NCBI RefSeq assembly: GCF_003144325.1
Contig: NZ_PENS01000001.1
Coordinates: forward strand, 186,001-250,000
Reading direction: 5' to 3'
Origin: Proteus terrae
GTDB lineage: Bacteria; Pseudomonadota; Gammaproteobacteria; Enterobacterales; Enterobacteriaceae
Length of the DNA: 64,000 bases
A program made the translations under genes and the position numbers. The notes beneath the pieces were generated by a model. It was not told the DNA's origin. It did no database searches and worked only from the letters and a program-made list of their open reading frames with translations. Below, piece after piece: positions 1-64,000 of this stretch (position 1 is its first letter; each line of letters opens with the position of its first letter).

Positions 1-1
1 T

Positions 2-250
2 GTACCAACATCTCAAGCCCATCTTCATGGATATATTATTGATACGATAGAACAAACTGCAAATAATTATTCGTCTATGTATCAAGATGTGAAATATCAA
101 CGCCATACAGAGATTGACTATATTACTGGTTATTTATTACGTCGAGCTTCAGAACAAGGGCTTGTATTACCCGAAAATAACCGCCTTTTTCAATTTATTA
201 AACAACAGGAAGGCAATTATGACCATATCAGCGCTCATCTGCCTAGCTAA
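2..250 (+). CDS. panE: 2-dehydropantoate 2-reductase, C-terminal part (cut by window edge)
   Basis: This is the last 82 codons of a gene that begins before the window. The protein reduces ketopantoate to pantoate with NADPH in pantothenate and coenzyme A synthesis. The visible part holds the family's C-terminal helical signature: [10 protein letters not shown], then [11 protein letters not shown], where E and the following D/Y residues belong to the substrate-binding face, then the usual closing helix. The reading frame overlaps the start of yajL by about 32 bases, and panE-yajL is a standard enterobacterial arrangement, so the two are probably cotranscribed. The assignment rests on these C-terminal motifs and the neighbour; the N-terminal NADPH-binding domain is not visible. 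Confidence 0.85.
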
Positions 251-836
251 TGGAAGTGAAGAAACCGAAGTCGTTACCACCACAGATTTGCTGGTTAGAG
301 CGGGTATTAATGTTGTGCTTGCAAGTGCAGAAGATGATGTTGATGATCTTATTATCACTTGTTCTCGTGGTATTAAAATTGTAGCTGATGCACCTTTAGT
401 TCGTGTCGTTGATCATCACTATGACGTAATTATTCTACCGGGTGGTTTACAAGGTACTGAAACCTTAAGAGATAGCCCTTTAGTGGTTGAGAAAGTACGT
501 CGTATGCACAGTGAAAATAAACTTGTTGCAGCCATCTGTGCAGCACCTGCAATTATTCTTGAGTCCCACAATATTTTCCCCATTGGCAATATGACGGGTT
601 TTCCTACATTAAAAGATAAAATATCACCGAAAAAATGGGTAGATTACCGAGTCTATTTTGATGAAAGAGTAAACTTAATTACTAGCCAAGCACCTGCAAC
701 ATCTATTGATTTTGCACTCAAAATTATCGAACGTTTAAAAGGCAAAGAAGTCGCTGCCGATGTTGCCAAACAACTTGTATTGCCACCCGGCATTTATAAT
801 TACCAAGATGAATTTACAGGTTTTGGGGATAGATAA
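219..836 (+). CDS. yajL: YajL, DJ-1/PfpI-superfamily protein deglycase/chaperone
   Basis: A 205-residue cytoplasmic protein of the DJ-1/ThiJ family, proposed in E. coli to protect proteins against methylglyoxal and oxidative damage. The nucleophile-elbow cysteine is visible in [11 protein letters not shown]. An early acidic residue stands in ANGSEETE and the motif ILPGGLQG precedes the elbow, as expected for the family. The reading frame is open further upstream to a TTG at 114, but family alignment starts at [15 protein letters not shown], so I chose the ATG at 219. That start lies inside the end of panE, which suggests translational coupling. The length is close to the 196 residues of the E. 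coli protein. Confidence 0.9.
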
Positions 837-935
837 GTAGATAACTAGAACCGCAAATATATAATATTATTAAAGTGGTTCTAGTTTTATTTCAGATATT
901 CTTTATATTTAAGCTATGTTCAACATGTTATTATC

Positions 936-1754
936 ATGAGAAATAAATTTAGTTACTCGACTAATATATAAGGATACAATCTTCTGGGTATAGATATTTC
1001 TGAAAATAAAATAATTACTTTAAATACTCAGCATGAATGTCGACTAATAACAAGCATTAATAAAAATCCTAAAATTAGCATAATAGGTAAGAAAAATAAG
1101 TTAACTATATTCGAACTAAATTTGGTGATAGTGATAGAGATGATAACCCTTTAATATATTCATTAAAAGGTATTTATAACTATAAAATAAAAAAAGATGA
1201 GCTATACAAATTCAAACCTTCCTTCTTAGCTATTTTAAATAAAATAATAGATCAAAATATTATATTTATCGTTATGCCGTCATCTACAGCAGTACCATAC
1301 TTCTTAGCAAGAAGGATCTCTCGCCATTTCAGAACTGCTTTTTATAATGATGTATTTATTAAATGTACTGTGGAAGAAGTAATTAAGAATTATTTCAATG
1401 AAGAAAATACCAAACAAAATTAGACACTACTTTTCTCCTTGGGAAATAAACCCAGATTTCGATATTAATAGATTAAATCATTATAATATTATTTTAATTG
1501 ATGACTTACTCTCAACGGGAACAACATTAAATACAGCAACTATAAAATTAAATAGATCAGGATTAACATGTTCTATTGCAATCTGCCTTTTAAGTAATCT
1601 TTGAATTTGACCTCTTTTTAAGATTAATATATTCCTTAGTTCTAGATAATCTTTCTAGCTTAAGAGCCAACATACGCCCTTGGCTCTATAAACATGAAGC
1701 ATTTTGTAAAAAATGTGGGCTCGTGCAAGCACCAATGATGATGGTCAAGCAATA
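936..1754 (+). pseudogene. Decayed phosphoribosyltransferase-like gene
   Basis: Coding-like sequence runs across this interval but no single frame is intact. A frame starting at the ATG at 936 meets an in-frame TAA at 969 and continues as LLGIDISENKIITLN to about 1115. A second frame then carries GDSDRDDNPLIYSLKGIY and FIVMPSSTAVPYFLARR up to a TAG at 1421. A third frame (1398-1604) carries the PRPP-loop motif IILIDDLLSTGTTL typical of type I phosphoribosyltransferases. A further open stretch to 1754 contains FCKKCGLV; it may be the tail or an unrelated remnant. The region is more AT-rich than its neighbours. The original function is unknown to me. At least one nonsense change and two frame changes are needed, so I call it broken. 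Confidence 0.6.
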
Positions 1755-1815
1755 AGAGCAAAGTAATCATCCAGAGAATGGCAGCGACATTCCCCAACAT
1801 AAAAGTTGTATAATT

Positions 1816-1843
1816 AAAAAAGCCACTATAAAGTGGCTTTTTT
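1816..1843. terminator. Bidirectional terminator between the pseudogene and thiI
   Basis: AAAAAAGCCACT is followed by a short loop and its exact complement AGTGGCTTTTTT. The stem has an A-tract on one side and a T-tract on the other, so it can stop transcription from either direction. It lies 24 bases beyond the thiI stop codon. Confidence 0.85.
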
Positions 1844-1866
1844 ATCAACAAGATAAACGTTATATA

Positions 1867-3318
1867 TTATTTTTTACGATAGACTTTAACGTTCTCAAAA
1901 CCTTGCTCGCGTAAATAAAGCGCTTGTAAACGGCTCATCATTCCACGATCACAATAGAGTAAATAGGTTTTTGCTTTATCTAAATCACCAAACTGAGTGC
2001 TTAGTTTATAGAAAGGTAGCTCTTTAACATCAACACCTTCTATCTTTAATGGTGACGTTTCTTGCTCTTCTGGTGAGCGAATATCCAGAATAACGTCGTT
2101 AGCTCCAAATTCAGAGACCATTTCAACTTCAGTAACTTGCTGTACAGTTTCTTCGGCAATACGACGAATATCCATATTCTTAGCATTTTCAACAACGCTA
2201 TCAAGAATAGAAAAATCAAACTTCTCTTCTTCTGCTTCGATCTTCGCTTTTACCGCTTTCACTGTTGGGCTTTTTGAAATCACACCACAGAATTCAGGCA
2301 TTGTGCGAGCAAAATCTTCTGTACCAATTTGACGTGCAATATTGATAATGTTCTCTTTATCATGAGTGATAAGAGGGCGTAAAATTAACGTGTCTGTCGC
2401 ATTATCAATTAAACGTAAGTTAGTTAAGGTTTGGCTAGAAACCTGCCCTAATGCTTCGCCTGTAACAATTGCTTGAACACCATAACGCTCTGCCACTCTT
2501 GATGCTGCACGTACCATCATACGTTTTAATACAACACCCATTTGACCATCATCGACTTTTTCTAAGATTTCTGCGACAACAGGCTCAAAATCAACAGCAA
2601 CGAAATGCACTTTATGTGAACGACCAAAACGGTTCCATAAATAATGCGCAACTTGTTTAACGCCAATTTCGTGAGCAGAACCACCTAAGTTAAAGAAACA
2701 ATAGTGAACCCGGCTACCACGACGCATTAACATATAGCTCGATACACCTGAGTCATAACCACCAGAGATCAGTGATAAAACATCTTCTTGTGTACCAATT
2801 GGGAAACCACCAATGCCTTCATAACGCGCATTCACCAGAATAAGTTTGTCATCTTCAATTTCCAAATTAATGGTGACATCTGGACGAGTTAATTTCACTT
2901 TAGCACTTTCAACGTGTTGGTTAAAACCACCACCAACATAGCGCTCAACTTCATTTGAAGTAAAACTGTGTTTACCACGACGTTTGGCACGAACACAAAA
3001 TGTTTTGTTTTCAACTAAATGCTTAAATGCTGCAAAAGTTTGCTCAAAAATATTGTGTAGATCAGTATACGGATGCTCTTCTACTTGTAAAAAGTGATGA
3101 ATACCAGGAATACGTGTTAATGCATCACATACCGCTTCACTTTTGCTTTCATCCTTGCTGACAACAACAATGTTATCCCAATTGCGGACAACCGTGATTT
3201 CATCACCTAATGTGTTAAGTACATTACGAATATTACTAGTGAGGATCTTGATAAAACGTATACGAACTGATTGGCTTTTGATCGTAATTTCGGGGAATAA
3301 TTTAATAATAAACTTCAT
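1867..3318 (-). CDS. thiI: tRNA 4-thiouridine sulfurtransferase ThiI
   Basis: ThiI (483 residues) takes persulfide sulfur from IscS. It makes 4-thiouridine at tRNA position 8 and supplies sulfur for the thiamin thiazole. In order there are an N-terminal ferredoxin-like and THUMP region, an ATP-binding PP-loop ([10 protein letters not shown]), a conserved cysteine in [12 protein letters not shown], and a C-terminal rhodanese domain whose catalytic cysteine is in [10 protein letters not shown]. The frame opens two codons upstream (MTMKF), but the family begins [17 protein letters not shown], so I chose 3318. The gene is divergent from xseB-ispA-dxs, as in other enterobacteria, and about 200 bp separate them. 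Confidence 0.96.
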
Positions 3319-3519
3319 AGTCAATGGTCATAGGTTATTAAGTAGAAACATAAACTACAGTGATGTAAATTGACTGGAGTTTATAAAAGTCACAAAGTAT
3401 ATCACCAATATTTAGGGCTCACCCGCAAAAATCATCGACTGAATAAGAAATTTTCTTCTTAATTGTAGTAAGATGATCGCTATTATTCAGCGCTAACATG
3501 CTTTATTATCAAAAATATT

Positions 3520-3783
3520 ATGGCTAAGAAAACGACACCAATTAACGAAGACATCGCACAAACACCAAGTTTCGAAGCATCTATGCAAGAACTTGAGCAA
3601 ATCGTAAACCGTTTAGAATCCGGTGAACTCCCTTTAGAAGAAGCGCTTAATGAGTTTGAACATGGCGTTCGTCTAGCCCGTGTTGGACAAAAAACATTAC
3701 AAGACGCTGAACAGCGTGTTCGTATTCTTCTTAAAGAAGATGATAACGCAACTCCTGATGATTTTATCCAAGAGGCAGAATAA
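3520..3783 (+). CDS. xseB: Exodeoxyribonuclease VII small subunit
   Basis: An 87-residue helical protein that assembles in several copies with XseA to form exonuclease VII, a single-strand-specific DNA exonuclease. The family core [19 protein letters not shown] and [16 protein letters not shown] is intact. It has a slightly longer N-terminal tail ([12 protein letters not shown]) than the 80-residue E. coli protein. The stop codon is directly followed by the ispA start, so the two are translated from one message. Confidence 0.95.
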
Positions 3784-4707
3784 TTGAGTAACGCAACTTC
3801 AAGTACGGATGCGTTCCGTCATAAATTAGATTCCGCCCACCAGCGTGTTGACGATGCATTAAACCAAGCGCTATCCGCTTTACCATTTACTGACATGCCT
3901 CTAGGTAAAGCCATGCATTATGGTGCTCTTTTAGGGGGAAAGCGCTTACGTCCTTTCCTTGTTTATGCAGTGGGTGAAATGTTTAAAATCCCTGCTCTTA
4001 ACCTTGATGCACCCGCCGCCGCAGTAGAATGTATCCACGCCTATTCTCTTATTCATGATGATCTGCCTGCGATGGATGATGATGATTTACGTCGTGGTAA
4101 ACCTACATGTCATATTGAGTTTGGTGAAGCCAACGCAATTTTAGCAGGTGATGCATTACAAACACTCGCTTTTGAGATCTTAGCGAAAAATCCAATGCCT
4201 GATGTTGCAATGAGTGATCGTGTTGCAATGATTGCTGAATTAGCAACAGCCAGCGGGCTCGCTGGTATGTGTGGCGGTCAAGCTCTTGATCTTGAAGCAG
4301 AAGATAAATCGATTGATCTCGTATCTCTTGAAAAAATCCATTTACACAAGACAGGTGCATTAATTCGTGCAGCTGTTCGCTTAGGCGCATTTAGTGCTGG
4401 CTCAAAAGGCCATGATGTATTACCCGCACTAGATAAATATGCCCACTCTATTGGCCTTGCATTTCAGGTACAAGATGACATTTTAGATGTCATTGGCAGT
4501 ACTGAAGAAACAGGAAAACGTCAAGGTAGTGACCAAGAATCAGGAAAAAGTACATATCCTGCACTTCTTGGGTTAGAGCAAGCTCAAAAGAAAGCACAGG
4601 AATTGTATAACGAAGCACTGGATGCCTTAGCGTTTCTTGAGCAATACGAGTACGATACGACCACGCTTAAACAATTAGCGAGTTTTATCGTCGAACGGAA
4701 AAACTAA
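3784..4707 (+). CDS. ispA: Geranyltranstransferase (farnesyl diphosphate synthase)
   Basis: This enzyme condenses isopentenyl diphosphate with dimethylallyl and geranyl diphosphate to make farnesyl diphosphate, the precursor of undecaprenyl phosphate and quinone side chains. The first aspartate-rich motif is LIHDDLPAMDDDDLRRG and the second is FQVQDDILDV; GGKRLRP binds the substrate diphosphate. The protein has 307 residues. The start is a TTG placed directly after the xseB TAA, with a purine-rich GAGGCAG just upstream inside xseB. No in-frame ATG occurs before residue 37, so the TTG start is the only one that keeps the conserved N-terminal helix. Confidence 0.95.
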   Translation: MSNATSSTDAFRHKLDSAHQRVDDALNQALSALPFTDMPLGKAMHYGALLGGKRLRPFLVYAVGEMFKIPALNLDAPAAAVECIHAYSLIHDDLPAMDDDDLRRGKPTCHIEFGEANAILAGDALQTLAFEILAKNPMPDVAMSDRVAMIAELATASGLAGMCGGQALDLEAEDKSIDLVSLEKIHLHKTGALIRAAVRLGAFSAGSKGHDVLPALDKYAHSIGLAFQVQDDILDVIGSTEETGKRQGSDQESGKSTYPALLGLEQAQKKAQELYNEALDALAFLEQYEYDTTTLKQLASFIVERKN

Positions 4708-4773
4708 TAAAAAATAAAGAGAGCAGCTTACCTGTTCTTTCCCTATTACAAGTGATTAATTAATAGGCATCAC

Positions 4774-6639
4774 ATGAGCATTGATATCGAAAAATATCCC
4801 ACATTGGCGTTGGTTGAAACACCAGAAGATTTGCGCCTATTACCAAAAGAGAGTTTACCTAAACTCTGTGATGAGCTAAGGCTATTTCTTCTTAACAGTG
4901 TCAGCCGCTCAAGTGGTCACTTCGCCTCAGGTTTAGGTGCTATTGAGTTAACGGTTGCTCTTCATTACGTCTATAAAACCCCTTTTGATAATCTTATTTG
5001 GGATGTTGGTCATCAAGCCTATCCCCATAAAATCTTAACAGGTCGCCGTGACCGCATTGATACTATCCGTCAAAAAAATGGGTTGCACCCCTTCCCTTGG
5101 CGAGAAGAGAGTGAATACGACAAACTTTGTGTCGGTCACTCTTCAACCTCTATCAGTGCAGGTTTAGGTATGGCTGTTGCAGCTGAACAAGAAAAGCTGA
5201 ACAGAAAAACAGTTTGTGTGATTGGTGATGGTGCAATTACTGCGGGTATGGCTTTTGAAGCAATGAATCACGCAGGTGACATTGAGCCAGATATGCTCGT
5301 TGTACTTAATGACAACGAGATGTCAATATCCGAAAACGTTGGTGCATTGAATAATCATCTTGCTCAATTGCTATCAGGCAAACTGTATACCACTTTACGT
5401 GAAGGTGGAAAAAAGGTCTTTTCTGGTATTCCACCGATTAAAGAATTACTGAAAAAGACAGAAGAACATATTAAAGGCATGGTTGTTCCCGGCACCATGT
5501 TTGAAGAGTTAGGCTTTAATTATATCGGCCCAGTTGATGGTCATGATGTTATTGCGTTAGTGCAAACACTCGCCAATATGCGTGATCTAAAAGGTCCTCA
5601 GCTTCTGCATATTATGACTAAGAAAGGTCGTGGGTATGCACCTGCTGAACGTGATCCTATTAGCTGGCACGCTGTACCTAAATTTGATCCACAAGCAGGT
5701 ACATTACCTAAAAGCCCTAATGCACGACCTACATTTTCTAAAATTTTTGGTGACTGGTTATGTGAAGAAGCCTCAACCGATCCGAAACTCATGGCAATTA
5801 CCCCTGCTATGCGTGAAGGCTCTGGTATGGTGCGTTTCTCAAAAGAATACCCATCACAATACTTTGATGTTGCGATCGCAGAACAACACGCTGTTACCTT
5901 TGCTGCAGGTTTAGCAATTGGTGGTTATAAGCCTATCGTTGCTATCTACTCAACATTCTTACAACGCGCTTACGACCAAGTGATCCACGATATTGCCATT
6001 CAAAAACTGCCTGTTTTATTTGCTATTGATCGTGGTGGTATTGTGGGAGCTGATGGTCAAACTCACCAAGGTGCTTTTGATCTCTCATTCTTACGCTGTA
6101 TTCCTAATATGGTTATTATGGCACCAAGTGATGAAAATGAGTGTCGCCAAATGCTTCACACCGGTTATCACTATCAAGATGGTCCTGTTGCAGTACGTTA
6201 CCCAAGAGGCTCTAGTGTTGGTGCGCAATTACAACCACTTAGTCCACTACCTATGGGTAAAGGTATTATTCGTCGTCAAGGTAAAGGCATTGCTATTCTA
6301 AACTTTGGTACATTACTACCCGAAGCGTTAGAAGTAGCTGAAAAACTTGATGCAACTGTGGCTGATATGCGTTTTATCAAACCTCTTGATAAATCCCTTA
6401 TCCTTTCTCTGGCAGAACAACATGATACGTTGGTAACACTAGAAGAGAATGCCATTATGGGTGGTGCAGGAAGCGGTGTTAATGAGTTATTGATGCAAGA
6501 ACGTTGCTTAGTACCTGTCTTAAACTTAGGTATACCTGATCTATTTGTACCACAAGGTGGACAAGAAGAAATCAGAACTGACTTAGGATTAGATGCTGAA
6601 GGTATTGAAAAATCAATCAAAGCCTATCAAGCTAACTGA
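4774..6639 (+). CDS. dxs: 1-deoxy-D-xylulose-5-phosphate synthase
   Basis: Dxs (621 residues) is the thiamin-diphosphate-dependent first enzyme of the MEP isoprenoid pathway, joining pyruvate and glyceraldehyde 3-phosphate. The N-terminal domain shows [11 protein letters not shown] and the ThDP/Mg motif [17 protein letters not shown]. The transketolase-like middle domain has the catalytic glutamate in [17 protein letters not shown] and [17 protein letters not shown]. The C-terminal domain ends near [10 protein letters not shown]. It follows ispA by 66 bp on the same strand, so one operon supplies precursor and chain elongation. Confidence 0.97.
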
Positions 6640-6659
6640 TTGAATTTAAATAATTAAAA

Positions 6660-6689
6660 AACCTCTCCTAATTAACTATAGGGGAGGTT
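6660..6689 (+). terminator. Probable terminator after dxs
   Basis: AACCTCTCCTA and TAGGGGAGGTT form an 11-bp stem with one wobble pair and an 8-base loop, 20 bases after the dxs stop. The following bases are only moderately T-rich, so efficiency is uncertain. Confidence 0.6.
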
Positions 6690-6888
6690 AATGTATTTTC
6701 CAGACTGAAGTTTACCTACTTTTATATACTGGTTTACACTTTCAAACCGCATATTTTCCTCTTCCATTATAATTTTGTCTTTCATCACATTTTTATGAAA
6801 TTCTCTGAAAACAATCACTTTCCTTATTGAATCCATTCAGCGTTAATTTATTCAATCAGTTAGATTTTTCTTTCTTTTTGTTTGCCAA

Positions 6889-6979
6889 CGAAACGTTTCG
6901 ATCATGCTCACAATATGAATAAATCAAACTTGTTTTCCCACTTTTCTTTTCTACTATATAGACAGCGAAACGTTTCGCT
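6889..6979 (+). promoter_or_regulatory. rbs operon promoter with two RbsR operators
   Basis: Two palindromes of the LacI/PurR type lie here: CGAAACGTTTCG at 6889-6900 and AGCGAAACGTTTCGCT at 6964-6979. Their centres are 77 bp apart. Between them is a candidate promoter, TTGTTT (6930-6935) with TACTAT (6952-6957) at 16-bp spacing. That puts the start site at or just inside the second operator, which abuts the rbsD ribosome binding site. A half-good CRP-like sequence (TTCGA, six bases, TCACA) at 6897-6912 overlaps the upstream operator. RbsR, encoded at the end of the operon, is the expected repressor. Confidence 0.8.
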
Positions 6980-6990
6980 GAGGAGAAAAC

Positions 6991-7410
6991 ATGAAAAAAG
7001 GTGTATTACTTAATAGTCCTATTTCGAGTGTAATTTCACGTTTAGGACACACTGACAAAATCACTATTGCAGATGCCGGATTACCTATTCCCTCCTCTGT
7101 TGAACGTATTGATATTGCTCTCACTCAGGGTATTCCAGACTTTATGTCCGTGTTGCAAACAATCACTCATGAGATGCAAGTTGAAGCCGTGATGCTGGCA
7201 GAAGAAATTAAAACCATCAATCCCTCTCTTTTTAATGAAATCCTCTCTTATCTCTATTTATTAGAGCAAGAGCAGAAGAAGTCTATTCAAATAATGTATG
7301 TTTCACATGAAGCATTCAAAAAACAACTTACTGAAAATAAAGCTGTTATTAGAACCGGTGAATGTACGCCTTATGCCAATATTGTGTTGTTTTCTGGTGT
7401 GACTTTTTGA
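6991..7410 (+). CDS. rbsD: D-ribose pyranase
   Basis: RbsD interconverts beta-pyranose and furanose forms of D-ribose so that RbsK has a usable substrate. At 139 residues it has the standard length. The family signature [17 protein letters not shown], containing the catalytic histidine, sits at about residues 19-35; the C-terminal [15 protein letters not shown] also matches. It is the first gene of rbsDACBKR, with GAGGAG six bases ahead of the ATG. The GAGG before the rbsA start overlaps its stop codon. Confidence 0.96.
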
Positions 7411-7417
7411 GGACAAT

Positions 7418-8926
7418 ATGGAACCTTTACTTGAACTTAAAGATATTGATAAGTCATTCCCCGGTGTAAAAGCACTATCAGGTGCGACGTTACGAATTTA
7501 CCCTGGTCGAGTGATGGCTTTAGTCGGTGAAAACGGCGCAGGAAAATCAACACTGATGAAAGTACTCACAGGGATCTATAAAAAAGATGCCGGCGAAGTG
7601 ATTTATCAAGGTGAAAGTTGTGCTTTTAATGGCCCCAAATCCTCTCAAGAAGCAGGGATAGGTATTATTCACCAAGAGCTTAACCTTATTCCTGAATTAA
7701 CCATTGCAGAGAATATTTTCTTAGGTCGTGAATTTACCCGTGCCTTTGGCGCTATCGATTGGAAGAAAATGTATGCAGAAGCCGATAAGTTATTAGCCCG
7801 ATTAAATCTTGCTTACAGTAGTCACCGTTTAGTGTCTGAATTATCGATTGGTGATCAGCAAATGGTAGAAATTGCCAAGGTGCTTAGTTTTGGTTCCAAA
7901 GTCATTATTATGGATGAACCAACAGATGCATTAACTGACACTGAAACTGAATCGCTATTTAGTGTTATTCGTGAACTAAGAGATCAAGGTTGTGGCATTG
8001 TTTATATCTCTCATCGTTTAAAAGAGATCTTTGAGATTTGCGATGACGTGACTGTATTGCGAGACGGTCAGTTTATTGGTGAAAAACCTGTCGCCTCATT
8101 AAAAGAAGACACTCTGATTGAAATGATGGTTGGTCGTAAGTTAGAAGACCAATACCCTCGTATTAATATTCCTCAAGGTAAAGCCAAACTCAATGTCATT
8201 AACCTCAGTGGCGAAGATGTTCATGATGTCAGTTTCTCATTACATGAAAGCGAAATTCTTGGTATTTCAGGCTTAATGGGGGCTGGTCGTACTGAATTAA
8301 TGAAAATTATCTACGGCGCATTACCCAAAACCAATGGCACCGTTGAGTTAGATGGTAAACCCTGCCAAATCAAAAAACCCGCTGAAGGTTTAGAACAAGG
8401 CATTGTTTACATCTCTGAAGATAGAAAGCGTGATGGTTTAGTGCTTGGCATGTCAGTGAAAGAAAATATGTCTCTGACTGCACTACGCTATTTTAGTCGC
8501 GGCATGGGTGTGCTTAATCATAAAGAAGAACAGCTCACTGTTGGCGATTTTATTAAGTTATTCAATATAAAAACCCCTTCAATGGATCAAATCATTGGTT
8601 TCTTATCAGGGGGAAATCAACAAAAAGTGGCTATCGCAAGAGGCCTAATGACTCGCCCTAAAGTACTTATTCTTGATGAACCCACTCGAGGCGTTGATGT
8701 GGGCGCTAAAAAAGAAATTTATCAGCTAATTAATAAATTTAAACAAGAAGGATTAAGTATCATCTTAATTTCTTCTGAAATGCCTGAGGTAATGGGAATG
8801 AGTGACCGTATTTTGGTTATGCATGAAGGTCGTATTAGTGGCGAGTTCTCCGCTCACAATGTCACACAAGAAATGCTAATGGCTGCGGCTGTTGGTAAAC
8901 AATATGACGCTAAAGTAGGAGTTTGA
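7418..8926 (+). CDS. rbsA: Ribose ABC transporter ATP-binding protein
   Basis: RbsA is the double ATPase of the high-affinity ribose importer, working with RbsC and RbsB at the inner membrane. The N-terminal half has Walker [13 protein letters not shown], signature [13 protein letters not shown] and Walker [12 protein letters not shown]. The second half has a degenerate Walker A ([12 protein letters not shown]), signature [15 protein letters not shown] and Walker [12 protein letters not shown]. This asymmetric pattern is normal for monosaccharide ATPases. Length is 502 residues. It is separated from rbsC by a single base. Confidence 0.97.
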
Positions 8927-8927
8927 T

Positions 8928-9893
8928 ATGAGCACGAATTCAATTCCAGCGTCAAAACGTTGGTTCTCAAAAGCTTGGCTATTAGAGCAAAAATCACTGA
9001 TTGCTCTGCTTATTCTGATTGTCGTAGTTTCCACACTCAGCCCTAATTTTTTTACCTTAAATAATATTTTCAACATTCTCCAACAAACATCGGTTAACGC
9101 CATTATGGCCGTTGGGATGACTCTGGTTATTTTGACGTCCGGTATCGACTTATCTGTTGGTTCATTGCTTGCATTAACAGGTGCTGTTGCTGCTTCTATG
9201 GTAGGTGCTGATGTTAATGCACTTGTTGCTGTTGTTGGAGCATTGGCATTAGGTGCAGCTATTGGTGGTGTAACAGGAATTATCGTTGCTAAAGGTAAAG
9301 TTCAAGCCTTTATTGCTACGCTAGTCATGATGTTATTACTGCGTGGCGTTACCCGCGTCTATACCGACGGTAGCCCAATTAATACAGGCTTTAGCGATAA
9401 TGCCGATCTGTTTAGCTGGTTTGGCATTGGTCGCCCATTTGGTATTCCAACCCCAATCTGGCTCATGATGATCGTCTTTTTAAGCGCATGGTATTTATTA
9501 CATCATACCCGTTTAGGCCGTTATATTTATGCGCTTGGGGGTAATGAATCAGCAACACGTTTATCAGGTATTAGCGTCGATAAAATCAAAATCATTGTTT
9601 ATGCACTGTGTGGTTTATTAGCCGCCCTTGCCAGTATCATTGAAGTTGCTCGTCTTTCATCAGCACAACCAATGGCAGGTAATGGTTATGAGCTAGATGC
9701 TATTGCTGCAGTTGTTTTGGGTGGTACCAGTCTTGCTGGTGGTAAAGGTCGTATTATCGGTACATTAATTGGTGCGCTTATTCTAGGTTTCTTAAATAAT
9801 GCACTGAATTTATTAGGAATATCATCAAACTATCAAATGATAGTAAAAGCGGTGGTCATCTTACTTGCTGTTTTGGTAGATAACAAAAAATAA
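8928..9893 (+). CDS. rbsC: Ribose ABC transporter permease
   Basis: A 321-residue inner-membrane permease with about eight to ten hydrophobic segments, forming the ribose channel as a homodimer. The family motif TLVILTSGIDLSVGSLLAL follows the second membrane segment, and DAIAAVVLGGTSLAGGKGRI marks the cytoplasmic loop that contacts RbsA. The N-terminus is soluble and positively charged before the first membrane helix (LIALLILIVVVSTLSPNFF). Confidence 0.97.
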   Translation: MSTNSIPASKRWFSKAWLLEQKSLIALLILIVVVSTLSPNFFTLNNIFNILQQTSVNAIMAVGMTLVILTSGIDLSVGSLLALTGAVAASMVGADVNALVAVVGALALGAAIGGVTGIIVAKGKVQAFIATLVMMLLLRGVTRVYTDGSPINTGFSDNADLFSWFGIGRPFGIPTPIWLMMIVFLSAWYLLHHTRLGRYIYALGGNESATRLSGISVDKIKIIVYALCGLLAALASIIEVARLSSAQPMAGNGYELDAIAAVVLGGTSLAGGKGRIIGTLIGALILGFLNNALNLLGISSNYQMIVKAVVILLAVLVDNKK

Positions 9894-9935
9894 CTCTCTA
9901 TTCTCTTAATCCGAATCCCGACAGGAACTTATATT

Positions 9936-10826
9936 ATGAAACTCAAAAAAATGGCGACACTTCTTTCTGTTGTTGCATTAAGCGCCACAATCAGCGCCAA
10001 CGCATTTGCAAAAGAGTCGATTGCACTAGTTATCTCAACACTTAACAATCCTTTCTTTGTCACCATGAAAGACAGCGCGCAGAAAGAAGCTAATCGATTA
10101 GGTTACGATTTAGTTGTGCTTGACTCGATGGACAATCCAGCTAAAGAACTCGCTAACGTGCAAGATCTGACAGTAAAAGGCACACGCTTAATGCTCATTA
10201 ACCCGACAGACTCTGATGCTGTGGGTAACGCTGTTATGTTAGCCAATAAAGCCAAAATCCCAGTGATCACTTTAGACCGCGTTGCAAACAAAGGTGAAGT
10301 CGTCAGTCACGTCGCTTCAGATAACCGTCTTGGCGGTAAAATGGCGGGTGATTATATTGCAGATAAAGTGGCTAGTGATGCCAAAGTTATCCAACTAGAA
10401 GGGATCACCGGAACTTCTGCATCTCGTGAACGTGGAGAAGGCTTTAAACAAGCGGTTGATGCTCATAAACTAAATGTACTTGCCAGCCAACCTGCTGATT
10501 TTGACCGTACTAAAGGTCTTAACGTGATGCAAAATTTATTAACTGCTTATCCTGCGGTTCAAGCTGTTTTTGCACAGAATGATGAAATGGCATTAGGTGC
10601 ATTACGTGCATTACAAACTGCCGGTCGTACCGATGTATTAGTGATTGGTTTCGATGGTACAGATGATGGGATCAAAGCGGTAAACCGTGGCATGTTAGGT
10701 GCAACCATTGCTCAACGCCCAGACCAAATTGGTATTATCGGCATTCAAACCGCAGATAAAATTCTCAAAGGCGAAAAAGTGGATGCAACAATCCCTGTCG
10801 AACTTGAGTTAGTTATTAAAAAATAA
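9936..10826 (+). CDS. rbsB: D-ribose periplasmic binding protein
   Basis: A 296-residue periplasmic protein that delivers ribose to RbsAC and, in E. coli, to the Trg chemoreceptor. A clear Sec signal peptide ([19 protein letters not shown], cleavage after ANAFA) precedes the mature start KESIALVIS. The ligand-binding motifs [17 protein letters not shown] and GFDGTDDGI are intact. A stem-loop follows it before rbsK, which could protect the abundant upstream part of the message. Confidence 0.97.
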
Positions 10827-10836
10827 CAACAATAAA

Positions 10837-10864
10837 TACCACGGGGTAATATTGCTCCGTGGTA
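10837..10864 (+). terminator. Stem-loop between rbsB and rbsK
   Basis: TACCACGG and CCGTGGTA form a perfect 8-bp stem around a 12-base loop, ten bases after the rbsB stop. There is no long T-tract, so partial termination or 3'-end protection of rbsDACB mRNA is more likely than full termination. Either would lower kinase and repressor output relative to the transporter. Confidence 0.55.
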
Positions 10865-10904
10865 GCTTTAATCATTAAAACACGTTTTCACAAGGATAAA
10901 GGCT

Positions 10905-11831
10905 ATGACAACACCTCGCCTTGCTGTTCTAGGTAGCATTAACGTTGACCACATTATGAATATTTCACAATTTCCAAAACCCGGTGAAACCATTATTGGT
11001 CATCAATACAAAATAGCCTTTGGTGGTAAAGGTGCAAATCAGGCCGTTGCTTGTGGTCGCAGTGGCGCCGATATTACCTTTATTGCTTGTGTCGGTGATG
11101 ATGCGATAGGAAGTGAGATAATTTCACAGCTTAAAACAGATAATATTCATATCGATGCAATTAGTATTATTCCGCAAACACCAACAGGTGTTGCGATGAT
11201 CCTTGTTAATGAACAAGGTGAAAACGTAATTAGTATTGTTGCAGGTGCGAATGGCGCACTAACACCTACACATTTTCAGCAATATCATCATGTTGTTGAG
11301 CATGCTGATGCCTTGCTGATGCAATTAGAATCACCGTTAGAGACTGTTTTTGAAGCCGCAAAACTGGCAAAATCACACCAAACGAAAGTCATTTTAAACC
11401 CAGCACCAGCACAACCTTTATCTGATGAATTTCTGAGTTTTATTGATGTTATCACTCCAAATGAGACGGAAGCCGAAATATTAACAGGCGTTTCTGTGCA
11501 TGATGAAGCGGGTGCGGCAAAAGCTGCCGAAATTTTACATCAAAAAGGTATCAAACAAGTGCTTATCACTTTGGGTAGCCGTGGTGTATGGTTTAGTGAA
11601 CAAGGAAAAGGCATGATAATTCCCGGATTTCGTGTCGATGCTGTTGATACCATTGCCGCAGGTGATACATTTAACGGTGCATTTGTCACTGCAATATTAG
11701 AAGGGAAACCTTCCGTTGAGGCTATCCGTTTTGCTCACGCAGCAGCTGCCATTGCAGTTACACGTCATGGTGCGCAATCATCTGTTCCTTGGCGTCATGA
11801 AATCGAATCATTTTTAGCAGAGCGAGCATAG
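10905..11831 (+). CDS. rbsK: Ribokinase
   Basis: A 308-residue PfkB-family kinase that phosphorylates ribose to ribose 5-phosphate. The N-terminal signature [11 protein letters not shown], the [10 protein letters not shown] motif that closes over the sugar, and the C-terminal catalytic [13 protein letters not shown] (anion hole and catalytic Asp) are all present. It is followed four bases later by rbsR. Confidence 0.97.
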
Positions 11832-11835
11832 TACT

Positions 11836-12846
11836 TTGGCAACAATGAAAGATGTCGCCCGTTTGGCGGGCGTTTCGACATCAACTGTTTCTCACGTTAT
11901 CAATAACAATCGTTATGTTAGCGAAGGTATTCGTAAAAAGGTTAATGATGCTATCAAAACCTTAAATTACGCGCCTTCAGCTTTAGCACGCAGTTTAAAA
12001 ATGAACTGTACTCACACTATTGGTATGTTAGTGACAGCTAGTAGCAACCCTTTCTATGCAGAAGTTGTGCGTGGTGTTGAACGCAGTTGCTACGAAAAAG
12101 GCTATAGCCTAATTTTATGTAATACCGAAGGGGATTACGAGCGTATGGATAGTAGCCTTGAAACGTTGCTACAAAAACGTGTTGATGGCTTATTATTGAT
12201 GTCAACAGAAGCCCGAGCGCCCTCTCATGAAGTACTAAATCGTTATCCTCGTTTACCTATGGTCATGATGGATTGGTCTCCGTTTGAATACGGCGGAGAT
12301 ATTATTCAAGATAACTCCCTGCTTGGGGGAGAAATCGCCACCAATTATCTGATTGAAAAAGGCTTTACTGAAATTGCCTGTATTGCTGGTCCACAAGATA
12401 AACTCCCAGCAAAACATCGTTTGCAAGGCTATTACAATGCGATGCAAAAAGCAGGACTCACTATTCGAGAAGAGTTTGTGTTAACCAGTGATTTTGAATT
12501 TGCAGGCGGGTTTAGCGCAATGCAAAAATTACTCTCACATTCTGTCTTACCACAAGCGGTTTTCACCTGTAATGACGCAATGGCTGTTGGTGCTTATCAA
12601 GCTATTTATCAAAAAGGTTTGCGTGTACCTGATGATATTTCAGTCATGGGTTATGACGATATCGACCTGGCTTCTTATATGATCCCACCTCTTTCTACCA
12701 TTCACCAACCTAAAGATGAATTGGGTAAACTTGCTGTCAGCCAATTATTACATCGTATGGAGAATATCGATGCTGATGACAATGTTTTGGTGCTTACACC
12801 TAAACTTATAGAGCGTGGTTCGGTGAGTCATTTTATAAAACCATAA
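11836..12846 (+). CDS. rbsR: Ribose operon repressor, LacI family
   Basis: RbsR (336 residues) represses the rbs operon, and ribose releases it. The N-terminal helix-turn-helix is [19 protein letters not shown], followed by the hinge helix [12 protein letters not shown] that inserts into the operator minor groove. The periplasmic-binding-protein-like core ends with [19 protein letters not shown]. The start is TTG, kept because the sequence [12 protein letters not shown] matches the family end to end; an internal ATG three codons later is the alternative. Its two probable operators lie upstream of rbsD. Confidence 0.96.
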
Positions 12847-12872
12847 TAAGAAGATTAACACTATTATTGATG

Positions 12873-12905
12873 ATGCTCTCCTTTAAGATGAGGGCATTTG
12901 TTTTT
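12873..12905 (+). terminator. rbs operon terminator
   Basis: ATGCTCTC pairs with GAGGGCAT (one G-T wobble), followed by TTTGTTTTT. It lies about 27 bases after the rbsR stop codon. Confidence 0.75.
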
Positions 12906-13229
12906 AGTTATATTTATAACATTATCACTTTAATATCATTAAGTTATTAAATATTTAAAACTACTTTTATATATCTTTATTTTCTATTTAACACTCTATA
13001 TTTAGCCTACTTTCCCTCACTCTTTACGTCATAGCCTGTGAAAGATGCAAATTTACATCAAATCTATTATACTATTGCCCTTTCGCATTATCAGAGGCAG
13101 TACCATTTAGGGGATTGCTTAGAACTTTCACTCTTAAATGATAATGTGTCCTTTAATTTATGGGGCAAGTGTTATCCTCATTGTGACGATTAATCACTTC
13201 CCATTTTGATAAAATTTGAGAGTATTATT
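12906..13229 (+). other. Gene-free upstream region of phnA
   Basis: This AT-rich stretch of about 320 bases has no convincing reading frame. A weak promoter-like pair, TTGCTT (13115-13120) and GATAAT (13140-13145), has a long 19-bp spacing. No named operator is recognisable. Confidence 0.4.
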
Positions 13230-13565
13230 ATGTCATTACCTTCTTGTCCTAAGTGCAATTCTGAATACACCTATGAAGATGGTGCAATGTATGTTTGCCC
13301 TGAATGTGCACACGAGTGGAACGATGCAGAACCAACTGTTGATAACGATGAGTTAGTAGTTAAAGATGCTAACGGTAATTTATTAGCTGATGGCGATTCA
13401 GTAACTGTGATTAAAGATCTCAAAGTCAAAGGTAGCTCAACCATGCTAAAAATCGGTACTAAAGTAAAAGGTATCCGTTTAGTGGAAGGCGATCATAATA
13501 TCGATTGTAAAATTGATGGCTTTGGATCAATGAAATTGAAGTCTGAATTTGTGAAAAAGAACTAA
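13230..13565 (+). CDS. phnA: PhnA/YjdM zinc-ribbon domain protein
   Basis: A 111-residue protein with an N-terminal zinc ribbon ([11 protein letters not shown] and [10 protein letters not shown]) and a C-terminal SH3-like PhnA domain ([19 protein letters not shown]). It is almost identical to E. coli YjdM. The gene was named phnA from its position next to the phosphonate operon, but a phosphonate role is not established and the function remains unclear. The frame is open eight codons further up, but [16 protein letters not shown] is the family start. It is an isolated gene closed by a terminator. Confidence 0.93.
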
Positions 13566-13613
13566 GATAAAATAATCTCTTTAAACATAGATTTAGATAT
13601 TATCAAGATCATC

Positions 13614-13636
13614 AAAGGCGCTAATAAAGCGCCTTT
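13614..13636. terminator. Bidirectional terminator between phnA and thiL
   Basis: AAAGGCGCT and AGCGCCTTT form a perfect 9-bp stem with a 5-base loop, placed between the converging ends of phnA and thiL. Confidence 0.8.
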
Positions 13637-13650
13637 AAATTAAAGTAAGG

Positions 13651-14634
13651 TTACTCATTAGACTCACTAAAATGATCAAACCCCTTGAGATTAGGGTAAA
13701 CATCTTTGCCATCACGTAAATAACGAATGCCTTCAGCAATCGGCATAATTTGCCCTATACAGTGAAAATCAGCCCCAGTATGCGCTAATGCAATCTCTAA
13801 AGCGCCACGATTGATTTCAGGCACCGTAAAGCATAACTCATAATCTTCACCACCACTTAATGCCCAAATCTCCGCTTGTTCTTCACTCACTTCCGCTTTC
13901 ATCGCTGGCGAGTAAGGCAATGCATCTAAATTTAAGCGAGCCCCACACCCACTTGCCGTGAGAATATGGTTCAAGTCTGAAATAAGTCCATCAGAAATAT
14001 CAATCGCAGATGTCGCTAAATGGCGTAATGCTTGCCCTTGCAGTAAACGAGGCTGAGGGCGCAAATGCCTTGCGATAAAATAATCACTATGTTCTTTTTC
14101 TGTCGGCTGTAATCTATTTTGTAATACAGCAAGTCCCGCAGCGCTATCACCTAAGAACCCCGTAACATAGATCCAATCACCAATTTTAGCGCCAGAACGA
14201 AGTAATGCAGTTCCTTGTGGAACAAGCCCTTGTATTGTGATTGTTAAACTTAAAGGACCGCGAGTAGTATCACCGCCAATTAGCTGGATTGCATAATAAT
14301 CAGCTAACGCAAAGAAAGAACGGCTAAATGCCTCAAGCCATTCACTGTTTGTATCTGGTAGCGTTAAAGCTAATGAAGCCCAAGAAGGATCTGCACCAAC
14401 GGCAGCTAAGTCGCTAATATTTACAGCAAGTGCTTTATAGGCTAAATCTTCAGGTGAGATAGAAGGAAGGAAGTGAATACCACTAACTAAAGTGTCGGTA
14501 CTAATAGCGACTTGTTGCTTTTCAGGTACCGTCAATATTGCGCAGTCATCCCCAATTCCTGTACTCACATCTTTTCGTTTTACAGGTTGTGAAGTGAAAT
14601 ATTGCTTAATAAGGGAGAATTCACCACAAGGCAT
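13651..14634 (-). CDS. thiL: Thiamine-monophosphate kinase
   Basis: ThiL (327 residues) phosphorylates thiamin monophosphate to the active diphosphate. The PurM-like N-terminal domain shows [20 protein letters not shown] and [11 protein letters not shown]. The ATP/Mg-binding [14 protein letters not shown] and the C-terminal [12 protein letters not shown] are intact. It is the last gene of the nrdR-ribD-ribE-nusB-thiL series on the minus strand. A strong hairpin separates it from nusB, so full expression needs read-through or its own start. Confidence 0.96.
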
Positions 14635-14678
14635 TATCTATTTCCTATTGAGCTATGCATACTAGCTTTATTAAACAA

Positions 14679-14699
14679 AAGGCCGGAAATACCGGCCTT
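14679..14699 (-). terminator. Hairpin between nusB and thiL
   Basis: AAGGCCGG and CCGGCCTT form a perfect GC-rich 8-bp stem with a 5-base loop, followed on the minus strand by TTGTTTAAT. It has the shape of an intrinsic terminator or attenuator in front of thiL. Confidence 0.7.
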
Positions 14700-14732
14700 G
14701 AATTATTTACCATAGAGGAAACGTGAAAAACG

Positions 14733-15146
14733 TTATTTTTTACGTACAGTTGGCGCTGCCTTATCAAGCACGCCATTAACAAATTTATGGCTATCGTCAG
14801 CACCAAATACCTTAGCCAGTTCAATCGCTTCGTTAATCGCAACTTTGTAAGGAACATCTTCACGGAAGCTAAGTTCAAACATTGCTAAACGTAAAATTGC
14901 TTTTTCAACTTGACCTAATTCTTCAAGCTGGCGGGATAAATAAGGTTCCATTGCCTTATCTAAACGTGTTGCATTAATGGCAACACCCACTAAAAGCTCA
15001 CGAAAATAAGCAATATCTACACCTTGGGTATCCTGCTCGGATAAAAACTCCAATTCCACATCCGCGATGTCATTTCCGGATAATTGCCATGAGTAGATAG
15101 CTTGAACAGCACACTCACGAGCACGACGACGAGCAGCAGGTTTCAC
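14733..15146 (-). CDS. nusB: Transcription antitermination factor NusB
   Basis: A 137-residue all-helical RNA-binding protein that joins NusE (S10) at boxA to permit antitermination of rRNA operons. The arginine-rich start [20 protein letters not shown] binds RNA, and the C-terminal [18 protein letters not shown] with [11 protein letters not shown] is the family signature. It lies 28 bp after ribE, the usual ribE-nusB order. Confidence 0.97.
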
Positions 15147-15174
15147 AAAATTCCCCTTAAGTTAAAACAGATGA

Positions 15175-15645
15175 TTAGCCTTTTATGGCTTTAAGTACAT
15201 TGATCATTTCAAGTGCTGTCATTGCCGCTTCAGCACCTTTGTTGCCCGCTTTAGTTCCAGCGCGTTCAATGGCCTGTTCAATGCTTTCAGTTGTTAATAC
15301 ACCAAAAGTCACAGGGATCTCGCTTTGCATTGCAACTTGAGATAGACCAGAACTACATTCGCCAGCAACGTATTCAAAATGTGCAGTTCCACCACGAATA
15401 ACAGTACCTAATGCGATAACTGCATCGTATTTGTCGCTTTCTGCTAATGCTTTAACAGTTAATGGCAACTCATAAGCGCCTGGAACCCAAACGACGGTAA
15501 TATTTTCAGAGGAAACTTGTCCAATACGTTCTAATGCATCAACCGCACCTTCTAATAAGCTGTCGTTGATGAAATTATTAAAACGGGCAATTGCAATTGC
15601 TACGCGTGCGTTTGGCGCCGCGACAACACCTTTGATTACGTTCAT
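15175..15645 (-). CDS. ribE: 6,7-dimethyl-8-ribityllumazine synthase
   Basis: This enzyme (156 residues; called RibE or RibH) joins 5-amino-6-ribitylaminouracil with 3,4-dihydroxybutanone phosphate in riboflavin synthesis and usually assembles into a 60-subunit shell. [25 protein letters not shown] and [17 protein letters not shown] carry the substrate-binding residues, including the catalytic histidine of the last motif. It stands between ribD and nusB. Confidence 0.97.
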
Positions 15646-15807
15646 AGGTTACCTTTTTCTCCTATCCGCGGGGGCGCGGATTTTATCATATTCTTTCCTT
15701 TACTGCGCTCTGTTTTATTATTACACAGCAAAGGAGCCAAAAACCCTTGATAAATCAAGGCATTTAGTTGGCTGATAACGATGTCGTAACGACAGGAAAT
15801 AACACAC

Positions 15808-15837
15808 ACGGCGCTATTTTACTACAAATAGCGCCGT
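15808..15837. repeat. Perfect inverted repeat between ribE and ribD
   Basis: ACGGCGCTATTT and its exact complement AAATAGCGCCGT flank a 6-base loop. It lies 21 bases past the ribD stop codon. On the minus strand it would fold in the ribD-ribE spacer. There is no T-tract on that side, so it is more likely an mRNA stability or attenuation element than a terminator. Confidence 0.6.
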
Positions 15838-15858
15838 AGACACACTTATTTGCGTCTA

Positions 15859-17013
15859 TTAATAACGAGGTTTTAAACAAACTCTGATATCAGAGCCAAT
15901 TTGTTGGAGAGAATCTACTGTAAATTCAGGTGCTTCGGATAATGATGAAAGTGGAGAAAGTGCAAATAATCCTCGAGCATCATTCCCTAAAATTTTAGGC
16001 GCTATATAAATAATAAGTTCATCAACAAGCCCAGCCTCTAATAATGCACCAGCAAAATGAGCGCCACTCTCAACCCATACAGTATTGATATTGCGTTTAC
16101 CCAATTGCATCATTAATAAAACTAAGTCCACACCTCTGCTTTTGCCATTTGTTGGTAATAGGATTTCTGATACATTGCCTTGCCAGTCACTTGGCTGTGA
16201 TTTTGTACGCGCCAACCAGCATTCGCCTTCAATTTGAGTGATTTTATGATTTTCACTCACTCTATTTTGGCTATCAGTAACAATACGAATAGGTTGACGT
16301 AGCGTTTCTTCAGGATAGATCGCTTTGATTTCATCTGAAAGCTCATCCCAACGAACATTCATAGAAGGGTTGTCAGCAATTACTGTTGCACTGGTCGTTA
16401 AAATAGCACTAGCTTGAGCCCGGAAATTTTGCACATCTCGACGAGATGCTTTAGAGGTTATCCATTGGCTTTCACCTGATGCTAATGCCGTTTTACCATC
16501 TAAAGATGCACCTAATTTTAGCTGGATATAAGGGAAGCCTGTTCTCATTCGTTTAAAAAACCCAACGTTAAGTTTTTCAGCTTCTTGCATTAAAACGCCG
16601 TGTGAAACATCAATCCCCGCTGATAATAATTTGTGCAAACCACGGCCTGCAACTTGAGGATTAGGATCTTGCATCGCAGCAACAACTCGTTTTACACCTG
16701 CATTAATCAAGGCATCAGCGCAAGGTGGTGTTTTACCAAAGTGGCTACAAGGTTCAAGTGTGACATAAGCCGTCGCCCCTTTTGCTTTATCCCCAGCCAT
16801 TTTTAATGCATTAACTTCAGCATGAGGGCCACCTGCGTGATGGTGATAACCTTCACCGATAATCTCACCCTCTTTTACGATCACACATCCCACATTAGGG
16901 TTAGGTGATGTTGTAAAGCGACCTAATGCTGCAAGCTCAATAGCTCGACGCATATAGTATTCATCATGCAGGCTTTCATTTTCACTTGGATTGTTGCTGT
17001 TGTTATTTGTCAT
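15859..17013 (-). CDS. ribD: Bifunctional riboflavin deaminase/reductase RibD
   Basis: RibD (384 residues) carries out the second and third steps of riboflavin synthesis. The N-terminal deaminase has the zinc site HAEVNAL with PCSHFGKTPPCADAL. The C-terminal reductase begins near IQLKLGASLDGKTALASGE and contains WVESGAHFAGALLEAGLVDE. It lies downstream of nrdR with about 70 bp between, the conserved nrdR-ribD-ribE-nusB order. Confidence 0.96.
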   Translation of the reverse strand: MTNNNSNNPSENESLHDEYYMRRAIELAALGRFTTSPNPNVGCVIVKEGEIIGEGYHHHAGGPHAEVNALKMAGDKAKGATAYVTLEPCSHFGKTPPCADALINAGVKRVVAAMQDPNPQVAGRGLHKLLSAGIDVSHGVLMQEAEKLNVGFFKRMRTGFPYIQLKLGASLDGKTALASGESQWITSKASRRDVQNFRAQASAILTTSATVIADNPSMNVRWDELSDEIKAIYPEETLRQPIRIVTDSQNRVSENHKITQIEGECWLARTKSQPSDWQGNVSEILLPTNGKSRGVDLVLLMMQLGKRNINTVWVESGAHFAGALLEAGLVDELIIYIAPKILGNDARGLFALSPLSSLSEAPEFTVDSLQQIGSDIRVCLKPRY

Positions 17014-17083
17014 AATAATTACATATAATTTTATTATTTATCGTTATTTATCAAATCATTAAATAAATCACAGTATTAGCGCA

Positions 17084-17533
17084 TTAATCCTGTAATTTTG
17101 CGATTTCTTCACCAAAATCACGGATATCTTCAAAACTACGATAAACCGAAGCAAAGCGAATATAAGCCACTTTATCGAGTTTCTTTAGTTGTTCCATAAC
17201 AAAATTGCCAATTTCTTTTGAAGGTATTTCTCTTTCACCCGTCGCTCTTAGTTGTGATTTGATATGGCTTATCGCAGCTTCAACATCATCTGAACTCACT
17301 GGACGTTTTTCTAATGCTTTAAGCATACCTCGACGAAGTTTCTCTTCATCAAAAGGCTCACGTATTTCATCACTTTTCACAACACGAGGCATCACAAGCT
17401 CTGCTACTTCAAAGGTAGTAAAACGCTCATGACAAACAAGACATTGGCGACGACGGCGCACTTGTGAACCATCACCAACAAGTCTGGAATCAATTACCTT
17501 GGTATCTACGGCTCCACAAAATGGGCAATGCAT
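17084..17533 (-). CDS. nrdR: Transcriptional repressor NrdR
   Basis: NrdR represses ribonucleotide reductase genes in response to nucleotide state. The N-terminal zinc ribbon has two CxxC pairs (HCPFCGA and CLVCHERF). The ATP-cone follows, with [20 protein letters not shown] and [28 protein letters not shown] shared across the family (shown here in two overlapping parts of the domain). I place the start at the internal ATG (MHCPFCG), giving 149 residues as in E. coli, rather than seven codons upstream. Confidence 0.96.
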
Positions 17534-17582
17534 AGTTATTCCTACTTTTGACAATACTCATAAACAGTGTACCTGTTCAGTG

Positions 17583-17623
17583 AACAAAAAACACCCTGTC
17601 AGTATACACTGGCAGGGTGTTTG
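17583..17623 (-). terminator. Terminator of the queA-tgt-yajC-secDF operon
   Basis: AAACACCCTG pairs with CAGGGTGTTT, and the stem extends inward to about 14 bp over a 4-base loop. On the minus strand it is followed by a run of T residues. It lies 27 bases beyond the secF stop. Confidence 0.88.
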
Positions 17624-17649
17624 CAATGTTTTATCAGAAAAACGCTCTA

Positions 17650-18618
17650 TTATGGTAAGAGTGTTGTCTGATCTGCACCCTCTTTTTCCACTTTTTGTAC
17701 AATCAAGTGTTCACGTTTCATTCCCATTTTCAGTGCTAATGCAGAAGCCACATAAATAGAAGAAATAGTACCGATAGAAACACCGATTAACATGACTAAA
17801 GAGAAGCCTTCTAGCATTGAACCACCAAAGATATACAGCATTAATACAACCAATAATGTTGTTGCTGATGTCATGATGGTACGGCTTAATGTCTGTGTCA
17901 GAGAAACGTTCATAATTTCATATGAAGTACCTCGACGAATTTTACGGAAGTTCTCACGAATACGGTCTGATACGACAATACTATCGTTTAGTGAGTAACC
18001 GATAACAGACATCAATGATGCCACAATGGTTAAGTCAACCTCTATGTGGAATAGTGAAAGCACACCCAGCGTAATAATCACGTCATGCGCAAGTGCGATA
18101 ACAGCACCTAACGCCAAACGCCATTCAAAACGGAATCCAACATAGATAAGAATACAGATAAGTGCAGATAATAACGCCATTGCACCTGTTTGAGCCAATT
18201 CACTACCCACACTTGGCCCAACAAATTCAATACGTTTTACCACAGCATCGTTATCAACTTCAGCATTAATAACATCGATAACCTTCTTACCTAATTCTTG
18301 ACCCGCCTGCCCTTCAACAGGAGGCATACGCACCATAATATCGCGACTGCTACCAAAGTTTTGTAACAGAGGATCTTTAAAGCCCGCTGCATCTAGGCTA
18401 TCACGCATTTTATCAAGGTCGGCTGGTTGACTGAGATTGATCTCAATTACTGTACCACCTGTAAAATCCAGTCCCCAGTTAAATCCTTTCACGGAAATGA
18501 TAGCAATTGATGCTATCAAAAGCAGAAACGAAATACTAAAGGCGACGTTGTCCCAACGCATAAAGTCAATGACTCTACGACCATGGTTTAATTGTTCAAC
18601 AGTATAATCCTGTGCCAC
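17650..18618 (-). CDS. secF: Protein translocase subunit SecF
   Basis: SecF (322 residues) forms with SecD the inner-membrane complex that uses proton motive force to help complete export through SecYEG. It has six membrane segments: a first near [16 protein letters not shown], a periplasmic domain starting at [12 protein letters not shown], then five more including the proton-pathway stretch [17 protein letters not shown]. The start is GTG at 18618, preceded by AAGGAG; the frame remains open upstream to 18663, but family proteins begin at [16 protein letters not shown]. Confidence 0.95.
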
Positions 18619-18628
18619 AACGTGCTCC

Positions 18629-20476
18629 TTAAATAGACAGTTTCTTAACGCGTTTACCACCATACAACAGGTTTACAATCGCACGAGTACCGACGATAGC
18701 GGTAAACATGGATGTAGCAACCCCAATTGCAGTTGTGATAGCAAAGCCTTTGATTGAGCCGGTACCGACTGCATAAAGGATCACAGCTGTAATTAATGTG
18801 GTTAAGTTCGCATCAATAATACTGGAGAAGGCACCTTTATAACCTTCATGGATTGCTTGTTGTACTGATCGACCATTACGTAACTCTTCTTTGATACGTT
18901 CGTTTATCAATACATTGGCATCGACGGCGACGGCAAGTGTTAATACGATACCCGCAATACCCGGCATGGTCAGTGTTGCGCCCGGTAATAGTGACATTAC
19001 CCCAACGATTAACACTAAGTTTGCCATTAATGCAGTACTCGCAATCACACCAAATTTACGATAATAAATTATCATAAAGGAAACTGACGCAATCAGACCC
19101 CATAAACACGCTTCTAAACCTTGAGTAATATTTTGCAGACCCAAAGTTGGACCAATCGTTCTTTCTTCAACGATTTGAATAGGTGCAATCAACGCACCAG
19201 CACGTAATAACAGAGATAATTGACGAGCTTCATTCGCATTTGAAATACCCGTAATACGGAAGCTATTTCCTAAACGACTCTGAATATTCGCAATGTTGAT
19301 AACTTCTTCGCTTTTAACCAATACAGCACGGTCATTCTCATCGCGTTTACCGCTGTCTTTATACTCTACGAACAGTGTTGCCATCGGTTTACCGACGTTA
19401 TCTTTCGTAAAGTTAGACATAATAGAACCACCAGCGCTATCAAGTGAAATATTCACTTGAGGTTGACCATATTCATCAGCCTGAGAGGTTGAGTCAGTAA
19501 TGTGGTCACCCGTTAAAATAACGCGTTTATAAAGAATAGTTGGTCTACCTTCACGGGTATATTTCACTTCTGAGTCACCCGGAATACGACCTGTTTCTAA
19601 GGCAGAAGGATCAACGGTAGTATTGACTAAACGGAATTCTAATGTTGCTGTCGCACCTAAGATTTCTTTAGCACGAGCGGTATCTTGGATACCTGGTAAC
19701 TCAACAACAATTCGGTCAGCGCCTTGGCGTTGAACTAATGGCTCTGCAACACCTAACTGGTTAACACGATTACGTAAGATAGTGATATTTTGCTGTACCG
19801 CATAAGTACGTGCATCACGTAAACGTTCGTCAGTAAAAATAGCTCTTAATGAGTTATTTGCGCCATCTCTAAAAATGAGATCTTGATTACGACGAGCTAG
19901 GTAATCTGAAGCTTTAGAGCGATCATCCGAATTACGGAAACGGATTTCAACACCATAGCTATCCGTTTTACGGATAGAGGAATATGGAATACCTTCGTCA
20001 CGTAATAATGTACGCAGACTTTCAACATTTTGTTCCTGAAGTTTACCTAACGCAGTTTCCATATCAACTTCCATCAGGAAGTGAACACCACCACGTAAGT
20101 CTAACCCCAGTTTCATCGGCTCACCACCAATGGCTTCTAACCATTTTGGTGTTGCCGGTGCAAGGTTAAGTGCAACAATGAACTGGTCGCCTAATGCAGG
20201 TAACAACACTTCACGGGCACGTAACTGAATATCAGGGTTACCGAAACGAGCCAAAATCACACCATTTTCAAGTGCAATAGATTTCGCTTCAATTTTTTCT
20301 TTATCTAATAAAGATCGAACTTGATCCAGTGTTTGCTCATTGGCGGCGGTTCCCCGCGCGCCAGTGATTTGAACAGCCGGATCCTCACCATATAGGTTAG
20401 GAAGTGCGTAAAGCAGACCGATGAGGATAGCGGCTATCAACATCAGGTACTTCCACAAAGGATAACGGTTTAGCAC
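18629..20476 (-). CDS. secD: Protein translocase subunit SecD
   Basis: SecD (615 residues) is the larger partner of SecF. A first membrane segment ([21 protein letters not shown]) is followed by a large periplasmic domain with the family motif [22 protein letters not shown]-terminal bundle of five segments contains [20 protein letters not shown]. It sits ten bases upstream of the secF start and 32 bases after yajC, so the three are cotranscribed. Confidence 0.97.
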
Positions 20477-20508
20477 GGCAGTTCCCTTTTCCCTTTGGGG
20501 AAATGTTA

Positions 20509-20844
20509 TTAAATAGCTTTCATTGTGCCTTTAGGTAATACAGCGGCAACAAAGTCACGTTTGATAGTTACTTCAGTTGTTTCATTCAGAGCAACAACGA
20601 TATAGCCGTTATCTGAAACCTTAACAACACGACCAATTAAACCACCAGTCGTTAAAACTTCATCACCTTTACCGATAGAATCCATCAGTTTACGATGTTC
20701 TTTAGTACGTTTTTGCTGTGGACGTAGGATCATAAAATAGAAAATCAGAATAAAGATCACTAACATCGGTAAAATAGACATAAAGCTAGCTTCAGGTGCT
20801 GCTTGTCCAGCAGAAGCTACAGCATCAGAAATGAAAAAACTCAT
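20509..20844 (-). CDS. yajC: YajC, Sec translocon accessory protein
   Basis: A 111-residue single-span inner-membrane protein associated with SecDF and YidC. The membrane helix is at about residues 21-43 ([20 protein letters not shown]), with the family continuation [20 protein letters not shown] and GGLIGRV. Its order before secD is conserved. Confidence 0.96.
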
Positions 20845-20888
20845 TCACTTTTCCTCATTGTTGTCGATATCGACGATATTCAAGTTAT

Positions 20889-20918
20889 AAGCCCAATATC
20901 ATACACAGAATTGGGCTT
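20889..20918 (-). terminator. Hairpin between tgt and yajC
   Basis: AAGCCCAAT and ATTGGGCTT form a 9-bp stem with an 11-base loop, followed on the minus strand by TATAACTTG. The weak T-tract suggests partial termination between tgt and yajC. Confidence 0.5.
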
Positions 20919-20929
20919 TCTCGTATACA

Positions 20930-22072
<1,143 letters not shown>

Positions 22073-22254
22073 TCATCCTCCAAGCATCAGAAAAACAGTC
22101 CAATGCGCAATAAAAAACAGCACATTCTAATCATTTGTTAGACGGCTGTATATGTTACTTCAACAAAAACAGTGCTTAGTCAAAGGGATTAAGTAATAAA
22201 GTTGAAATAACAATTCATAAAACGAAGAAAAACGTTAAAAAGAATAATAAATCT

Positions 22255-23328
22255 TTATTCTTGTCCTACTTTTTCATTAATAGCTAAAGAATTACGAGTA
22301 ATAAACATCGCATCACCATAACTGAAAAAACGATACTCTTGCTCAACAGCTTCTTTATATGCATTCATGGTATTTTTATACCCTGCAAAAGCAGAAACCA
22401 GCATGATTAAAGTTGATTCAGGCAAATGGAAATTCGTAATCAATGCATCAATAATTTGATATTGGTAACCCGGATAAATAAAGATTTGGGTATCATCGAA
22501 GAAAGGCGCGATTAACGCATCTTTTGTTGCTTTCGCAGCACTTTCTAAAGAACGAACAGAAGTTGTACCCACTGCAATCACTCGATTACCACGCGCTTTA
22601 CATGCTAATACAGCATCAACCACGTCTTGTGGTATTTCTGCGTATTCAGAATGCATTGTGTGTTCTTCGATGTTATCAACACGTACTGGTTGGAAAGTAC
22701 CCGCACCAACATGCAGTGTGACAAATGCCATCTCCACACCTTTTTCTTTTAAGGCTTGAAGTAATGGTTCATCAAAGTGTAATCCCGCAGTCGGAGCGGC
22801 AACAGCGCCTGGACGCTCATTATAGACCGTCTGATAAAGCTCTTTATCAGATTCTTCATCAGGACGATCAATATAAGGAGGTAAAGGCATATGCCCAATG
22901 CTATTTAGGATGGTGAGAACATCTCTTTCATCATCAAAGCGAATTTCAAAAAGTGTATCATGACGCGCAACCATAGTTGCCTGTACACTTTCATCTTCAC
23001 CTAGTACAAGCGCAGCGCCTTCTTTGGGTGATTTAGAGGCTCTAACATGGGCAAGCACACGATGTTCATCAAGCATACGCTCAACTAACACTTCGATTTT
23101 ACCGCCTGACGCTTTACGGCCATAAATACGCGCAGGGATCACGCGAGTATTATTAAAAACCAGTAGATCACCGGCATTTATTTTATCTAACACGTCGGTA
23201 AAAATACCGTGTGATAAAGCACCAGTCTCACCTTCTAAAGAGAGCAAACGACAACCACTGCGTTGAGGTTGAGGATAGTGAGCAATCAAGGCTTCTGGCA
23301 ATTCAAATGTAAAGTCTGATACACGCAT
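22255..23328 (-). CDS. queA: S-adenosylmethionine:tRNA ribosyltransferase-isomerase
   Basis: QueA (357 residues) transfers the ribosyl part of AdoMet to preQ1 in tRNA to make epoxyqueuosine. The family start [48 protein letters not shown] and [20 protein letters not shown] are all intact. It is the first gene of the queA-tgt-yajC-secDF series and diverges from acpH with about 107 bp between the starts. Confidence 0.97.
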
Positions 23329-23435
23329 AATTAAACGACTACTTTCATAAAAAACAGGCGGACTAGTCTAGTGCTGCCAGCTTATCAGTGCAACAAAGAA
23401 GCCCTTTTTTATTCAAAAAGCGCTATGATGATGAG

Positions 23436-24023
23436 ATGAATTATCTTGCTCACTTGCATCTGGCCTTTAGGGCAAAAAGCTCTCTATTAGGTAATATGAT
23501 GGCAGATTACGTCAAAGGCGCACCTAGCTCTGATTACAGCCAAGCTGTTATTGAGGGTATTCGTATGCATAGACGTATTGATGTACTCACTGATACTCAC
23601 CCATTAGTCAAACAAGCTCGCCTTTTATTTCCTGATGAATATCGCCGAGTTTCACCGATTACCTTAGATGTTTTTTGGGATCATTTTCTTTCTTTAAATT
23701 GGTCAAAGTTTGAACCGCATATACCATTGACTGAATTTGTCACCAAGACTCGAAATATTATTGAACCAGATTTATGGCAAACACCTGAAAAATTCCAAGA
23801 GCTCAACGAATATCTATGGTCACAATCTTGGTTAATTCGTTATGCTGACAAGGCATATATTGCTCAAACATTGAAAGGAATGGCGAGAAGAAGACCACGA
23901 CTAAGCGCACTTGCGGGCTCTTATATCGTACTCGAAACACATTACGATGAATTAAGTGGGATTTTTTGGCAGTTTTATCCACAATTGCTAGAAAGAGCAC
24001 AGCAACATCAACTTGATGACTGA
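23436..24023 (+). CDS. acpH: Acyl carrier protein phosphodiesterase
   Basis: AcpH (195 residues) removes the 4'-phosphopantetheine group from holo-ACP. The sequence begins MNYLAHLHLAF and carries NMMADYVKG, GIRMHRRIDVLTDTHP and DVFWDHFLSLNW, whose His/Asp residues form the metal site of this HD-like family. The frame is open 16 codons upstream, but the shorter start matches the family. It is divergent from queA, as in E. coli. Confidence 0.93.
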   Translation: MNYLAHLHLAFRAKSSLLGNMMADYVKGAPSSDYSQAVIEGIRMHRRIDVLTDTHPLVKQARLLFPDEYRRVSPITLDVFWDHFLSLNWSKFEPHIPLTEFVTKTRNIIEPDLWQTPEKFQELNEYLWSQSWLIRYADKAYIAQTLKGMARRRPRLSALAGSYIVLETHYDELSGIFWQFYPQLLERAQQHQLDD

Positions 24024-24221
24024 TACATTTAACTGTCATTTTGAGTTTCATCTTTTTGTCATATTGTCGAATTACATTTGATATATCAAATAGATGCTGA
24101 GTCAATTTATCATATTATTCGTAACGATTTGTTAACAAGCATAGTATTCATTTCCAAAGTTGATTAGAATGAATCGTTATACAAGGAGTCATAAATAATC
24201 CTACTTTATTGTATTAAACTG

Positions 24222-24283
24222 ATAGCTATAATCTATCAAATAGATTGTTCTGTTTGACTTTATCAATAGCGATTGATTATTTA
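24222..24283 (+). promoter_or_regulatory. OxyR-like site and promoter for the peroxiredoxin gene
   Basis: ATAGCTATAATCTAT at 24222-24236 fits the OxyR unit ATAG-n-T-nnn-A-n-CTAT exactly. Seven bases later a poorer second unit, ATTG-seven bases-TGAC (24244-24258), overlaps a -35 element TTGACT (24254-24259). A -10 candidate TATTTA or TTATTT follows at 24277-24283. OxyR bound next to -35 is the activating geometry. No other gene lies between this site and the peroxiredoxin gene, which would start about 340 bp downstream. Confidence 0.55.
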
Positions 24284-24309
24284 TGCTGTATACATCATTT
24301 AAAAACAGG

Positions 24310-24450
24310 GTATACACCCTGAATTTGCTCTAAATAGTTCGAGGTGTAGCTAGGCGACAAGTGAATGAGTCGCTAGGAGCATACAATAGTATGTGACTAG
24401 TGCGAATGAGCACAGTCAACAACGCTACAACTTGAAATATGACGAGTATA
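24310..24450. repeat. ERIC-type repeat, copy 1
   Basis: A 141-bp element starting GTATACACCCTGAA and ending GACGAGTATA, near-inverted ends. Its core (GTGAATGAG, then TAGGAGCATACAATAGTATG, then TGACTAGTGCGAATGAGC and ACAACTTGAAATATGACG) follows the enterobacterial repetitive intergenic consensus segment by segment, with compensating changes. The central TACAATAGTA region can fold into a hairpin. Confidence 0.85.
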
Positions 24451-24456
24451 AACAAG

Positions 24457-24597
24457 GTATACACCCTGAATTTGCTCTAAATAGTTCAAGGTGTAGCTAG
24501 GCGACAAGTGAATGAGTCGCTAGGAGCATACAATAGTATGTGACTAGTGCGAATGAGCACAGTCAACAACGCTACAACTTGAAATATGACGAGTATA
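24457..24597. repeat. ERIC-type repeat, copy 2 (tandem)
   Basis: A second 141-bp copy in the same orientation, six bases after the first (repeat period 147 bp). I find a single base difference from copy 1, at GTTCGAGG versus GTTCAAGG. It ends 27 bases before the peroxiredoxin start codon, just ahead of the ribosome binding site. Confidence 0.88.
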
Positions 24598-24624
24598 AAC
24601 TCTTTCAATTTACAGGAGTACATT

Positions 24625-25227
24625 ATGGTTCTGGTTACTCGCAAAGCCCCTGATTTCACAGCTGCTGCCGTTTTAGGTAATGGTGAGATTGTTAATGATT
24701 TCAACCTGCATTCATTTATCAAAGGCAAACCTGCCGTTATTTTCTTCTGGCCAATGGATTTCACTTTCGTTTGCCCTTCAGAGCTGATTGCATTCGATCA
24801 CCGTTTTGAAGAATTCAAAAAACGTGGTGTTGAAATCATCGGCGTTTCTATGGACTCAGAATTCGTTCATAACGCATGGCGTAAAACTCCTATTGATGAC
24901 GGTGGTATTGGTGAAGTTAAATACCCAATGGTTGCTGATATCAAACACGACATCATCAAAGCTTACGGCATCGAACATCCAGAAGCAGGCGTTGCACTGC
25001 GTGGTTCATTCCTGATCGACAAAGAAGGTGTTGTCCGTCACCAAGTCGTTAACGATCTGCCATTAGGCCGTAATATCGACGAAATGATCCGTATGGTAGA
25101 TGCACTGCAATTCCACGAAGAGCACGGAGACGTTTGTCCTGCACAGTGGGAAAAAGGTCAAGAAGGTATGGGCGCATCTCCAGACGGCGTTGCTAAATAC
25201 CTGAAAGCAAACTCTGGCAAACTGTAA
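24625..25227 (+). CDS. 2-Cys peroxiredoxin (AhpC/TSA, Prx1 type)
   Basis: A 200-residue thiol peroxidase that reduces hydrogen peroxide and organic hydroperoxides. The peroxidatic cysteine is C50 in FTFVCPSEL and the resolving cysteine is C171 in DVCPAQW, so it is a typical 2-Cys enzyme of the Prx1 group. It is annotated tsaA or ahpC in related genomes and differs from E. coli AhpC in length and sequence. No ahpF flanks it, so the electron donor is unknown. The ATG at 24625 has AGGAG seven bases upstream; the longer frame would extend into the repeat and is rejected. Regulation by OxyR is likely from the distal site. Confidence 0.94.
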   Translation: MVLVTRKAPDFTAAAVLGNGEIVNDFNLHSFIKGKPAVIFFWPMDFTFVCPSELIAFDHRFEEFKKRGVEIIGVSMDSEFVHNAWRKTPIDDGGIGEVKYPMVADIKHDIIKAYGIEHPEAGVALRGSFLIDKEGVVRHQVVNDLPLGRNIDEMIRMVDALQFHEEHGDVCPAQWEKGQEGMGASPDGVAKYLKANSGKL

Positions 25228-25252
25228 TAGTTCAGTAAGCTAACGCATTTTT

Positions 25253-25279
25253 AAAAGCCTGTGAAAACAGGCTTTTTTT
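25253..25279 (+). terminator. Terminator after the peroxiredoxin gene
   Basis: AAAAGCCTG and CAGGCTTTT form a perfect stem with a 6-base loop and a run of seven or more T residues. Confidence 0.9.
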
Positions 25280-25524
25280 GTTTATTCAGCACTTATCTTT
25301 TCATTTTTTATCCACTCTATTTATTACTGTTATTAGTTATACATAAGCTTATTGTTTATCTGCTTAAAGATAATTTTGTGATCATCACATCAAAAAAAAT
25401 TCTCATCACTAATAACCTCTCTCTATACTTATTGTTACGCAATTGTTAATTCATATTAATAACAGCGTAAAACTCTATATTTGTATCTATTCAAAATAAC
25501 TCCCTGTTATTAATGGAGATAATA

Positions 25525-27285
25525 ATGATTACTATAAAAAAAATGCACCTGCTATTACTTACTACCCTTTTTTCACATTCACTTTATGCAGCCTATGAAC
25601 CCGCTGTTGAAGCACAGCATGGCATGGTTGTCTCCTCTCAACACCTCGCATCACAAGTCGGGAATGATATTTTACAAAAAGGGGGTAACGCGATTGATGC
25701 CGCCGTTGCCGTCGGTTATGCACAAGCAGTCGTAAATGCTTGCTGTGGTAATATTGGTGGCGGTGGTTTTATGACAATACACCTTGCTGATGGTACAAAT
25801 ACTTTTATAAATTTTAGGGAAACTGCTCCCTCTTCTGCTTCTAAAAATATGTATTTAGATAAAGATGGAAATTTGATTAAAGATGCCAGCCTATATGGTT
25901 ATCTTGCTTCAGGAGTACCCGGTACAGTAAAAGGATTGAATTCAGCATTAGAGAAATACGGTACGCTTTCACGCCAAGATGTCATGGCGCCTGCAATTAA
26001 GCTTGCAAGAGAAGGATATATTTTAACCCGCGCTGATACTGATGTGTTAGAAACGACAACAGAGCGTTTTAAACAAGATCCTGAGTCTGCAAAAATTTTC
26101 TTAAAACCAGATGGAACACCGTGGCAACCCGGTGATCGCCTAATTCAAACTGATTTAGCTAATACATTAGAACTCATCGCAAACCAAGGTTCTGATGCAT
26201 TTTACCAAGGAGAGATCCCTAAAAAAGTTGAAGAAGCTTCGAAACAACATAATGGCCTGTTAACTCAAGAAGATTTTGCTAATTTTACTATCACAGAAAC
26301 CAAACCTATCACCTGTACTTACCGAGGTTATGAATTTATTTCTGCACCGCCACCAAGTTCAGGCGGAGTTACTATCTGCCAAACGCTAAATATTTTGGAA
26401 GGTTATGATCTCAAATCGATGGGCTTTAATTCAGCTGAATATGTTCATACTTTAACAGAAGCAATGCGTCATGCTTATATGGACAGAAATACTTTTCTTG
26501 GTGATCCCCAATTTATTAAAAATCCTACAGAAAAGTTATTAAATAAAGCTTATGCCACAGAAATACGCCAACAAATCAAGCCGAATAAAGCAACGCCATC
26601 AGAAAATGTACAACCTGGTATCGCTCCTCATGAAAGCCCTGAAACAACACACTACTCAGTAATGGATAAAGACGGCAATGCAGTTTCGACCACTTACACC
26701 ATTAATGGCCGCTTTGGTGCCGTAGTCATCGCACCAGGAACTGGATTTTTCCTCAACAACGAGATGGATGATTTTACAACCAAAGTTGGTGAAAAAAATC
26801 TCTATGGTTTAGTTCAAGGTGAACGCAATAGTATTGCGCCATTAAAACGCCCACTATCATCAATGAGCCCAACGATTGTGACTAAAGAAGGCAAACCTTT
26901 CCTTATTTTAGGATCGCCAGGAGGTTCACGTATTATCTCGATCACCTTACAAACGGCACTGAATATCATTGAGTTTGGAATGCCCCCACAAGAAGCGGTT
27001 AATAGCCCTCGCATTCACCATCAATGGTTACCGGATGAGGTTTATTATGAGCAAAGAGGATTATCAAAAGACACTTTAGAGAAACTCTCTGCCATGGGAT
27101 ATAAAATGGTAGAACAGACTCCATGGGGAGCGGCTGAACTTATTATGGTCGGACTCCCAGGAGAAGAAGGAGTGATCCCAGCATCATCAGGTAATGATTC
27201 CGCTGTTTCTGGTGCAGTACGTGAAGGTTATCTTTATGGATCAAATGATGTTCGTCGCCCAGCTGGTAAAGCAGTGGGTTACTAA
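25525..27285 (+). CDS. ggt: Gamma-glutamyltranspeptidase
   Basis: A periplasmic enzyme (586-residue precursor) that cleaves gamma-glutamyl bonds in glutathione and transfers the glutamyl group. The signal peptide runs to about SHSLYA before AYEPAVEAQ. The precursor self-cleaves before the catalytic threonine in TTHYSVMDKDGNAVS at about residue 374, giving large and small subunits. GNIGGGGFM, the glutamate-binding MSPTIV and SPGGSRII are also present. I chose the ATG at 25525, with GGAG upstream, over the one four codons earlier. The gene stands alone with its own terminator. Confidence 0.95.
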   Translation: MITIKKMHLLLLTTLFSHSLYAAYEPAVEAQHGMVVSSQHLASQVGNDILQKGGNAIDAAVAVGYAQAVVNACCGNIGGGGFMTIHLADGTNTFINFRETAPSSASKNMYLDKDGNLIKDASLYGYLASGVPGTVKGLNSALEKYGTLSRQDVMAPAIKLAREGYILTRADTDVLETTTERFKQDPESAKIFLKPDGTPWQPGDRLIQTDLANTLELIANQGSDAFYQGEIPKKVEEASKQHNGLLTQEDFANFTITETKPITCTYRGYEFISAPPPSSGGVTICQTLNILEGYDLKSMGFNSAEYVHTLTEAMRHAYMDRNTFLGDPQFIKNPTEKLLNKAYATEIRQQIKPNKATPSENVQPGIAPHESPETTHYSVMDKDGNAVSTTYTINGRFGAVVIAPGTGFFLNNEMDDFTTKVGEKNLYGLVQGERNSIAPLKRPLSSMSPTIVTKEGKPFLILGSPGGSRIISITLQTALNIIEFGMPPQEAVNSPRIHHQWLPDEVYYEQRGLSKDTLEKLSAMGYKMVEQTPWGAAELIMVGLPGEEGVIPASSGNDSAVSGAVREGYLYGSNDVRRPAGKAVGY

Positions 27286-27311
27286 CAATAAAGCCATCGA
27301 ATAAAACAACA

Positions 27312-27347
27312 AAAGAAACCTTCTCTTGATTAGATAAGGTTTCTTTT
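27312..27347 (+). terminator. ggt terminator
   Basis: AAAGAAACCTT and AAGGTTTCTTT form an 11-bp stem with a 13-base loop and a following T-run. Confidence 0.85.
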
Positions 27348-27897
27348 TTTATAAAAATGATCTAGTCATGGTTTTACAATTTATTCATATTTTATTCTAT
27401 TAATAATAATCAATATCTATTTTTGATTATGTATATATTTAATATTGAATATCAAATTATTATTAAAATAATAATATTTTATAGAATATAAGAGCAAATC
27501 ACTTTTAATTTAACTTCAATGAAAGAATATATATAAATGGTATTTATTCTCTTTCTTAATTACAGATAAAAACAATAATCATTTAATTAAATAAAATTTA
27601 ATAACACTCTCTATTTTTATTTCTATGATAGCTATCACAGAATAAATTTTTTAATAACCACACTATCATAAAGGATAATAAAAATACGTAAAAAATGGAG
27701 ATAACACATTGTAAATACAAATATTTAACATTTAGTCTCAGTGTGTTTTTATCATAAAAATAGTTAAATCTTATAATATATCCCTTAATTATAGCGTTAT
27801 TATATTTTTTATATAACGGTAAAGCAAGCGGATAAATAAAGAATTTATCATCACAACTTAATTCTTATATAAATTAGTTAAGCGGAGATAAATATTA
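27348..27897 (+). promoter_or_regulatory. Gene-free leader of the ydhYVWXUT operon with FNR/CRP-like site
   Basis: A very AT-rich stretch of 550 bases without a credible gene. ATGATAGCTATCAC at 27625-27638 is a palindrome matching the FNR box TTGAT-n4-ATCAA at eight of ten positions. It also fits a CRP box with one mismatch (TATGA, six bases, TCACA). A -10 candidate TATCAT (27664-27669) lies about 35 bp further, the spacing of a class II activator site. The message would have a leader of roughly 220 nt. In E. coli this operon is activated by FNR, which fits. Confidence 0.5.
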
Positions 27898-28527
27898 ATG
27901 TCTGATACACATCACCGTCCAATATTAGATATTGGGCTATCAAGACTAGAGTTTCTGCGAATATCCGGTAAAGGGCTTGCAGGGATCACAATAGCACCCG
28001 CATTGCTTTCTCTTTTAGGTTGTAAGCAAGAAGAAATAGATAGCGGAATAATTCAATTAACCACAACACCTAAAGGCGTCTTAGTTACAAATAGAGCGCG
28101 TTGTACAGGGTGCCACCGCTGCGAAACAGCATGTACAACATGGAATGATGGAAGCGTAGGTTCATTCTTCTCGCGCACAAAAATCCATCGTCATTTTTAT
28201 TTTGGTGATAAAGGTATTGGCTCCGGTGGTGGACTTTATGGCGATTTAAACTTTACAACGGATACATGCCGCCAATGTAAAGATCCTGAATGTATGAAGG
28301 TTTGCCCAGTAAAAGCTATCCGTTATCAAGAAGAGTTCGGCTGTATTGTCGTTGATACACGTCGTTGTATTGGTTGTGCCGCCTGTACAACAGCCTGTCC
28401 GTGGATGATGGCAACCGTCAACCCACAAACTAAAAAATCCGGCAAATGTAATTTATGTGGTGAGTGTGCATCAGCGTGCCCAACAGGTGCTCTGCAAATC
28501 ATTGAATGGAAAGAAATTACTGTTTAA
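27898..28527 (+). CDS. ydhY: Ferredoxin-like protein YdhY, four [4Fe-4S] motifs
   Basis: A 209-residue iron-sulfur protein, first gene of a ydhYVWXUT-type operon. Four cysteine sets are visible: CTGCHRCETAC, CRQCKDPECMKVCP, CIGCAACTTACP and CNLCGECASACP, enough for four [4Fe-4S] clusters. It probably passes electrons between the membrane cytochrome and the AOR-like YdhV. The N-terminus LSRLEFLRISGKGLAG looks like a Tat signal in which the second arginine of the pair is replaced, followed by a hydrophobic stretch ending LLSLLGC. The same oddity occurs in E. coli YdhY, so it is a family trait. Its location and partner are inferred. Confidence 0.93.
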   Translation: MSDTHHRPILDIGLSRLEFLRISGKGLAGITIAPALLSLLGCKQEEIDSGIIQLTTTPKGVLVTNRARCTGCHRCETACTTWNDGSVGSFFSRTKIHRHFYFGDKGIGSGGGLYGDLNFTTDTCRQCKDPECMKVCPVKAIRYQEEFGCIVVDTRRCIGCAACTTACPWMMATVNPQTKKSGKCNLCGECASACPTGALQIIEWKEITV

Positions 28528-28552
28528 TAAATCCAGACAATCACATCACTGA

Positions 28553-30682
<2,130 letters not shown>

Positions 30683-30701
30683 TAGGTAAAAGAAGGAGAT
30701 C

Positions 30702-31418
30702 ATGATGATAGAACAAAATGCATCGGCTTCTATACCACAAGATATCGCTGATGATGCAGATATTGCTTTAGAGCAACCTGATATTTCTCGTCGCCGTTGG
30801 TTACTGCCATTATCAGAAACAGGTGTTGGACGTAGTGCTAACACCTCAACAGATATCGCAGAAGAACCCATTGCGGAAGTAGCAGAATTATCTGCTGAAC
30901 AACATCTAGCGAATGCGATACGTCAATGTTCAAAAGAAGGTGAACTATTAGCAATTTCAACGCTGTATGATGCGCCCTATTCTCTGACTGAAGAGGACAT
31001 TGCGCAGTTAGAAACCGCGTTAAAGAGCGACGAGTTTATTGATATCGCCCATTTAAGTCTCAATGGCGAGGATTATTATTACTCTGATGAATTTATGTCA
31101 GATAACTTCGCACAACTGCAATTATTAAACCGCCATGCGGATATTTGTACAGCAATTGCAGGTGTAGTTCGTTTTGAATGCGAAACCTATCCTCGACCAT
31201 TGAAACAAAGCATGTTGATGTCTGAACCCTTTAAATACACGGCTTCAGAGATTGAAGATGCACTGACACTGATGAAAACTCACCCTGATTTTCAGGATAT
31301 TCAGCAAGTTTTAGCATCCAACGATGCCCCTTATCTCTTTAGCAATACGTTAATGAGTTACGGCAAAGCACGAGGCTTAACTGAATGGATCGAGGTAGAA
31401 CAACATGAAAATCCTTAA
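30702..31418 (+). CDS. ydhW: YdhW family protein of unknown function
   Basis: A 238-residue soluble protein without recognisable catalytic motifs. It starts with an acidic, variable segment, then PDISRRRWLLPLSETGVG, and continues with a predominantly helical, acidic body (ALKSDEFIDIAHLSLNGEDYYYS). No cysteine pattern for iron-sulfur binding is seen. I name it from its fixed position between YdhV and the ferredoxin YdhX and its approximate length (the E. coli protein is shorter). It may be an assembly chaperone or subunit; this is inference. AAGGAG precedes a double ATG, so either the first or second Met could start. Its last codons overlap a small ORF at 31405. Confidence 0.8.
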   Translation: MMIEQNASASIPQDIADDADIALEQPDISRRRWLLPLSETGVGRSANTSTDIAEEPIAEVAELSAEQHLANAIRQCSKEGELLAISTLYDAPYSLTEEDIAQLETALKSDEFIDIAHLSLNGEDYYYSDEFMSDNFAQLQLLNRHADICTAIAGVVRFECETYPRPLKQSMLMSEPFKYTASEIEDALTLMKTHPDFQDIQQVLASNDAPYLFSNTLMSYGKARGLTEWIEVEQHENP

Positions 31419-31485
31419 TGTTCTGCCTTATCAACGAAATTCGATGTGGGTATTACAACATCATCAGACTGAGGAGCAAAAATAA
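31405..31485 (+). CDS. Candidate 26-residue small protein coupled to ydhW and ydhX
   Basis: An ATG inside the end of ydhW opens a 26-codon frame (MKILNVLPYQRNSMW at its start). Its TAA overlaps the ydhX ATG by one base. It exactly fills the space between the two genes, with overlaps at both ends that would allow coupled translation. GAGGAG just before its stop is the ydhX ribosome binding site. No family is recognisable at this length. It could instead simply be a spacer that happens to be open. Confidence 0.35.
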   Translation: MKILNVLPYQRNSMWVLQHHQTEEQK

Positions 31486-32156
31486 TGCGTGTTTCTCGCC
31501 GTAAATTTGTAACAGGTATGGGATCGGTCATTTTTTTCAGTGCGCCACTAGGAAGTGCGCTTGCGGCAACTGCAGAAAAAAAACCTATCCGCTATGCCAT
31601 GATCCACGATGAGACGCTCTGTAATGGCTGTAATATCTGCGCCACTGCATGTCGTCGATTAAATAAAGTACCCAATGGTATGGCACGAATGGATATTGCC
31701 CATATTCCATTAAGCCTCAAAGAAGACAACGATAAATATCATTTCTTTAGACACTCTTGCCAACAATGTGAAGATGCCCCTTGTATTCCGGTTTGCCCTA
31801 CAGGTGCTTCTTGGCGTGATGAAACCAATGGCATCGTTCGTGTTAATAAAGAGAAATGTATTGGTTGTAGCTATTGTATATCGGCATGTCCATACCAAGT
31901 CCGTTATCTTAACCCTGTGACACATGTTGCTGATAAATGTGACTTTTGTCTTGAGTCTCGATTACAAAAAGGTTTCCCACCGATTTGTGTGAGTGCTTGT
32001 CCACAAAGTGCCTTGTTATTTGGTAGAGAAGACAGCCCTCAAATTCAAGAATGGCTCAAAACACACGATTACTATATTTATCAACTTGATGGTGTAGGAA
32101 AACCGCATCTTTATCGTCGTGTAGGGCCTCATGTTCAAGAGGAGGGTAAAGTATGA
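31485..32156 (+). CDS. ydhX: Tat-exported ferredoxin-like protein YdhX
   Basis: A 223-residue iron-sulfur protein with a genuine Tat signal (VSRRKFVTGMGSVIF, cleavage near GSALA), so it works on the periplasmic side. The four cysteine sets are CNGCNICATACR, CQQCEDAPCIPVCP, CIGCSYCISACPYQ and CDFCLESR with PICVSACP, the HybA/NrfC-like arrangement. It probably exchanges electrons with the cytochrome b YdhU encoded next. The stop overlaps the ydhU ATG by four bases. Confidence 0.93.
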   Translation: MRVSRRKFVTGMGSVIFFSAPLGSALAATAEKKPIRYAMIHDETLCNGCNICATACRRLNKVPNGMARMDIAHIPLSLKEDNDKYHFFRHSCQQCEDAPCIPVCPTGASWRDETNGIVRVNKEKCIGCSYCISACPYQVRYLNPVTHVADKCDFCLESRLQKGFPPICVSACPQSALLFGREDSPQIQEWLKTHDYYIYQLDGVGKPHLYRRVGPHVQEEGKV

Positions 32157-32950
32157 GTATCGTCAATACAATGCCAGACAGTGCTCAGTTCCAAGCCGCA
32201 CTAAAAGAGTATGTTTTAATCTATACTCCCGACTATTTACCTCTTTGGCTAATTGTTGCAGGCGTATTATTTATTGGCATGCTACTTGTGCTCGCACTAC
32301 ATGGCTTTTTACGTTATCGCTTTGCCACACCACATGGTGAATCGCATAAAGAAGAGAAACTCTATCTTTACTCTAAAGCTGTTCGTTTATGGCACTGGAG
32401 TAATGCCTCTTTATTTATTCTGTTACTTCTAAGTGGTGGCATCAACCATTTCGCCCTACTTTCAGCCCACGATACCGCGTTATTAGTTAGTGTGCATGAA
32501 ATCTGTGGTTATCTGCTCTTGGTTTGCTGGTTGTCCTTTGTTCTTATTAATCTTATTGGTGGTAATGGCAAGTTTTACCGCATTGATGGCAAAAACTGGT
32601 TTCAACGCGCCTTTATGCAAACTCGTTTTTATCTCTACGGTATTATTAAAGGAGAAGGTCATCCTTTCCCAGCAACACCCAATGTTAAGTTTAATCCACT
32701 GCAACAAATGGCTTATTTAGGTGTGATGTATGCGTTAGTTCCACTGCTTTTGATAACTGGTGTTTTACTTCAAAATCCAGCATTCATTCCTGCTGATGCT
32801 GTAATGTTTAAAGCTTGGTTATTAATCGCGCACCAAATATTAGCTGTATGTAGTGTCTTTTTTATCATTGGTCACCTTTATCTGTGTACAACAGGAAAAA
32901 CGCCATTCCAAACATTTCGCAGTATGGTTGACGGTTACCATAGACACTAA
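32153..32950 (+). CDS. ydhU: Cytochrome b subunit YdhU
   Basis: A 265-residue inner-membrane protein with about five hydrophobic segments, of the PhsC/formate-dehydrogenase-gamma type b-cytochromes. Candidate heme histidines are in the segment starting VRLWHWSNASLFILLLLSG, in VSVHEICGYLLLV and in LLIAHQILAVCSVFFIIGHL. It would link the quinone pool to the periplasmic ferredoxin YdhX. Its overlap with ydhX shows they are made together. Confidence 0.9.
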   Translation: MSIVNTMPDSAQFQAALKEYVLIYTPDYLPLWLIVAGVLFIGMLLVLALHGFLRYRFATPHGESHKEEKLYLYSKAVRLWHWSNASLFILLLLSGGINHFALLSAHDTALLVSVHEICGYLLLVCWLSFVLINLIGGNGKFYRIDGKNWFQRAFMQTRFYLYGIIKGEGHPFPATPNVKFNPLQQMAYLGVMYALVPLLLITGVLLQNPAFIPADAVMFKAWLLIAHQILAVCSVFFIIGHLYLCTTGKTPFQTFRSMVDGYHRH

Positions 32951-32975
32951 TTAATACATGGATTAAGGAGCTTAT

Positions 32976-33947
32976 ATGTCAGTCCCTTCAAAGGAAAATA
33001 TTAGATTAACAAAAGAAGACTTACGACAACTGCATGTTTCAACTTCGCTTTATCGTTGGTTTTTACGTTATTTTCCTGATGGAGGCACTTACAGTGCTAT
33101 TCATAGTGAGTTAATAAAACAGCGCCGTACACAGTGGATAGAAAGCTTTATTCAATATATTTATTTACGTCATTTTAGTGAAGTATCCTTTGCCAAACAG
33201 GAACAAGAAGTCATGGAAAACATCTTGTTCCTGCTCGGCAATGAACAACAACAAGGCGTGACATTACAACGTCTGCCCTATCACAACACTTTGCCAACCT
33301 CTGAAAATATTCAATTTTCTACTGAATGGCATCAATTGATCTTAAAAAGTCAGCAATTAAGCACTGACCTCGCTTTATGTGGCAGTAATAACATCGTCGC
33401 TTTTTCTGGTGATGAAAATAGCATTTCTAACACGGGTTATAGCAATCAATTAATGAATACGGGTTTCGCAGGAAAAGTGTGTAATACGGGTAATCAGTGT
33501 CGTATTGGTAGCTTAGGTGGGCGCTCTCGCATTTGTAATAGTGGCAATGATGTCAAAATTTATGCGTCAGGTAATGGTGTTCATATCGCAAACAGTGGTA
33601 TACGTAATTTCATTACCGCCTCTCAAGATCGCGCAAAAGTCACTAACACTGGTGATTTAGCGCAAATCAATGTTACTGGAAATAACTCTGTGGCAATTAA
33701 TACAGGTGATAACTGTAAAGTCACGGTATCTGGCGACGACAGTATTTGTATCTCAACAGGTGATCTCCATCAGTTTTGCTTAGGAAAAGGCGGTAGTGTC
33801 GTTATTGCTTATCATGACGGCAATCGTACCCGCTTTAAAATCTTCTATGAAGGTGAGGATGGTATCATCGCTGGAGTTCATTACTATTTAGATGAAAATC
33901 AGCATCCTGTTGCACATATAAAACAGAATTCGACTTCTGTTAATTAA
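32976..33947 (+). CDS. ydhT: YdhT family protein with nonapeptide solenoid repeats
   Basis: A 323-residue protein closing the operon. Residues 1-130 are helical. Residues 134-268 are built of about fifteen repeats of nine residues with no insertions, for example NTGYSNQLM, NTGFAGKVC, NSGNDVKIY, ASGNGVHIA, NTGDNCKVT, VSGDDSICI. The pattern is [N/A/V]-[S/T]-G at positions 1-3 and a hydrophobic residue at 7 or 8. Units starting with N and with A/V/F often alternate, suggesting an 18-residue turn of a beta-solenoid. A short C-terminal domain follows. There is no signal peptide. The role is unknown; a scaffold or docking function is inference. Confidence 0.82.
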   Translation: MSVPSKENIRLTKEDLRQLHVSTSLYRWFLRYFPDGGTYSAIHSELIKQRRTQWIESFIQYIYLRHFSEVSFAKQEQEVMENILFLLGNEQQQGVTLQRLPYHNTLPTSENIQFSTEWHQLILKSQQLSTDLALCGSNNIVAFSGDENSISNTGYSNQLMNTGFAGKVCNTGNQCRIGSLGGRSRICNSGNDVKIYASGNGVHIANSGIRNFITASQDRAKVTNTGDLAQINVTGNNSVAINTGDNCKVTVSGDDSICISTGDLHQFCLGKGGSVVIAYHDGNRTRFKIFYEGEDGIIAGVHYYLDENQHPVAHIKQNSTSVN

Positions 33948-33967
33948 TACCTCAAATATATATTATT

Positions 33968-33996
33968 AAAAAAGGGAAACTTTCGTTTCCCTTTTT
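33968..33996. terminator. Bidirectional terminator between ydhT and brnQ
   Basis: A-rich AAGGGAAAC, loop TTTC, and GTTTCCCTTTTT form a tight stem between the converging genes, with an A-tract and a T-tract on its two sides. Confidence 0.9.
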
Positions 33997-34016
33997 ACTT
34001 TTACAATCAATGTACT

Positions 34017-35360
34017 TTATTGCTTATTGATGGCTTCAGTATGGATCACTTTTTTACTCTGTAAGCCTGCGACTCTATCGTAAATACCACACACAACAAT
34101 CGCTACTAATACTGGGATCAACCACGCTAAACCTTGCTCACTTAGTGGCAGTTTTGTCGCCCATTCTGGTAATAAATGTTTCAGATAATTAGACGCTTTT
34201 ATTGCATCAAAAATACCGAAAAATAAGCTAACAGCCATTGCTGGCGCGATAATACGGCTTGGGTTATTCCACAGACGTAATGTGAAACTCATTAAAATAA
34301 TCACAATACAAGGTGGATAAATCATTATCAGTACAGGAATAGAAAACTCGATCAGTTTGCTCAATCCTAAATTTGAAACAACGGCTGAAAATATCGCTAA
34401 AATCAACACTAATACACGATAAGAGATAGGCAAATAACGGCTAAAAAACTCTGCACAAGCACAGGTTAAACCAACAGCAGTCACCATACAGGCTAAGAAA
34501 ATCAGTACGGCTAAGAAGAAGCTACCAAAATTACCAAAAGTGTACTGAACATAGGCATGTAAAATATCAGCACCATCTTGAGCACCCGGAATGATACTGC
34601 CACTGCTAGAGCCTAATTTAAATAAACTCAAATAAATCGCAGTTAATAATACACCCGCAATAATTCCTGCCCACATGGTATAACGTGTTAACAATGATGA
34701 ATTATCAATCCCTCGAGAGCGTGCTGCATTAACAATAACAATACCAAAAACCATAGCACCCAATGTATCCATGGTGAGGTAACCGTTAATAAATCCCTGA
34801 GTCAACGCCATATCACGATAAGCTTCAGTCGCAGGAATAGCGCCACCAGCAGGCCAAAATACCGCAGCCATACCTAATATCGCTAATGCCAGAATTTTAA
34901 TCGGTGCAAGAATATGACCAACACTGTCTAGTAATTTCCCCGGATAAAGCGAAATACCAATAACAATTAAGAAATAGACAATGCTATAAATCAGCAATGA
35001 GATTTCTGTATCACCCACTAAAGGAGCAATACCCACTTTAAAAGAAACTGTTGCAGTACGAGGGGTTGCAAAAAGTGGTCCAACAGCAAGATAAGCAACA
35101 ATGGCTAATAGCAATCCCATTGATTTACCAATAGGTGTACTTAATGCCTCAATACCACCACCGACCTTTGCCAGTGCAACAACCGTTAAAACAGGTAAAC
35201 CCACACCAGTGATCAAAAAGCCAATCGCAGCAGTCCAAACAAATTCGCCTGATTGTAACCCCACCATTGGAGGAAAAATAATGTTGCCAGCGCCAACAAA
35301 TAGGGCGAATGTCATAAACCCTAATGCCAGAACATCTCTGGAAGTTAATCTATGTGCCAT
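34017..35360 (-). CDS. brnQ: Branched-chain amino acid:sodium symporter BrnQ
   Basis: A 447-residue inner-membrane carrier with about twelve hydrophobic segments that imports leucine, isoleucine and valine. The family start [19 protein letters not shown] and [12 protein letters not shown] are clear. The order phoB-phoR-brnQ on one strand is standard in enterobacteria. Here a 479-bp gap and a terminator separate it from phoR, so it should have its own promoter. Confidence 0.95.
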
Positions 35361-35783
35361 AAGTTTTGTTAATATGTAGTTACAATAATGGTTAAATTAC
35401 GCCAAGGTAGCGCAACATAAAATCAACAACATCTATTTAAGCTCAGACCGTCATTATTCAGGATAATATTTAAATATAATCATTTCATGCAGAGCAATTA
35501 AGTACTAAATAGAAAAATTTGCCGATAACTGCTCACAAGTAAAACTTTTATAATGAAAAAAGGCAATAGCCAATCCTAAAACCAGAATAATCATCTAAAC
35601 TATTTTTCAGCACTAGTTATAACTTTCATATATCATAGAATATACATGATATGATTTGTGCACTTTATCACCAATAATATTGAGTATTGGCATCATTTAA
35701 AGTTACCATTAATTAATAATATTAAAATTTAACGCTACGATATTAGTTTTTATTGATATTAAAAAGATCAAGAAAGGGGCAAA
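35361..35783 (-). other. Gene-free region upstream of brnQ
   Basis: About 420 AT-rich bases with no credible reading frame on either strand. It must hold the brnQ promoter on the minus strand. I see no operator I can name. Confidence 0.4.
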
Positions 35784-35824
35784 AAAGCCTTTATCACAGA
35801 TTAAAGACAAGTGATAAAGGCTTT
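35784..35824 (-). terminator. phoBR terminator
   Basis: AAAGCCTTTATCAC and GTGATAAAGGCTTT make a perfect 14-bp stem with a 13-base loop, followed by T residues on the minus strand. It lies 16 bases past the phoR stop. Confidence 0.9.
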
Positions 35825-35839
35825 AAAAAAGACATACTA

Positions 35840-37138
35840 CTAGTGTGTTTTTTTAGCAGTAAGCAATGTTTGAGGAAGGATAAAAGAGAATGTACTCCCA
35901 ACACCTACTTTACTTTCAATATTTAATTGAGAGTGATGATGAAGTAGTGATTTTTTCACAATAGCCAAACCTAACCCTGTACCGCCAGAATGACGAGAAC
36001 GAGCTTTATCAACACGATAAAAGCGCTCTGTTAAACGAGTTAAGTGTTCTGCGCTAATCCCCGAACCATTATCTGAGACACTAAATAACATACCTTGGGG
36101 AACTTTCTTCCAACTGACTTTGATTGTTGTACCTTCTTCAGTGTGATTAATAGCGTTATACACTAAGTTAGAAACCGCACTACGTAATTGCTCTTCATTA
36201 CCTCGAACAGCCCAATGCTCATCAACATCAAAAATAATATGGTGTTGACTTTGACTCAATGAGTCCGCTTCTTGTTGTAATAAAGCCAAAATAGCAGGAA
36301 TATCAACAATTTTGTTTAAATCGATATGAGGAGCAGATTCGATACGAGAAAGTTGTAAGAGTTGTTGAACAAGCGTATCCATGCGCTTAGCTTGCTCTTG
36401 CATCGTCACTATAGCCTTATGCTCTGCTGGTTTAGCGACACTATTTTCTTCCATCATTTCAAGATAGCCTTGAATAACGGTTAAAGGCGTTCTTAATTCG
36501 TGACTCACGTTGGCAAAAAAATCACGTCGTGCATTTTCTAGTTTATTTTTTTCTGTCACATCTCGCGCCACCATTAGGCGCTGATCTTCGCTATATGGCA
36601 TCACACGAAATTCCACAATAGATCCATTATTAAGAGAAATCGTTAAAGGGTGACTAAAATCGCCTGCGGTAAAATAGTGCAAAAAATCTGGATAACGTAA
36701 TAAATTAAAAATATTTTGCCCGTTATCTTCTGGCCAGCGAAAACCTAATAGATGTTGAGCTAAGCTGTTACACCAAAAAATATTACCTTCATTGGTCATC
36801 ATTACAACCGCATCAGGTAAGCTTTCAGCCCCGCTTCTAAAACGCTTAATTAAGTCGCCTAATTCTCGACGTCGTTTTCGATTACGTTGCTGTGTTTGTC
36901 GAATACCATAAAAAATAGGCTCCCATCCTCCTCTTCCTTCCGGAGGCAGTACTGAGCGATCTAGCCATAACCATTTAGATAATTTCAGCAAGTTATAGGC
37001 ATGCCACACAAGTGCACTAAGTAGCGATGCCACCAGCAACCAAGAAAGATGCCCGATAAAAAGCGATAATATAAAAGCAGGTAAGCAAAATAGACATAGC
37101 CCCCAAACGAGGGCTTTCCACGATAGTCGTTCTAACAC
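35840..37138 (-). CDS. phoR: Phosphate regulon sensor histidine kinase PhoR
   Basis: A 432-residue inner-membrane kinase that phosphorylates PhoB when phosphate is scarce. Two membrane segments near the N-terminus are followed by a PAS domain ([19 protein letters not shown]). The H-box [19 protein letters not shown] is at about residue 213, then the N-box (LVYNAINHT) and ATP-lid motifs SDNGSGIS and [11 protein letters not shown]. It follows phoB by 23 bases. Confidence 0.96.
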
Positions 37139-37161
37139 CTGACGATTACTCCCATATTGAC

Positions 37162-37851
37162 TTAGAAACGGGCAGAGAAACGATATCCCGTTCCACGTAC
37201 TGTCTGTATCATTCTGTCATGACCATCTTCTTCGATGGCTTTACGTAAACGACGAATATGCACATCAACAGTACGGTCTTCGACATAAACATTCGTTCCC
37301 CAAACATAGTTTAGCAGTTGTTCTCTGCTATACACGCGTTCAGGATGTGTCATAAAAAAGTGCAGGAGTTTAAATTCGGTAGGTCCCATATCAATCGGTT
37401 TATCTTGACTCGTTACTCGATGAGAAACAGGATCAAGTCCTAATCCATTGAATTCAATAATATCTTCCGAAGACATTGGTGATAATCGTCGTAAAATTGC
37501 TTTCACGCGAGCCACAAGCTCTTTAGGTGAGAAAGGCTTAATGACGTAATCATCAGCACCCGTTTCTAACCCTTGAACTTTATCTTCTTCTTCCCCTTTT
37601 GCTGTTAGCATAATAATTGGAATATCACGGGTGTTACTTTCCCGCTTCATCTGTTTTATTATCTGCAAGCCTGATCCACCAGGGATCATCCAATCTAATA
37701 AAACCAGATCAGGGTAAGGATCAATAAGAAAGCTCAATGCAGAATCATAGTCTTCTGCTTCAATAGGCTGAAAACCATTTTGTTCCAAAACAAAACAGAT
37801 CATCTCTCGAATTGCGGTTTCATCTTCAACAACAAGAATACGCCTTGCCAT
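37162..37851 (-). CDS. phoB: Phosphate regulon response regulator PhoB
   Basis: A 229-residue OmpR/PhoB regulator. The receiver has the acidic pocket (VVEDE), the phosphoacceptor Asp in [10 protein letters not shown] and the lysine in [16 protein letters not shown]. The winged-helix DNA-binding domain ends with [16 protein letters not shown] and [10 protein letters not shown] Pho box precedes the gene, so it is autoregulated. Confidence 0.97.
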
Positions 37852-37888
37852 ACTCTATCCTGTGTAATGTATATAGAGGGTCAAAATG

Positions 37889-37921
37889 ATTATGATGCAG
37901 TTTTATGACAGATTTATGACT
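37889..37921 (-). promoter_or_regulatory. Pho box of phoBR
   Basis: On the minus strand three 11-base units stand in a row: TTAGTCATAAA, TCTGTCATAAA and ACTGCATCATA. These match the PhoB direct-repeat consensus CTGTCATAAA. A -10 candidate (TATACA) lies about 15-20 bp further towards phoB, so PhoB would replace the -35 element. Confidence 0.85.
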
Positions 37922-38072
37922 AACCTTAACATTACTGAAATAGATCCCAGTTGTTAAGGTAAATAAATCATTTTTCGGTGAAATATCACTCAAAAAGAAG
38001 GCTTATTGTTGGATTTTCACTAAAAAAGTAAGGTGCGCTATACTCTTCATCAGATAAAAAAGAGGAATAGCA

Positions 38073-39302
38073 ATGCGGATTATTCACACATCAGACTGGC
38101 ATTTAGGGCAATATTTTTTTACTAAAACTCGAGCTCAAGAACATCAACAGTTTCTTGATTGGTTGTTAGCACAAATTAAACATTATCAAGTTGATGCATT
38201 GATTGTTGCAGGAGATATTTTTGATACAGGCTCCCCACCAAGTTATGCCCGAGAGCTTTATAACCGCTTTGTTGTTGCTATCCGAGATACACAATGCCAG
38301 CTCGTCATTCTGGGTGGTAATCACGATTCAGTCGCAACACTAAATGAATCTAAATCATTATTAGCATGTTTAAATACAACGGTTATTGCCAATGTTCATG
38401 CTGAAACCCCACAAGCTCCGCTTATTCTTCCTCAAAAAGATAATACTCCGGGAGCATTACTTTGTGCGATCCCTTATCTACGCCCTAGAGATATGATAAG
38501 TAGTAAAAGTGGGCAATCAGGTGCTGAAAAACAAGATATCCTAAAAGAAGCGATTGCTGATTATTATCAAGCTCAATATCAAGAGGCTCTCGATTTACGT
38601 AAGCAACTAAACGTCAATATTCCTATTATTGCAACAGGTCACCTTACAACCATTGGTGCAAGTGTAACGGACTCTGTACGTGAAATTTATATCGGTACTT
38701 TAGAGGCTTTCTCTGCAACACTATTTCCTGAATTTGACTATATTGCTCTTGGTCATATTCATCGCCCTCAAGTGGTAAATAAATCAGGTCATATTCGTTA
38801 TAGTGGCTCTCCTATTCCTTTAAGTTTTGATGAAAGCGGACAACAAAAAAGCGTCTGCCTTATCGATTTCGAACAAGACAAATTAACTAATCTCACACTA
38901 TTACCTATTCCTGAATTTCAGTTGCTACGCACTATCAGTGGCTCATTAAAAGAGATAGCCATACAACTTGATGATTTAAAAAAACAATACGATGAAACAG
39001 ATACCACTATTTGGTTGGATATCGAAGTTTCAACACAAGATTATCTCAGTGATATACAAACCCGAGTTCAAGAGCTAACTAACGATCCCCTTTTTGATGT
39101 GATCTTATTAAGAAGAGCCAGAAAACAGCGCCAAGCATTCACACAAAATGAGAACGAAACACTGACCGAATTAACGGTTTATGATGTTTTTGAAAGACGC
39201 TTAGAACAGCATGAATTTGATTCAGAAGAAACGAAAACACGGTTAACAACATTGTTTAAACAAGCTGTTGAAATGGCAGAACAAGAGGATAACGAAGCAT
39301 AA
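38073..39302 (+). CDS. sbcD: Nuclease SbcCD subunit D
   Basis: A 409-residue Mre11-type manganese phosphodiesterase. With SbcC it cuts DNA hairpins and processes blocked DNA ends. Metal-binding motifs in order are [31 protein letters not shown] and ALGHIHRPQ. It is divergent from phoB, and its stop codon shares one base with the sbcC start. Confidence 0.97.
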
Positions 39303-42300
39303 TGAAAATCTTAAGTCTGCGATTTAAAAATATTAACTCTTTAAAAGGTGAGTGGAAAATCAACTTTGACCAAGAGCCTTTTGTTAGCAACGGATTATTT
39401 GCTATTACAGGCCCTACCGGGGCAGGAAAAACCACACTATTAGATGCGATTAGTTTGGCGCTTTACCACTGTACTCCTAGACTAGGCCGAATAACTAAAA
39501 CTCAAAATGAATTAATGACACGCCACACGGCAGAGTGTTTAGCTGAAGTTGAATTTGAAGTTAAGGGTGTGGCGTATCGAGCATTTTGGGAACAAAAGCG
39601 CGCTAAAGGTAAACCAGATGGTAATCTTCAAGAACCTAAAGTTGAATTAGCTAAAATTAATATACTGAGTGGCAACGATAAAATATTAACGAATAAAATT
39701 AGCCAAGTAAAAGAAGAAATTATTAATATTACAGGGCTCGATTTTGATCGTTTTACTAAGTCAATGTTGTTATCTCAAGGACAATTTGCGGCCTTTTTAA
39801 ATGCAGATGATAAATCTCGCGCTGAATTACTCGAAGAACTGACTGGCACAGATATTTATCGCCATATTTCCCAATCGATCTTTAAGCATTGGCGTGAAGA
39901 AGAACAAGCCTTAAAAACACTAAAGCAACAAGCCGAAATGATGGCGTTATTAGATGAAAATGCTCGCCAAGCTTTATTAACTGAGCAAACTGAACTTTTT
40001 GCCAAAGAGAGACTATTACAAAAAGAACAACAGGAATATCAAGCAGCAAAGCAGTGGAAAGAAAAAGACATTGAAATCAAGAAAAACAAGCTATTAGCAC
40101 AAAACGGAGTTAACTTAGCGCAAGAAGCATTAGTTGCTGCCAAGCCCGATATTCAACGTCTTGAAAATAGCGAACCCGCTGAAAAGATCCGCCCGATTTA
40201 TGATGAAAAAAATCGTCTATTAAAAGAACAAACCTATATTGAGTCACAACTCTCAACCTTGAAAGCAGAAAAACGGCTTATTGAACAACAAAGCCAACCT
40301 ATTAGCCAGCGATTAGTGGAGGCTCGTGACACATTTAAACAACACGATGATAAAAAACAGCAAATATTACAACTTATTCGTGAAGAAGTGACGCCATTAG
40401 ATAACCAGTTAGTCTTGCTACAACAAGATATTTCAGCAAAAACACAGCAAAAAAACACACTGGAAAAAACACAGTCAGAATATCTGGAAAAAATACAATT
40501 AACAGAAATCCAATTAGCTGGATCACAAAAACAATTCAATGAATTAAGTGAATATTTAAATCAGCATACAGCTTATGCTCAACTTGCTGAGAATTTACCT
40601 TTGTGGCAACGCTATTTTGAACAATATGATGAAATTGCAGAGAAATATCTAATTAGTCAGAAAAGTGAAAAAGCAGAACAAGAAAAAGAGCAGTTACTTA
40701 AACTTGCTCTCGAAAAAACAACACGCACACTAGAAACACAACAACACGCTCTTAATTTACAACAACAACAATTAAGTGAATTACAAACGCAACTTGAGCA
40801 ACAAAATAAAGCAGATACAATTGCAGATATTCCTCATCGCTTGCAACAAATTTCTCAGCAAAGAAATGCGCTCGCAAAAATAATGGGATTACAGGTTCAA
40901 TTACAGCGTGCTCTAAAAACTGAACGTCTGTACCAAAAAAGTCATTCGGAAAACCAGCAAAAAATAGCTGTACTGACTGAAAATATCAGCAAAAATGGCA
41001 TCGTTTTAAGAGAGAAAGAGCAACACCTTAAAGATTTAAATGACAATTATCTTTTAATTCGGAAATTAGCTGAATACGAAGAAGAGAGACAACGTTTAGT
41101 TAAAGACAATCCATGCCCTGTTTGCGGTTCAACTGAACATCCTTATGTTGAAAAATATAAAGAAATAAAACCAGATGAAACAAAAACACGATTAGATATT
41201 TTAACGCAACAAGTTCATGCATTAACTATAGAGTTAGTAGAACAAAAAACACAATGTGCTAACTATCAAGCTCAAAATGAAAAATTAAGTAGCGACCTTG
41301 AGCAACTAACACAAGATATTGCGTCATTAAAACAGCAATGGCGAGTCTTAGCTCAAACTCACGCATTACCGGATGTTGATTGCGAAGAAACTGTTTTAAC
41401 TCAATTAGATGCAGCACTTGAAAAAGAAGATAATTTACTGACGCAAAAACGAGTAAATTACCAAGCATTAGAAGCCAAAATTCAACAAGAATACAAGCTG
41501 TTATCTGATAATAAAGAACAATTTTATCAACAACAGCAAGCTATTCTTCATCAACAAAATCAATTAGCTCAGCAACAAAAAGAAGCTTCTAATAAACGAC
41601 AACAAACAGCGCAATATCTTCAACAACACACCCAATTAGCGCAAGATATTCAATCCCTTGTCAAACAACAAGGTTATGAGTTACAGGTATCTGAAGATAA
41701 AATTCAATGGCTTATTGCGCGTAAAGAAGAAAGCCAACAATATCAATCAACATTAAAAACACATCACGAATTACAACAAACAATCCGCGAATTGTTATTA
41801 ACGCAAAAAGAGAGAAAACGCTATTTAGCTGAAGTTCAAAAAGAACTTGATGCTGTTTTAGTTCATTTACAACAATTACATCAACAACAAAAACAACTAA
41901 AAACCCAACGCCAAGCTTTATTCGGCACACAAACTACCGAAGATGCTCGCAATGAGTTGGATAAACAAAGTCAGTTGTTACAAAAACAAATTGAGCAATA
42001 TAGCGAAGAAAAAAACCGACTCGAAATCCGTTTAAATCAGCTTATTGGCCAATATCAGGAAAACGAAAAATCACTACAACGGCTTCATGTTCACTCACAA
42101 GCCACCCTTGAACAATACCAAAACAGATTAAAAAACAGTCCATTTGATGATGAGAACGCATTTTTAGCCTCATTACTATCGGTTGAAGAGAGAAATCATT
42201 TACAAGAGCAGCAAAAACAAAGACTTGATAAGCTTCTGCAAGAAAAAACGCGTTTGGATACACAAGAAAACGTATATCAACAGCACTTATCACAGCAGCC

Positions 42301-43030
42301 AATATTGGCAACACAACAGGATCTCGAGCAAATTACCGCTCAGTTATTGATGTTAGAAACACAGTTTACTCAATTACAAGAAACGAAATTTCGTATTCAA
42401 GAACAACTGCGTACTGACGAGGAAAAGCGTAAAGAGCAACAGGATCTACTAACTCATATTGCCAAACAGCAATCTCAGTTTGATGATTGGAGTTATTTAA
42501 ATGAATTAGTGGGATCTGCATCAGGAGATAAGTTCAGCCGTTTCGCCCAAGGATTAACGCTTGATCATCTGATTTATTTAGCTAACCGTCGTTTAGAAAA
42601 GCTTCATGGGCGTTATTTCTTACAGCGTAAAACACCAGCAAGCCTTGAATTACAGATTGCAGATACATGGCAAGCGGATGCACTGCGGGATACTCGCACG
42701 CTTTCTGGTGGCGAAAGTTTCTTAGTCAGTTTATCACTCGCTTTAGCGCTTTCAGATTTGGTCAGTAACAAGACTCAAATTGAATCACTATTTTTAGATG
42801 AAGGCTTTGGCACATTAGATCCTGATACCTTAGATATTGCATTAGATGCACTCGACAGCCTTAATGCATCCGGCAAAATTATTGGCGTAATTAGTCACGT
42901 AGAAGCCATGAAAGAACGTATTCCTGTCCAAATTAAAGTAAAAAAAGCGGGAGGTTTAGGTATTAGCCAACTTGCTCCTGAGTTTAGATTTTCAGATAAA
43001 CAGAATGAAAATCAAAAAGTTAAAAACTAG
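39302..43030 (+). CDS. sbcC: Nuclease SbcCD subunit C
   Basis: A Rad50-like SMC ATPase, 1242 residues, nearly 200 longer than the E. coli protein (about 1048). Walker A is [14 protein letters not shown] near residue 40. The zinc hook CPVC (with GSTEHPYVE) is at about residue 605, in the middle of two very glutamine-rich coiled coils. The C-terminal ATPase lobe holds the signature [20 protein letters not shown] and Walker [16 protein letters not shown]. The extra length lies in the coiled-coil arms. It forms an operon with sbcD. Confidence 0.95.
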
Positions 43031-43040
43031 GTCGAATATT

Positions 43041-43069
43041 TTGACGTAACTGATTAAATTTTTTATATA
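43041..43069 (+). promoter_or_regulatory. Strong sigma-70-like promoter for the nitroreductase gene
   Basis: TTGACG (43041-43046) and TATATA (43064-43069) are separated by 17 bases. The start site would be near 43076, leaving an 85-nt leader before the ATG at 43161, which has GAGGAG upstream. Confidence 0.6.
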
Positions 43070-43160
43070 TCAATAAATCACTGCTAAGCCCTATAGTATG
43101 TCCATAGATTAGCCCAAGCTAAGACACGCTTTAAGCGCTTAAATTTATCGAGGAGACATC

Positions 43161-43760
43161 ATGTCTAACGCATTTACTGATTTAATGAAAAAACGTAGAA
43201 CAATTTATCATTTAGGTAATCAACTTCCAATTAGCGAAGACAGAGTCACGGCAATTATCAAAGAAGCGGTTAAAGAAAGCCCAACTGCATTTAACTCACA
43301 AACATCTCGTGTAGTTGTTCTGTTTGGTGAACAACATCAAAAACTGTGGGATATCGTTAAAAATACCCTGAAAAAATTAGTACCCGCAGAAGCATTTAGT
43401 GCAACTGAAGCAAAAATTAATAGCTTTGCAGCTGGTGCTGGTTCAATTCTGTATTTTGAAGACACCGATATTGTAAAAGGTCTTCAAGAGCAATTCCCAC
43501 TGTATGCGGATAACTTCCCTGTATGGTCAGAACAAGCAAGTGGTATGGCGCAACTTTCTGTTTGGACTGCATTAGCAGCAGAGAACGTAGGTGCTTCATT
43601 ACAACACTACAACCCAATTATTGATGATGAAGTTCATGCAACTTGGGATCTGCCAAAAACATGGAAATTAAGAGCTCAAATGGTCTTTGGTTCTATCGAA
43701 CAAGAGGCTGGCGAGAAGAGTTATATGGAAGATGATTCACGCTTTAAAATCTTCAAATAA
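43161..43760 (+). CDS. Nitroreductase family protein (Frm2/Hbn1-like)
   Basis: A 199-residue FMN-dependent oxidoreductase of the nitroreductase superfamily. The N-terminal FMN motif is MKKRRTIYHLG, with SPTAFNSQTSRVVVLFGEQH following and AENVGASLQHYNP further on. This pattern belongs to the small Frm2/Hbn1-type branch rather than NfsA or NfsB. The physiological substrate is unknown. It has its own promoter and terminator. The high A-rich codon use and GAGGAG ribosome site suggest good expression. Confidence 0.88.
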   Translation: MSNAFTDLMKKRRTIYHLGNQLPISEDRVTAIIKEAVKESPTAFNSQTSRVVVLFGEQHQKLWDIVKNTLKKLVPAEAFSATEAKINSFAAGAGSILYFEDTDIVKGLQEQFPLYADNFPVWSEQASGMAQLSVWTALAAENVGASLQHYNPIIDDEVHATWDLPKTWKLRAQMVFGSIEQEAGEKSYMEDDSRFKIFK

Positions 43761-43823
43761 GTGTTAGAAGAGACATCTGACAAAAGACCCTAAATAATAC
43801 CCTCTTTTTTACTTTCATTCCTT

Positions 43824-43850
43824 GCCCACAGCCATTGTGGGCTTTTTTTT
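43824..43850 (+). terminator. Terminator of the nitroreductase gene
   Basis: GCCCACA, loop GCCAT, TGTGGGC and then eight T residues. Confidence 0.92.
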
Positions 43851-43885
43851 ATCTCTCATTTAAGTCATTCACAGTTATTTTTAAT

Positions 43886-43960
43886 AAAAAAAAGAGCAAA
43901 GTGCGCAATGAATACAAAGGTAGGGATGGACCCTTTGTGTTCAACACTTTGCTCTCTTTA
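43886..43960 (-). terminator. Branched terminator after the nucleotidase gene
   Basis: AGAGCAAAGTG (from 43893) pairs with CACTTTGCTCT (to about 43955). Inside it ACAAAGG pairs with CCTTTGT, so the fold is a long stem with an internal arm. On the minus strand it is followed by a run of T residues. A second stem (GCACCTT with AAGGTGC, 43970-43995) lies between it and the gene end. Confidence 0.75.
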
Positions 43961-44022
43961 TTTATTTACGCACCTTCTACTAAAGTAAAAGGTGCGATTT
44001 TCACAAGGCGTATGAAAATACG

Positions 44023-45645
44023 TTATTTACGTGTGATGTTATTTGCTTTTGGTTGAGCAATTGGAGACTGCTCAGCAAAATATTTCACGACTGCATCAAC
44101 ATCTGGCACGCTGTAAACTGGATCTTTACCTTCTTTCAGTACAGAGAAGTTACTACCACCTGTTGCTAAGTATTCGTTAGCCACAACACGGTAAGATGCT
44201 TTCATATCCACTGGTTTGCCATCAATTTTCATTGATTCGACGATAACACGGTTACCATTAGAGGCTTTGCTATCCCATGTATATTGGAAGTTGCCTGAAA
44301 CAGCTAACACTTGTGGACGTGAACGATCCCATTGTTGTTCTAATAGGCGTTTGATTTGTTCACCCGTTAACGTTTGAGTTAACAGTACGTTAGAGAATGG
44401 CTGTACAGTGTAGATTGCGTTATAAGAAACATCACCACCAGTCATATCAGCACGAATACCACCACTGTTCATAAATGCGATTTGTGCACCACCCATATCT
44501 TTTGGTTTTGCAGTATATAAATGCGCATCAGCAATCACTTGACCCAGTGCAGATTCACCCGCGTCATTCGTTTGCTTGTTCAGGTTACCTTCTAACTTAC
44601 CGATAATACGATTAGCTAATGGGGTAGCAATTTTTTCGTAAGCTTCTAACAGTTTAGTAACTGCTGGATCTTTTTCGTATTTACGGTTATCAACCCAAAT
44701 GTTACGAGCTTCGATATCAACAACATCTTTCGTTGTTTTATCTAATTTCAGGTCGATACGCGTTAACATTGCACCATTAGACTGTGCCGATGTCACTGAT
44801 TTACCGTTGATAGTACAGTTATAAGCTTGGTGAGTATGACCAGTCACAACGAAGTCGATAGCTGGATCTAATTGTTCAACAACACCCAGTACTTTACCTG
44901 TAATACCATTACATGCGTTGATATTAACTGGACCACCATCACGACGCTGTGCAGCACCTTCGTGGATCAGAACACCAATTGCTTGAACGCCTTTTGCTTT
45001 TAACTGAGGCACTAATGCGTTAATTGTTTTTGCTTCATTGTGGAAGCTTAAGCCTTCGGTTCCTTTAGGGGTTACGATAGCCGCAGTACCTTCTAAAGTT
45101 AAACCGATGAATGCAACAGGAATACCGTTGAATTCTTTAATAACGTATTCTGGGAATAATGTTTTGCCAGTTTCGTTAACAATAACGTTAGCCGCTAAGT
45201 ATTGGAAATCTGCGCCTTTAAACTCAGTTGGGCCTTGGCAACCCGTTACTGGGTGACAACCACCGTTTTGTTTACGCAGTAACTCGCCCATGCCTTTATC
45301 AAATTCGTGGTTACCCACTGAAGTTGCTTCTAAGCCTGCTAATGATAATGCTTCGATTGAAGGCTCATCATGGAACATTGAAGATAACAGTGGGCTTGCA
45401 CCAACCATATCACCCGCCGCAACAACGATGTTGTTTGGGTTATCTTTCTTCATTTCTTTAATTAACGTAGCCATGTGCTCAATACCACCAGGTTTGTTTG
45501 GACCTGGCGCTTTTAGCGCACCGTGGAAGTCGTTCATTGCGATAACACGCACATCAACAACATTAGCTTCGTCGTAGTTTTTTGCACAACCTGCTAATAA
45601 GACTGAGCTTACAGCAAGTGCAACGAGTTTATATTTATGGTTCAT
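44023..45645 (-). CDS. Lipoprotein 5'-nucleotidase/metallophosphatase (UshA/CpdB superfamily)
   Basis: A 540-residue protein of the two-domain 5'-nucleotidase family. The signal ends in a lipobox (VSSVLLAGCAKNYDE), so it should be lipid-anchored in the envelope. The N-terminal metallophosphatase motifs are MNDFHGAL, AAGDMVGASP, GNHEFDKG, LIHEGA and GHTHQAY. The C-terminal substrate domain has FMNSGGIRADM and TGGSNFS. It is clearly different from E. coli UshA in sequence, so I give no symbol. It would remove phosphate from nucleoside monophosphates or split dinucleotides such as NAD. It lies 19 bp after the RNase gene, supporting a joint role in RNA use. Confidence 0.88.
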   Translation of the reverse strand: MNHKYKLVALAVSSVLLAGCAKNYDEANVVDVRVIAMNDFHGALKAPGPNKPGGIEHMATLIKEMKKDNPNNIVVAAGDMVGASPLLSSMFHDEPSIEALSLAGLEATSVGNHEFDKGMGELLRKQNGGCHPVTGCQGPTEFKGADFQYLAANVIVNETGKTLFPEYVIKEFNGIPVAFIGLTLEGTAAIVTPKGTEGLSFHNEAKTINALVPQLKAKGVQAIGVLIHEGAAQRRDGGPVNINACNGITGKVLGVVEQLDPAIDFVVTGHTHQAYNCTINGKSVTSAQSNGAMLTRIDLKLDKTTKDVVDIEARNIWVDNRKYEKDPAVTKLLEAYEKIATPLANRIIGKLEGNLNKQTNDAGESALGQVIADAHLYTAKPKDMGGAQIAFMNSGGIRADMTGGDVSYNAIYTVQPFSNVLLTQTLTGEQIKRLLEQQWDRSRPQVLAVSGNFQYTWDSKASNGNRVIVESMKIDGKPVDMKASYRVVANEYLATGGSNFSVLKEGKDPVYSVPDVDAVVKYFAEQSPIAQPKANNITRK

Positions 45646-45664
45646 TTAAAATTTATCCCTAAGA

Positions 45665-46441
45665 TCAAAATTCACGTTTCGGACAATCAATTACTTCGAA
45701 ATCTTTGCTATAACAGATATAGAATTCATCTCGATTAATTTGAATTTCTTTATCCTTCAGTGATGGATTGTGCTCTTTTAAGAACTTAATCAATGCACTA
45801 TTTGAAGGACGGCCTTCTGGTAATACTAACGCTTCATACAACTCTTTTTGTTTACCAAAGAATGCATCTGGTGTATCAAACGCACACACACCGTGTTTTT
45901 CCCATTCACCTTGTAACAGATCAATACCTGGAGAATCACACAGATAAGGTTTAATAGCAGAGTATTCTAAAGGTGGTAAATCGCCTTTACATAAACGAGG
46001 ATGCTTGCGTATGTCTTTCCAATCGCGGCACTCTTCCCATGATTTACCATCACAGGTTTCAGCCCACAGCCCATGAACAATCCAGCCAAATTTGTTATCA
46101 GAGAAACACTGAATTTCAAATTTATCGTACTCACGTTTTGCACGATCTTTTTCATTATCGTTATTTAAACGTTTAATATTATTACTTTTATAATCACAAA
46201 AAGCCGGTGAGTAGTTAATCGCTAACTTAAAATAATCTGTTGATGCAGTGCTGTTTTGACCATAGCGATCATTAGAAGCAATGTAGTCGTAAGGTGCCGT
46301 TGGAGCATCAGGTAAAATACAAGATACGCCTTCAACTAATTTAGCTTGAGGTTTTAATGGTTCTGTAATTTCAGGTGCTTGCGTTGCACATCCTGCTAGC
46401 ACTAAAGCAAAAGCAGCAGGTAATAGCTTCATAAAGCGCAT
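45665..46441 (-). CDS. rna: Lipoprotein ribonuclease of the T2 family (RNase I-like)
   Basis: A 258-residue nuclease that cuts RNA through 2',3'-cyclic phosphate intermediates. The two catalytic segments of RNase T2 are present: WIVHGLWAET (CAS I) and GEWEKHGVCA (CAS II), each with the active-site histidine. Several cysteines could form the usual disulfides. The N-terminus MKLLPAAFALVLAGCATQ is a lipoprotein signal, unlike the plain Sec signal of E. coli RNase I, so this enzyme is probably membrane-anchored. An ATG three codons into the frame is an alternative start. It is placed between cpdB and a 5'-nucleotidase, matching a substrate-product order. Confidence 0.88.
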   Translation of the reverse strand: MRFMKLLPAAFALVLAGCATQAPEITEPLKPQAKLVEGVSCILPDAPTAPYDYIASNDRYGQNSTASTDYFKLAINYSPAFCDYKSNNIKRLNNDNEKDRAKREYDKFEIQCFSDNKFGWIVHGLWAETCDGKSWEECRDWKDIRKHPRLCKGDLPPLEYSAIKPYLCDSPGIDLLQGEWEKHGVCAFDTPDAFFGKQKELYEALVLPEGRPSNSALIKFLKEHNPSLKDKEIQINRDEFYICYSKDFEVIDCPKREF

Positions 46442-46494
46442 AAAATCCCCTTAAAGAGCAATAAAATCTACTCTCTTGGTTCAAAAAAGGTAAG

Positions 46495-46520
46495 AAAAAC
46501 CTGCCCTGAACGGGCAGGTT
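46495..46520 (-). terminator. Terminator or attenuator between cpdB and the RNase gene
   Basis: On the minus strand CCTGCCC, loop GTTCA, GGGCAGG is followed by TTTTTCTT. It lies just past the cpdB stop. Only about 55 bases remain before the RNase gene, so downstream genes probably depend partly on read-through. Confidence 0.85.
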
Positions 46521-46527
46521 TAATTGC

Positions 46528-48483
46528 TTATTTCTTCTCAGTTAAATCGATTTTGTAAATTGCAAAACCAATTTCATCATTTTCCACGAAGGTCATTGGA
46601 TATTGAGCGAAATCTTTAATAAATGCAGCCGCTTTTTCACTTGGTGAAGTTTCAAAACGGACATCTAACGCTTTATCAGTCTTAATAGGTAAGAATGACC
46701 AGTTGTTAGCAGCTTTAGTCGCAACTTCGCCTTTTTCTTTAGTTTGTTTAGCAATGTAAGAAGCTAAGATTGCACGGTTTTCATCTGGAGATGCAAACGC
46801 AATATTCGCTTCACCAGTACCAGCGAACTTACCGCCGTATCCACGGTAGTTATTTGTTGCGATCAGGAATGTTGCTTTAGGATCGATTGGTTTGCCTTCA
46901 TAAGTCACATCTTTGATACGATTCGCATCTTTGTTAACCACTTGGCAATCAACGTCATATTTAGCTGGTTGAGTTAAGTCAACTTTATAGTTCACACCGC
47001 TAATGGTGTCGAAGTTATAAGTACGGAAACCATCCCAGTTGATCAGTTCTTGTGGTTTAGTTGAATTAGGATCAACTTGGTTCCACATACCTGCTGAACA
47101 TTCTAACCACTCAACAACATCAGCACCGGTCGCTTTAACAACCACTAATGTGTTTGGATACAGATATAAGTCTGCTGCATTACGGAATGTTAAGTCACCT
47201 TTTTCAACTTCTACGAAGTCTGCTGGTGCGTTTTTACGACCGCCCGCTTTAAATGGCGCAGCTGCACCTAATACTGGTAAACCGTCTAAGTTCGGATCAC
47301 CTTGAATAAAGTGTTTGGTGTAATCAACTTGTGCATCATTAACGATTTGTACAGTTGGATCACTTTGTACTAATGCTAAGAAGCTGTACATGTTGGCAGA
47401 AGCTTTACCAATGTGTTTACCCACGAAATCACGGGTACCTTGGTGTGCTTTTTCGATGATTTGAGCTAATTCAGCATCACGTTCAACTAATGCTTTTTTG
47501 TTTGCTTTATCAAAGATAGGACGCGCTTCACCTGTTGCTTCGGTCATCACCCATTTACCGCTGTCGTTATTGATAACCATATCAACGACACCTAAGTGAT
47601 CACCCCATTGGCCTGGCATAACAGCAGGAACACCATTTACGGTACCTTTCGCTGTATCTACGCCTTTAATGCCTTCAAATTCTTTGCTTGGGAATACGCC
47701 ATGAGCGTGACCAAACATGATTGCATTGATACCTTCAACTTCGCTTAAATAATAAACAGAGTTTTCCGCCATTGCTTTGTATGGCTCTGACGCGAAACCA
47801 GAGTGAGGAATAGCCACAATCAGGTCAGCACCCTCTTTTTTCATTTGAGGGACGAATTTTTTCGCTGTTTCTGTAATATCGTTTACAACGACCTTACCAT
47901 CCAGATTGGCTTTATCCCAGATTAAGATCTGTGGTGGTACGAAGCCGATATAACCAATCTTGATAGTGTGTTCTTTACCATCACGATCTTTTACTGGTGT
48001 ATCAACAATGATATAAGGTGTGAAATAGTTTTTGCCTGTTTTCGCATCCATCACGTTGGCGTTGATGTAAGGGAATTTAGCACCGGCAATGGCTTTTTTC
48101 AGGTAATCTAAACCATAGTTGAATTCATGGTTACCAAAGTTACCTACTGTGTAGCCCATGGTGTTCATCAGCTGGTGAGCTGGATGAGATTCGCCTTTTT
48201 CTAAGCCTTTAGCTGCTTGATAGTCAGCCAGCGGGCTACCTTGGATCAAGTCGCCGTTATCAACTAAAATCGCATTGGTTGCTTCAGCTTTTGCTGCTTT
48301 AATTAAATTAGCAGTACGGACATAACCAAACTGTTCTGTTGGTTTGTCTTTGAAGTAGTCAAAGTCGATTAAGTTACTGTGAACATCAGACGTCTCCATA
48401 ATACGAAGATCGACTGTCGCAGCATTCACGTTGAATGCGACAAACATTGCTAATGTTGAAATTTTCAACACATTCTTAACCAT
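46528..48483 (-). CDS. cpdB: 2',3'-cyclic-nucleotide 2'-phosphodiesterase/3'-nucleotidase
   Basis: CpdB (651 residues) opens 2',3'-cyclic nucleotides released by RNase I and removes the 3'-phosphate, giving nucleosides in the periplasm. A Sec signal ([14 protein letters not shown]) precedes [17 protein letters not shown]. Metallophosphatase motifs are [26 protein letters not shown] and FGHAHG. The nucleotide-binding C-terminal domain has [14 protein letters not shown]. It follows the porin gene by about 85 bp. Confidence 0.96.
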
Positions 48484-48510
48484 TACACACCCCTTATATA
48501 TTGGTTAACA

Positions 48511-48530
48511 GGAGAGCAAAATGGCTCTCC
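48511..48530. terminator. Stem-loop between porin and cpdB
   Basis: GGAGAGC and GCTCTCC form a 7-bp stem over a 6-base loop. There is no T-tract on the minus strand, so it probably lowers or tunes expression of cpdB relative to the porin. Confidence 0.45.
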
Positions 48531-48569
48531 TTTCGTTACTTCTGTCAAACGGTAGTGCCTTTACTAGGA

Positions 48570-49769
48570 CTAGAAGTACAGACGCATACCCGTTTCGAAG
48601 ATATATTGTTTTTTATCTTCATACTTCACGTTATCACTGCGAGCATCATCGTATGCCATTTCAGCGAATAAACGTAAGTTGTTATATTTAGATACTGCAA
48701 AACGTTTATCTACACCCACAGTATAGGTTTCTTTTTTGTAGTTGAACGTGTTTGCATCACCATCACGCAGGTAGTAACCCGCATACATACCACTTTCAAT
48801 ACGATCCCAGTGCCATTTCACACCAACACCATATAAATCTGCTTTCCAGTTGCCTTTAACTGAGTTCCAACCACGTGGGCTATTATATTGGTTTTCATAG
48901 AGAGCTAAGCCAGGGTTTTTACCACGAGATTGACCATAGTCTAAACCAATAGAAAATTCACGGCCTGGGAAGAAGTATTCTGCACCAAAAGCTAAGATAC
49001 TGTTTTCAGGTGTTTTATCTTTATTTGGACCTGAATTGTTTGCTTCACCTTTAGCTGCAGAATAACCTGCATCAAATTCTAAGCCGAAGGTTGATTTATA
49101 GAAACCAACTAATGAGTAAGCTCGTGTAATATCACCTGCAACACGACGACCATCATCACCTGTTTTACCCGTTACAGTACCTGCTAATTTAAAGCCTTCA
49201 TAACGGTTAGTTTCAATAAAAATAGTTTGTGGTAAACGAGTCATAAAGTTGTTTTTACCAACACCATTCGTATTTACATATTTACCATTAACGCTCGTTT
49301 CACCACCAGAATAACCGACTGAACGACCTAATACATCGCTAAAGTAGAATACACCGGTGTTACCATAGCCATAGCTTGATTTTTTCACCCAGTCGATCGG
49401 AATATAAGTACGACCAAACTGAATTTGTCCATAATCACGATGAGAGAAACCGACATAACCTACACGGTTGTACATTTCAAAGTTTGATTTAGGGTTGTCA
49501 CTGTTAGTTTTTTGAGTGTCTGAACCCCACTCTAATTTACCAAAAACTTTGATATCGTTAGTCAGTTCATGCGAACCAAAGAAACCAATACGACTACCAT
49601 CATCCGTCATTTTCATTTCATGATTTTGGCTAGTCACTTGCGTTTTTAAACGGAACTGACCATTCACATCAAAACGTGTACCTTTATCGTTATACACGTT
49701 TACTGCGTTTGCAGATCCAGAAAGAACCAACAAACCAACCAGTGCTGCTAGAGGCTTCAAGCTTTTCAT
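48570..49769 (-). CDS. Outer-membrane porin (trimeric, Gram-negative porin family)
   Basis: A 399-residue beta-barrel porin. The signal peptide is MKSLKPLAALVGLLVLSGS with cleavage after ANA. Strands such as FDVNGQFRLKTQVTS, DIKVFGKLEWGS and YVGFSHRDYGQIQFGR alternate with loops. The chain ends in the expected aromatic C-terminal residue (ETGMRLYF), recognised by the BAM complex. Overall it resembles OmpC/OmpF-type porins but is divergent. I chose the ATG giving MKSLKPL (GGGT upstream) over one five codons earlier. As first gene before cpdB, RNase and nucleotidase, it may admit oligonucleotides or nucleotides; that is inference. Confidence 0.9.
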   Translation of the reverse strand: MKSLKPLAALVGLLVLSGSANAVNVYNDKGTRFDVNGQFRLKTQVTSQNHEMKMTDDGSRIGFFGSHELTNDIKVFGKLEWGSDTQKTNSDNPKSNFEMYNRVGYVGFSHRDYGQIQFGRTYIPIDWVKKSSYGYGNTGVFYFSDVLGRSVGYSGGETSVNGKYVNTNGVGKNNFMTRLPQTIFIETNRYEGFKLAGTVTGKTGDDGRRVAGDITRAYSLVGFYKSTFGLEFDAGYSAAKGEANNSGPNKDKTPENSILAFGAEYFFPGREFSIGLDYGQSRGKNPGLALYENQYNSPRGWNSVKGNWKADLYGVGVKWHWDRIESGMYAGYYLRDGDANTFNYKKETYTVGVDKRFAVSKYNNLRLFAEMAYDDARSDNVKYEDKKQYIFETGMRLYF

Positions 49770-51095
49770 GATTAAAATACCCATCTATTTTCTATAGTTT
49801 TATGATTTCCTTTAAGGTCAAAAATAATACCGCCGTATATAATTGACCTGAGATTCAGACAAAAGATCTCTGCCACGAATTTCGAAAAAGAAAATCGCTC
49901 TCACAATTGATAATTTTTATAGCTACTAATTATGACTCTACAAAATCTTCTTAAAGGTTTTAATTTCCTTGACACAGACGTAATCACCAATAAGACACAA
50001 AAATAATATCCTCATTATATTTAAATAAGGGCATTGCTTTTATTTCTGTTAGGAAAAGAAATAGGTTGTTGAGTTTTCAATGGCATGTTACTCAAAAAAA
50101 AGCCCTACTTTCGTGATGTAGCCCACAATTACATCAATGTGCATTTTCATGGTTACATACCCAAGTGATAGGTATCACAATTAAAGGTAAAGATACGTGT
50201 TTTTTGAACTTAATCAACTTTTTAAAAATAGCACTTTTGGATTTTTCTTTTATATTTCATTTCTTTATAAGACTCTTTTTTTTGCTAATAAAAAATTTAT
50301 CTCCCTATTTAATATATTTAAAAGGAAGTATTAATTTTAACCACTAAATAAATAACACTAAAGATTTGAATATTGTTATTCTTAATTAATAATTTTTATT
50401 CTTTATATTTATTTCTTATTTAAATAAAGGCAAAGTCGAATTTAAATACAATTTAACTAGTGATAACGAGTAGCACGCTATCATAAAAAGAATAATTATC
50501 TGCAAATATTAAAAAGAGAAGCATAAGAATACCATTCAATCACAATATCTAATCAATACGTACAAGTAACAACAAAACCCAATCAAACATTACAAAATCT
50601 AAATTATTACCATGGTTAACATAAAAAGCCCAATAGTACTCTTTTATCGATATTTGAAAAAAAAATATCAAAATTTGTGATCGAAATCACTTTGTTTGTT
50701 GTGAAAAGCCCCCTCCTACATTTTCCTAATTTTGTGATAATTATCACATGATAGTGTCAGGAATATTTTTGTTTTGTAAATTATTGCAGGGATAAATCTG
50801 AAAGTGATTTCAGTTTGTAAACAAAAAGAGTATAAAAATAAAATTATGTGATTATTATCACATAATGATTTGTGCTAAAAATCATGTTATTTCATTATCA
50901 AAACTCTTAATTAATTAGACACAAATAAGAATAAAACTCATTATCATAGAGTAGAGTTACTAATTATTCGTTTCAGCTTTTTTACCTTTTTATTAAATAA
51001 CACTGCATAGATTTCCTTTTAAGGGATATTACCTTTTAGATACCCTAAACATTCAGTATCATATTGTGGTAAATAATGATTAAGGGGAATGTCAG
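49770..51095. promoter_or_regulatory. 1.3 kb gene-free region with four CRP-like palindromes
   Basis: No convincing gene is seen. Four sequences fit the CRP box TGTGA-n6-TCACA: AGTGATAGGTATCACA (50164-50179), TGTGATCGAAATCACT (50676-50691), TGTGATAATTATCACA (50733-50748, both half-sites perfect) and TGTGATTATTATCACA (50847-50862, extended to ATTATGTGA and TCACATAAT). The first is about 400 bp ahead of the porin start. The last is about 240 bp ahead of rdgC. The porin promoter and the rdgC promoter must lie here. A short hydrophobic frame at 50165-50347 is not credible. Confidence 0.65.
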
Positions 51096-52004
51096 ATGCT
51101 GTGGTTTAAAAATATTTTGGTCTATCGCTTAAATAAAGAGATAGCACTGTCGATGGATGAGTTAGAACAACAGCTTTCTTCATTGGCATTCACACCTTGT
51201 AGTAGCCAAGATATGACTCGAACAGGTTGGGTTTCACCAATGGGCGATCGGGGTGAAGCACTTATCCATGTAACCGGTAAACAAGTCATGATGTGCGCAC
51301 GAAAAGAAGACAAAATCTTACCTGCGACAGTCATTAAGCAAGCACTGCAAGACAAAGTTGAAAAACTTGAAGGTGAACAAGGGCGCAAACTGAAAAAAAC
51401 AGAAAAAGCGACCCTAAAAGATGAAGTAGTTCACACCTTACTTCCTCGCGCATTTAGTAAATTCTCACAAACTTTTATTTGGCTAGATTTAGAAAAACAG
51501 CTAGTCATTGTTGATTCAGGCAGTGCAAAACGCGCCGAAGATAACTTAGCCTTGTTACGCAAAACCTTAGGTTCATTACCAGTTGTTCCTCTGAACTTTA
51601 ATGAATCTGTTGAATTAAAAATGACAGAGTGGGTACGCTCTGGAGAACTCCCTGCAGGCTTTACCTTAATGGATGAAGCAGAGTTAAAAGCTGTACTAGA
51701 TGAAGGCGGTGTCATTCGTTGTAAGAAACAAGAATTGGTTTCTGACGAAATTGCGACACATATTGAAGCGGGTAAATTTGTTACCAAACTTTCTGTAGAT
51801 TGGGAAGATCGTCTGCAATTTATGCTTTGTGATGATGGTTCTATCAAACGGATCAAATTCAGTGAAACTTTACGTGAACAAAATGACGATATCGATAAAG
51901 CCGATTTTGCCCAACGTTTTGATGCTGACTTTGTTTTAATGACCGGTGAATTAAGCGCCTTGATTGAACGCGTCACGGAAGTCCTCGGCGGCGAAGCAGA
52001 GTAA
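51096..52004 (+). CDS. rdgC: Recombination-associated protein RdgC
   Basis: RdgC (302 residues) forms a ring around double-stranded DNA and limits RecA filament formation; in Neisseria it affects pilin variation. The family start [16 protein letters not shown], the segment [36 protein letters not shown] and the C-terminal [21 protein letters not shown] are conserved. Length agrees with E. coli (303). It stands alone with its own terminator. Confidence 0.96.
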
Positions 52005-52020
52005 CGCCATTTTATTAAAG

Positions 52021-52058
52021 AAAACAGCCTATCATTTTATCTAAATAGGCTGTTTTTT
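52021..52058. terminator. Terminator between rdgC and yedF
   Basis: AAAACAGCCTAT and ATAGGCTGTTTT form a 12-bp stem with a 12-base loop, with A and T tracts usable from both sides. Confidence 0.88.
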
Positions 52059-52071
52059 ATTTAATAAAAAT

Positions 52072-52314
52072 TTATTTTTGAATTAAATAACGGATAGTCG
52101 GACCATCTTGTTGAATATCTAATACGGTATATCCGTAATTTTTCGCATCAAGTGGAATATTGTTGATTGATTGAGGACAATCACTCACCACTTCTAATAT
52201 TTCGCCTTTTTTCAGTGATGGCATAGCTTCAAGCGTTGCCACCGCAGGATAAGGACAAGGTTCACCGACCATATCTAGACGATAATCAGGAATAATAGTG
52301 TCTTTCTGGCTCAT
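52072..52314 (-). CDS. yedF: YedF, TusA-like sulfurtransferase
   Basis: An 80-residue SirA/TusA-family protein. The persulfide-carrying cysteine is in DMVGEPCPYPAVATLEAM, the canonical CPxP motif, and the C-terminal half (DCPQSINNIPLDAKNYGY) is typical. Its start overlaps the end of yedE by four bases. The pair is linked to sulfur or selenium handling in enterobacteria; the exact acceptor is not known. Confidence 0.93.
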   Translation of the reverse strand: MSQKDTIIPDYRLDMVGEPCPYPAVATLEAMPSLKKGEILEVVSDCPQSINNIPLDAKNYGYTVLDIQQDGPTIRYLIQK

Positions 52315-53537
52315 GCAATTTCCTTATTAATCTGCGTTGAAATAGATTGTGCTTGTTGGGCTTTTTTACGGAAAAAATGTTTTTCCCACCAAAGTAATAA
52401 TACAAATGACACACCAAGCATCAGATACGTCACACCTAATCCCCCCACGGGGCCAAAGGTATCAAGTAAATTAATCTTGTCATAATCCGTTGCGATCACT
52501 GAGGCAAAATCATCCCAATAATAAGCCAGTAATGTTGAACCTATTACGTTACCAAGCCCAACCCACCAAAAGTGAATTTGGCCTTCAACGGCACGATACA
52601 TCCAACCCGTTTCACATCCACCGGCCAAAACAATACCGAAACCGAAAAGCAAACCACCAATGACGGCATTCGGTCCTGCCCACATAATTTTAGGTGCAGC
52701 ACCTAACTGAACATAGCTGAAGATCCCAATCGCACTCACCGCCATACCGATGATAATCGCTTTTGCCATATGGGTTCTGCCTGTTATCCATAAGTCACGG
52801 AAAGCAGAAGTAAAACAGATTTGCGCACGTTCAATTAAAATACCAAAACCAATACCGCCTAACATAGCGAAACCCAGTTTTGGTGAATCAAAGAGAATAA
52901 TTAAAGACCACGCAATCATGGCAAAAAAGATCACCATTCCCAATCTAAAGCGGCGCTTCGCACGTTGTTTATCTTGAGTGATAGGTGAAGCTTGACTGAC
53001 TTTTTGCAGTTTTACCGGAATACGAAACAGAGGCATCAATGATAATTTGGCACCAAAGTAAGAGCCGATTGCCGTTGCAACAGCAAAAAACCAAGCATGT
53101 AAAGAGAACTGAGGAATGCCAGTAAAGAAAGCAGCAAGGTTACACCCCATTGCTAGACGAGCACCAAAACCTGCGATGATCCCACCTAGAACAGCTTGAA
53201 GAATACGAATTTTATGCTGAGGATGACGAAGTTTGACGTTGTTAGCCCAAAGAGCGGCCATAATACAACCTCCAAACATTCCGATAATCATCACGCCATC
53301 AATACGCGTTAATGGCGTACCTTCAAGACCGATGATTTTAAAATAACCCCATTCTTCAGGATGAGCACCAAACCATTGCATAACGTGACCGCCCCAACGA
53401 GTAAATTCACCCGTGACAGCCCAGAAAGTGCCGGTTAAACCAAAGTAGTAAGTTGATAAGATACCTGCCGCAATAACAGCTGGAAGAGGCTTCCAAAAAC
53501 GGATCAGGTATTGAGATTTAAATTCTGACCAAGACAT
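52311..53537 (-). CDS. yedE: YedE, YeeE/YedE-family membrane transporter (selenium/sulfur)
   Basis: A 408-residue inner-membrane protein with about ten hydrophobic segments. The paired family repeats with a conserved cysteine are GFGARLAMGCNLAAFFTG and GIVLAGGCETGWMYRA, with a further cysteine in IERAQICFTSAF. YeeE-type relatives import thiosulfate; YedE occurs in selenium-using bacteria and has been proposed to move a selenium compound. It lies between yedF and the hyp genes, which suits a function tied to anaerobic metalloenzymes. Confidence 0.92.
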   Translation of the reverse strand: MSWSEFKSQYLIRFWKPLPAVIAAGILSTYYFGLTGTFWAVTGEFTRWGGHVMQWFGAHPEEWGYFKIIGLEGTPLTRIDGVMIIGMFGGCIMAALWANNVKLRHPQHKIRILQAVLGGIIAGFGARLAMGCNLAAFFTGIPQFSLHAWFFAVATAIGSYFGAKLSLMPLFRIPVKLQKVSQASPITQDKQRAKRRFRLGMVIFFAMIAWSLIILFDSPKLGFAMLGGIGFGILIERAQICFTSAFRDLWITGRTHMAKAIIIGMAVSAIGIFSYVQLGAAPKIMWAGPNAVIGGLLFGFGIVLAGGCETGWMYRAVEGQIHFWWVGLGNVIGSTLLAYYWDDFASVIATDYDKINLLDTFGPVGGLGVTYLMLGVSFVLLLWWEKHFFRKKAQQAQSISTQINKEIA

Positions 53538-53695
53538 GTTTTTTCCTAGAGCTTACCTCTACGAGAGACCCTCTCCACGCAGTAGGATTGGCCGAACATG
53601 TTACTCCAATAATTTTTTTATCAAAGAGTCAGTATTCAGATAAATGAGAGAAATTTGCGTTATAACAAATTTTTTGTAACAGATAGGTAACTTAT

Positions 53696-53735
53696 CCCAC
53701 TTATAAATCTTGTGATCATTCAATCTATAAGTGGG
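53696..53735 (-). terminator. Stem-loop closing the hyb-hyp operon
   Basis: CCCACTTATA and TATAAGTGGG form a 10-bp stem around a loop of about 20 bases, 11 bases past the hypE stop on the minus strand. It lacks a strong T-tract, so read-through into yedE is possible. Confidence 0.5.
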
Positions 53736-53745
53736 TAATAAGTGA

Positions 53746-54765
53746 TTAGCAAATACGGGGTAATGGTTCGTTATAGGGTAAATCAAGAATACGGCTAGTC
53801 CCGAAAATTCCTGTTAACCGAATATAATTATCCTCGGTAACTTCACCAATAGTACAAGCGTCTTTACCTAAAGTATGTTGATGTAATGCTTCAAGTACTT
53901 GAGCTTCAGCTTCTGGTGATACCACTAAAACAATTTTTCCTTCGTTAGCAAAATTTAGTGCTTCAAGCCCTAATAATTCACAAACGCCACGAACAGATTG
54001 TTTCATTGGTAATTTGCTTTCATGCACATTCATGCCACAACCACTGGCTTGAGCAAACTCATGTAAAATTGCGGTCACTCCGCCTCGTGTTGCATCACGT
54101 AAGGCGCGAATTCCTTTAATTTGACGTAAAGGTGCAATCATTGGCTCAAGAACAGCGCAGTCACTTTGTAGATCCGCCTCTAATCCTAAATTTTCACGCA
54201 GATTCAGGATTGTTGCGCCGTGATCACCAATAGTACCGCTCACTAAGATCTTATCGCCCGCTTTGATATTGCTTGCCGCCCAATTAATTGCTGTTGGAAT
54301 AACGCCAATACCCGCAGTATTGATAAAGATCTTATCCGCAGCACCACGAGGAACGACTTTCGTGTCCCCTGTGACAATCTGTATTCCTGCTTGCGCAGCT
54401 GCTTTTGCCATCGCCATCACAAGGATTTCTAGGGTTTCAAATGGAAGCCCTTCTTCAAGAATAAAACCACAGGAAAGGTAACGAGGAACCGCACCACCCA
54501 CAGAAAGATCGTTAGCCGTACCACAAACAGATAATTTACCAATATTTCCACCGGGGAAAATAATGGGATCGATGACATAGCTGTCGGTACTAAATGCAAG
54601 TCGATCGCCAAGAGTGGTTAACTCATTTAACGCGATCCGCGCTTGGTCTTCTTTTTCATTTAATAATGGGTTATCGAACGCTTTTAAAAACAGTCCTTCG
54701 ATAAGCTGTTGCATACCTTGCCCACCATTTCCTTGGGCTAAGGTGATTTCATCAGGTTGTTTCAT
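53746..54765 (-). CDS. hypE: Hydrogenase maturation protein HypE
   Basis: HypE (339 residues) dehydrates the carbamoyl group passed by HypF onto its C-terminal cysteine, forming the thiocyanate that gives the cyanide ligands of the NiFe site. The PurM-like ATP-binding fold shows LAQGNGGQGMQQLIEG, FSTDSYVIDP and VTGDTKVVPRG. The protein ends in PRIC, the required terminal cysteine. HypF is not in this window. Its start overlaps the end of hypD. Confidence 0.96.
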   Translation of the reverse strand: MKQPDEITLAQGNGGQGMQQLIEGLFLKAFDNPLLNEKEDQARIALNELTTLGDRLAFSTDSYVIDPIIFPGGNIGKLSVCGTANDLSVGGAVPRYLSCGFILEEGLPFETLEILVMAMAKAAAQAGIQIVTGDTKVVPRGAADKIFINTAGIGVIPTAINWAASNIKAGDKILVSGTIGDHGATILNLRENLGLEADLQSDCAVLEPMIAPLRQIKGIRALRDATRGGVTAILHEFAQASGCGMNVHESKLPMKQSVRGVCELLGLEALNFANEGKIVLVVSPEAEAQVLEALHQHTLGKDACTIGEVTEDNYIRLTGIFGTSRILDLPYNEPLPRIC

Positions 54766-55901
54766 ATATTACCTTCACGGCGATACTGATAATAAGCCGC
54801 ACATGCACCTTCGGATGATACCATTAAGGCACCCAATGCCGTTTCTGGTGTACAACTTTTACCAAAGAGCGGGCAATCGGAAGGTTTGCATCGTCCTGTT
54901 AATACATCGCCACAGCGAGATTGTGGATTATCTGCCACTTTCTGCGGTGCAGGTGTAAAACGTAACTCAGCATCAAACTCAGAATAAGCTGGTGTTAATT
55001 GAATACCTGACATTGGGATCTCACCCAACCCGCGCCATTCACTGGTTTCTTTTAACATAAACACTTCGCTAAGTGCTTTTTGAGCCAACTTATTACCTTC
55101 ATTCGGTACAATGCGACTATATTGGTTTTCAATACTTAAAACATAATCTGTATTTTCTGCTTTTGCTTTAAGTTGTTTAATGACCATCAGTATAGCTTGT
55201 AATAAGTCTAATGGTTCAAATCCTGTCACCACAAAAGGCTTTTCAAATTCGTCACATAGCGGTTGATATGGCGTACAACCAATCACCATACTGACGTGCC
55301 CCGGTGCAATAAAGCCGTCAATGCGAACATCATCTTGCTCTAGTAGGCAACGTAAAGTAGGTACGATAGTAATATGCTGACAAAACAGAGAAAAGTTTTT
55401 AAGCCCACGCAATTTCGCTTGTTGTAGCGTCATTGCTGTACTTGGCATTGTCGTTTCAAAACCTAAACCAAAGAAGACAACTTGTTTGTCTGGATTATCT
55501 TGTGCAATTTTGAGTGAATCGAGTGGTGAATAGACAATACGAATATCACTACCACGACGACGTGCATCAAGCATTGAGCCATTACGACCCGGTACTCGCA
55601 TTGCATCACCAAAAGTACAGAAAATTACGTCAGGACGGGCTGCGATTTCTAAACATGCATCAATTCGTCCCATCGGTAATACACAAACAGGACAACCCGG
55701 CCCGTGAACAAATTCAATTTCTTCTGGTAATAAGCGGTCTAAACCAAATTTGAAAATGGCATGTGTATGCCCACCGCATACTTCCATGATTTGTAATGGA
55801 CGCTTAATAGGGTGAGGCCATTGTGAAATAGTTTCACGAATTTGGGCTAGTAAAGCTTTCGCAAGTTCGGGATCACGAAATTCATCAACGTACTGCATCA
55901 T
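54762..55901 (-). CDS. hypD: Hydrogenase maturation protein HypD
   Basis: HypD (379 residues) holds a [4Fe-4S] cluster and, with HypC, carries the Fe(CN)2CO group being built. Motifs are [40 protein letters not shown] and the C-terminal cluster cysteines in [19 protein letters not shown]. Overlap by 17 bases with hypC upstream and four with hypE downstream shows tight translational coupling. Confidence 0.96.
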
Positions 55902-56151
55902 CAGCCTCTTCGAGGGTCACACCATAGACATGCTGTAATGCATCAAGAGTATCTTGTGCTTCTTGCTCATCAAGAATACTCATGGCAAATCCCACATGAA
56001 TAAGTACCCATTTGCCTAATAATTCACTAGGTTCGCCTTCACATACCATTGAAATATTAACTGCACGTTTGACGCCACTGACTTCGGCATAAGCGAGTTG
56101 GTGGACGTCTTCGCCCACCTCAACAATCTTAGCAGGGACACCTAAGCACAT
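55885..56151 (-). CDS. hypC: Hydrogenase maturation chaperone HypC
   Basis: An 88-residue chaperone that binds iron with HypD and docks on the large subunit precursor. It must start MCLGVPAK, because the cysteine becomes the N-terminal ligand after Met removal; hence I place the start at 56151 rather than nine codons upstream. This start overlaps the hypB end. It occupies the position that HybG has in the E. coli hyb operon, so it probably serves the HybC subunit here. Confidence 0.93.
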
Positions 56152-57359
56152 AAACGACTCTCCAACCAAGCTAACCACTCTTCCATGCCTTCACCCGTTG
56201 TTGCTGATAACGCAATGATTTCGATATTTGGATTAACACGGCGAGCTGATTCAATGCAGGCTTGAACGTCAATATTTAGATGTGGCACTAAATCAATTTT
56301 ATTGATAATCATTAAATCAGCAGCAGCAAACATATGCGGATATTTCAGAGGCTTATCTTCACCTTCAGTGACAGAAAGAATAGCGACTTTATGCTTTTCA
56401 CCCAAATCAAAACTGGCAGGACAAACTAAGTTACCCACGTTTTCAATAAAGAGAACGCTGTTATCCTGTAAGCCTAATTGGTGTGTCGCATCATGCACCA
56501 TTTGTGCATCAAGATGACAACCTTTACCTGTATTTACTTGGATCGCTGGCACACCTGTTTCACGGATACGATCCGCATCATTAGTAGTTTGTTGATCACC
56601 TTCGATCACAGCACAAGACACTCGTTGCGCTAACTGTTTTAATGTTTGTGTTAATAGTGTCGTTTTACCAGAGCCTGGACTTGAAACTAAATTCAATGCC
56701 AACACATTTTGTTGTTCAAAATGTTCACGGTTATGAACGGCAATACGGTTATTTTTATCCAGTACATCCATTTCAATTTTCAGCATACGCTTTTGGCTAA
56801 TACCGGGAGCATGTGTTCCTGCTTCACCTTGGCCATAATGCATATTCTGATTTTCAATCACTGGGCTAAATTGCTCTTCGTGTTCGTGATCGTGGCTGTG
56901 AGAATGATGATGAGAGTGCTCATGGCTATGATCATGAGCATGGTCGTGACTGTGAGAATGGTCATGACTGTGTGAATGAGCGTGTTCATGATGATCGTCA
57001 TGTCCATGATGATGTTCATGGAAAACAGGAGTTTCGTTTAGCTGTGCATCGTTATGAAAATGGAGGTGAACATCACCACTGTTATGGTAATAGTGGTGAT
57101 GAACGATGATAGGCTGACCATGAGTTTCGTAGTTATGCTTATGCTTTTGTTCAGACTTATCAATATATTTATGAACAGTATTCGCTGGAGTAGCATTGTG
57201 TTCATGATGATGATCATGCCCATGATGGCTGTGATCATGATGATGACCGTGGTCGTGATGATCATGGTCATGAGAGTGATGATGGTGGTGCTCATGTGCA
57301 TGAGGCTCTACGCCTTCAATTCTGACATTGCCTTCGCCACAACCGCAAGTGCTACACAT
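56142..57359 (-). CDS. hypB: Nickel-handling GTPase HypB with long histidine-rich N-terminal region
   Basis: HypB inserts nickel into the hydrogenase large subunit. It is 405 residues against 290 in E. coli. The N-terminus begins [10 protein letters not shown], the high-affinity nickel motif. Residues 20-160 contain about 60 histidines in two dense blocks (roughly 20-55 and 114-160, H-D/H-S/H-E pairs). The GTPase core starts near residue 190: P-loop [25 protein letters not shown], the metal-site [14 protein letters not shown], and NKIDLVPH. The histidine region should store nickel or zinc. No hypA/hybF is in the operon. Confidence 0.95.
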
Positions 57360-57421
57360 ATTCTGACTCCTGTACTATTCAATAAGAAGAATGTGACTCA
57401 GTGTCGCGTAAAATTTCTACA

Positions 57422-57916
57422 CTATGATCTTAACTGACCACGGAAGAGAGAACGACGACTTAAATCAACTTCTGCTACGGATTGTGTCTGAACAGGAAGA
57501 GAAAGAGCCATTTTCACACTATTTTCAACCAACTCAACAGCATGTTCCGCTGCTAAATGTCTATCAAGTGGCGACATTAATGAACAAGCAAGATACTGCA
57601 TCCCCCCCGCAAGCTCACCTACAACGAATTTAATCTGACCACAAGGTAATTCTAACCCAATGCGATCACCGACTTTTCGATGTGGCCATTCTTGTGAAGG
57701 CCCAGGGAAGACAACCAGTTCTAGCATCCAAGGCGTAAGAACAGCACCAATCCACTGATTTTCAAATAAGGTAAAGCCTCCTGCTTTTACAGGAACGCCT
57801 TCGCGATAAAAAGGGAGCCCTTTCATCTCTTTTTCAGCGATTTCACTAAAACGTGTTTCAAGTTGCTCAACAGGCGGTTCATCATATCCTATGATATCCC
57901 AGCTTAATTCACTCAT
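57422..57916 (-). CDS. hybE: Hydrogenase-2 assembly chaperone HybE
   Basis: HybE (164 residues) is a rubredoxin-like-fold chaperone that binds the Tat signal of HybO and coordinates export after maturation. Family features here are GLPFYREGVPVKAGGFTLFE, VFPGPSQEWP and SLMSPLDRHL. Its start overlaps hybD by four bases. About 60 bp separate it from hypB, the point where hybF (HypA) would stand in E. coli. Confidence 0.93.
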   Translation of the reverse strand: MSELSWDIIGYDEPPVEQLETRFSEIAEKEMKGLPFYREGVPVKAGGFTLFENQWIGAVLTPWMLELVVFPGPSQEWPHRKVGDRIGLELPCGQIKFVVGELAGGMQYLACSLMSPLDRHLAAEHAVELVENSVKMALSLPVQTQSVAEVDLSRRSLFRGQLRS

Positions 57917-58401
57917 GCTGTTACCTCTTTAGGTGTGACAGAAATGCCGTATTCACGCAAAATATTCACCACATGTTCTAGTGCAATTTCCATTGATTTC
58001 TCACCAATCTCAGACAGCGACATGCTTGGCTCCAACGATGCAGGTTCAATTCCCACTAAAATTAGTTTACGTGGAAATTCATCTGTCATACGCAGTGCCA
58101 TTAATACATCAGATAAACCTAGCTGATGAGGAGAAATTTTCTGTGTAAAAAGTGCCGGAACATCATCATCATGTAACACAAAAATACTGCCAGGTTCATG
58201 ATTACTTCTTACCGCATCGGCAACAATCAGGAGGTCTCTTGCTGCGATATCTTGCAAAATTTCCATACCTGATGTGCCGCCATCAATAACATCGACGTTC
58301 TCTGGTAAAGAGAAGCGCTCTTCGAGCGCTTCTACTATACGAACACCAATGCCTTCATCGCTTAGTAATAAATTACCAATACCTAAGACGAGAGTTCGCA
58401 T
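57913..58401 (-). CDS. hybD: Hydrogenase-2 maturation endopeptidase HybD
   Basis: A 162-residue nickel-dependent protease that removes the C-terminal peptide of HybC once nickel is in place. The nickel ligands are Glu in LLLSDEGIGVRI, Asp in IVADAVRSN and His in KISPHQLGLSD. It overlaps hybC by one base (TAATG). Confidence 0.96.
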   Translation of the reverse strand: MRTLVLGIGNLLLSDEGIGVRIVEALEERFSLPENVDVIDGGTSGMEILQDIAARDLLIVADAVRSNHEPGSIFVLHDDDVPALFTQKISPHQLGLSDVLMALRMTDEFPRKLILVGIEPASLEPSMSLSEIGEKSMEIALEHVVNILREYGISVTPKEVTA

Positions 58402-60104
58402 TATAATACCTTCACCTTACTTAGTTCTTTACCTGTTAAATCAACCATATGCACAGCACACGCCATACATGGGTCAAAGGAGTGGATTGTTCTTACCACT
58501 TCTAATGGTTTTTTCGGATCAGCAACAGGTGTACCAACAAGTGATAACTCATAAGGACCCGGTTCATCATTAAAGTTACGAGGACCCGCATTCCATGTTG
58601 ATGGAACAACTGCCTGATAGTTAGTGATTTTACCGTCTTTAAACACGATCCAGTGAGATAACATACCGCGAGAGGCTTCTTCAAAACCCACACCTCGGTA
58701 CTCTTTACCTGGTTCAAACTCTGGTTTAATAAAGGCAGCAGTATCGCCACGACCAATATTATCAACCAGTGATTGCCACAAGAAGTTTAGAGAATCTTGT
58801 AACACACACGCATGAACAGTACGTCCAATTATGCGTCCCCAAGTTGACTCTAACTGCTCATTAACCAGCGTTTCACCCGTTAACTTAGTGTATATCCCAT
58901 TGATTTCGTTATAGTGTTTAACAGTCCCTTCATGCTTACCTGCTAAACCACATACTAACCATGCTAACGTACCCACTTCGACAGGTTTGCCATAGAATGT
59001 AGGTGATTTAACCCATGAGTATTTTTCGTTCTCATCCCAACCTGTATATTTAGGACGAGTCAAACCTTCCCACGGTTTTAATGGTTCATCATCTTCATAC
59101 CATGCGTGTTTACCACTTTCTTCGATACCGTCTTTCAGGTTTTCATCTTTCCAGTCTTTAATTGGACGATACGTTGAGAAATCAACGCCTTCCATATAAC
59201 CACCAGACAATAAAAACTCAGTGTTATTACCGTTAATAGGTAATTCAGGTACAGATAAATAGTAGTTCGCACCTTTACCAATTTTTAGCCACTCTGGGTA
59301 ATAAGCAGCAAAAATAGCAGTATCGACTTTATAAACTTGTTCAATAAAATCGCCAAGATTATCGATAAAGTGCTTCACATACATTAAACGTTCTAAGTTA
59401 AGAACACTTGGTGCATCAAGGTTAATTGGGTTAGCAACACCACCTACTGCCAAGTTTTGAATGTGTGGTGTTTTACCACCAAGAACCGCAACGATACGGT
59501 TGGCATCACGCTGACATTCAAGTGCTTGCAGATAGTGAGCAACAGCAATCAGGTTAACTTCTGGTGGTAATTTCATGGCTGAGTGACCCCAGTAGCCATT
59601 AGCGAAAATACCTAACTGACCGCTGTCAACCAGACCTTGAATTTTCTTCTGAACCTTTCTGAATTCTTCAGCAGAGTTCAATTGCCACTGAGAAACACCT
59701 TTTAGCATCGCTGACGCTTTTTCAGGATCGGCTTGTAACGCTGAAGTAATATCAACCCAGTCCATCGCAGAAAGCTGATAGAAGTGGACGATATGGTCAT
59801 GAAGAATATGCGAAGCCAAAATAATGTTACGGATATACTGCGCATTGACAGGAATATCCATACCTAAGGCATCTTCAACAGCACGTACTGAGGCAATTGC
59901 GTGAACTGTTGTACAAACACCACAGATACGTTGCACGATAATCCATGCATCACGAGGATCGCTTCCTTTTAGGATCTCCTCCATTCCGCGCCACATGGTA
60001 CCGGAAGACCAAGCCTTAACAACTTTTCCGTTATCAATTTCACAATCGACGCGTAAATGCCCTTCAATACGGGTAATAGGATCAATAGTAATGCGTTGGC
60101 TCAT
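58401..60104 (-). CDS. hybC: Hydrogenase-2 large subunit HybC (NiFe)
   Basis: The 567-residue catalytic subunit that oxidises hydrogen at the periplasmic face. N-terminal nickel ligands are in RICGVCTTVHA and C-terminal ligands in DPCMACAVH. HybD cuts after that histidine and releases the last 15 residues (MVDLTGKELSKVKVL). It has no signal of its own and is carried across the membrane by HybO through Tat. It overlaps hybB by four bases. Confidence 0.97.
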   Translation of the reverse strand: MSQRITIDPITRIEGHLRVDCEIDNGKVVKAWSSGTMWRGMEEILKGSDPRDAWIIVQRICGVCTTVHAIASVRAVEDALGMDIPVNAQYIRNIILASHILHDHIVHFYQLSAMDWVDITSALQADPEKASAMLKGVSQWQLNSAEEFRKVQKKIQGLVDSGQLGIFANGYWGHSAMKLPPEVNLIAVAHYLQALECQRDANRIVAVLGGKTPHIQNLAVGGVANPINLDAPSVLNLERLMYVKHFIDNLGDFIEQVYKVDTAIFAAYYPEWLKIGKGANYYLSVPELPINGNNTEFLLSGGYMEGVDFSTYRPIKDWKDENLKDGIEESGKHAWYEDDEPLKPWEGLTRPKYTGWDENEKYSWVKSPTFYGKPVEVGTLAWLVCGLAGKHEGTVKHYNEINGIYTKLTGETLVNEQLESTWGRIIGRTVHACVLQDSLNFLWQSLVDNIGRGDTAAFIKPEFEPGKEYRGVGFEEASRGMLSHWIVFKDGKITNYQAVVPSTWNAGPRNFNDEPGPYELSLVGTPVADPKKPLEVVRTIHSFDPCMACAVHMVDLTGKELSKVKVL

Positions 60105-61282
60105 GATTTAACCTCAGCCTTTTTTAATTGTATATTTGAATCTGTTTGTGCAGGTAAAACCGGCAATAAACGGATAATAAGAATGTAAGCAGTTACTTCA
60201 AACGCAACGAAACCAATAGAAATCAGCAATTCGCTTGCTGTTGGGAAATAGTGGTAACCATTTCCTGGATTGTAAGCAACTAAAGAGTAGTTCATACGCC
60301 ACATTGCTGCGCCAATTAAGATAAATACAGCACAAACAAACAGCATTTTTGGACTACGGCGGTTATTATTTAAATGCATCAAAATAAGAGGAAGCAATAA
60401 CAATGCAGTTTCAGCAATGAATAACCACGAGAACATATCCCCATTTCCGATATAACTCAGTTTACCGTTCCAAATGACCTCGCCCCAACGGCATACCAAG
60501 AATGCAATCAGTAACACTTCAATCACGCGTGTTAACTTGGTAAACAGTGGTGTTTCATCATCATTCATGGTGCGGCTTGCTTTTAGCAAAGAACCTTCAA
60601 AAATAACGATAGTAAAACCGAGGAGGAAAGCAGTTAACAGAGAAAACAGCGGTAACATCTCATAAGATTGCCACAGTGGATGTACTTTCCAACCCGCTGA
60701 AATCATTAATGATCCCATTGAGGATTGGTGCATGGTTGGCAGTAAAGCACCAAGACCAATAATAAAGAACATCGCTTTATTAAGACGTTTCAACGACACT
60801 TTCCAACCTAAACGTTCTAATAACGCAGGTAAGAATTCTAATGCCATCACCATAATATAGATGGTCATACAGGTCGCTGTTTCAAACAACACGGAGTTAA
60901 CGTTAAAGTATTGCGGCATAAAGAAGTGAGGCATGTTCCAATAACGACCAATATCAATAGCGATGGATAAACCACCTAATGAATAGCCGAACAAGCTCGC
61001 TAACAATGCAGGACGCACTAATGGGTGAAATTCCCCTTTATTAAAGACATAAACAGCCCATGCAAGTGCCCAACCACCACATGCAAAGCCTGTTCCTATC
61101 AATAAGTCAAAGGCAATCCAAATACCCCAAGGATATCCCCCATTCAGGTCAGAGACATCGCCCAGACCTAATACCAAACGCTTACCAATAAGAATAAAAC
61201 CGAGCACAGCAAGCGGTAAAAATACTCTTACTGCTAGAGTAAATAACTTACCGCCAAGTGGACGAGGATCATGACTCGACAT
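60101..61282 (-). CDS. hybB: Hydrogenase-2 membrane subunit HybB
   Basis: A 393-residue NrfD/PsrC-family quinone-reactive membrane protein with about ten hydrophobic segments and no heme histidine pattern. It passes electrons between HybA and menaquinone. The family starts at [19 protein letters not shown], so I chose 61282 and rejected the longer frame to 61354, which reads through the end of hybA. The start lies 14 bases inside hybA. Confidence 0.95.
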
Positions 61283-62282
61283 CGTTATCCTCCTTGTGGT
61301 GTTCCTGCTCTTGTTTTTTACTATTACGGTTAACCAAATAGGTGATCCCAGCAAGGGCTGCTATTGGTAATACCATGCCTTTATAAAGCGTATGTTGAAT
61401 ATATTCAGAACGCGCACCCGTTGATAATGGTGCCACTTCTGGCATTCCTAAATTGTCGAAAGGAACCGCAGAAAGTACCATGACTTGCGTACCGCCACCT
61501 TCAAACTCACCATAGATATGATCTTGATATTCAGGAATTTTATGTAGATAAGTATCGCCACCACTAATGGTTTGTCTTGGGTAATGATATTCTTCACCCG
61601 CTTTTTTCGCTAAACGACGTTTTGCTTCTTCTAGCAACTCTTCGCGTGTACCGAAAATAACTGCACCAGTAGGACAAACTTCAACACAGCCTGGTAATAA
61701 GCCTTTATCTAAACGCTCAACACCTTTTTGGTTACAAAGCTCACATTTATAGAGCTTACCAAATGGATCATCATAATCGTATTTTGGAATGTTATAAGGG
61801 CATCCCACCATACAGTAACGACAACCTGTACAGATATCCGCGTGATAATGGACAATACCGGTTTTTGGATCTTTGGTTAACGCAGAAACAGGACAAACAG
61901 AAACGCAGTTTGCATCAACACAATGCATACATTGTTTCTTAATAAAGGCATAACCGTTTTCCAGTTGGTCTTTATTTTCACCAGTACCATCACGCCAAAT
62001 TTGAATAATGTTATTTGTGTAAGGACTTAATTTGTCATTGTTTGACCAAATCGGATCACCATTAGCGTAAGTATCACCACGCTCCATTGGCTCCGGGTGA
62101 TTAATTTCCTGACATTTTGTGACACATGCTTGACAGCCTACACACAGTGTAGAGTCGTAGAGCATACCGAGAGACCCAGGAATTGGGGGACGGTTCTGCG
62201 CCGCAGCATGACTCGCAGTGGGTGCCATTCCCGCAAGGAGAACCCCACCTGATGCCAGCTTAAAGAAATGACGCCTATTCAC
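61269..62282 (-). CDS. hybA: Hydrogenase-2 ferredoxin subunit HybA
   Basis: A 337-residue periplasmic iron-sulfur protein. The Tat signal is [20 protein letters not shown]. Cysteine sets are [40 protein letters not shown] and [10 protein letters not shown] with [10 protein letters not shown], giving four [4Fe-4S] clusters. A C-terminal membrane helix ([16 protein letters not shown]) anchors it. It overlaps hybO by four bases. Confidence 0.96.
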
Positions 62283-63403
62283 CGTTTATCCTCCTGTGAG
62301 GCTCCTGTGGCATTCTTGTCACGACCTAATTGACGCACAGCCATGACACTGACACCCGCAACTGCACCCACGACAGCACCCAGTAAGCCAGCAGCACCAT
62401 AAGAAACACCACCACCTTCTTTTGCATTAACATCAGGTACTTGTGCTTTTGGTGTTGGCTGATAAACGTTCGCTAATTGGAAAATACCTTTAGTAAAGCC
62501 GATACCTTCTTCGTTACAACCATAGCAAGGGTGACCGATACCGACAGGCCAGATCCCACCACCGACATCGCAGAATTCTAATGTTGGGCAGTTACCATAC
62601 GTTTCAGGGCCTTTACAGCCTAAATGGTATAAACACCAGCCTTGACGATGACCTTCATCACCAAATTCTTTAGCAAAACGACCCGCATCAAAATGAGGAC
62701 GACGTTCACAGTTTTCGTGAATTAAACGCTCATAAGCAAAAAGCGGTCTGTTTTTGCTATCTAACTTAGGCAATTTATTGAAAGTAATAATATGTGCAAC
62801 AGTTGCTAAGAAGTTATGTGGGTTTGGTGGGCATCCTGGAATATTGATAACGGTTTTACCCGGTAAAATAGCTTCCAGTGATTTAGCTCCAGTTGGGTTA
62901 CCCCCAGTAGCAGGTACACCGCCCCATGCAGAACATGAACCAATCGCAATAATCGCTGCAGCCCCTTCAGCGGCTTCTTTGATATGCTCAATAATTGGTT
63001 TTCCTGCAACCATACAGTAAACACCGCCATCTTTGTCTGGGATTGAACCGTCAACAACGAGGACGTACTTACCTTTATATTTCTCCATCGCATTGTGTTT
63101 ATTTTCTTCAGCTTGCTCACCAAAAGCTGCAGAAAGCACTTCGTGATATTCAAGTGCGATAACATCAAGAACGAGGTTTTCCAGAGTCGGATGAGTTGCT
63201 CGTAATAAAGACTCCGTACACCCAGTACACTCCTGAGCACCAATCCAGATAACGGGTGGACGTTCAGGTGATGCCATTGCTTCTGACATTTCTGCGGCAG
63301 CTTTGCCGCTTAATCCCATGGTAGCTGACAGCGCAGCACACAATTTCATAAAATCGCGTCGGTTAATACCATGATGGGAAAAAACATTATTCCCCAAGGC
63401 CAT
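62279..63403 (-). CDS. hybO: Hydrogenase-2 small subunit HybO
   Basis: The 374-residue small subunit with three iron-sulfur clusters that relays electrons from HybC. The Tat signal [19 protein letters not shown] is at residues 13-31. Proximal cluster residues include [23 protein letters not shown] and [12 protein letters not shown]; the remaining clusters use CGRRPHF-type and [10 protein letters not shown] segments (seen here as NCERRPHFD and [11 protein letters not shown]). A C-terminal helix ([17 protein letters not shown]) anchors the enzyme. AGGAGA precedes the ATG. First gene of the operon. Confidence 0.97.
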
Positions 63404-64000
63404 ATATCTCTCCTGATATGATGATTTTTAATTGGAATAATTTTAAAACACCGCCTTTTTAACACTCCGACACAATAATGACTTGATCATTATCAAGCGA
63501 TAATTCATTAAAAAATAAATTATTCTTTTATGTGAGTAAAAACGTTTCAGCAATATAAGGTTTAATGCCTATTTTTTATATATTTCGTCATTTTAAATTT
63601 ATTAAAACGCTATTTAATAATGATAAAGTAAATAGAAATAATTATTATTATCTCAAAAACACATTAAAGGAGGGAATTTAAATCATTATTAATTAATAAC
63701 TTACAAAAAATACAAAAAACAACCAAATTATAAGACAATATATTTAAAATAATACAAAATTAATAATTCATTATTTCTAATTTCTAATAAAAATTATTAA
63801 AAATAAGTTCTAATATATTTTTTAATTATAATGATGACTCTTTTTTTCATATTATCAACCTTTATATTACATCATAAATAATGTTAAAAATTGCATTTCA
63901 TAAACAAGAAATGATTACATTAATATATTTAATTTCAGCTTATTTTCATTACTCATTTAGCAACTCTTCTTTTGTTATTAATTTTTAATCATCATGATAG
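63404..64000 (-). promoter_or_regulatory. Upstream region of the hyb operon with a perfect FNR box
   Basis: TTGATCATTATCAA at 63483-63496 matches the FNR consensus TTGAT-n4-ATCAA at every defined base. Its centre is 86 bp ahead of the hybO ATG, and a TTAAAA -10 candidate lies about 30 bp closer to the gene, the spacing of a class II FNR promoter. The remaining 500 bases to the window edge are very AT-rich, and I see no gene in them. Confidence 0.75.

What the first reader, a model, noticed from the sequence alone, without database searches (positions are those of the whole stretch)
44023..49769. Candidate envelope RNA-scavenging cluster: porin, CpdB, lipoprotein RNase T2 and lipoprotein 5'-nucleotidase
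Four neighbouring minus-strand genes encode successive steps: entry through the outer membrane, RNA cleavage to 2',3'-cyclic nucleotides (RNase), opening and 3'-dephosphorylation (CpdB), and 5'-dephosphorylation. In E. coli rna, cpdB and ushA are scattered. Here they are grouped, and two of the enzymes have lipobox cysteines, so they could sit on the outer membrane, perhaps exposed. This reads as a dedicated system for obtaining nucleosides and phosphate from RNA in host tissue or urine.
Basis: partly seen in the sequence, partly recalled or inferred. Interest (0 to 1): 0.75.

Follow-up and report, generated by a model that had tools for sequence, protein, structure and literature searches.

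The report
CRP-controlled RNA and nucleotide salvage cluster
Proteus bacteria keep four envelope genes side by side that should turn small RNA pieces into nucleosides, behind a switch laid out like the one at a classic nucleoside-breakdown gene; the enzymes are of known kinds, but I found no description of the grouping or its switch.

Summary
The four genes are real: a divergent porin, CpdB, a lipoprotein RNase T2 and a lipoprotein 5'-nucleotidase. The order is kept in 10 of 10 named Proteus loci and in Xenorhabdus hominickii, eroded in Photorhabdus, and reduced to cpdB-RNase in Moellerella. Of 80 named RNase loci (capped list), 62 have no cpdB nearby. The strongest new evidence is upstream. 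Two CRP-type sites, one strong and one weak, lie exactly 52 bp apart with a -10-like hexamer at the class II position. This holds in 11 of 11 Proteus sequences aligned, X. hominickii and two Photorhabdus. In the window's 4.1-Mb genome the tandem layout occurs twice: here and in front of deoC. No Pho box was found upstream. This favours nucleoside salvage under catabolite control over phosphate starvation. CRP binding, CytR control, enzyme activity and surface exposure are not shown. Known enzymes, new arrangement.

The parts
48570..49769 (-). Divergent Porin_1-type outer membrane porin (alternative start 49784); one of two Porin_1 matches in the genome
   Evidence: (43.2 bits against 409.9 for the general porin on C5)
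48510..48531 (-). Hairpin AGGAGAGC..GCTCTCCT between porin and cpdB, without a T-run
46528..48483 (-). cpdB: 2',3'-cyclic-nucleotide phosphodiesterase / 3'-nucleotidase with a signal-peptide-like N-terminus
   Evidence: NF006938 and TIGR01390 above their cut-offs
46497..46521 (-). Hairpin between cpdB and the RNase gene, perfect 10-pair stem, followed on the minus strand by TTC (GGTTTTTC with the stem's own T's); terminator-like by eye
   Evidence: stem in 17 of 17 loci folded plus the window. The pattern scan lists it only as a + strand terminator
45665..46441 (-). RNase T2 family lipoprotein (LVLAGC lipobox); the only PF00445 match in the genome
44023..45645 (-). Lipoprotein 5'-nucleotidase (LLAGC lipobox), best NCBIfam match the C-terminal half of YfkN-type multifunctional enzymes; not UshA by cut-off
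50164..50179 (-). Distal CRP-type site TGTGATACCTATCACT (9 of 10 half-site bases)
50112..50127 (-). Proximal, weaker CRP-type site TGTGGGCTACATCACG (8 of 10), exactly 52 bp from the distal one
50085..50090 (-). Predicted -10 hexamer TAACAT, 22-27 nt after the proximal site (class II position); predicted transcription start near 50078
   Evidence: TAACAT in 10 and TAATAT in 1 of 11 Proteus rows; TATTAT at the same offset in X. hominickii, Ph. bodei and Ph. namnaonensis
50676..50862 (-). Three further conserved CRP-type palindromes (50676-50691, 50733-50748, 50847-50862); target unknown (this promoter at a distance, or rdgC)
43885..43959 (-). Very long hairpin with T-run after the nucleotidase gene; probable end of the cluster

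Best explanation
The cluster is a catabolite-controlled nucleotide salvage unit of the Proteus lineage. When preferred carbon runs out, cAMP-CRP binds two sites 52 bp apart (centred near -41.5 and -93.5) and drives the porin and cpdB, with read-through or a second promoter for the RNase and nucleotidase. The porin lets mono- and short oligoribonucleotides into the periplasm. The RNase T2, tethered by its lipid to the outer membrane, cuts oligoribonucleotides to 2',3'-cyclic nucleotides. CpdB opens these and removes the 3'-phosphate, giving nucleosides plus phosphate. The tethered 5'-nucleotidase does the same for 5'-nucleotides. Nucleosides then enter the cell and are broken down by deo-type genes under a promoter of the same layout. 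Shown here: gene identities, conservation, lipoboxes, the conserved CRP-type sites and their match in layout to the sites at deoC. Inferred: enzyme activities, localisation, CRP binding, transcription start, substrate entry and physiological role.
For: Families with curated cut-offs. The two RNase T2 catalytic motifs (HGLW and EWEKHG) are invariant in 40 of 40 aligned rows. The modelled fold matches RNase T2 enzymes, at modest TM-scores of 0.41-0.56, and the profile finds E. coli RNase I 2ea1 at 4.4e-11. Four-gene order in 10 named Proteus loci and X. hominickii. Tandem CRP-type sites exactly 52 bp apart, with a -10-like hexamer at nt 22-27 after the proximal one, in 11 of 11 Proteus rows, X. 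hominickii, Ph. bodei and Ph. namnaonensis. The tandem layout occurs at exactly two places in the genome, this cluster and deoC (deoC confirmed by TIGR00126), with 0 control matches. It is at the cluster in 19 of 19 further unnamed same-genus genomes and 3 of 4 g162 genomes (these overlap the named ones). The udp CRP-CRP gap in PMC3454398 is 30-31 bp (passage), equal to 52-53 bp centre to centre if sites are 22 bp long (recalled). A printed statement that RNase I products would be hydrolysed by periplasmic CpdB is in PMC9958556 (passage). YfkN-type models join a CpdB-like part and the part matched by this nucleotidase. [quoted passage not shown] mirabilis was reported in 1968 (Center and Behal, title seen in reference lists).
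Against: No expression, binding or growth data; CRP itself was not searched for in the genome. The hairpin between cpdB and the RNase gene suggests partly separate expression. The porin is reduced to a remnant or missing in 5 of 5 named Photorhabdus, the nucleotidase is missing in 3 of these 5 and truncated in unnamed G180, and Moellerella lacks both, so the enzymes do not need all four partners. The 52-bp pair was not found in Ph. tasmaniensis, Ph. australis, Ph. asymbiotica or Moellerella. CytR half-sites in the spacer are weak (6 of 8 twice; 7.6% of random window 36-mers do as well). RNA polymer cannot pass a porin. UshA and a second secreted nucleotidase exist elsewhere in the genome, so the function is partly redundant.
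Confidence: 0.6

Rival explanations
1. Two neighbouring units rather than one system: a CRP-driven porin-cpdB operon, followed by a separately expressed RNase-nucleotidase pair that settled behind the conserved cpdB locus. The shared theme is real, but there is no dedicated RNA pathway.
For: Hairpin after cpdB in 17 of 17 loci folded. cpdB sits beside rdgC and fructokinase without RNase or porin in the two g13 genomes (L138, L140). The nucleotidase occurs with a different, OprD-family porin in G132.
Against: The T-run after the hairpin is interrupted in P. mirabilis, P. columbae and P. cibi and absent in X. hominickii and Moellerella, and the pattern scan does not call a minus-strand terminator there, so read-through is plausible. 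The cpdB-RNase pairing survives in all five named Photorhabdus and in Moellerella.
Confidence: 0.25
2. Turnover of the cell's own RNA or of the 2',3'-cyclic nucleotide signal: the RNase degrades RNA leaking from dying or stressed cells, and CpdB clears the cyclic nucleotides it makes, with no role in feeding on foreign RNA.
For: In E. coli RNase I makes the detectable 2',3'-cyclic nucleotides (PMC8765455 passage), and CpdB is proposed to hydrolyse them (PMC9958556 passage). RNase and CpdB stay together where porin or nucleotidase is lost.
Against: It does not explain a co-located divergent porin, a 5'-nucleotidase, or a deoC-like CRP layout.
Confidence: 0.15
3. Phosphate scavenging under PhoB, as described for UshA, PhoX and CpdB in Vibrio cholerae.
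For: The enzymes release phosphate. V. cholerae uses UshA, PhoX and CpdB to take phosphate from nucleotides and DNA (PMC10694654 passage). phoB lies about 6 kb from the cluster's downstream end.
Against: No Pho-box match within 3 mismatches in the upstream gap; the same scan finds one (2 mismatches) just upstream of phoB, though 9 matches in the window against 5.6 expected is weak evidence either way. The CRP layout points to carbon status.
Confidence: 0.08
4. Hydrolysis of extracellular cyclic dinucleotides or host nucleotides to dampen immunity.
For: CpdB-like enzymes of other bacteria act on cyclic dinucleotides, and cpdB is pro-virulent in some pathogens (abstract starts in the listings).
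Against: It explains neither the RNase, nor the porin, nor the CRP layout, nor its retention in Photorhabdus and X. hominickii.
Confidence: 0.04

Closest known systems
E. coli RNase I (rna) plus CpdB plus UshA
   Same: Same expected chemistry in the periplasm: RNA to 2',3'-cyclic nucleotides to 3'-nucleotides to nucleosides, and 5'-nucleotides to nucleosides. The CpdB is the same family by equivalog cut-off.
   Different: In E. coli rna is not next to cpdB or ushA in the 8 kb viewed. E. coli Rna aligns at only 24% identity over 156 columns, while a Haemophilus relative aligns at 39% over 262; no tree was made. Rna's N-terminus shows no lipobox. The nucleotidase is not UshA, which the genome also has.
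CytR/CRP nucleoside regulon promoters (deoC, udp, nupG and others)
   Same: Two CRP-type sites about 52 bp apart. The only other such layout in this genome is at deoC. CytR is encoded.
   Different: The deoC spacer holds a perfect CytR octamer; the cluster spacer only weak ones. cpdB, porin, nucleotidase and ushA do not occur in the main text of the comparative CytR study, whose genome list includes P. mirabilis (PMC3454398: section 5 read, term counts; supplements not seen).
YfkN-type trifunctional 2',3'-cyclic phosphodiesterase / 3'-nucleotidase / 5'-nucleotidase
   Same: One protein model joins a CpdB-like part and a part that is the best NCBIfam match of this 5'-nucleotidase.
   Different: Here the two are separate genes with an RNase between them, and one is a lipoprotein.
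Haemophilus NadN / e(P4) nucleotide and NAD salvage
   Same: Secreted phosphatases, one anchored in the outer membrane, turn nucleotides into nucleosides for uptake (PMC10694654 passages).
   Different: Aimed at NAD as well. The nucleotidase here is far below the NadN cut-off (81.2 against 436 bits). The RNase relatives found in Haemophilus have no cpdB near them.
Vibrio cholerae UshA / CpdB / PhoX use of extracellular nucleotides and DNA
   Same: The same enzyme classes feed on extracellular nucleotides (PMC10694654 passage).
   Different: Described as a phosphate source; I know of no clustered RNase T2 and porin there (recalled, not searched).

Membership tests
RNase T2 family | Curated Pfam score | tested here: met
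   PF00445 33.8 bits, cut-off 26
RNase T2 family | Catalytic motifs CAS I (HGLW) and CAS II (EWxKHG) | tested here: met
   Invariant in 40 of 40 aligned rows; motif names recalled
RNase T2 family | RNase T2 fold | tested here: met
   Model pLDDT 86.9; the six Foldseek hits with E below 0.001 are RNase T2-type proteins, TM-scores 0.41-0.56
RNase T2 family | RNA cleavage to 2',3'-cyclic nucleotides | not testable with these tools
   Needs an enzyme assay
CpdB | Equivalog models above cut-off | tested here: met
   NF006938 1109.1 of 486; TIGR01390 1065.7 of 883
UshA | Equivalog model NF007109 above cut-off | tested here: not met
   170.9 of 600; another protein of the genome scores 939.3
5'-nucleotidase family (Metallophos + 5_nucleotid_C) | Both Pfam domains above cut-off | tested here: met
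   35.3 and 138.9 bits
NadN | TIGR01530 above cut-off | tested here: not met
   81.2 of 436
General porins OmpC / OmpF | Subfamily or equivalog score | tested here: not met
   OmpC 46.6 of 484, OmpF 34.1 of 583; only the N-terminal part aligns, so it is Porin_1-like but divergent
Outer membrane lipoproteins (RNase and nucleotidase) | Lipobox with cysteine and no aspartate at +2 | tested here: met
   the sorting rule is recalled. True location and leaflet not testable
CRP regulon | Conserved TGTGA-N6-TCACA sites at a promoter position | tested here: met
   binding not tested, and the promoter position rests on a predicted -10
CytR regulon | CytR half-sites between the CRP sites | tested here: inconclusive
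   Best octamers 6 of 8 twice; 7.6% of random 36-mers reach this. deoC spacer has 8 of 8
Pho regulon | Pho box upstream | tested here: not met
   the hit upstream of phoB served as a control, consensus recalled

The most novel reading that the evidence does not exclude
A dedicated outer-membrane RNA-feeding apparatus. A specialised nucleotide porin works with an RNase and a nucleotidase tethered by lipid to the outer membrane, perhaps on its outer face. It is switched by the same CRP and CytR logic as deo, so that cytidine or adenosine released from RNA induces the machinery that liberates more of it, and Proteus can grow on RNA as a carbon source.
Probability: 0.2. Interest if true: 0.7.

Novelty: new variant of a known kind. 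Interest (0 to 1): 0.5.

Why it matters
RNA is abundant in dying tissue and in the gut, yet feeding on it is rarely treated as a dedicated bacterial trait. A compact locus with a recognisable nucleoside-regulon layout upstream makes that testable in one organism with a few deletions. It would also extend the CRP (and perhaps CytR) nucleoside regulon outward, from uptake and breakdown of nucleosides to their production in the envelope.

Tried and rejected
Rejected: phosphate-starvation control, because no Pho box was found in the upstream gap while one hit lies just upstream of phoB. Rejected: a known regulatory RNA in or around the cluster; at E up to 1 Rfam gave two hits, both below their gathering scores, frnS 29.4 bits of 60 and Arrc14 26.6 of 99. 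Rejected: RNase as a close E. coli Rna ortholog; the protein has no match at E 0.001 in the 16 other genomes of the family, while PF00445 finds RNase T2 proteins in five of these 16, and identity to E. coli Rna is 24%. Rejected: the nucleotidase as UshA or NadN.

Led nowhere: the porin model had mean pLDDT 37.3, so nothing is said about pore or selectivity. CytR half-sites in the cluster spacer were not above background. Sigma-70 scanning found fewer promoter-like sites than shuffles (14 against 23.7) and did not list the predicted promoter. CRP matches with up to 2 mismatches over the whole window are not above chance (32 against 37.06); only matches with 0-1 mismatch are unusual, 4 of 5 lying in this 1.3-kb gap. 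The reversed control pattern still gave 4 perfect matches against 18. The tandem pattern was drawn up after seeing the cluster, so the independent results are the second hit at deoC, the zero controls there, and the recurrence. In one search the control pattern matched twice in 29 genomes; extra matches were not followed (one coding-looking repeat each in G012, G013, G014 and G016, and two more in G341). The named loci are the best 80 of 120 found. My first guess that the gene at 53746-54765 is selD was wrong: it is hypE. Literature: searches were looked at as listings (10 of 68 listed), with passages of PMC10454023, PMC4905662 and PMC9958556; none described the cluster. Searches were likewise listings, with passages of PMC10694654 and PMC8765455. 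Papers outside the held open library are not covered.


Full report
What is there. The window lies in a 4.1-Mb genome (G000 C11:186001-250000, 38 contigs); named relatives with 99-100% RNase identity are Proteus. On the minus strand, in transcription order, lie a porin, cpdB, an RNase T2 gene and a 5'-nucleotidase gene. Gaps are 86 nt (porin-cpdB), 86 nt (cpdB-RNase) and 19 nt (RNase-nucleotidase). CpdB passes its equivalog cut-offs. The RNase is the only PF00445 match of the genome. The nucleotidase is one of four 5_nucleotid_C proteins; the others are CpdB, UshA (939.3 bits) and an unlinked secreted one that passes neither the UshA nor the NadN cut-off. The porin is one of two Porin_1 matches and far weaker than the other (43.2 against 409.9 bits).

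Enzymes. The RNase catalytic motifs are invariant in 40 of 40 aligned rows (window plus 39 of the 80 loci). The model is good (pLDDT 86.9), and the six Foldseek hits with E below 0.001 are RNase T2-type proteins, E. coli RNase I among them, at modest TM-scores. A profile of the family finds RNase I first in the PDB. Sequence identity is 24% to E. coli Rna and 39% to a Haemophilus relative. Lipoboxes: the RNase has one in 18 of 18 loci of Proteus, Photorhabdus, Xenorhabdus and Moellerella. Of 13 other relatives printed none shows one; most begin with a membrane-anchor-like stretch, L056 with an ordinary signal-like start, and the start of L041 is unclear. One further MAG (L086) does show a lipobox-like start in the alignment. 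The nucleotidase lipobox is present in 13 of 13 loci printed. No aspartate follows the cysteine, so by the recalled sorting rule both go to the outer membrane. Which face they lie on is unknown.

Conservation of the group. One search kept the best 80 of 120 relatives. Of these 80 loci, 18 have cpdB directly upstream: 10 Proteus, 5 Photorhabdus, X. hominickii (the same 16.8 kb twice in one assembly, so 2 loci) and Moellerella. The other 62 have no cpdB match in the DNA held, some of which is short. Of the 18, 14 also carry the nucleotidase and 12 a full porin. Four Photorhabdus keep only a porin match of 57-92 residues and the fifth none; the unnamed G180 has a truncated nucleotidase. In the family sample the RNase occurs in 10 of 392 genomes and 3 of 154 genera. 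Of the 30 cpdB loci I viewed 8, chosen outside the genomes with a known RNase: none has RNase or porin within the 1.5-kb flanks. Two of them (g13) have rdgC, a fructokinase gene (L138) and then cpdB, which suggests the cluster grew around a cpdB already beside rdgC. In G132 a 60% identical nucleotidase lies beside an OprD-family porin instead: pairing of this nucleotidase with a porin is seen with two unrelated porins.

Control. The 1.3-kb gap upstream of the porin holds four of the five CRP palindromes with at most one mismatch in 64 kb, and two of the 18 perfect ones in the genome (reversed control 4). All four recur at matching positions in the 10 named Proteus loci, except that the third exceeds one mismatch in two. 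Half-site columns are 7 to 10 of 10 invariant, spacer columns 0 to 2 of 6. A fifth, weaker site (8 of 10) lies exactly 52 bp downstream of the nearest strong one. This pair, with a -10-like hexamer at nt 22-27 after the weaker site, is in 11 of 11 Proteus rows (TAACAT in 10, TAATAT in 1), X. hominickii, Ph. bodei and Ph. namnaonensis (TATTAT in all three). It is not in Ph. tasmaniensis, Ph. australis, Ph. asymbiotica or Moellerella. In the whole genome the tandem layout occurs twice: here, and between nupC and deoC in front of deoC, with a perfect CytR octamer in its spacer; the reversed control gave none. In 29 further genomes it marks the cluster in 19 of 19 same-genus and 3 of 4 g162 (Photorhabdus) genomes, and a deoC-like sequence in 16 of 19 and 2 of 4; the deoC position was checked only in the window's genome. 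It is in none of the other 6 genomes. CytR cassettes in print have CRP-CRP gaps of this size for udp (PMC3454398, section 5 read and passages; site length recalled). CytR is encoded (630.7 bits of 436), but CytR half-sites here are not above background.

Results against a tight single operon. A hairpin between cpdB and the RNase gene is kept in 17 of 17 loci folded, from Proteus, Photorhabdus, X. hominickii and Moellerella. Its T-run is good in many Proteus and the Photorhabdus, interrupted in P. mirabilis, P. columbae and P. cibi, and absent in X. hominickii and Moellerella. The pattern scan lists it as a terminator on the plus strand only; the minus-strand reading is mine. Photorhabdus have lost the porin, and some the nucleotidase or the promoter. 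Regulation of the RNase-nucleotidase pair is therefore open.

Mechanism. Porins pass small solutes, so intact RNA is not a plausible cargo. Short oligonucleotides and nucleotides, made outside by host or bacterial RNases, are. Inside, RNase T2 should yield cyclic nucleotides and CpdB take them to nucleosides; this hand-over is proposed in print for RNase I and CpdB (PMC9958556, passage). The 5'-nucleotidase should serve 5'-nucleotides. [quoted passage not shown] mirabilis in 1968 (Center and Behal; title seen in reference lists only).

Novelty. Every enzyme is of a known kind. The grouping, the lipoprotein form of this RNase and the deoC-like layout in front of a porin and cpdB were not described in the listings and passages seen. 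I rate it a new variant of a known kind, of moderate interest.

Noticed in passing
window 43885-43959 (- strand): A roughly 75-nt hairpin with T-run after the nucleotidase gene is nearly invariant, loop included, in the 10 named Proteus loci (0-3 differences in 49 nt). It may be a 3'-derived small RNA as well as a terminator; no Rfam family reaches its threshold.
   Followed up: partly
window 50676-50862: Three conserved CRP palindromes far upstream (57 and 114 bp apart) lie 234-420 bp from the rdgC start on the other side; which gene they serve is unclear.
   Followed up: partly
L126:6660-9646 (genome G132): A 60% identical lipoprotein nucleotidase sits behind an OprD-family porin, a second porin-nucleotidase pairing with an unrelated porin.
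   Followed up: partly
loci L042-L101 versus L023-L040: The same RNase T2 branch looks membrane-anchored in the Pasteurellaceae printed and secreted in one Janthinobacterium, but is a lipoprotein in the Proteus group: anchoring seems to have changed.
   Followed up: partly
window 37905-37922 (- strand): Pho-box-like sequence (2 mismatches) just upstream of phoB at 37162-37851.
   Followed up: no
window 52311-54765: YedE/FdhT-type selenium membrane protein gene downstream of a hypE gene (TIGR02124), on the same strand.
   Followed up: partly
L127:7957-9522 (own genome C12): A further secreted nucleotidase-type protein, neither UshA nor NadN by cut-off, unlinked to the cluster.
   Followed up: no
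L037 and L038: The X. hominickii assembly holds the same 16.8-kb region on two contigs, a real duplication or an assembly artefact; treated as one region here.
   Followed up: no
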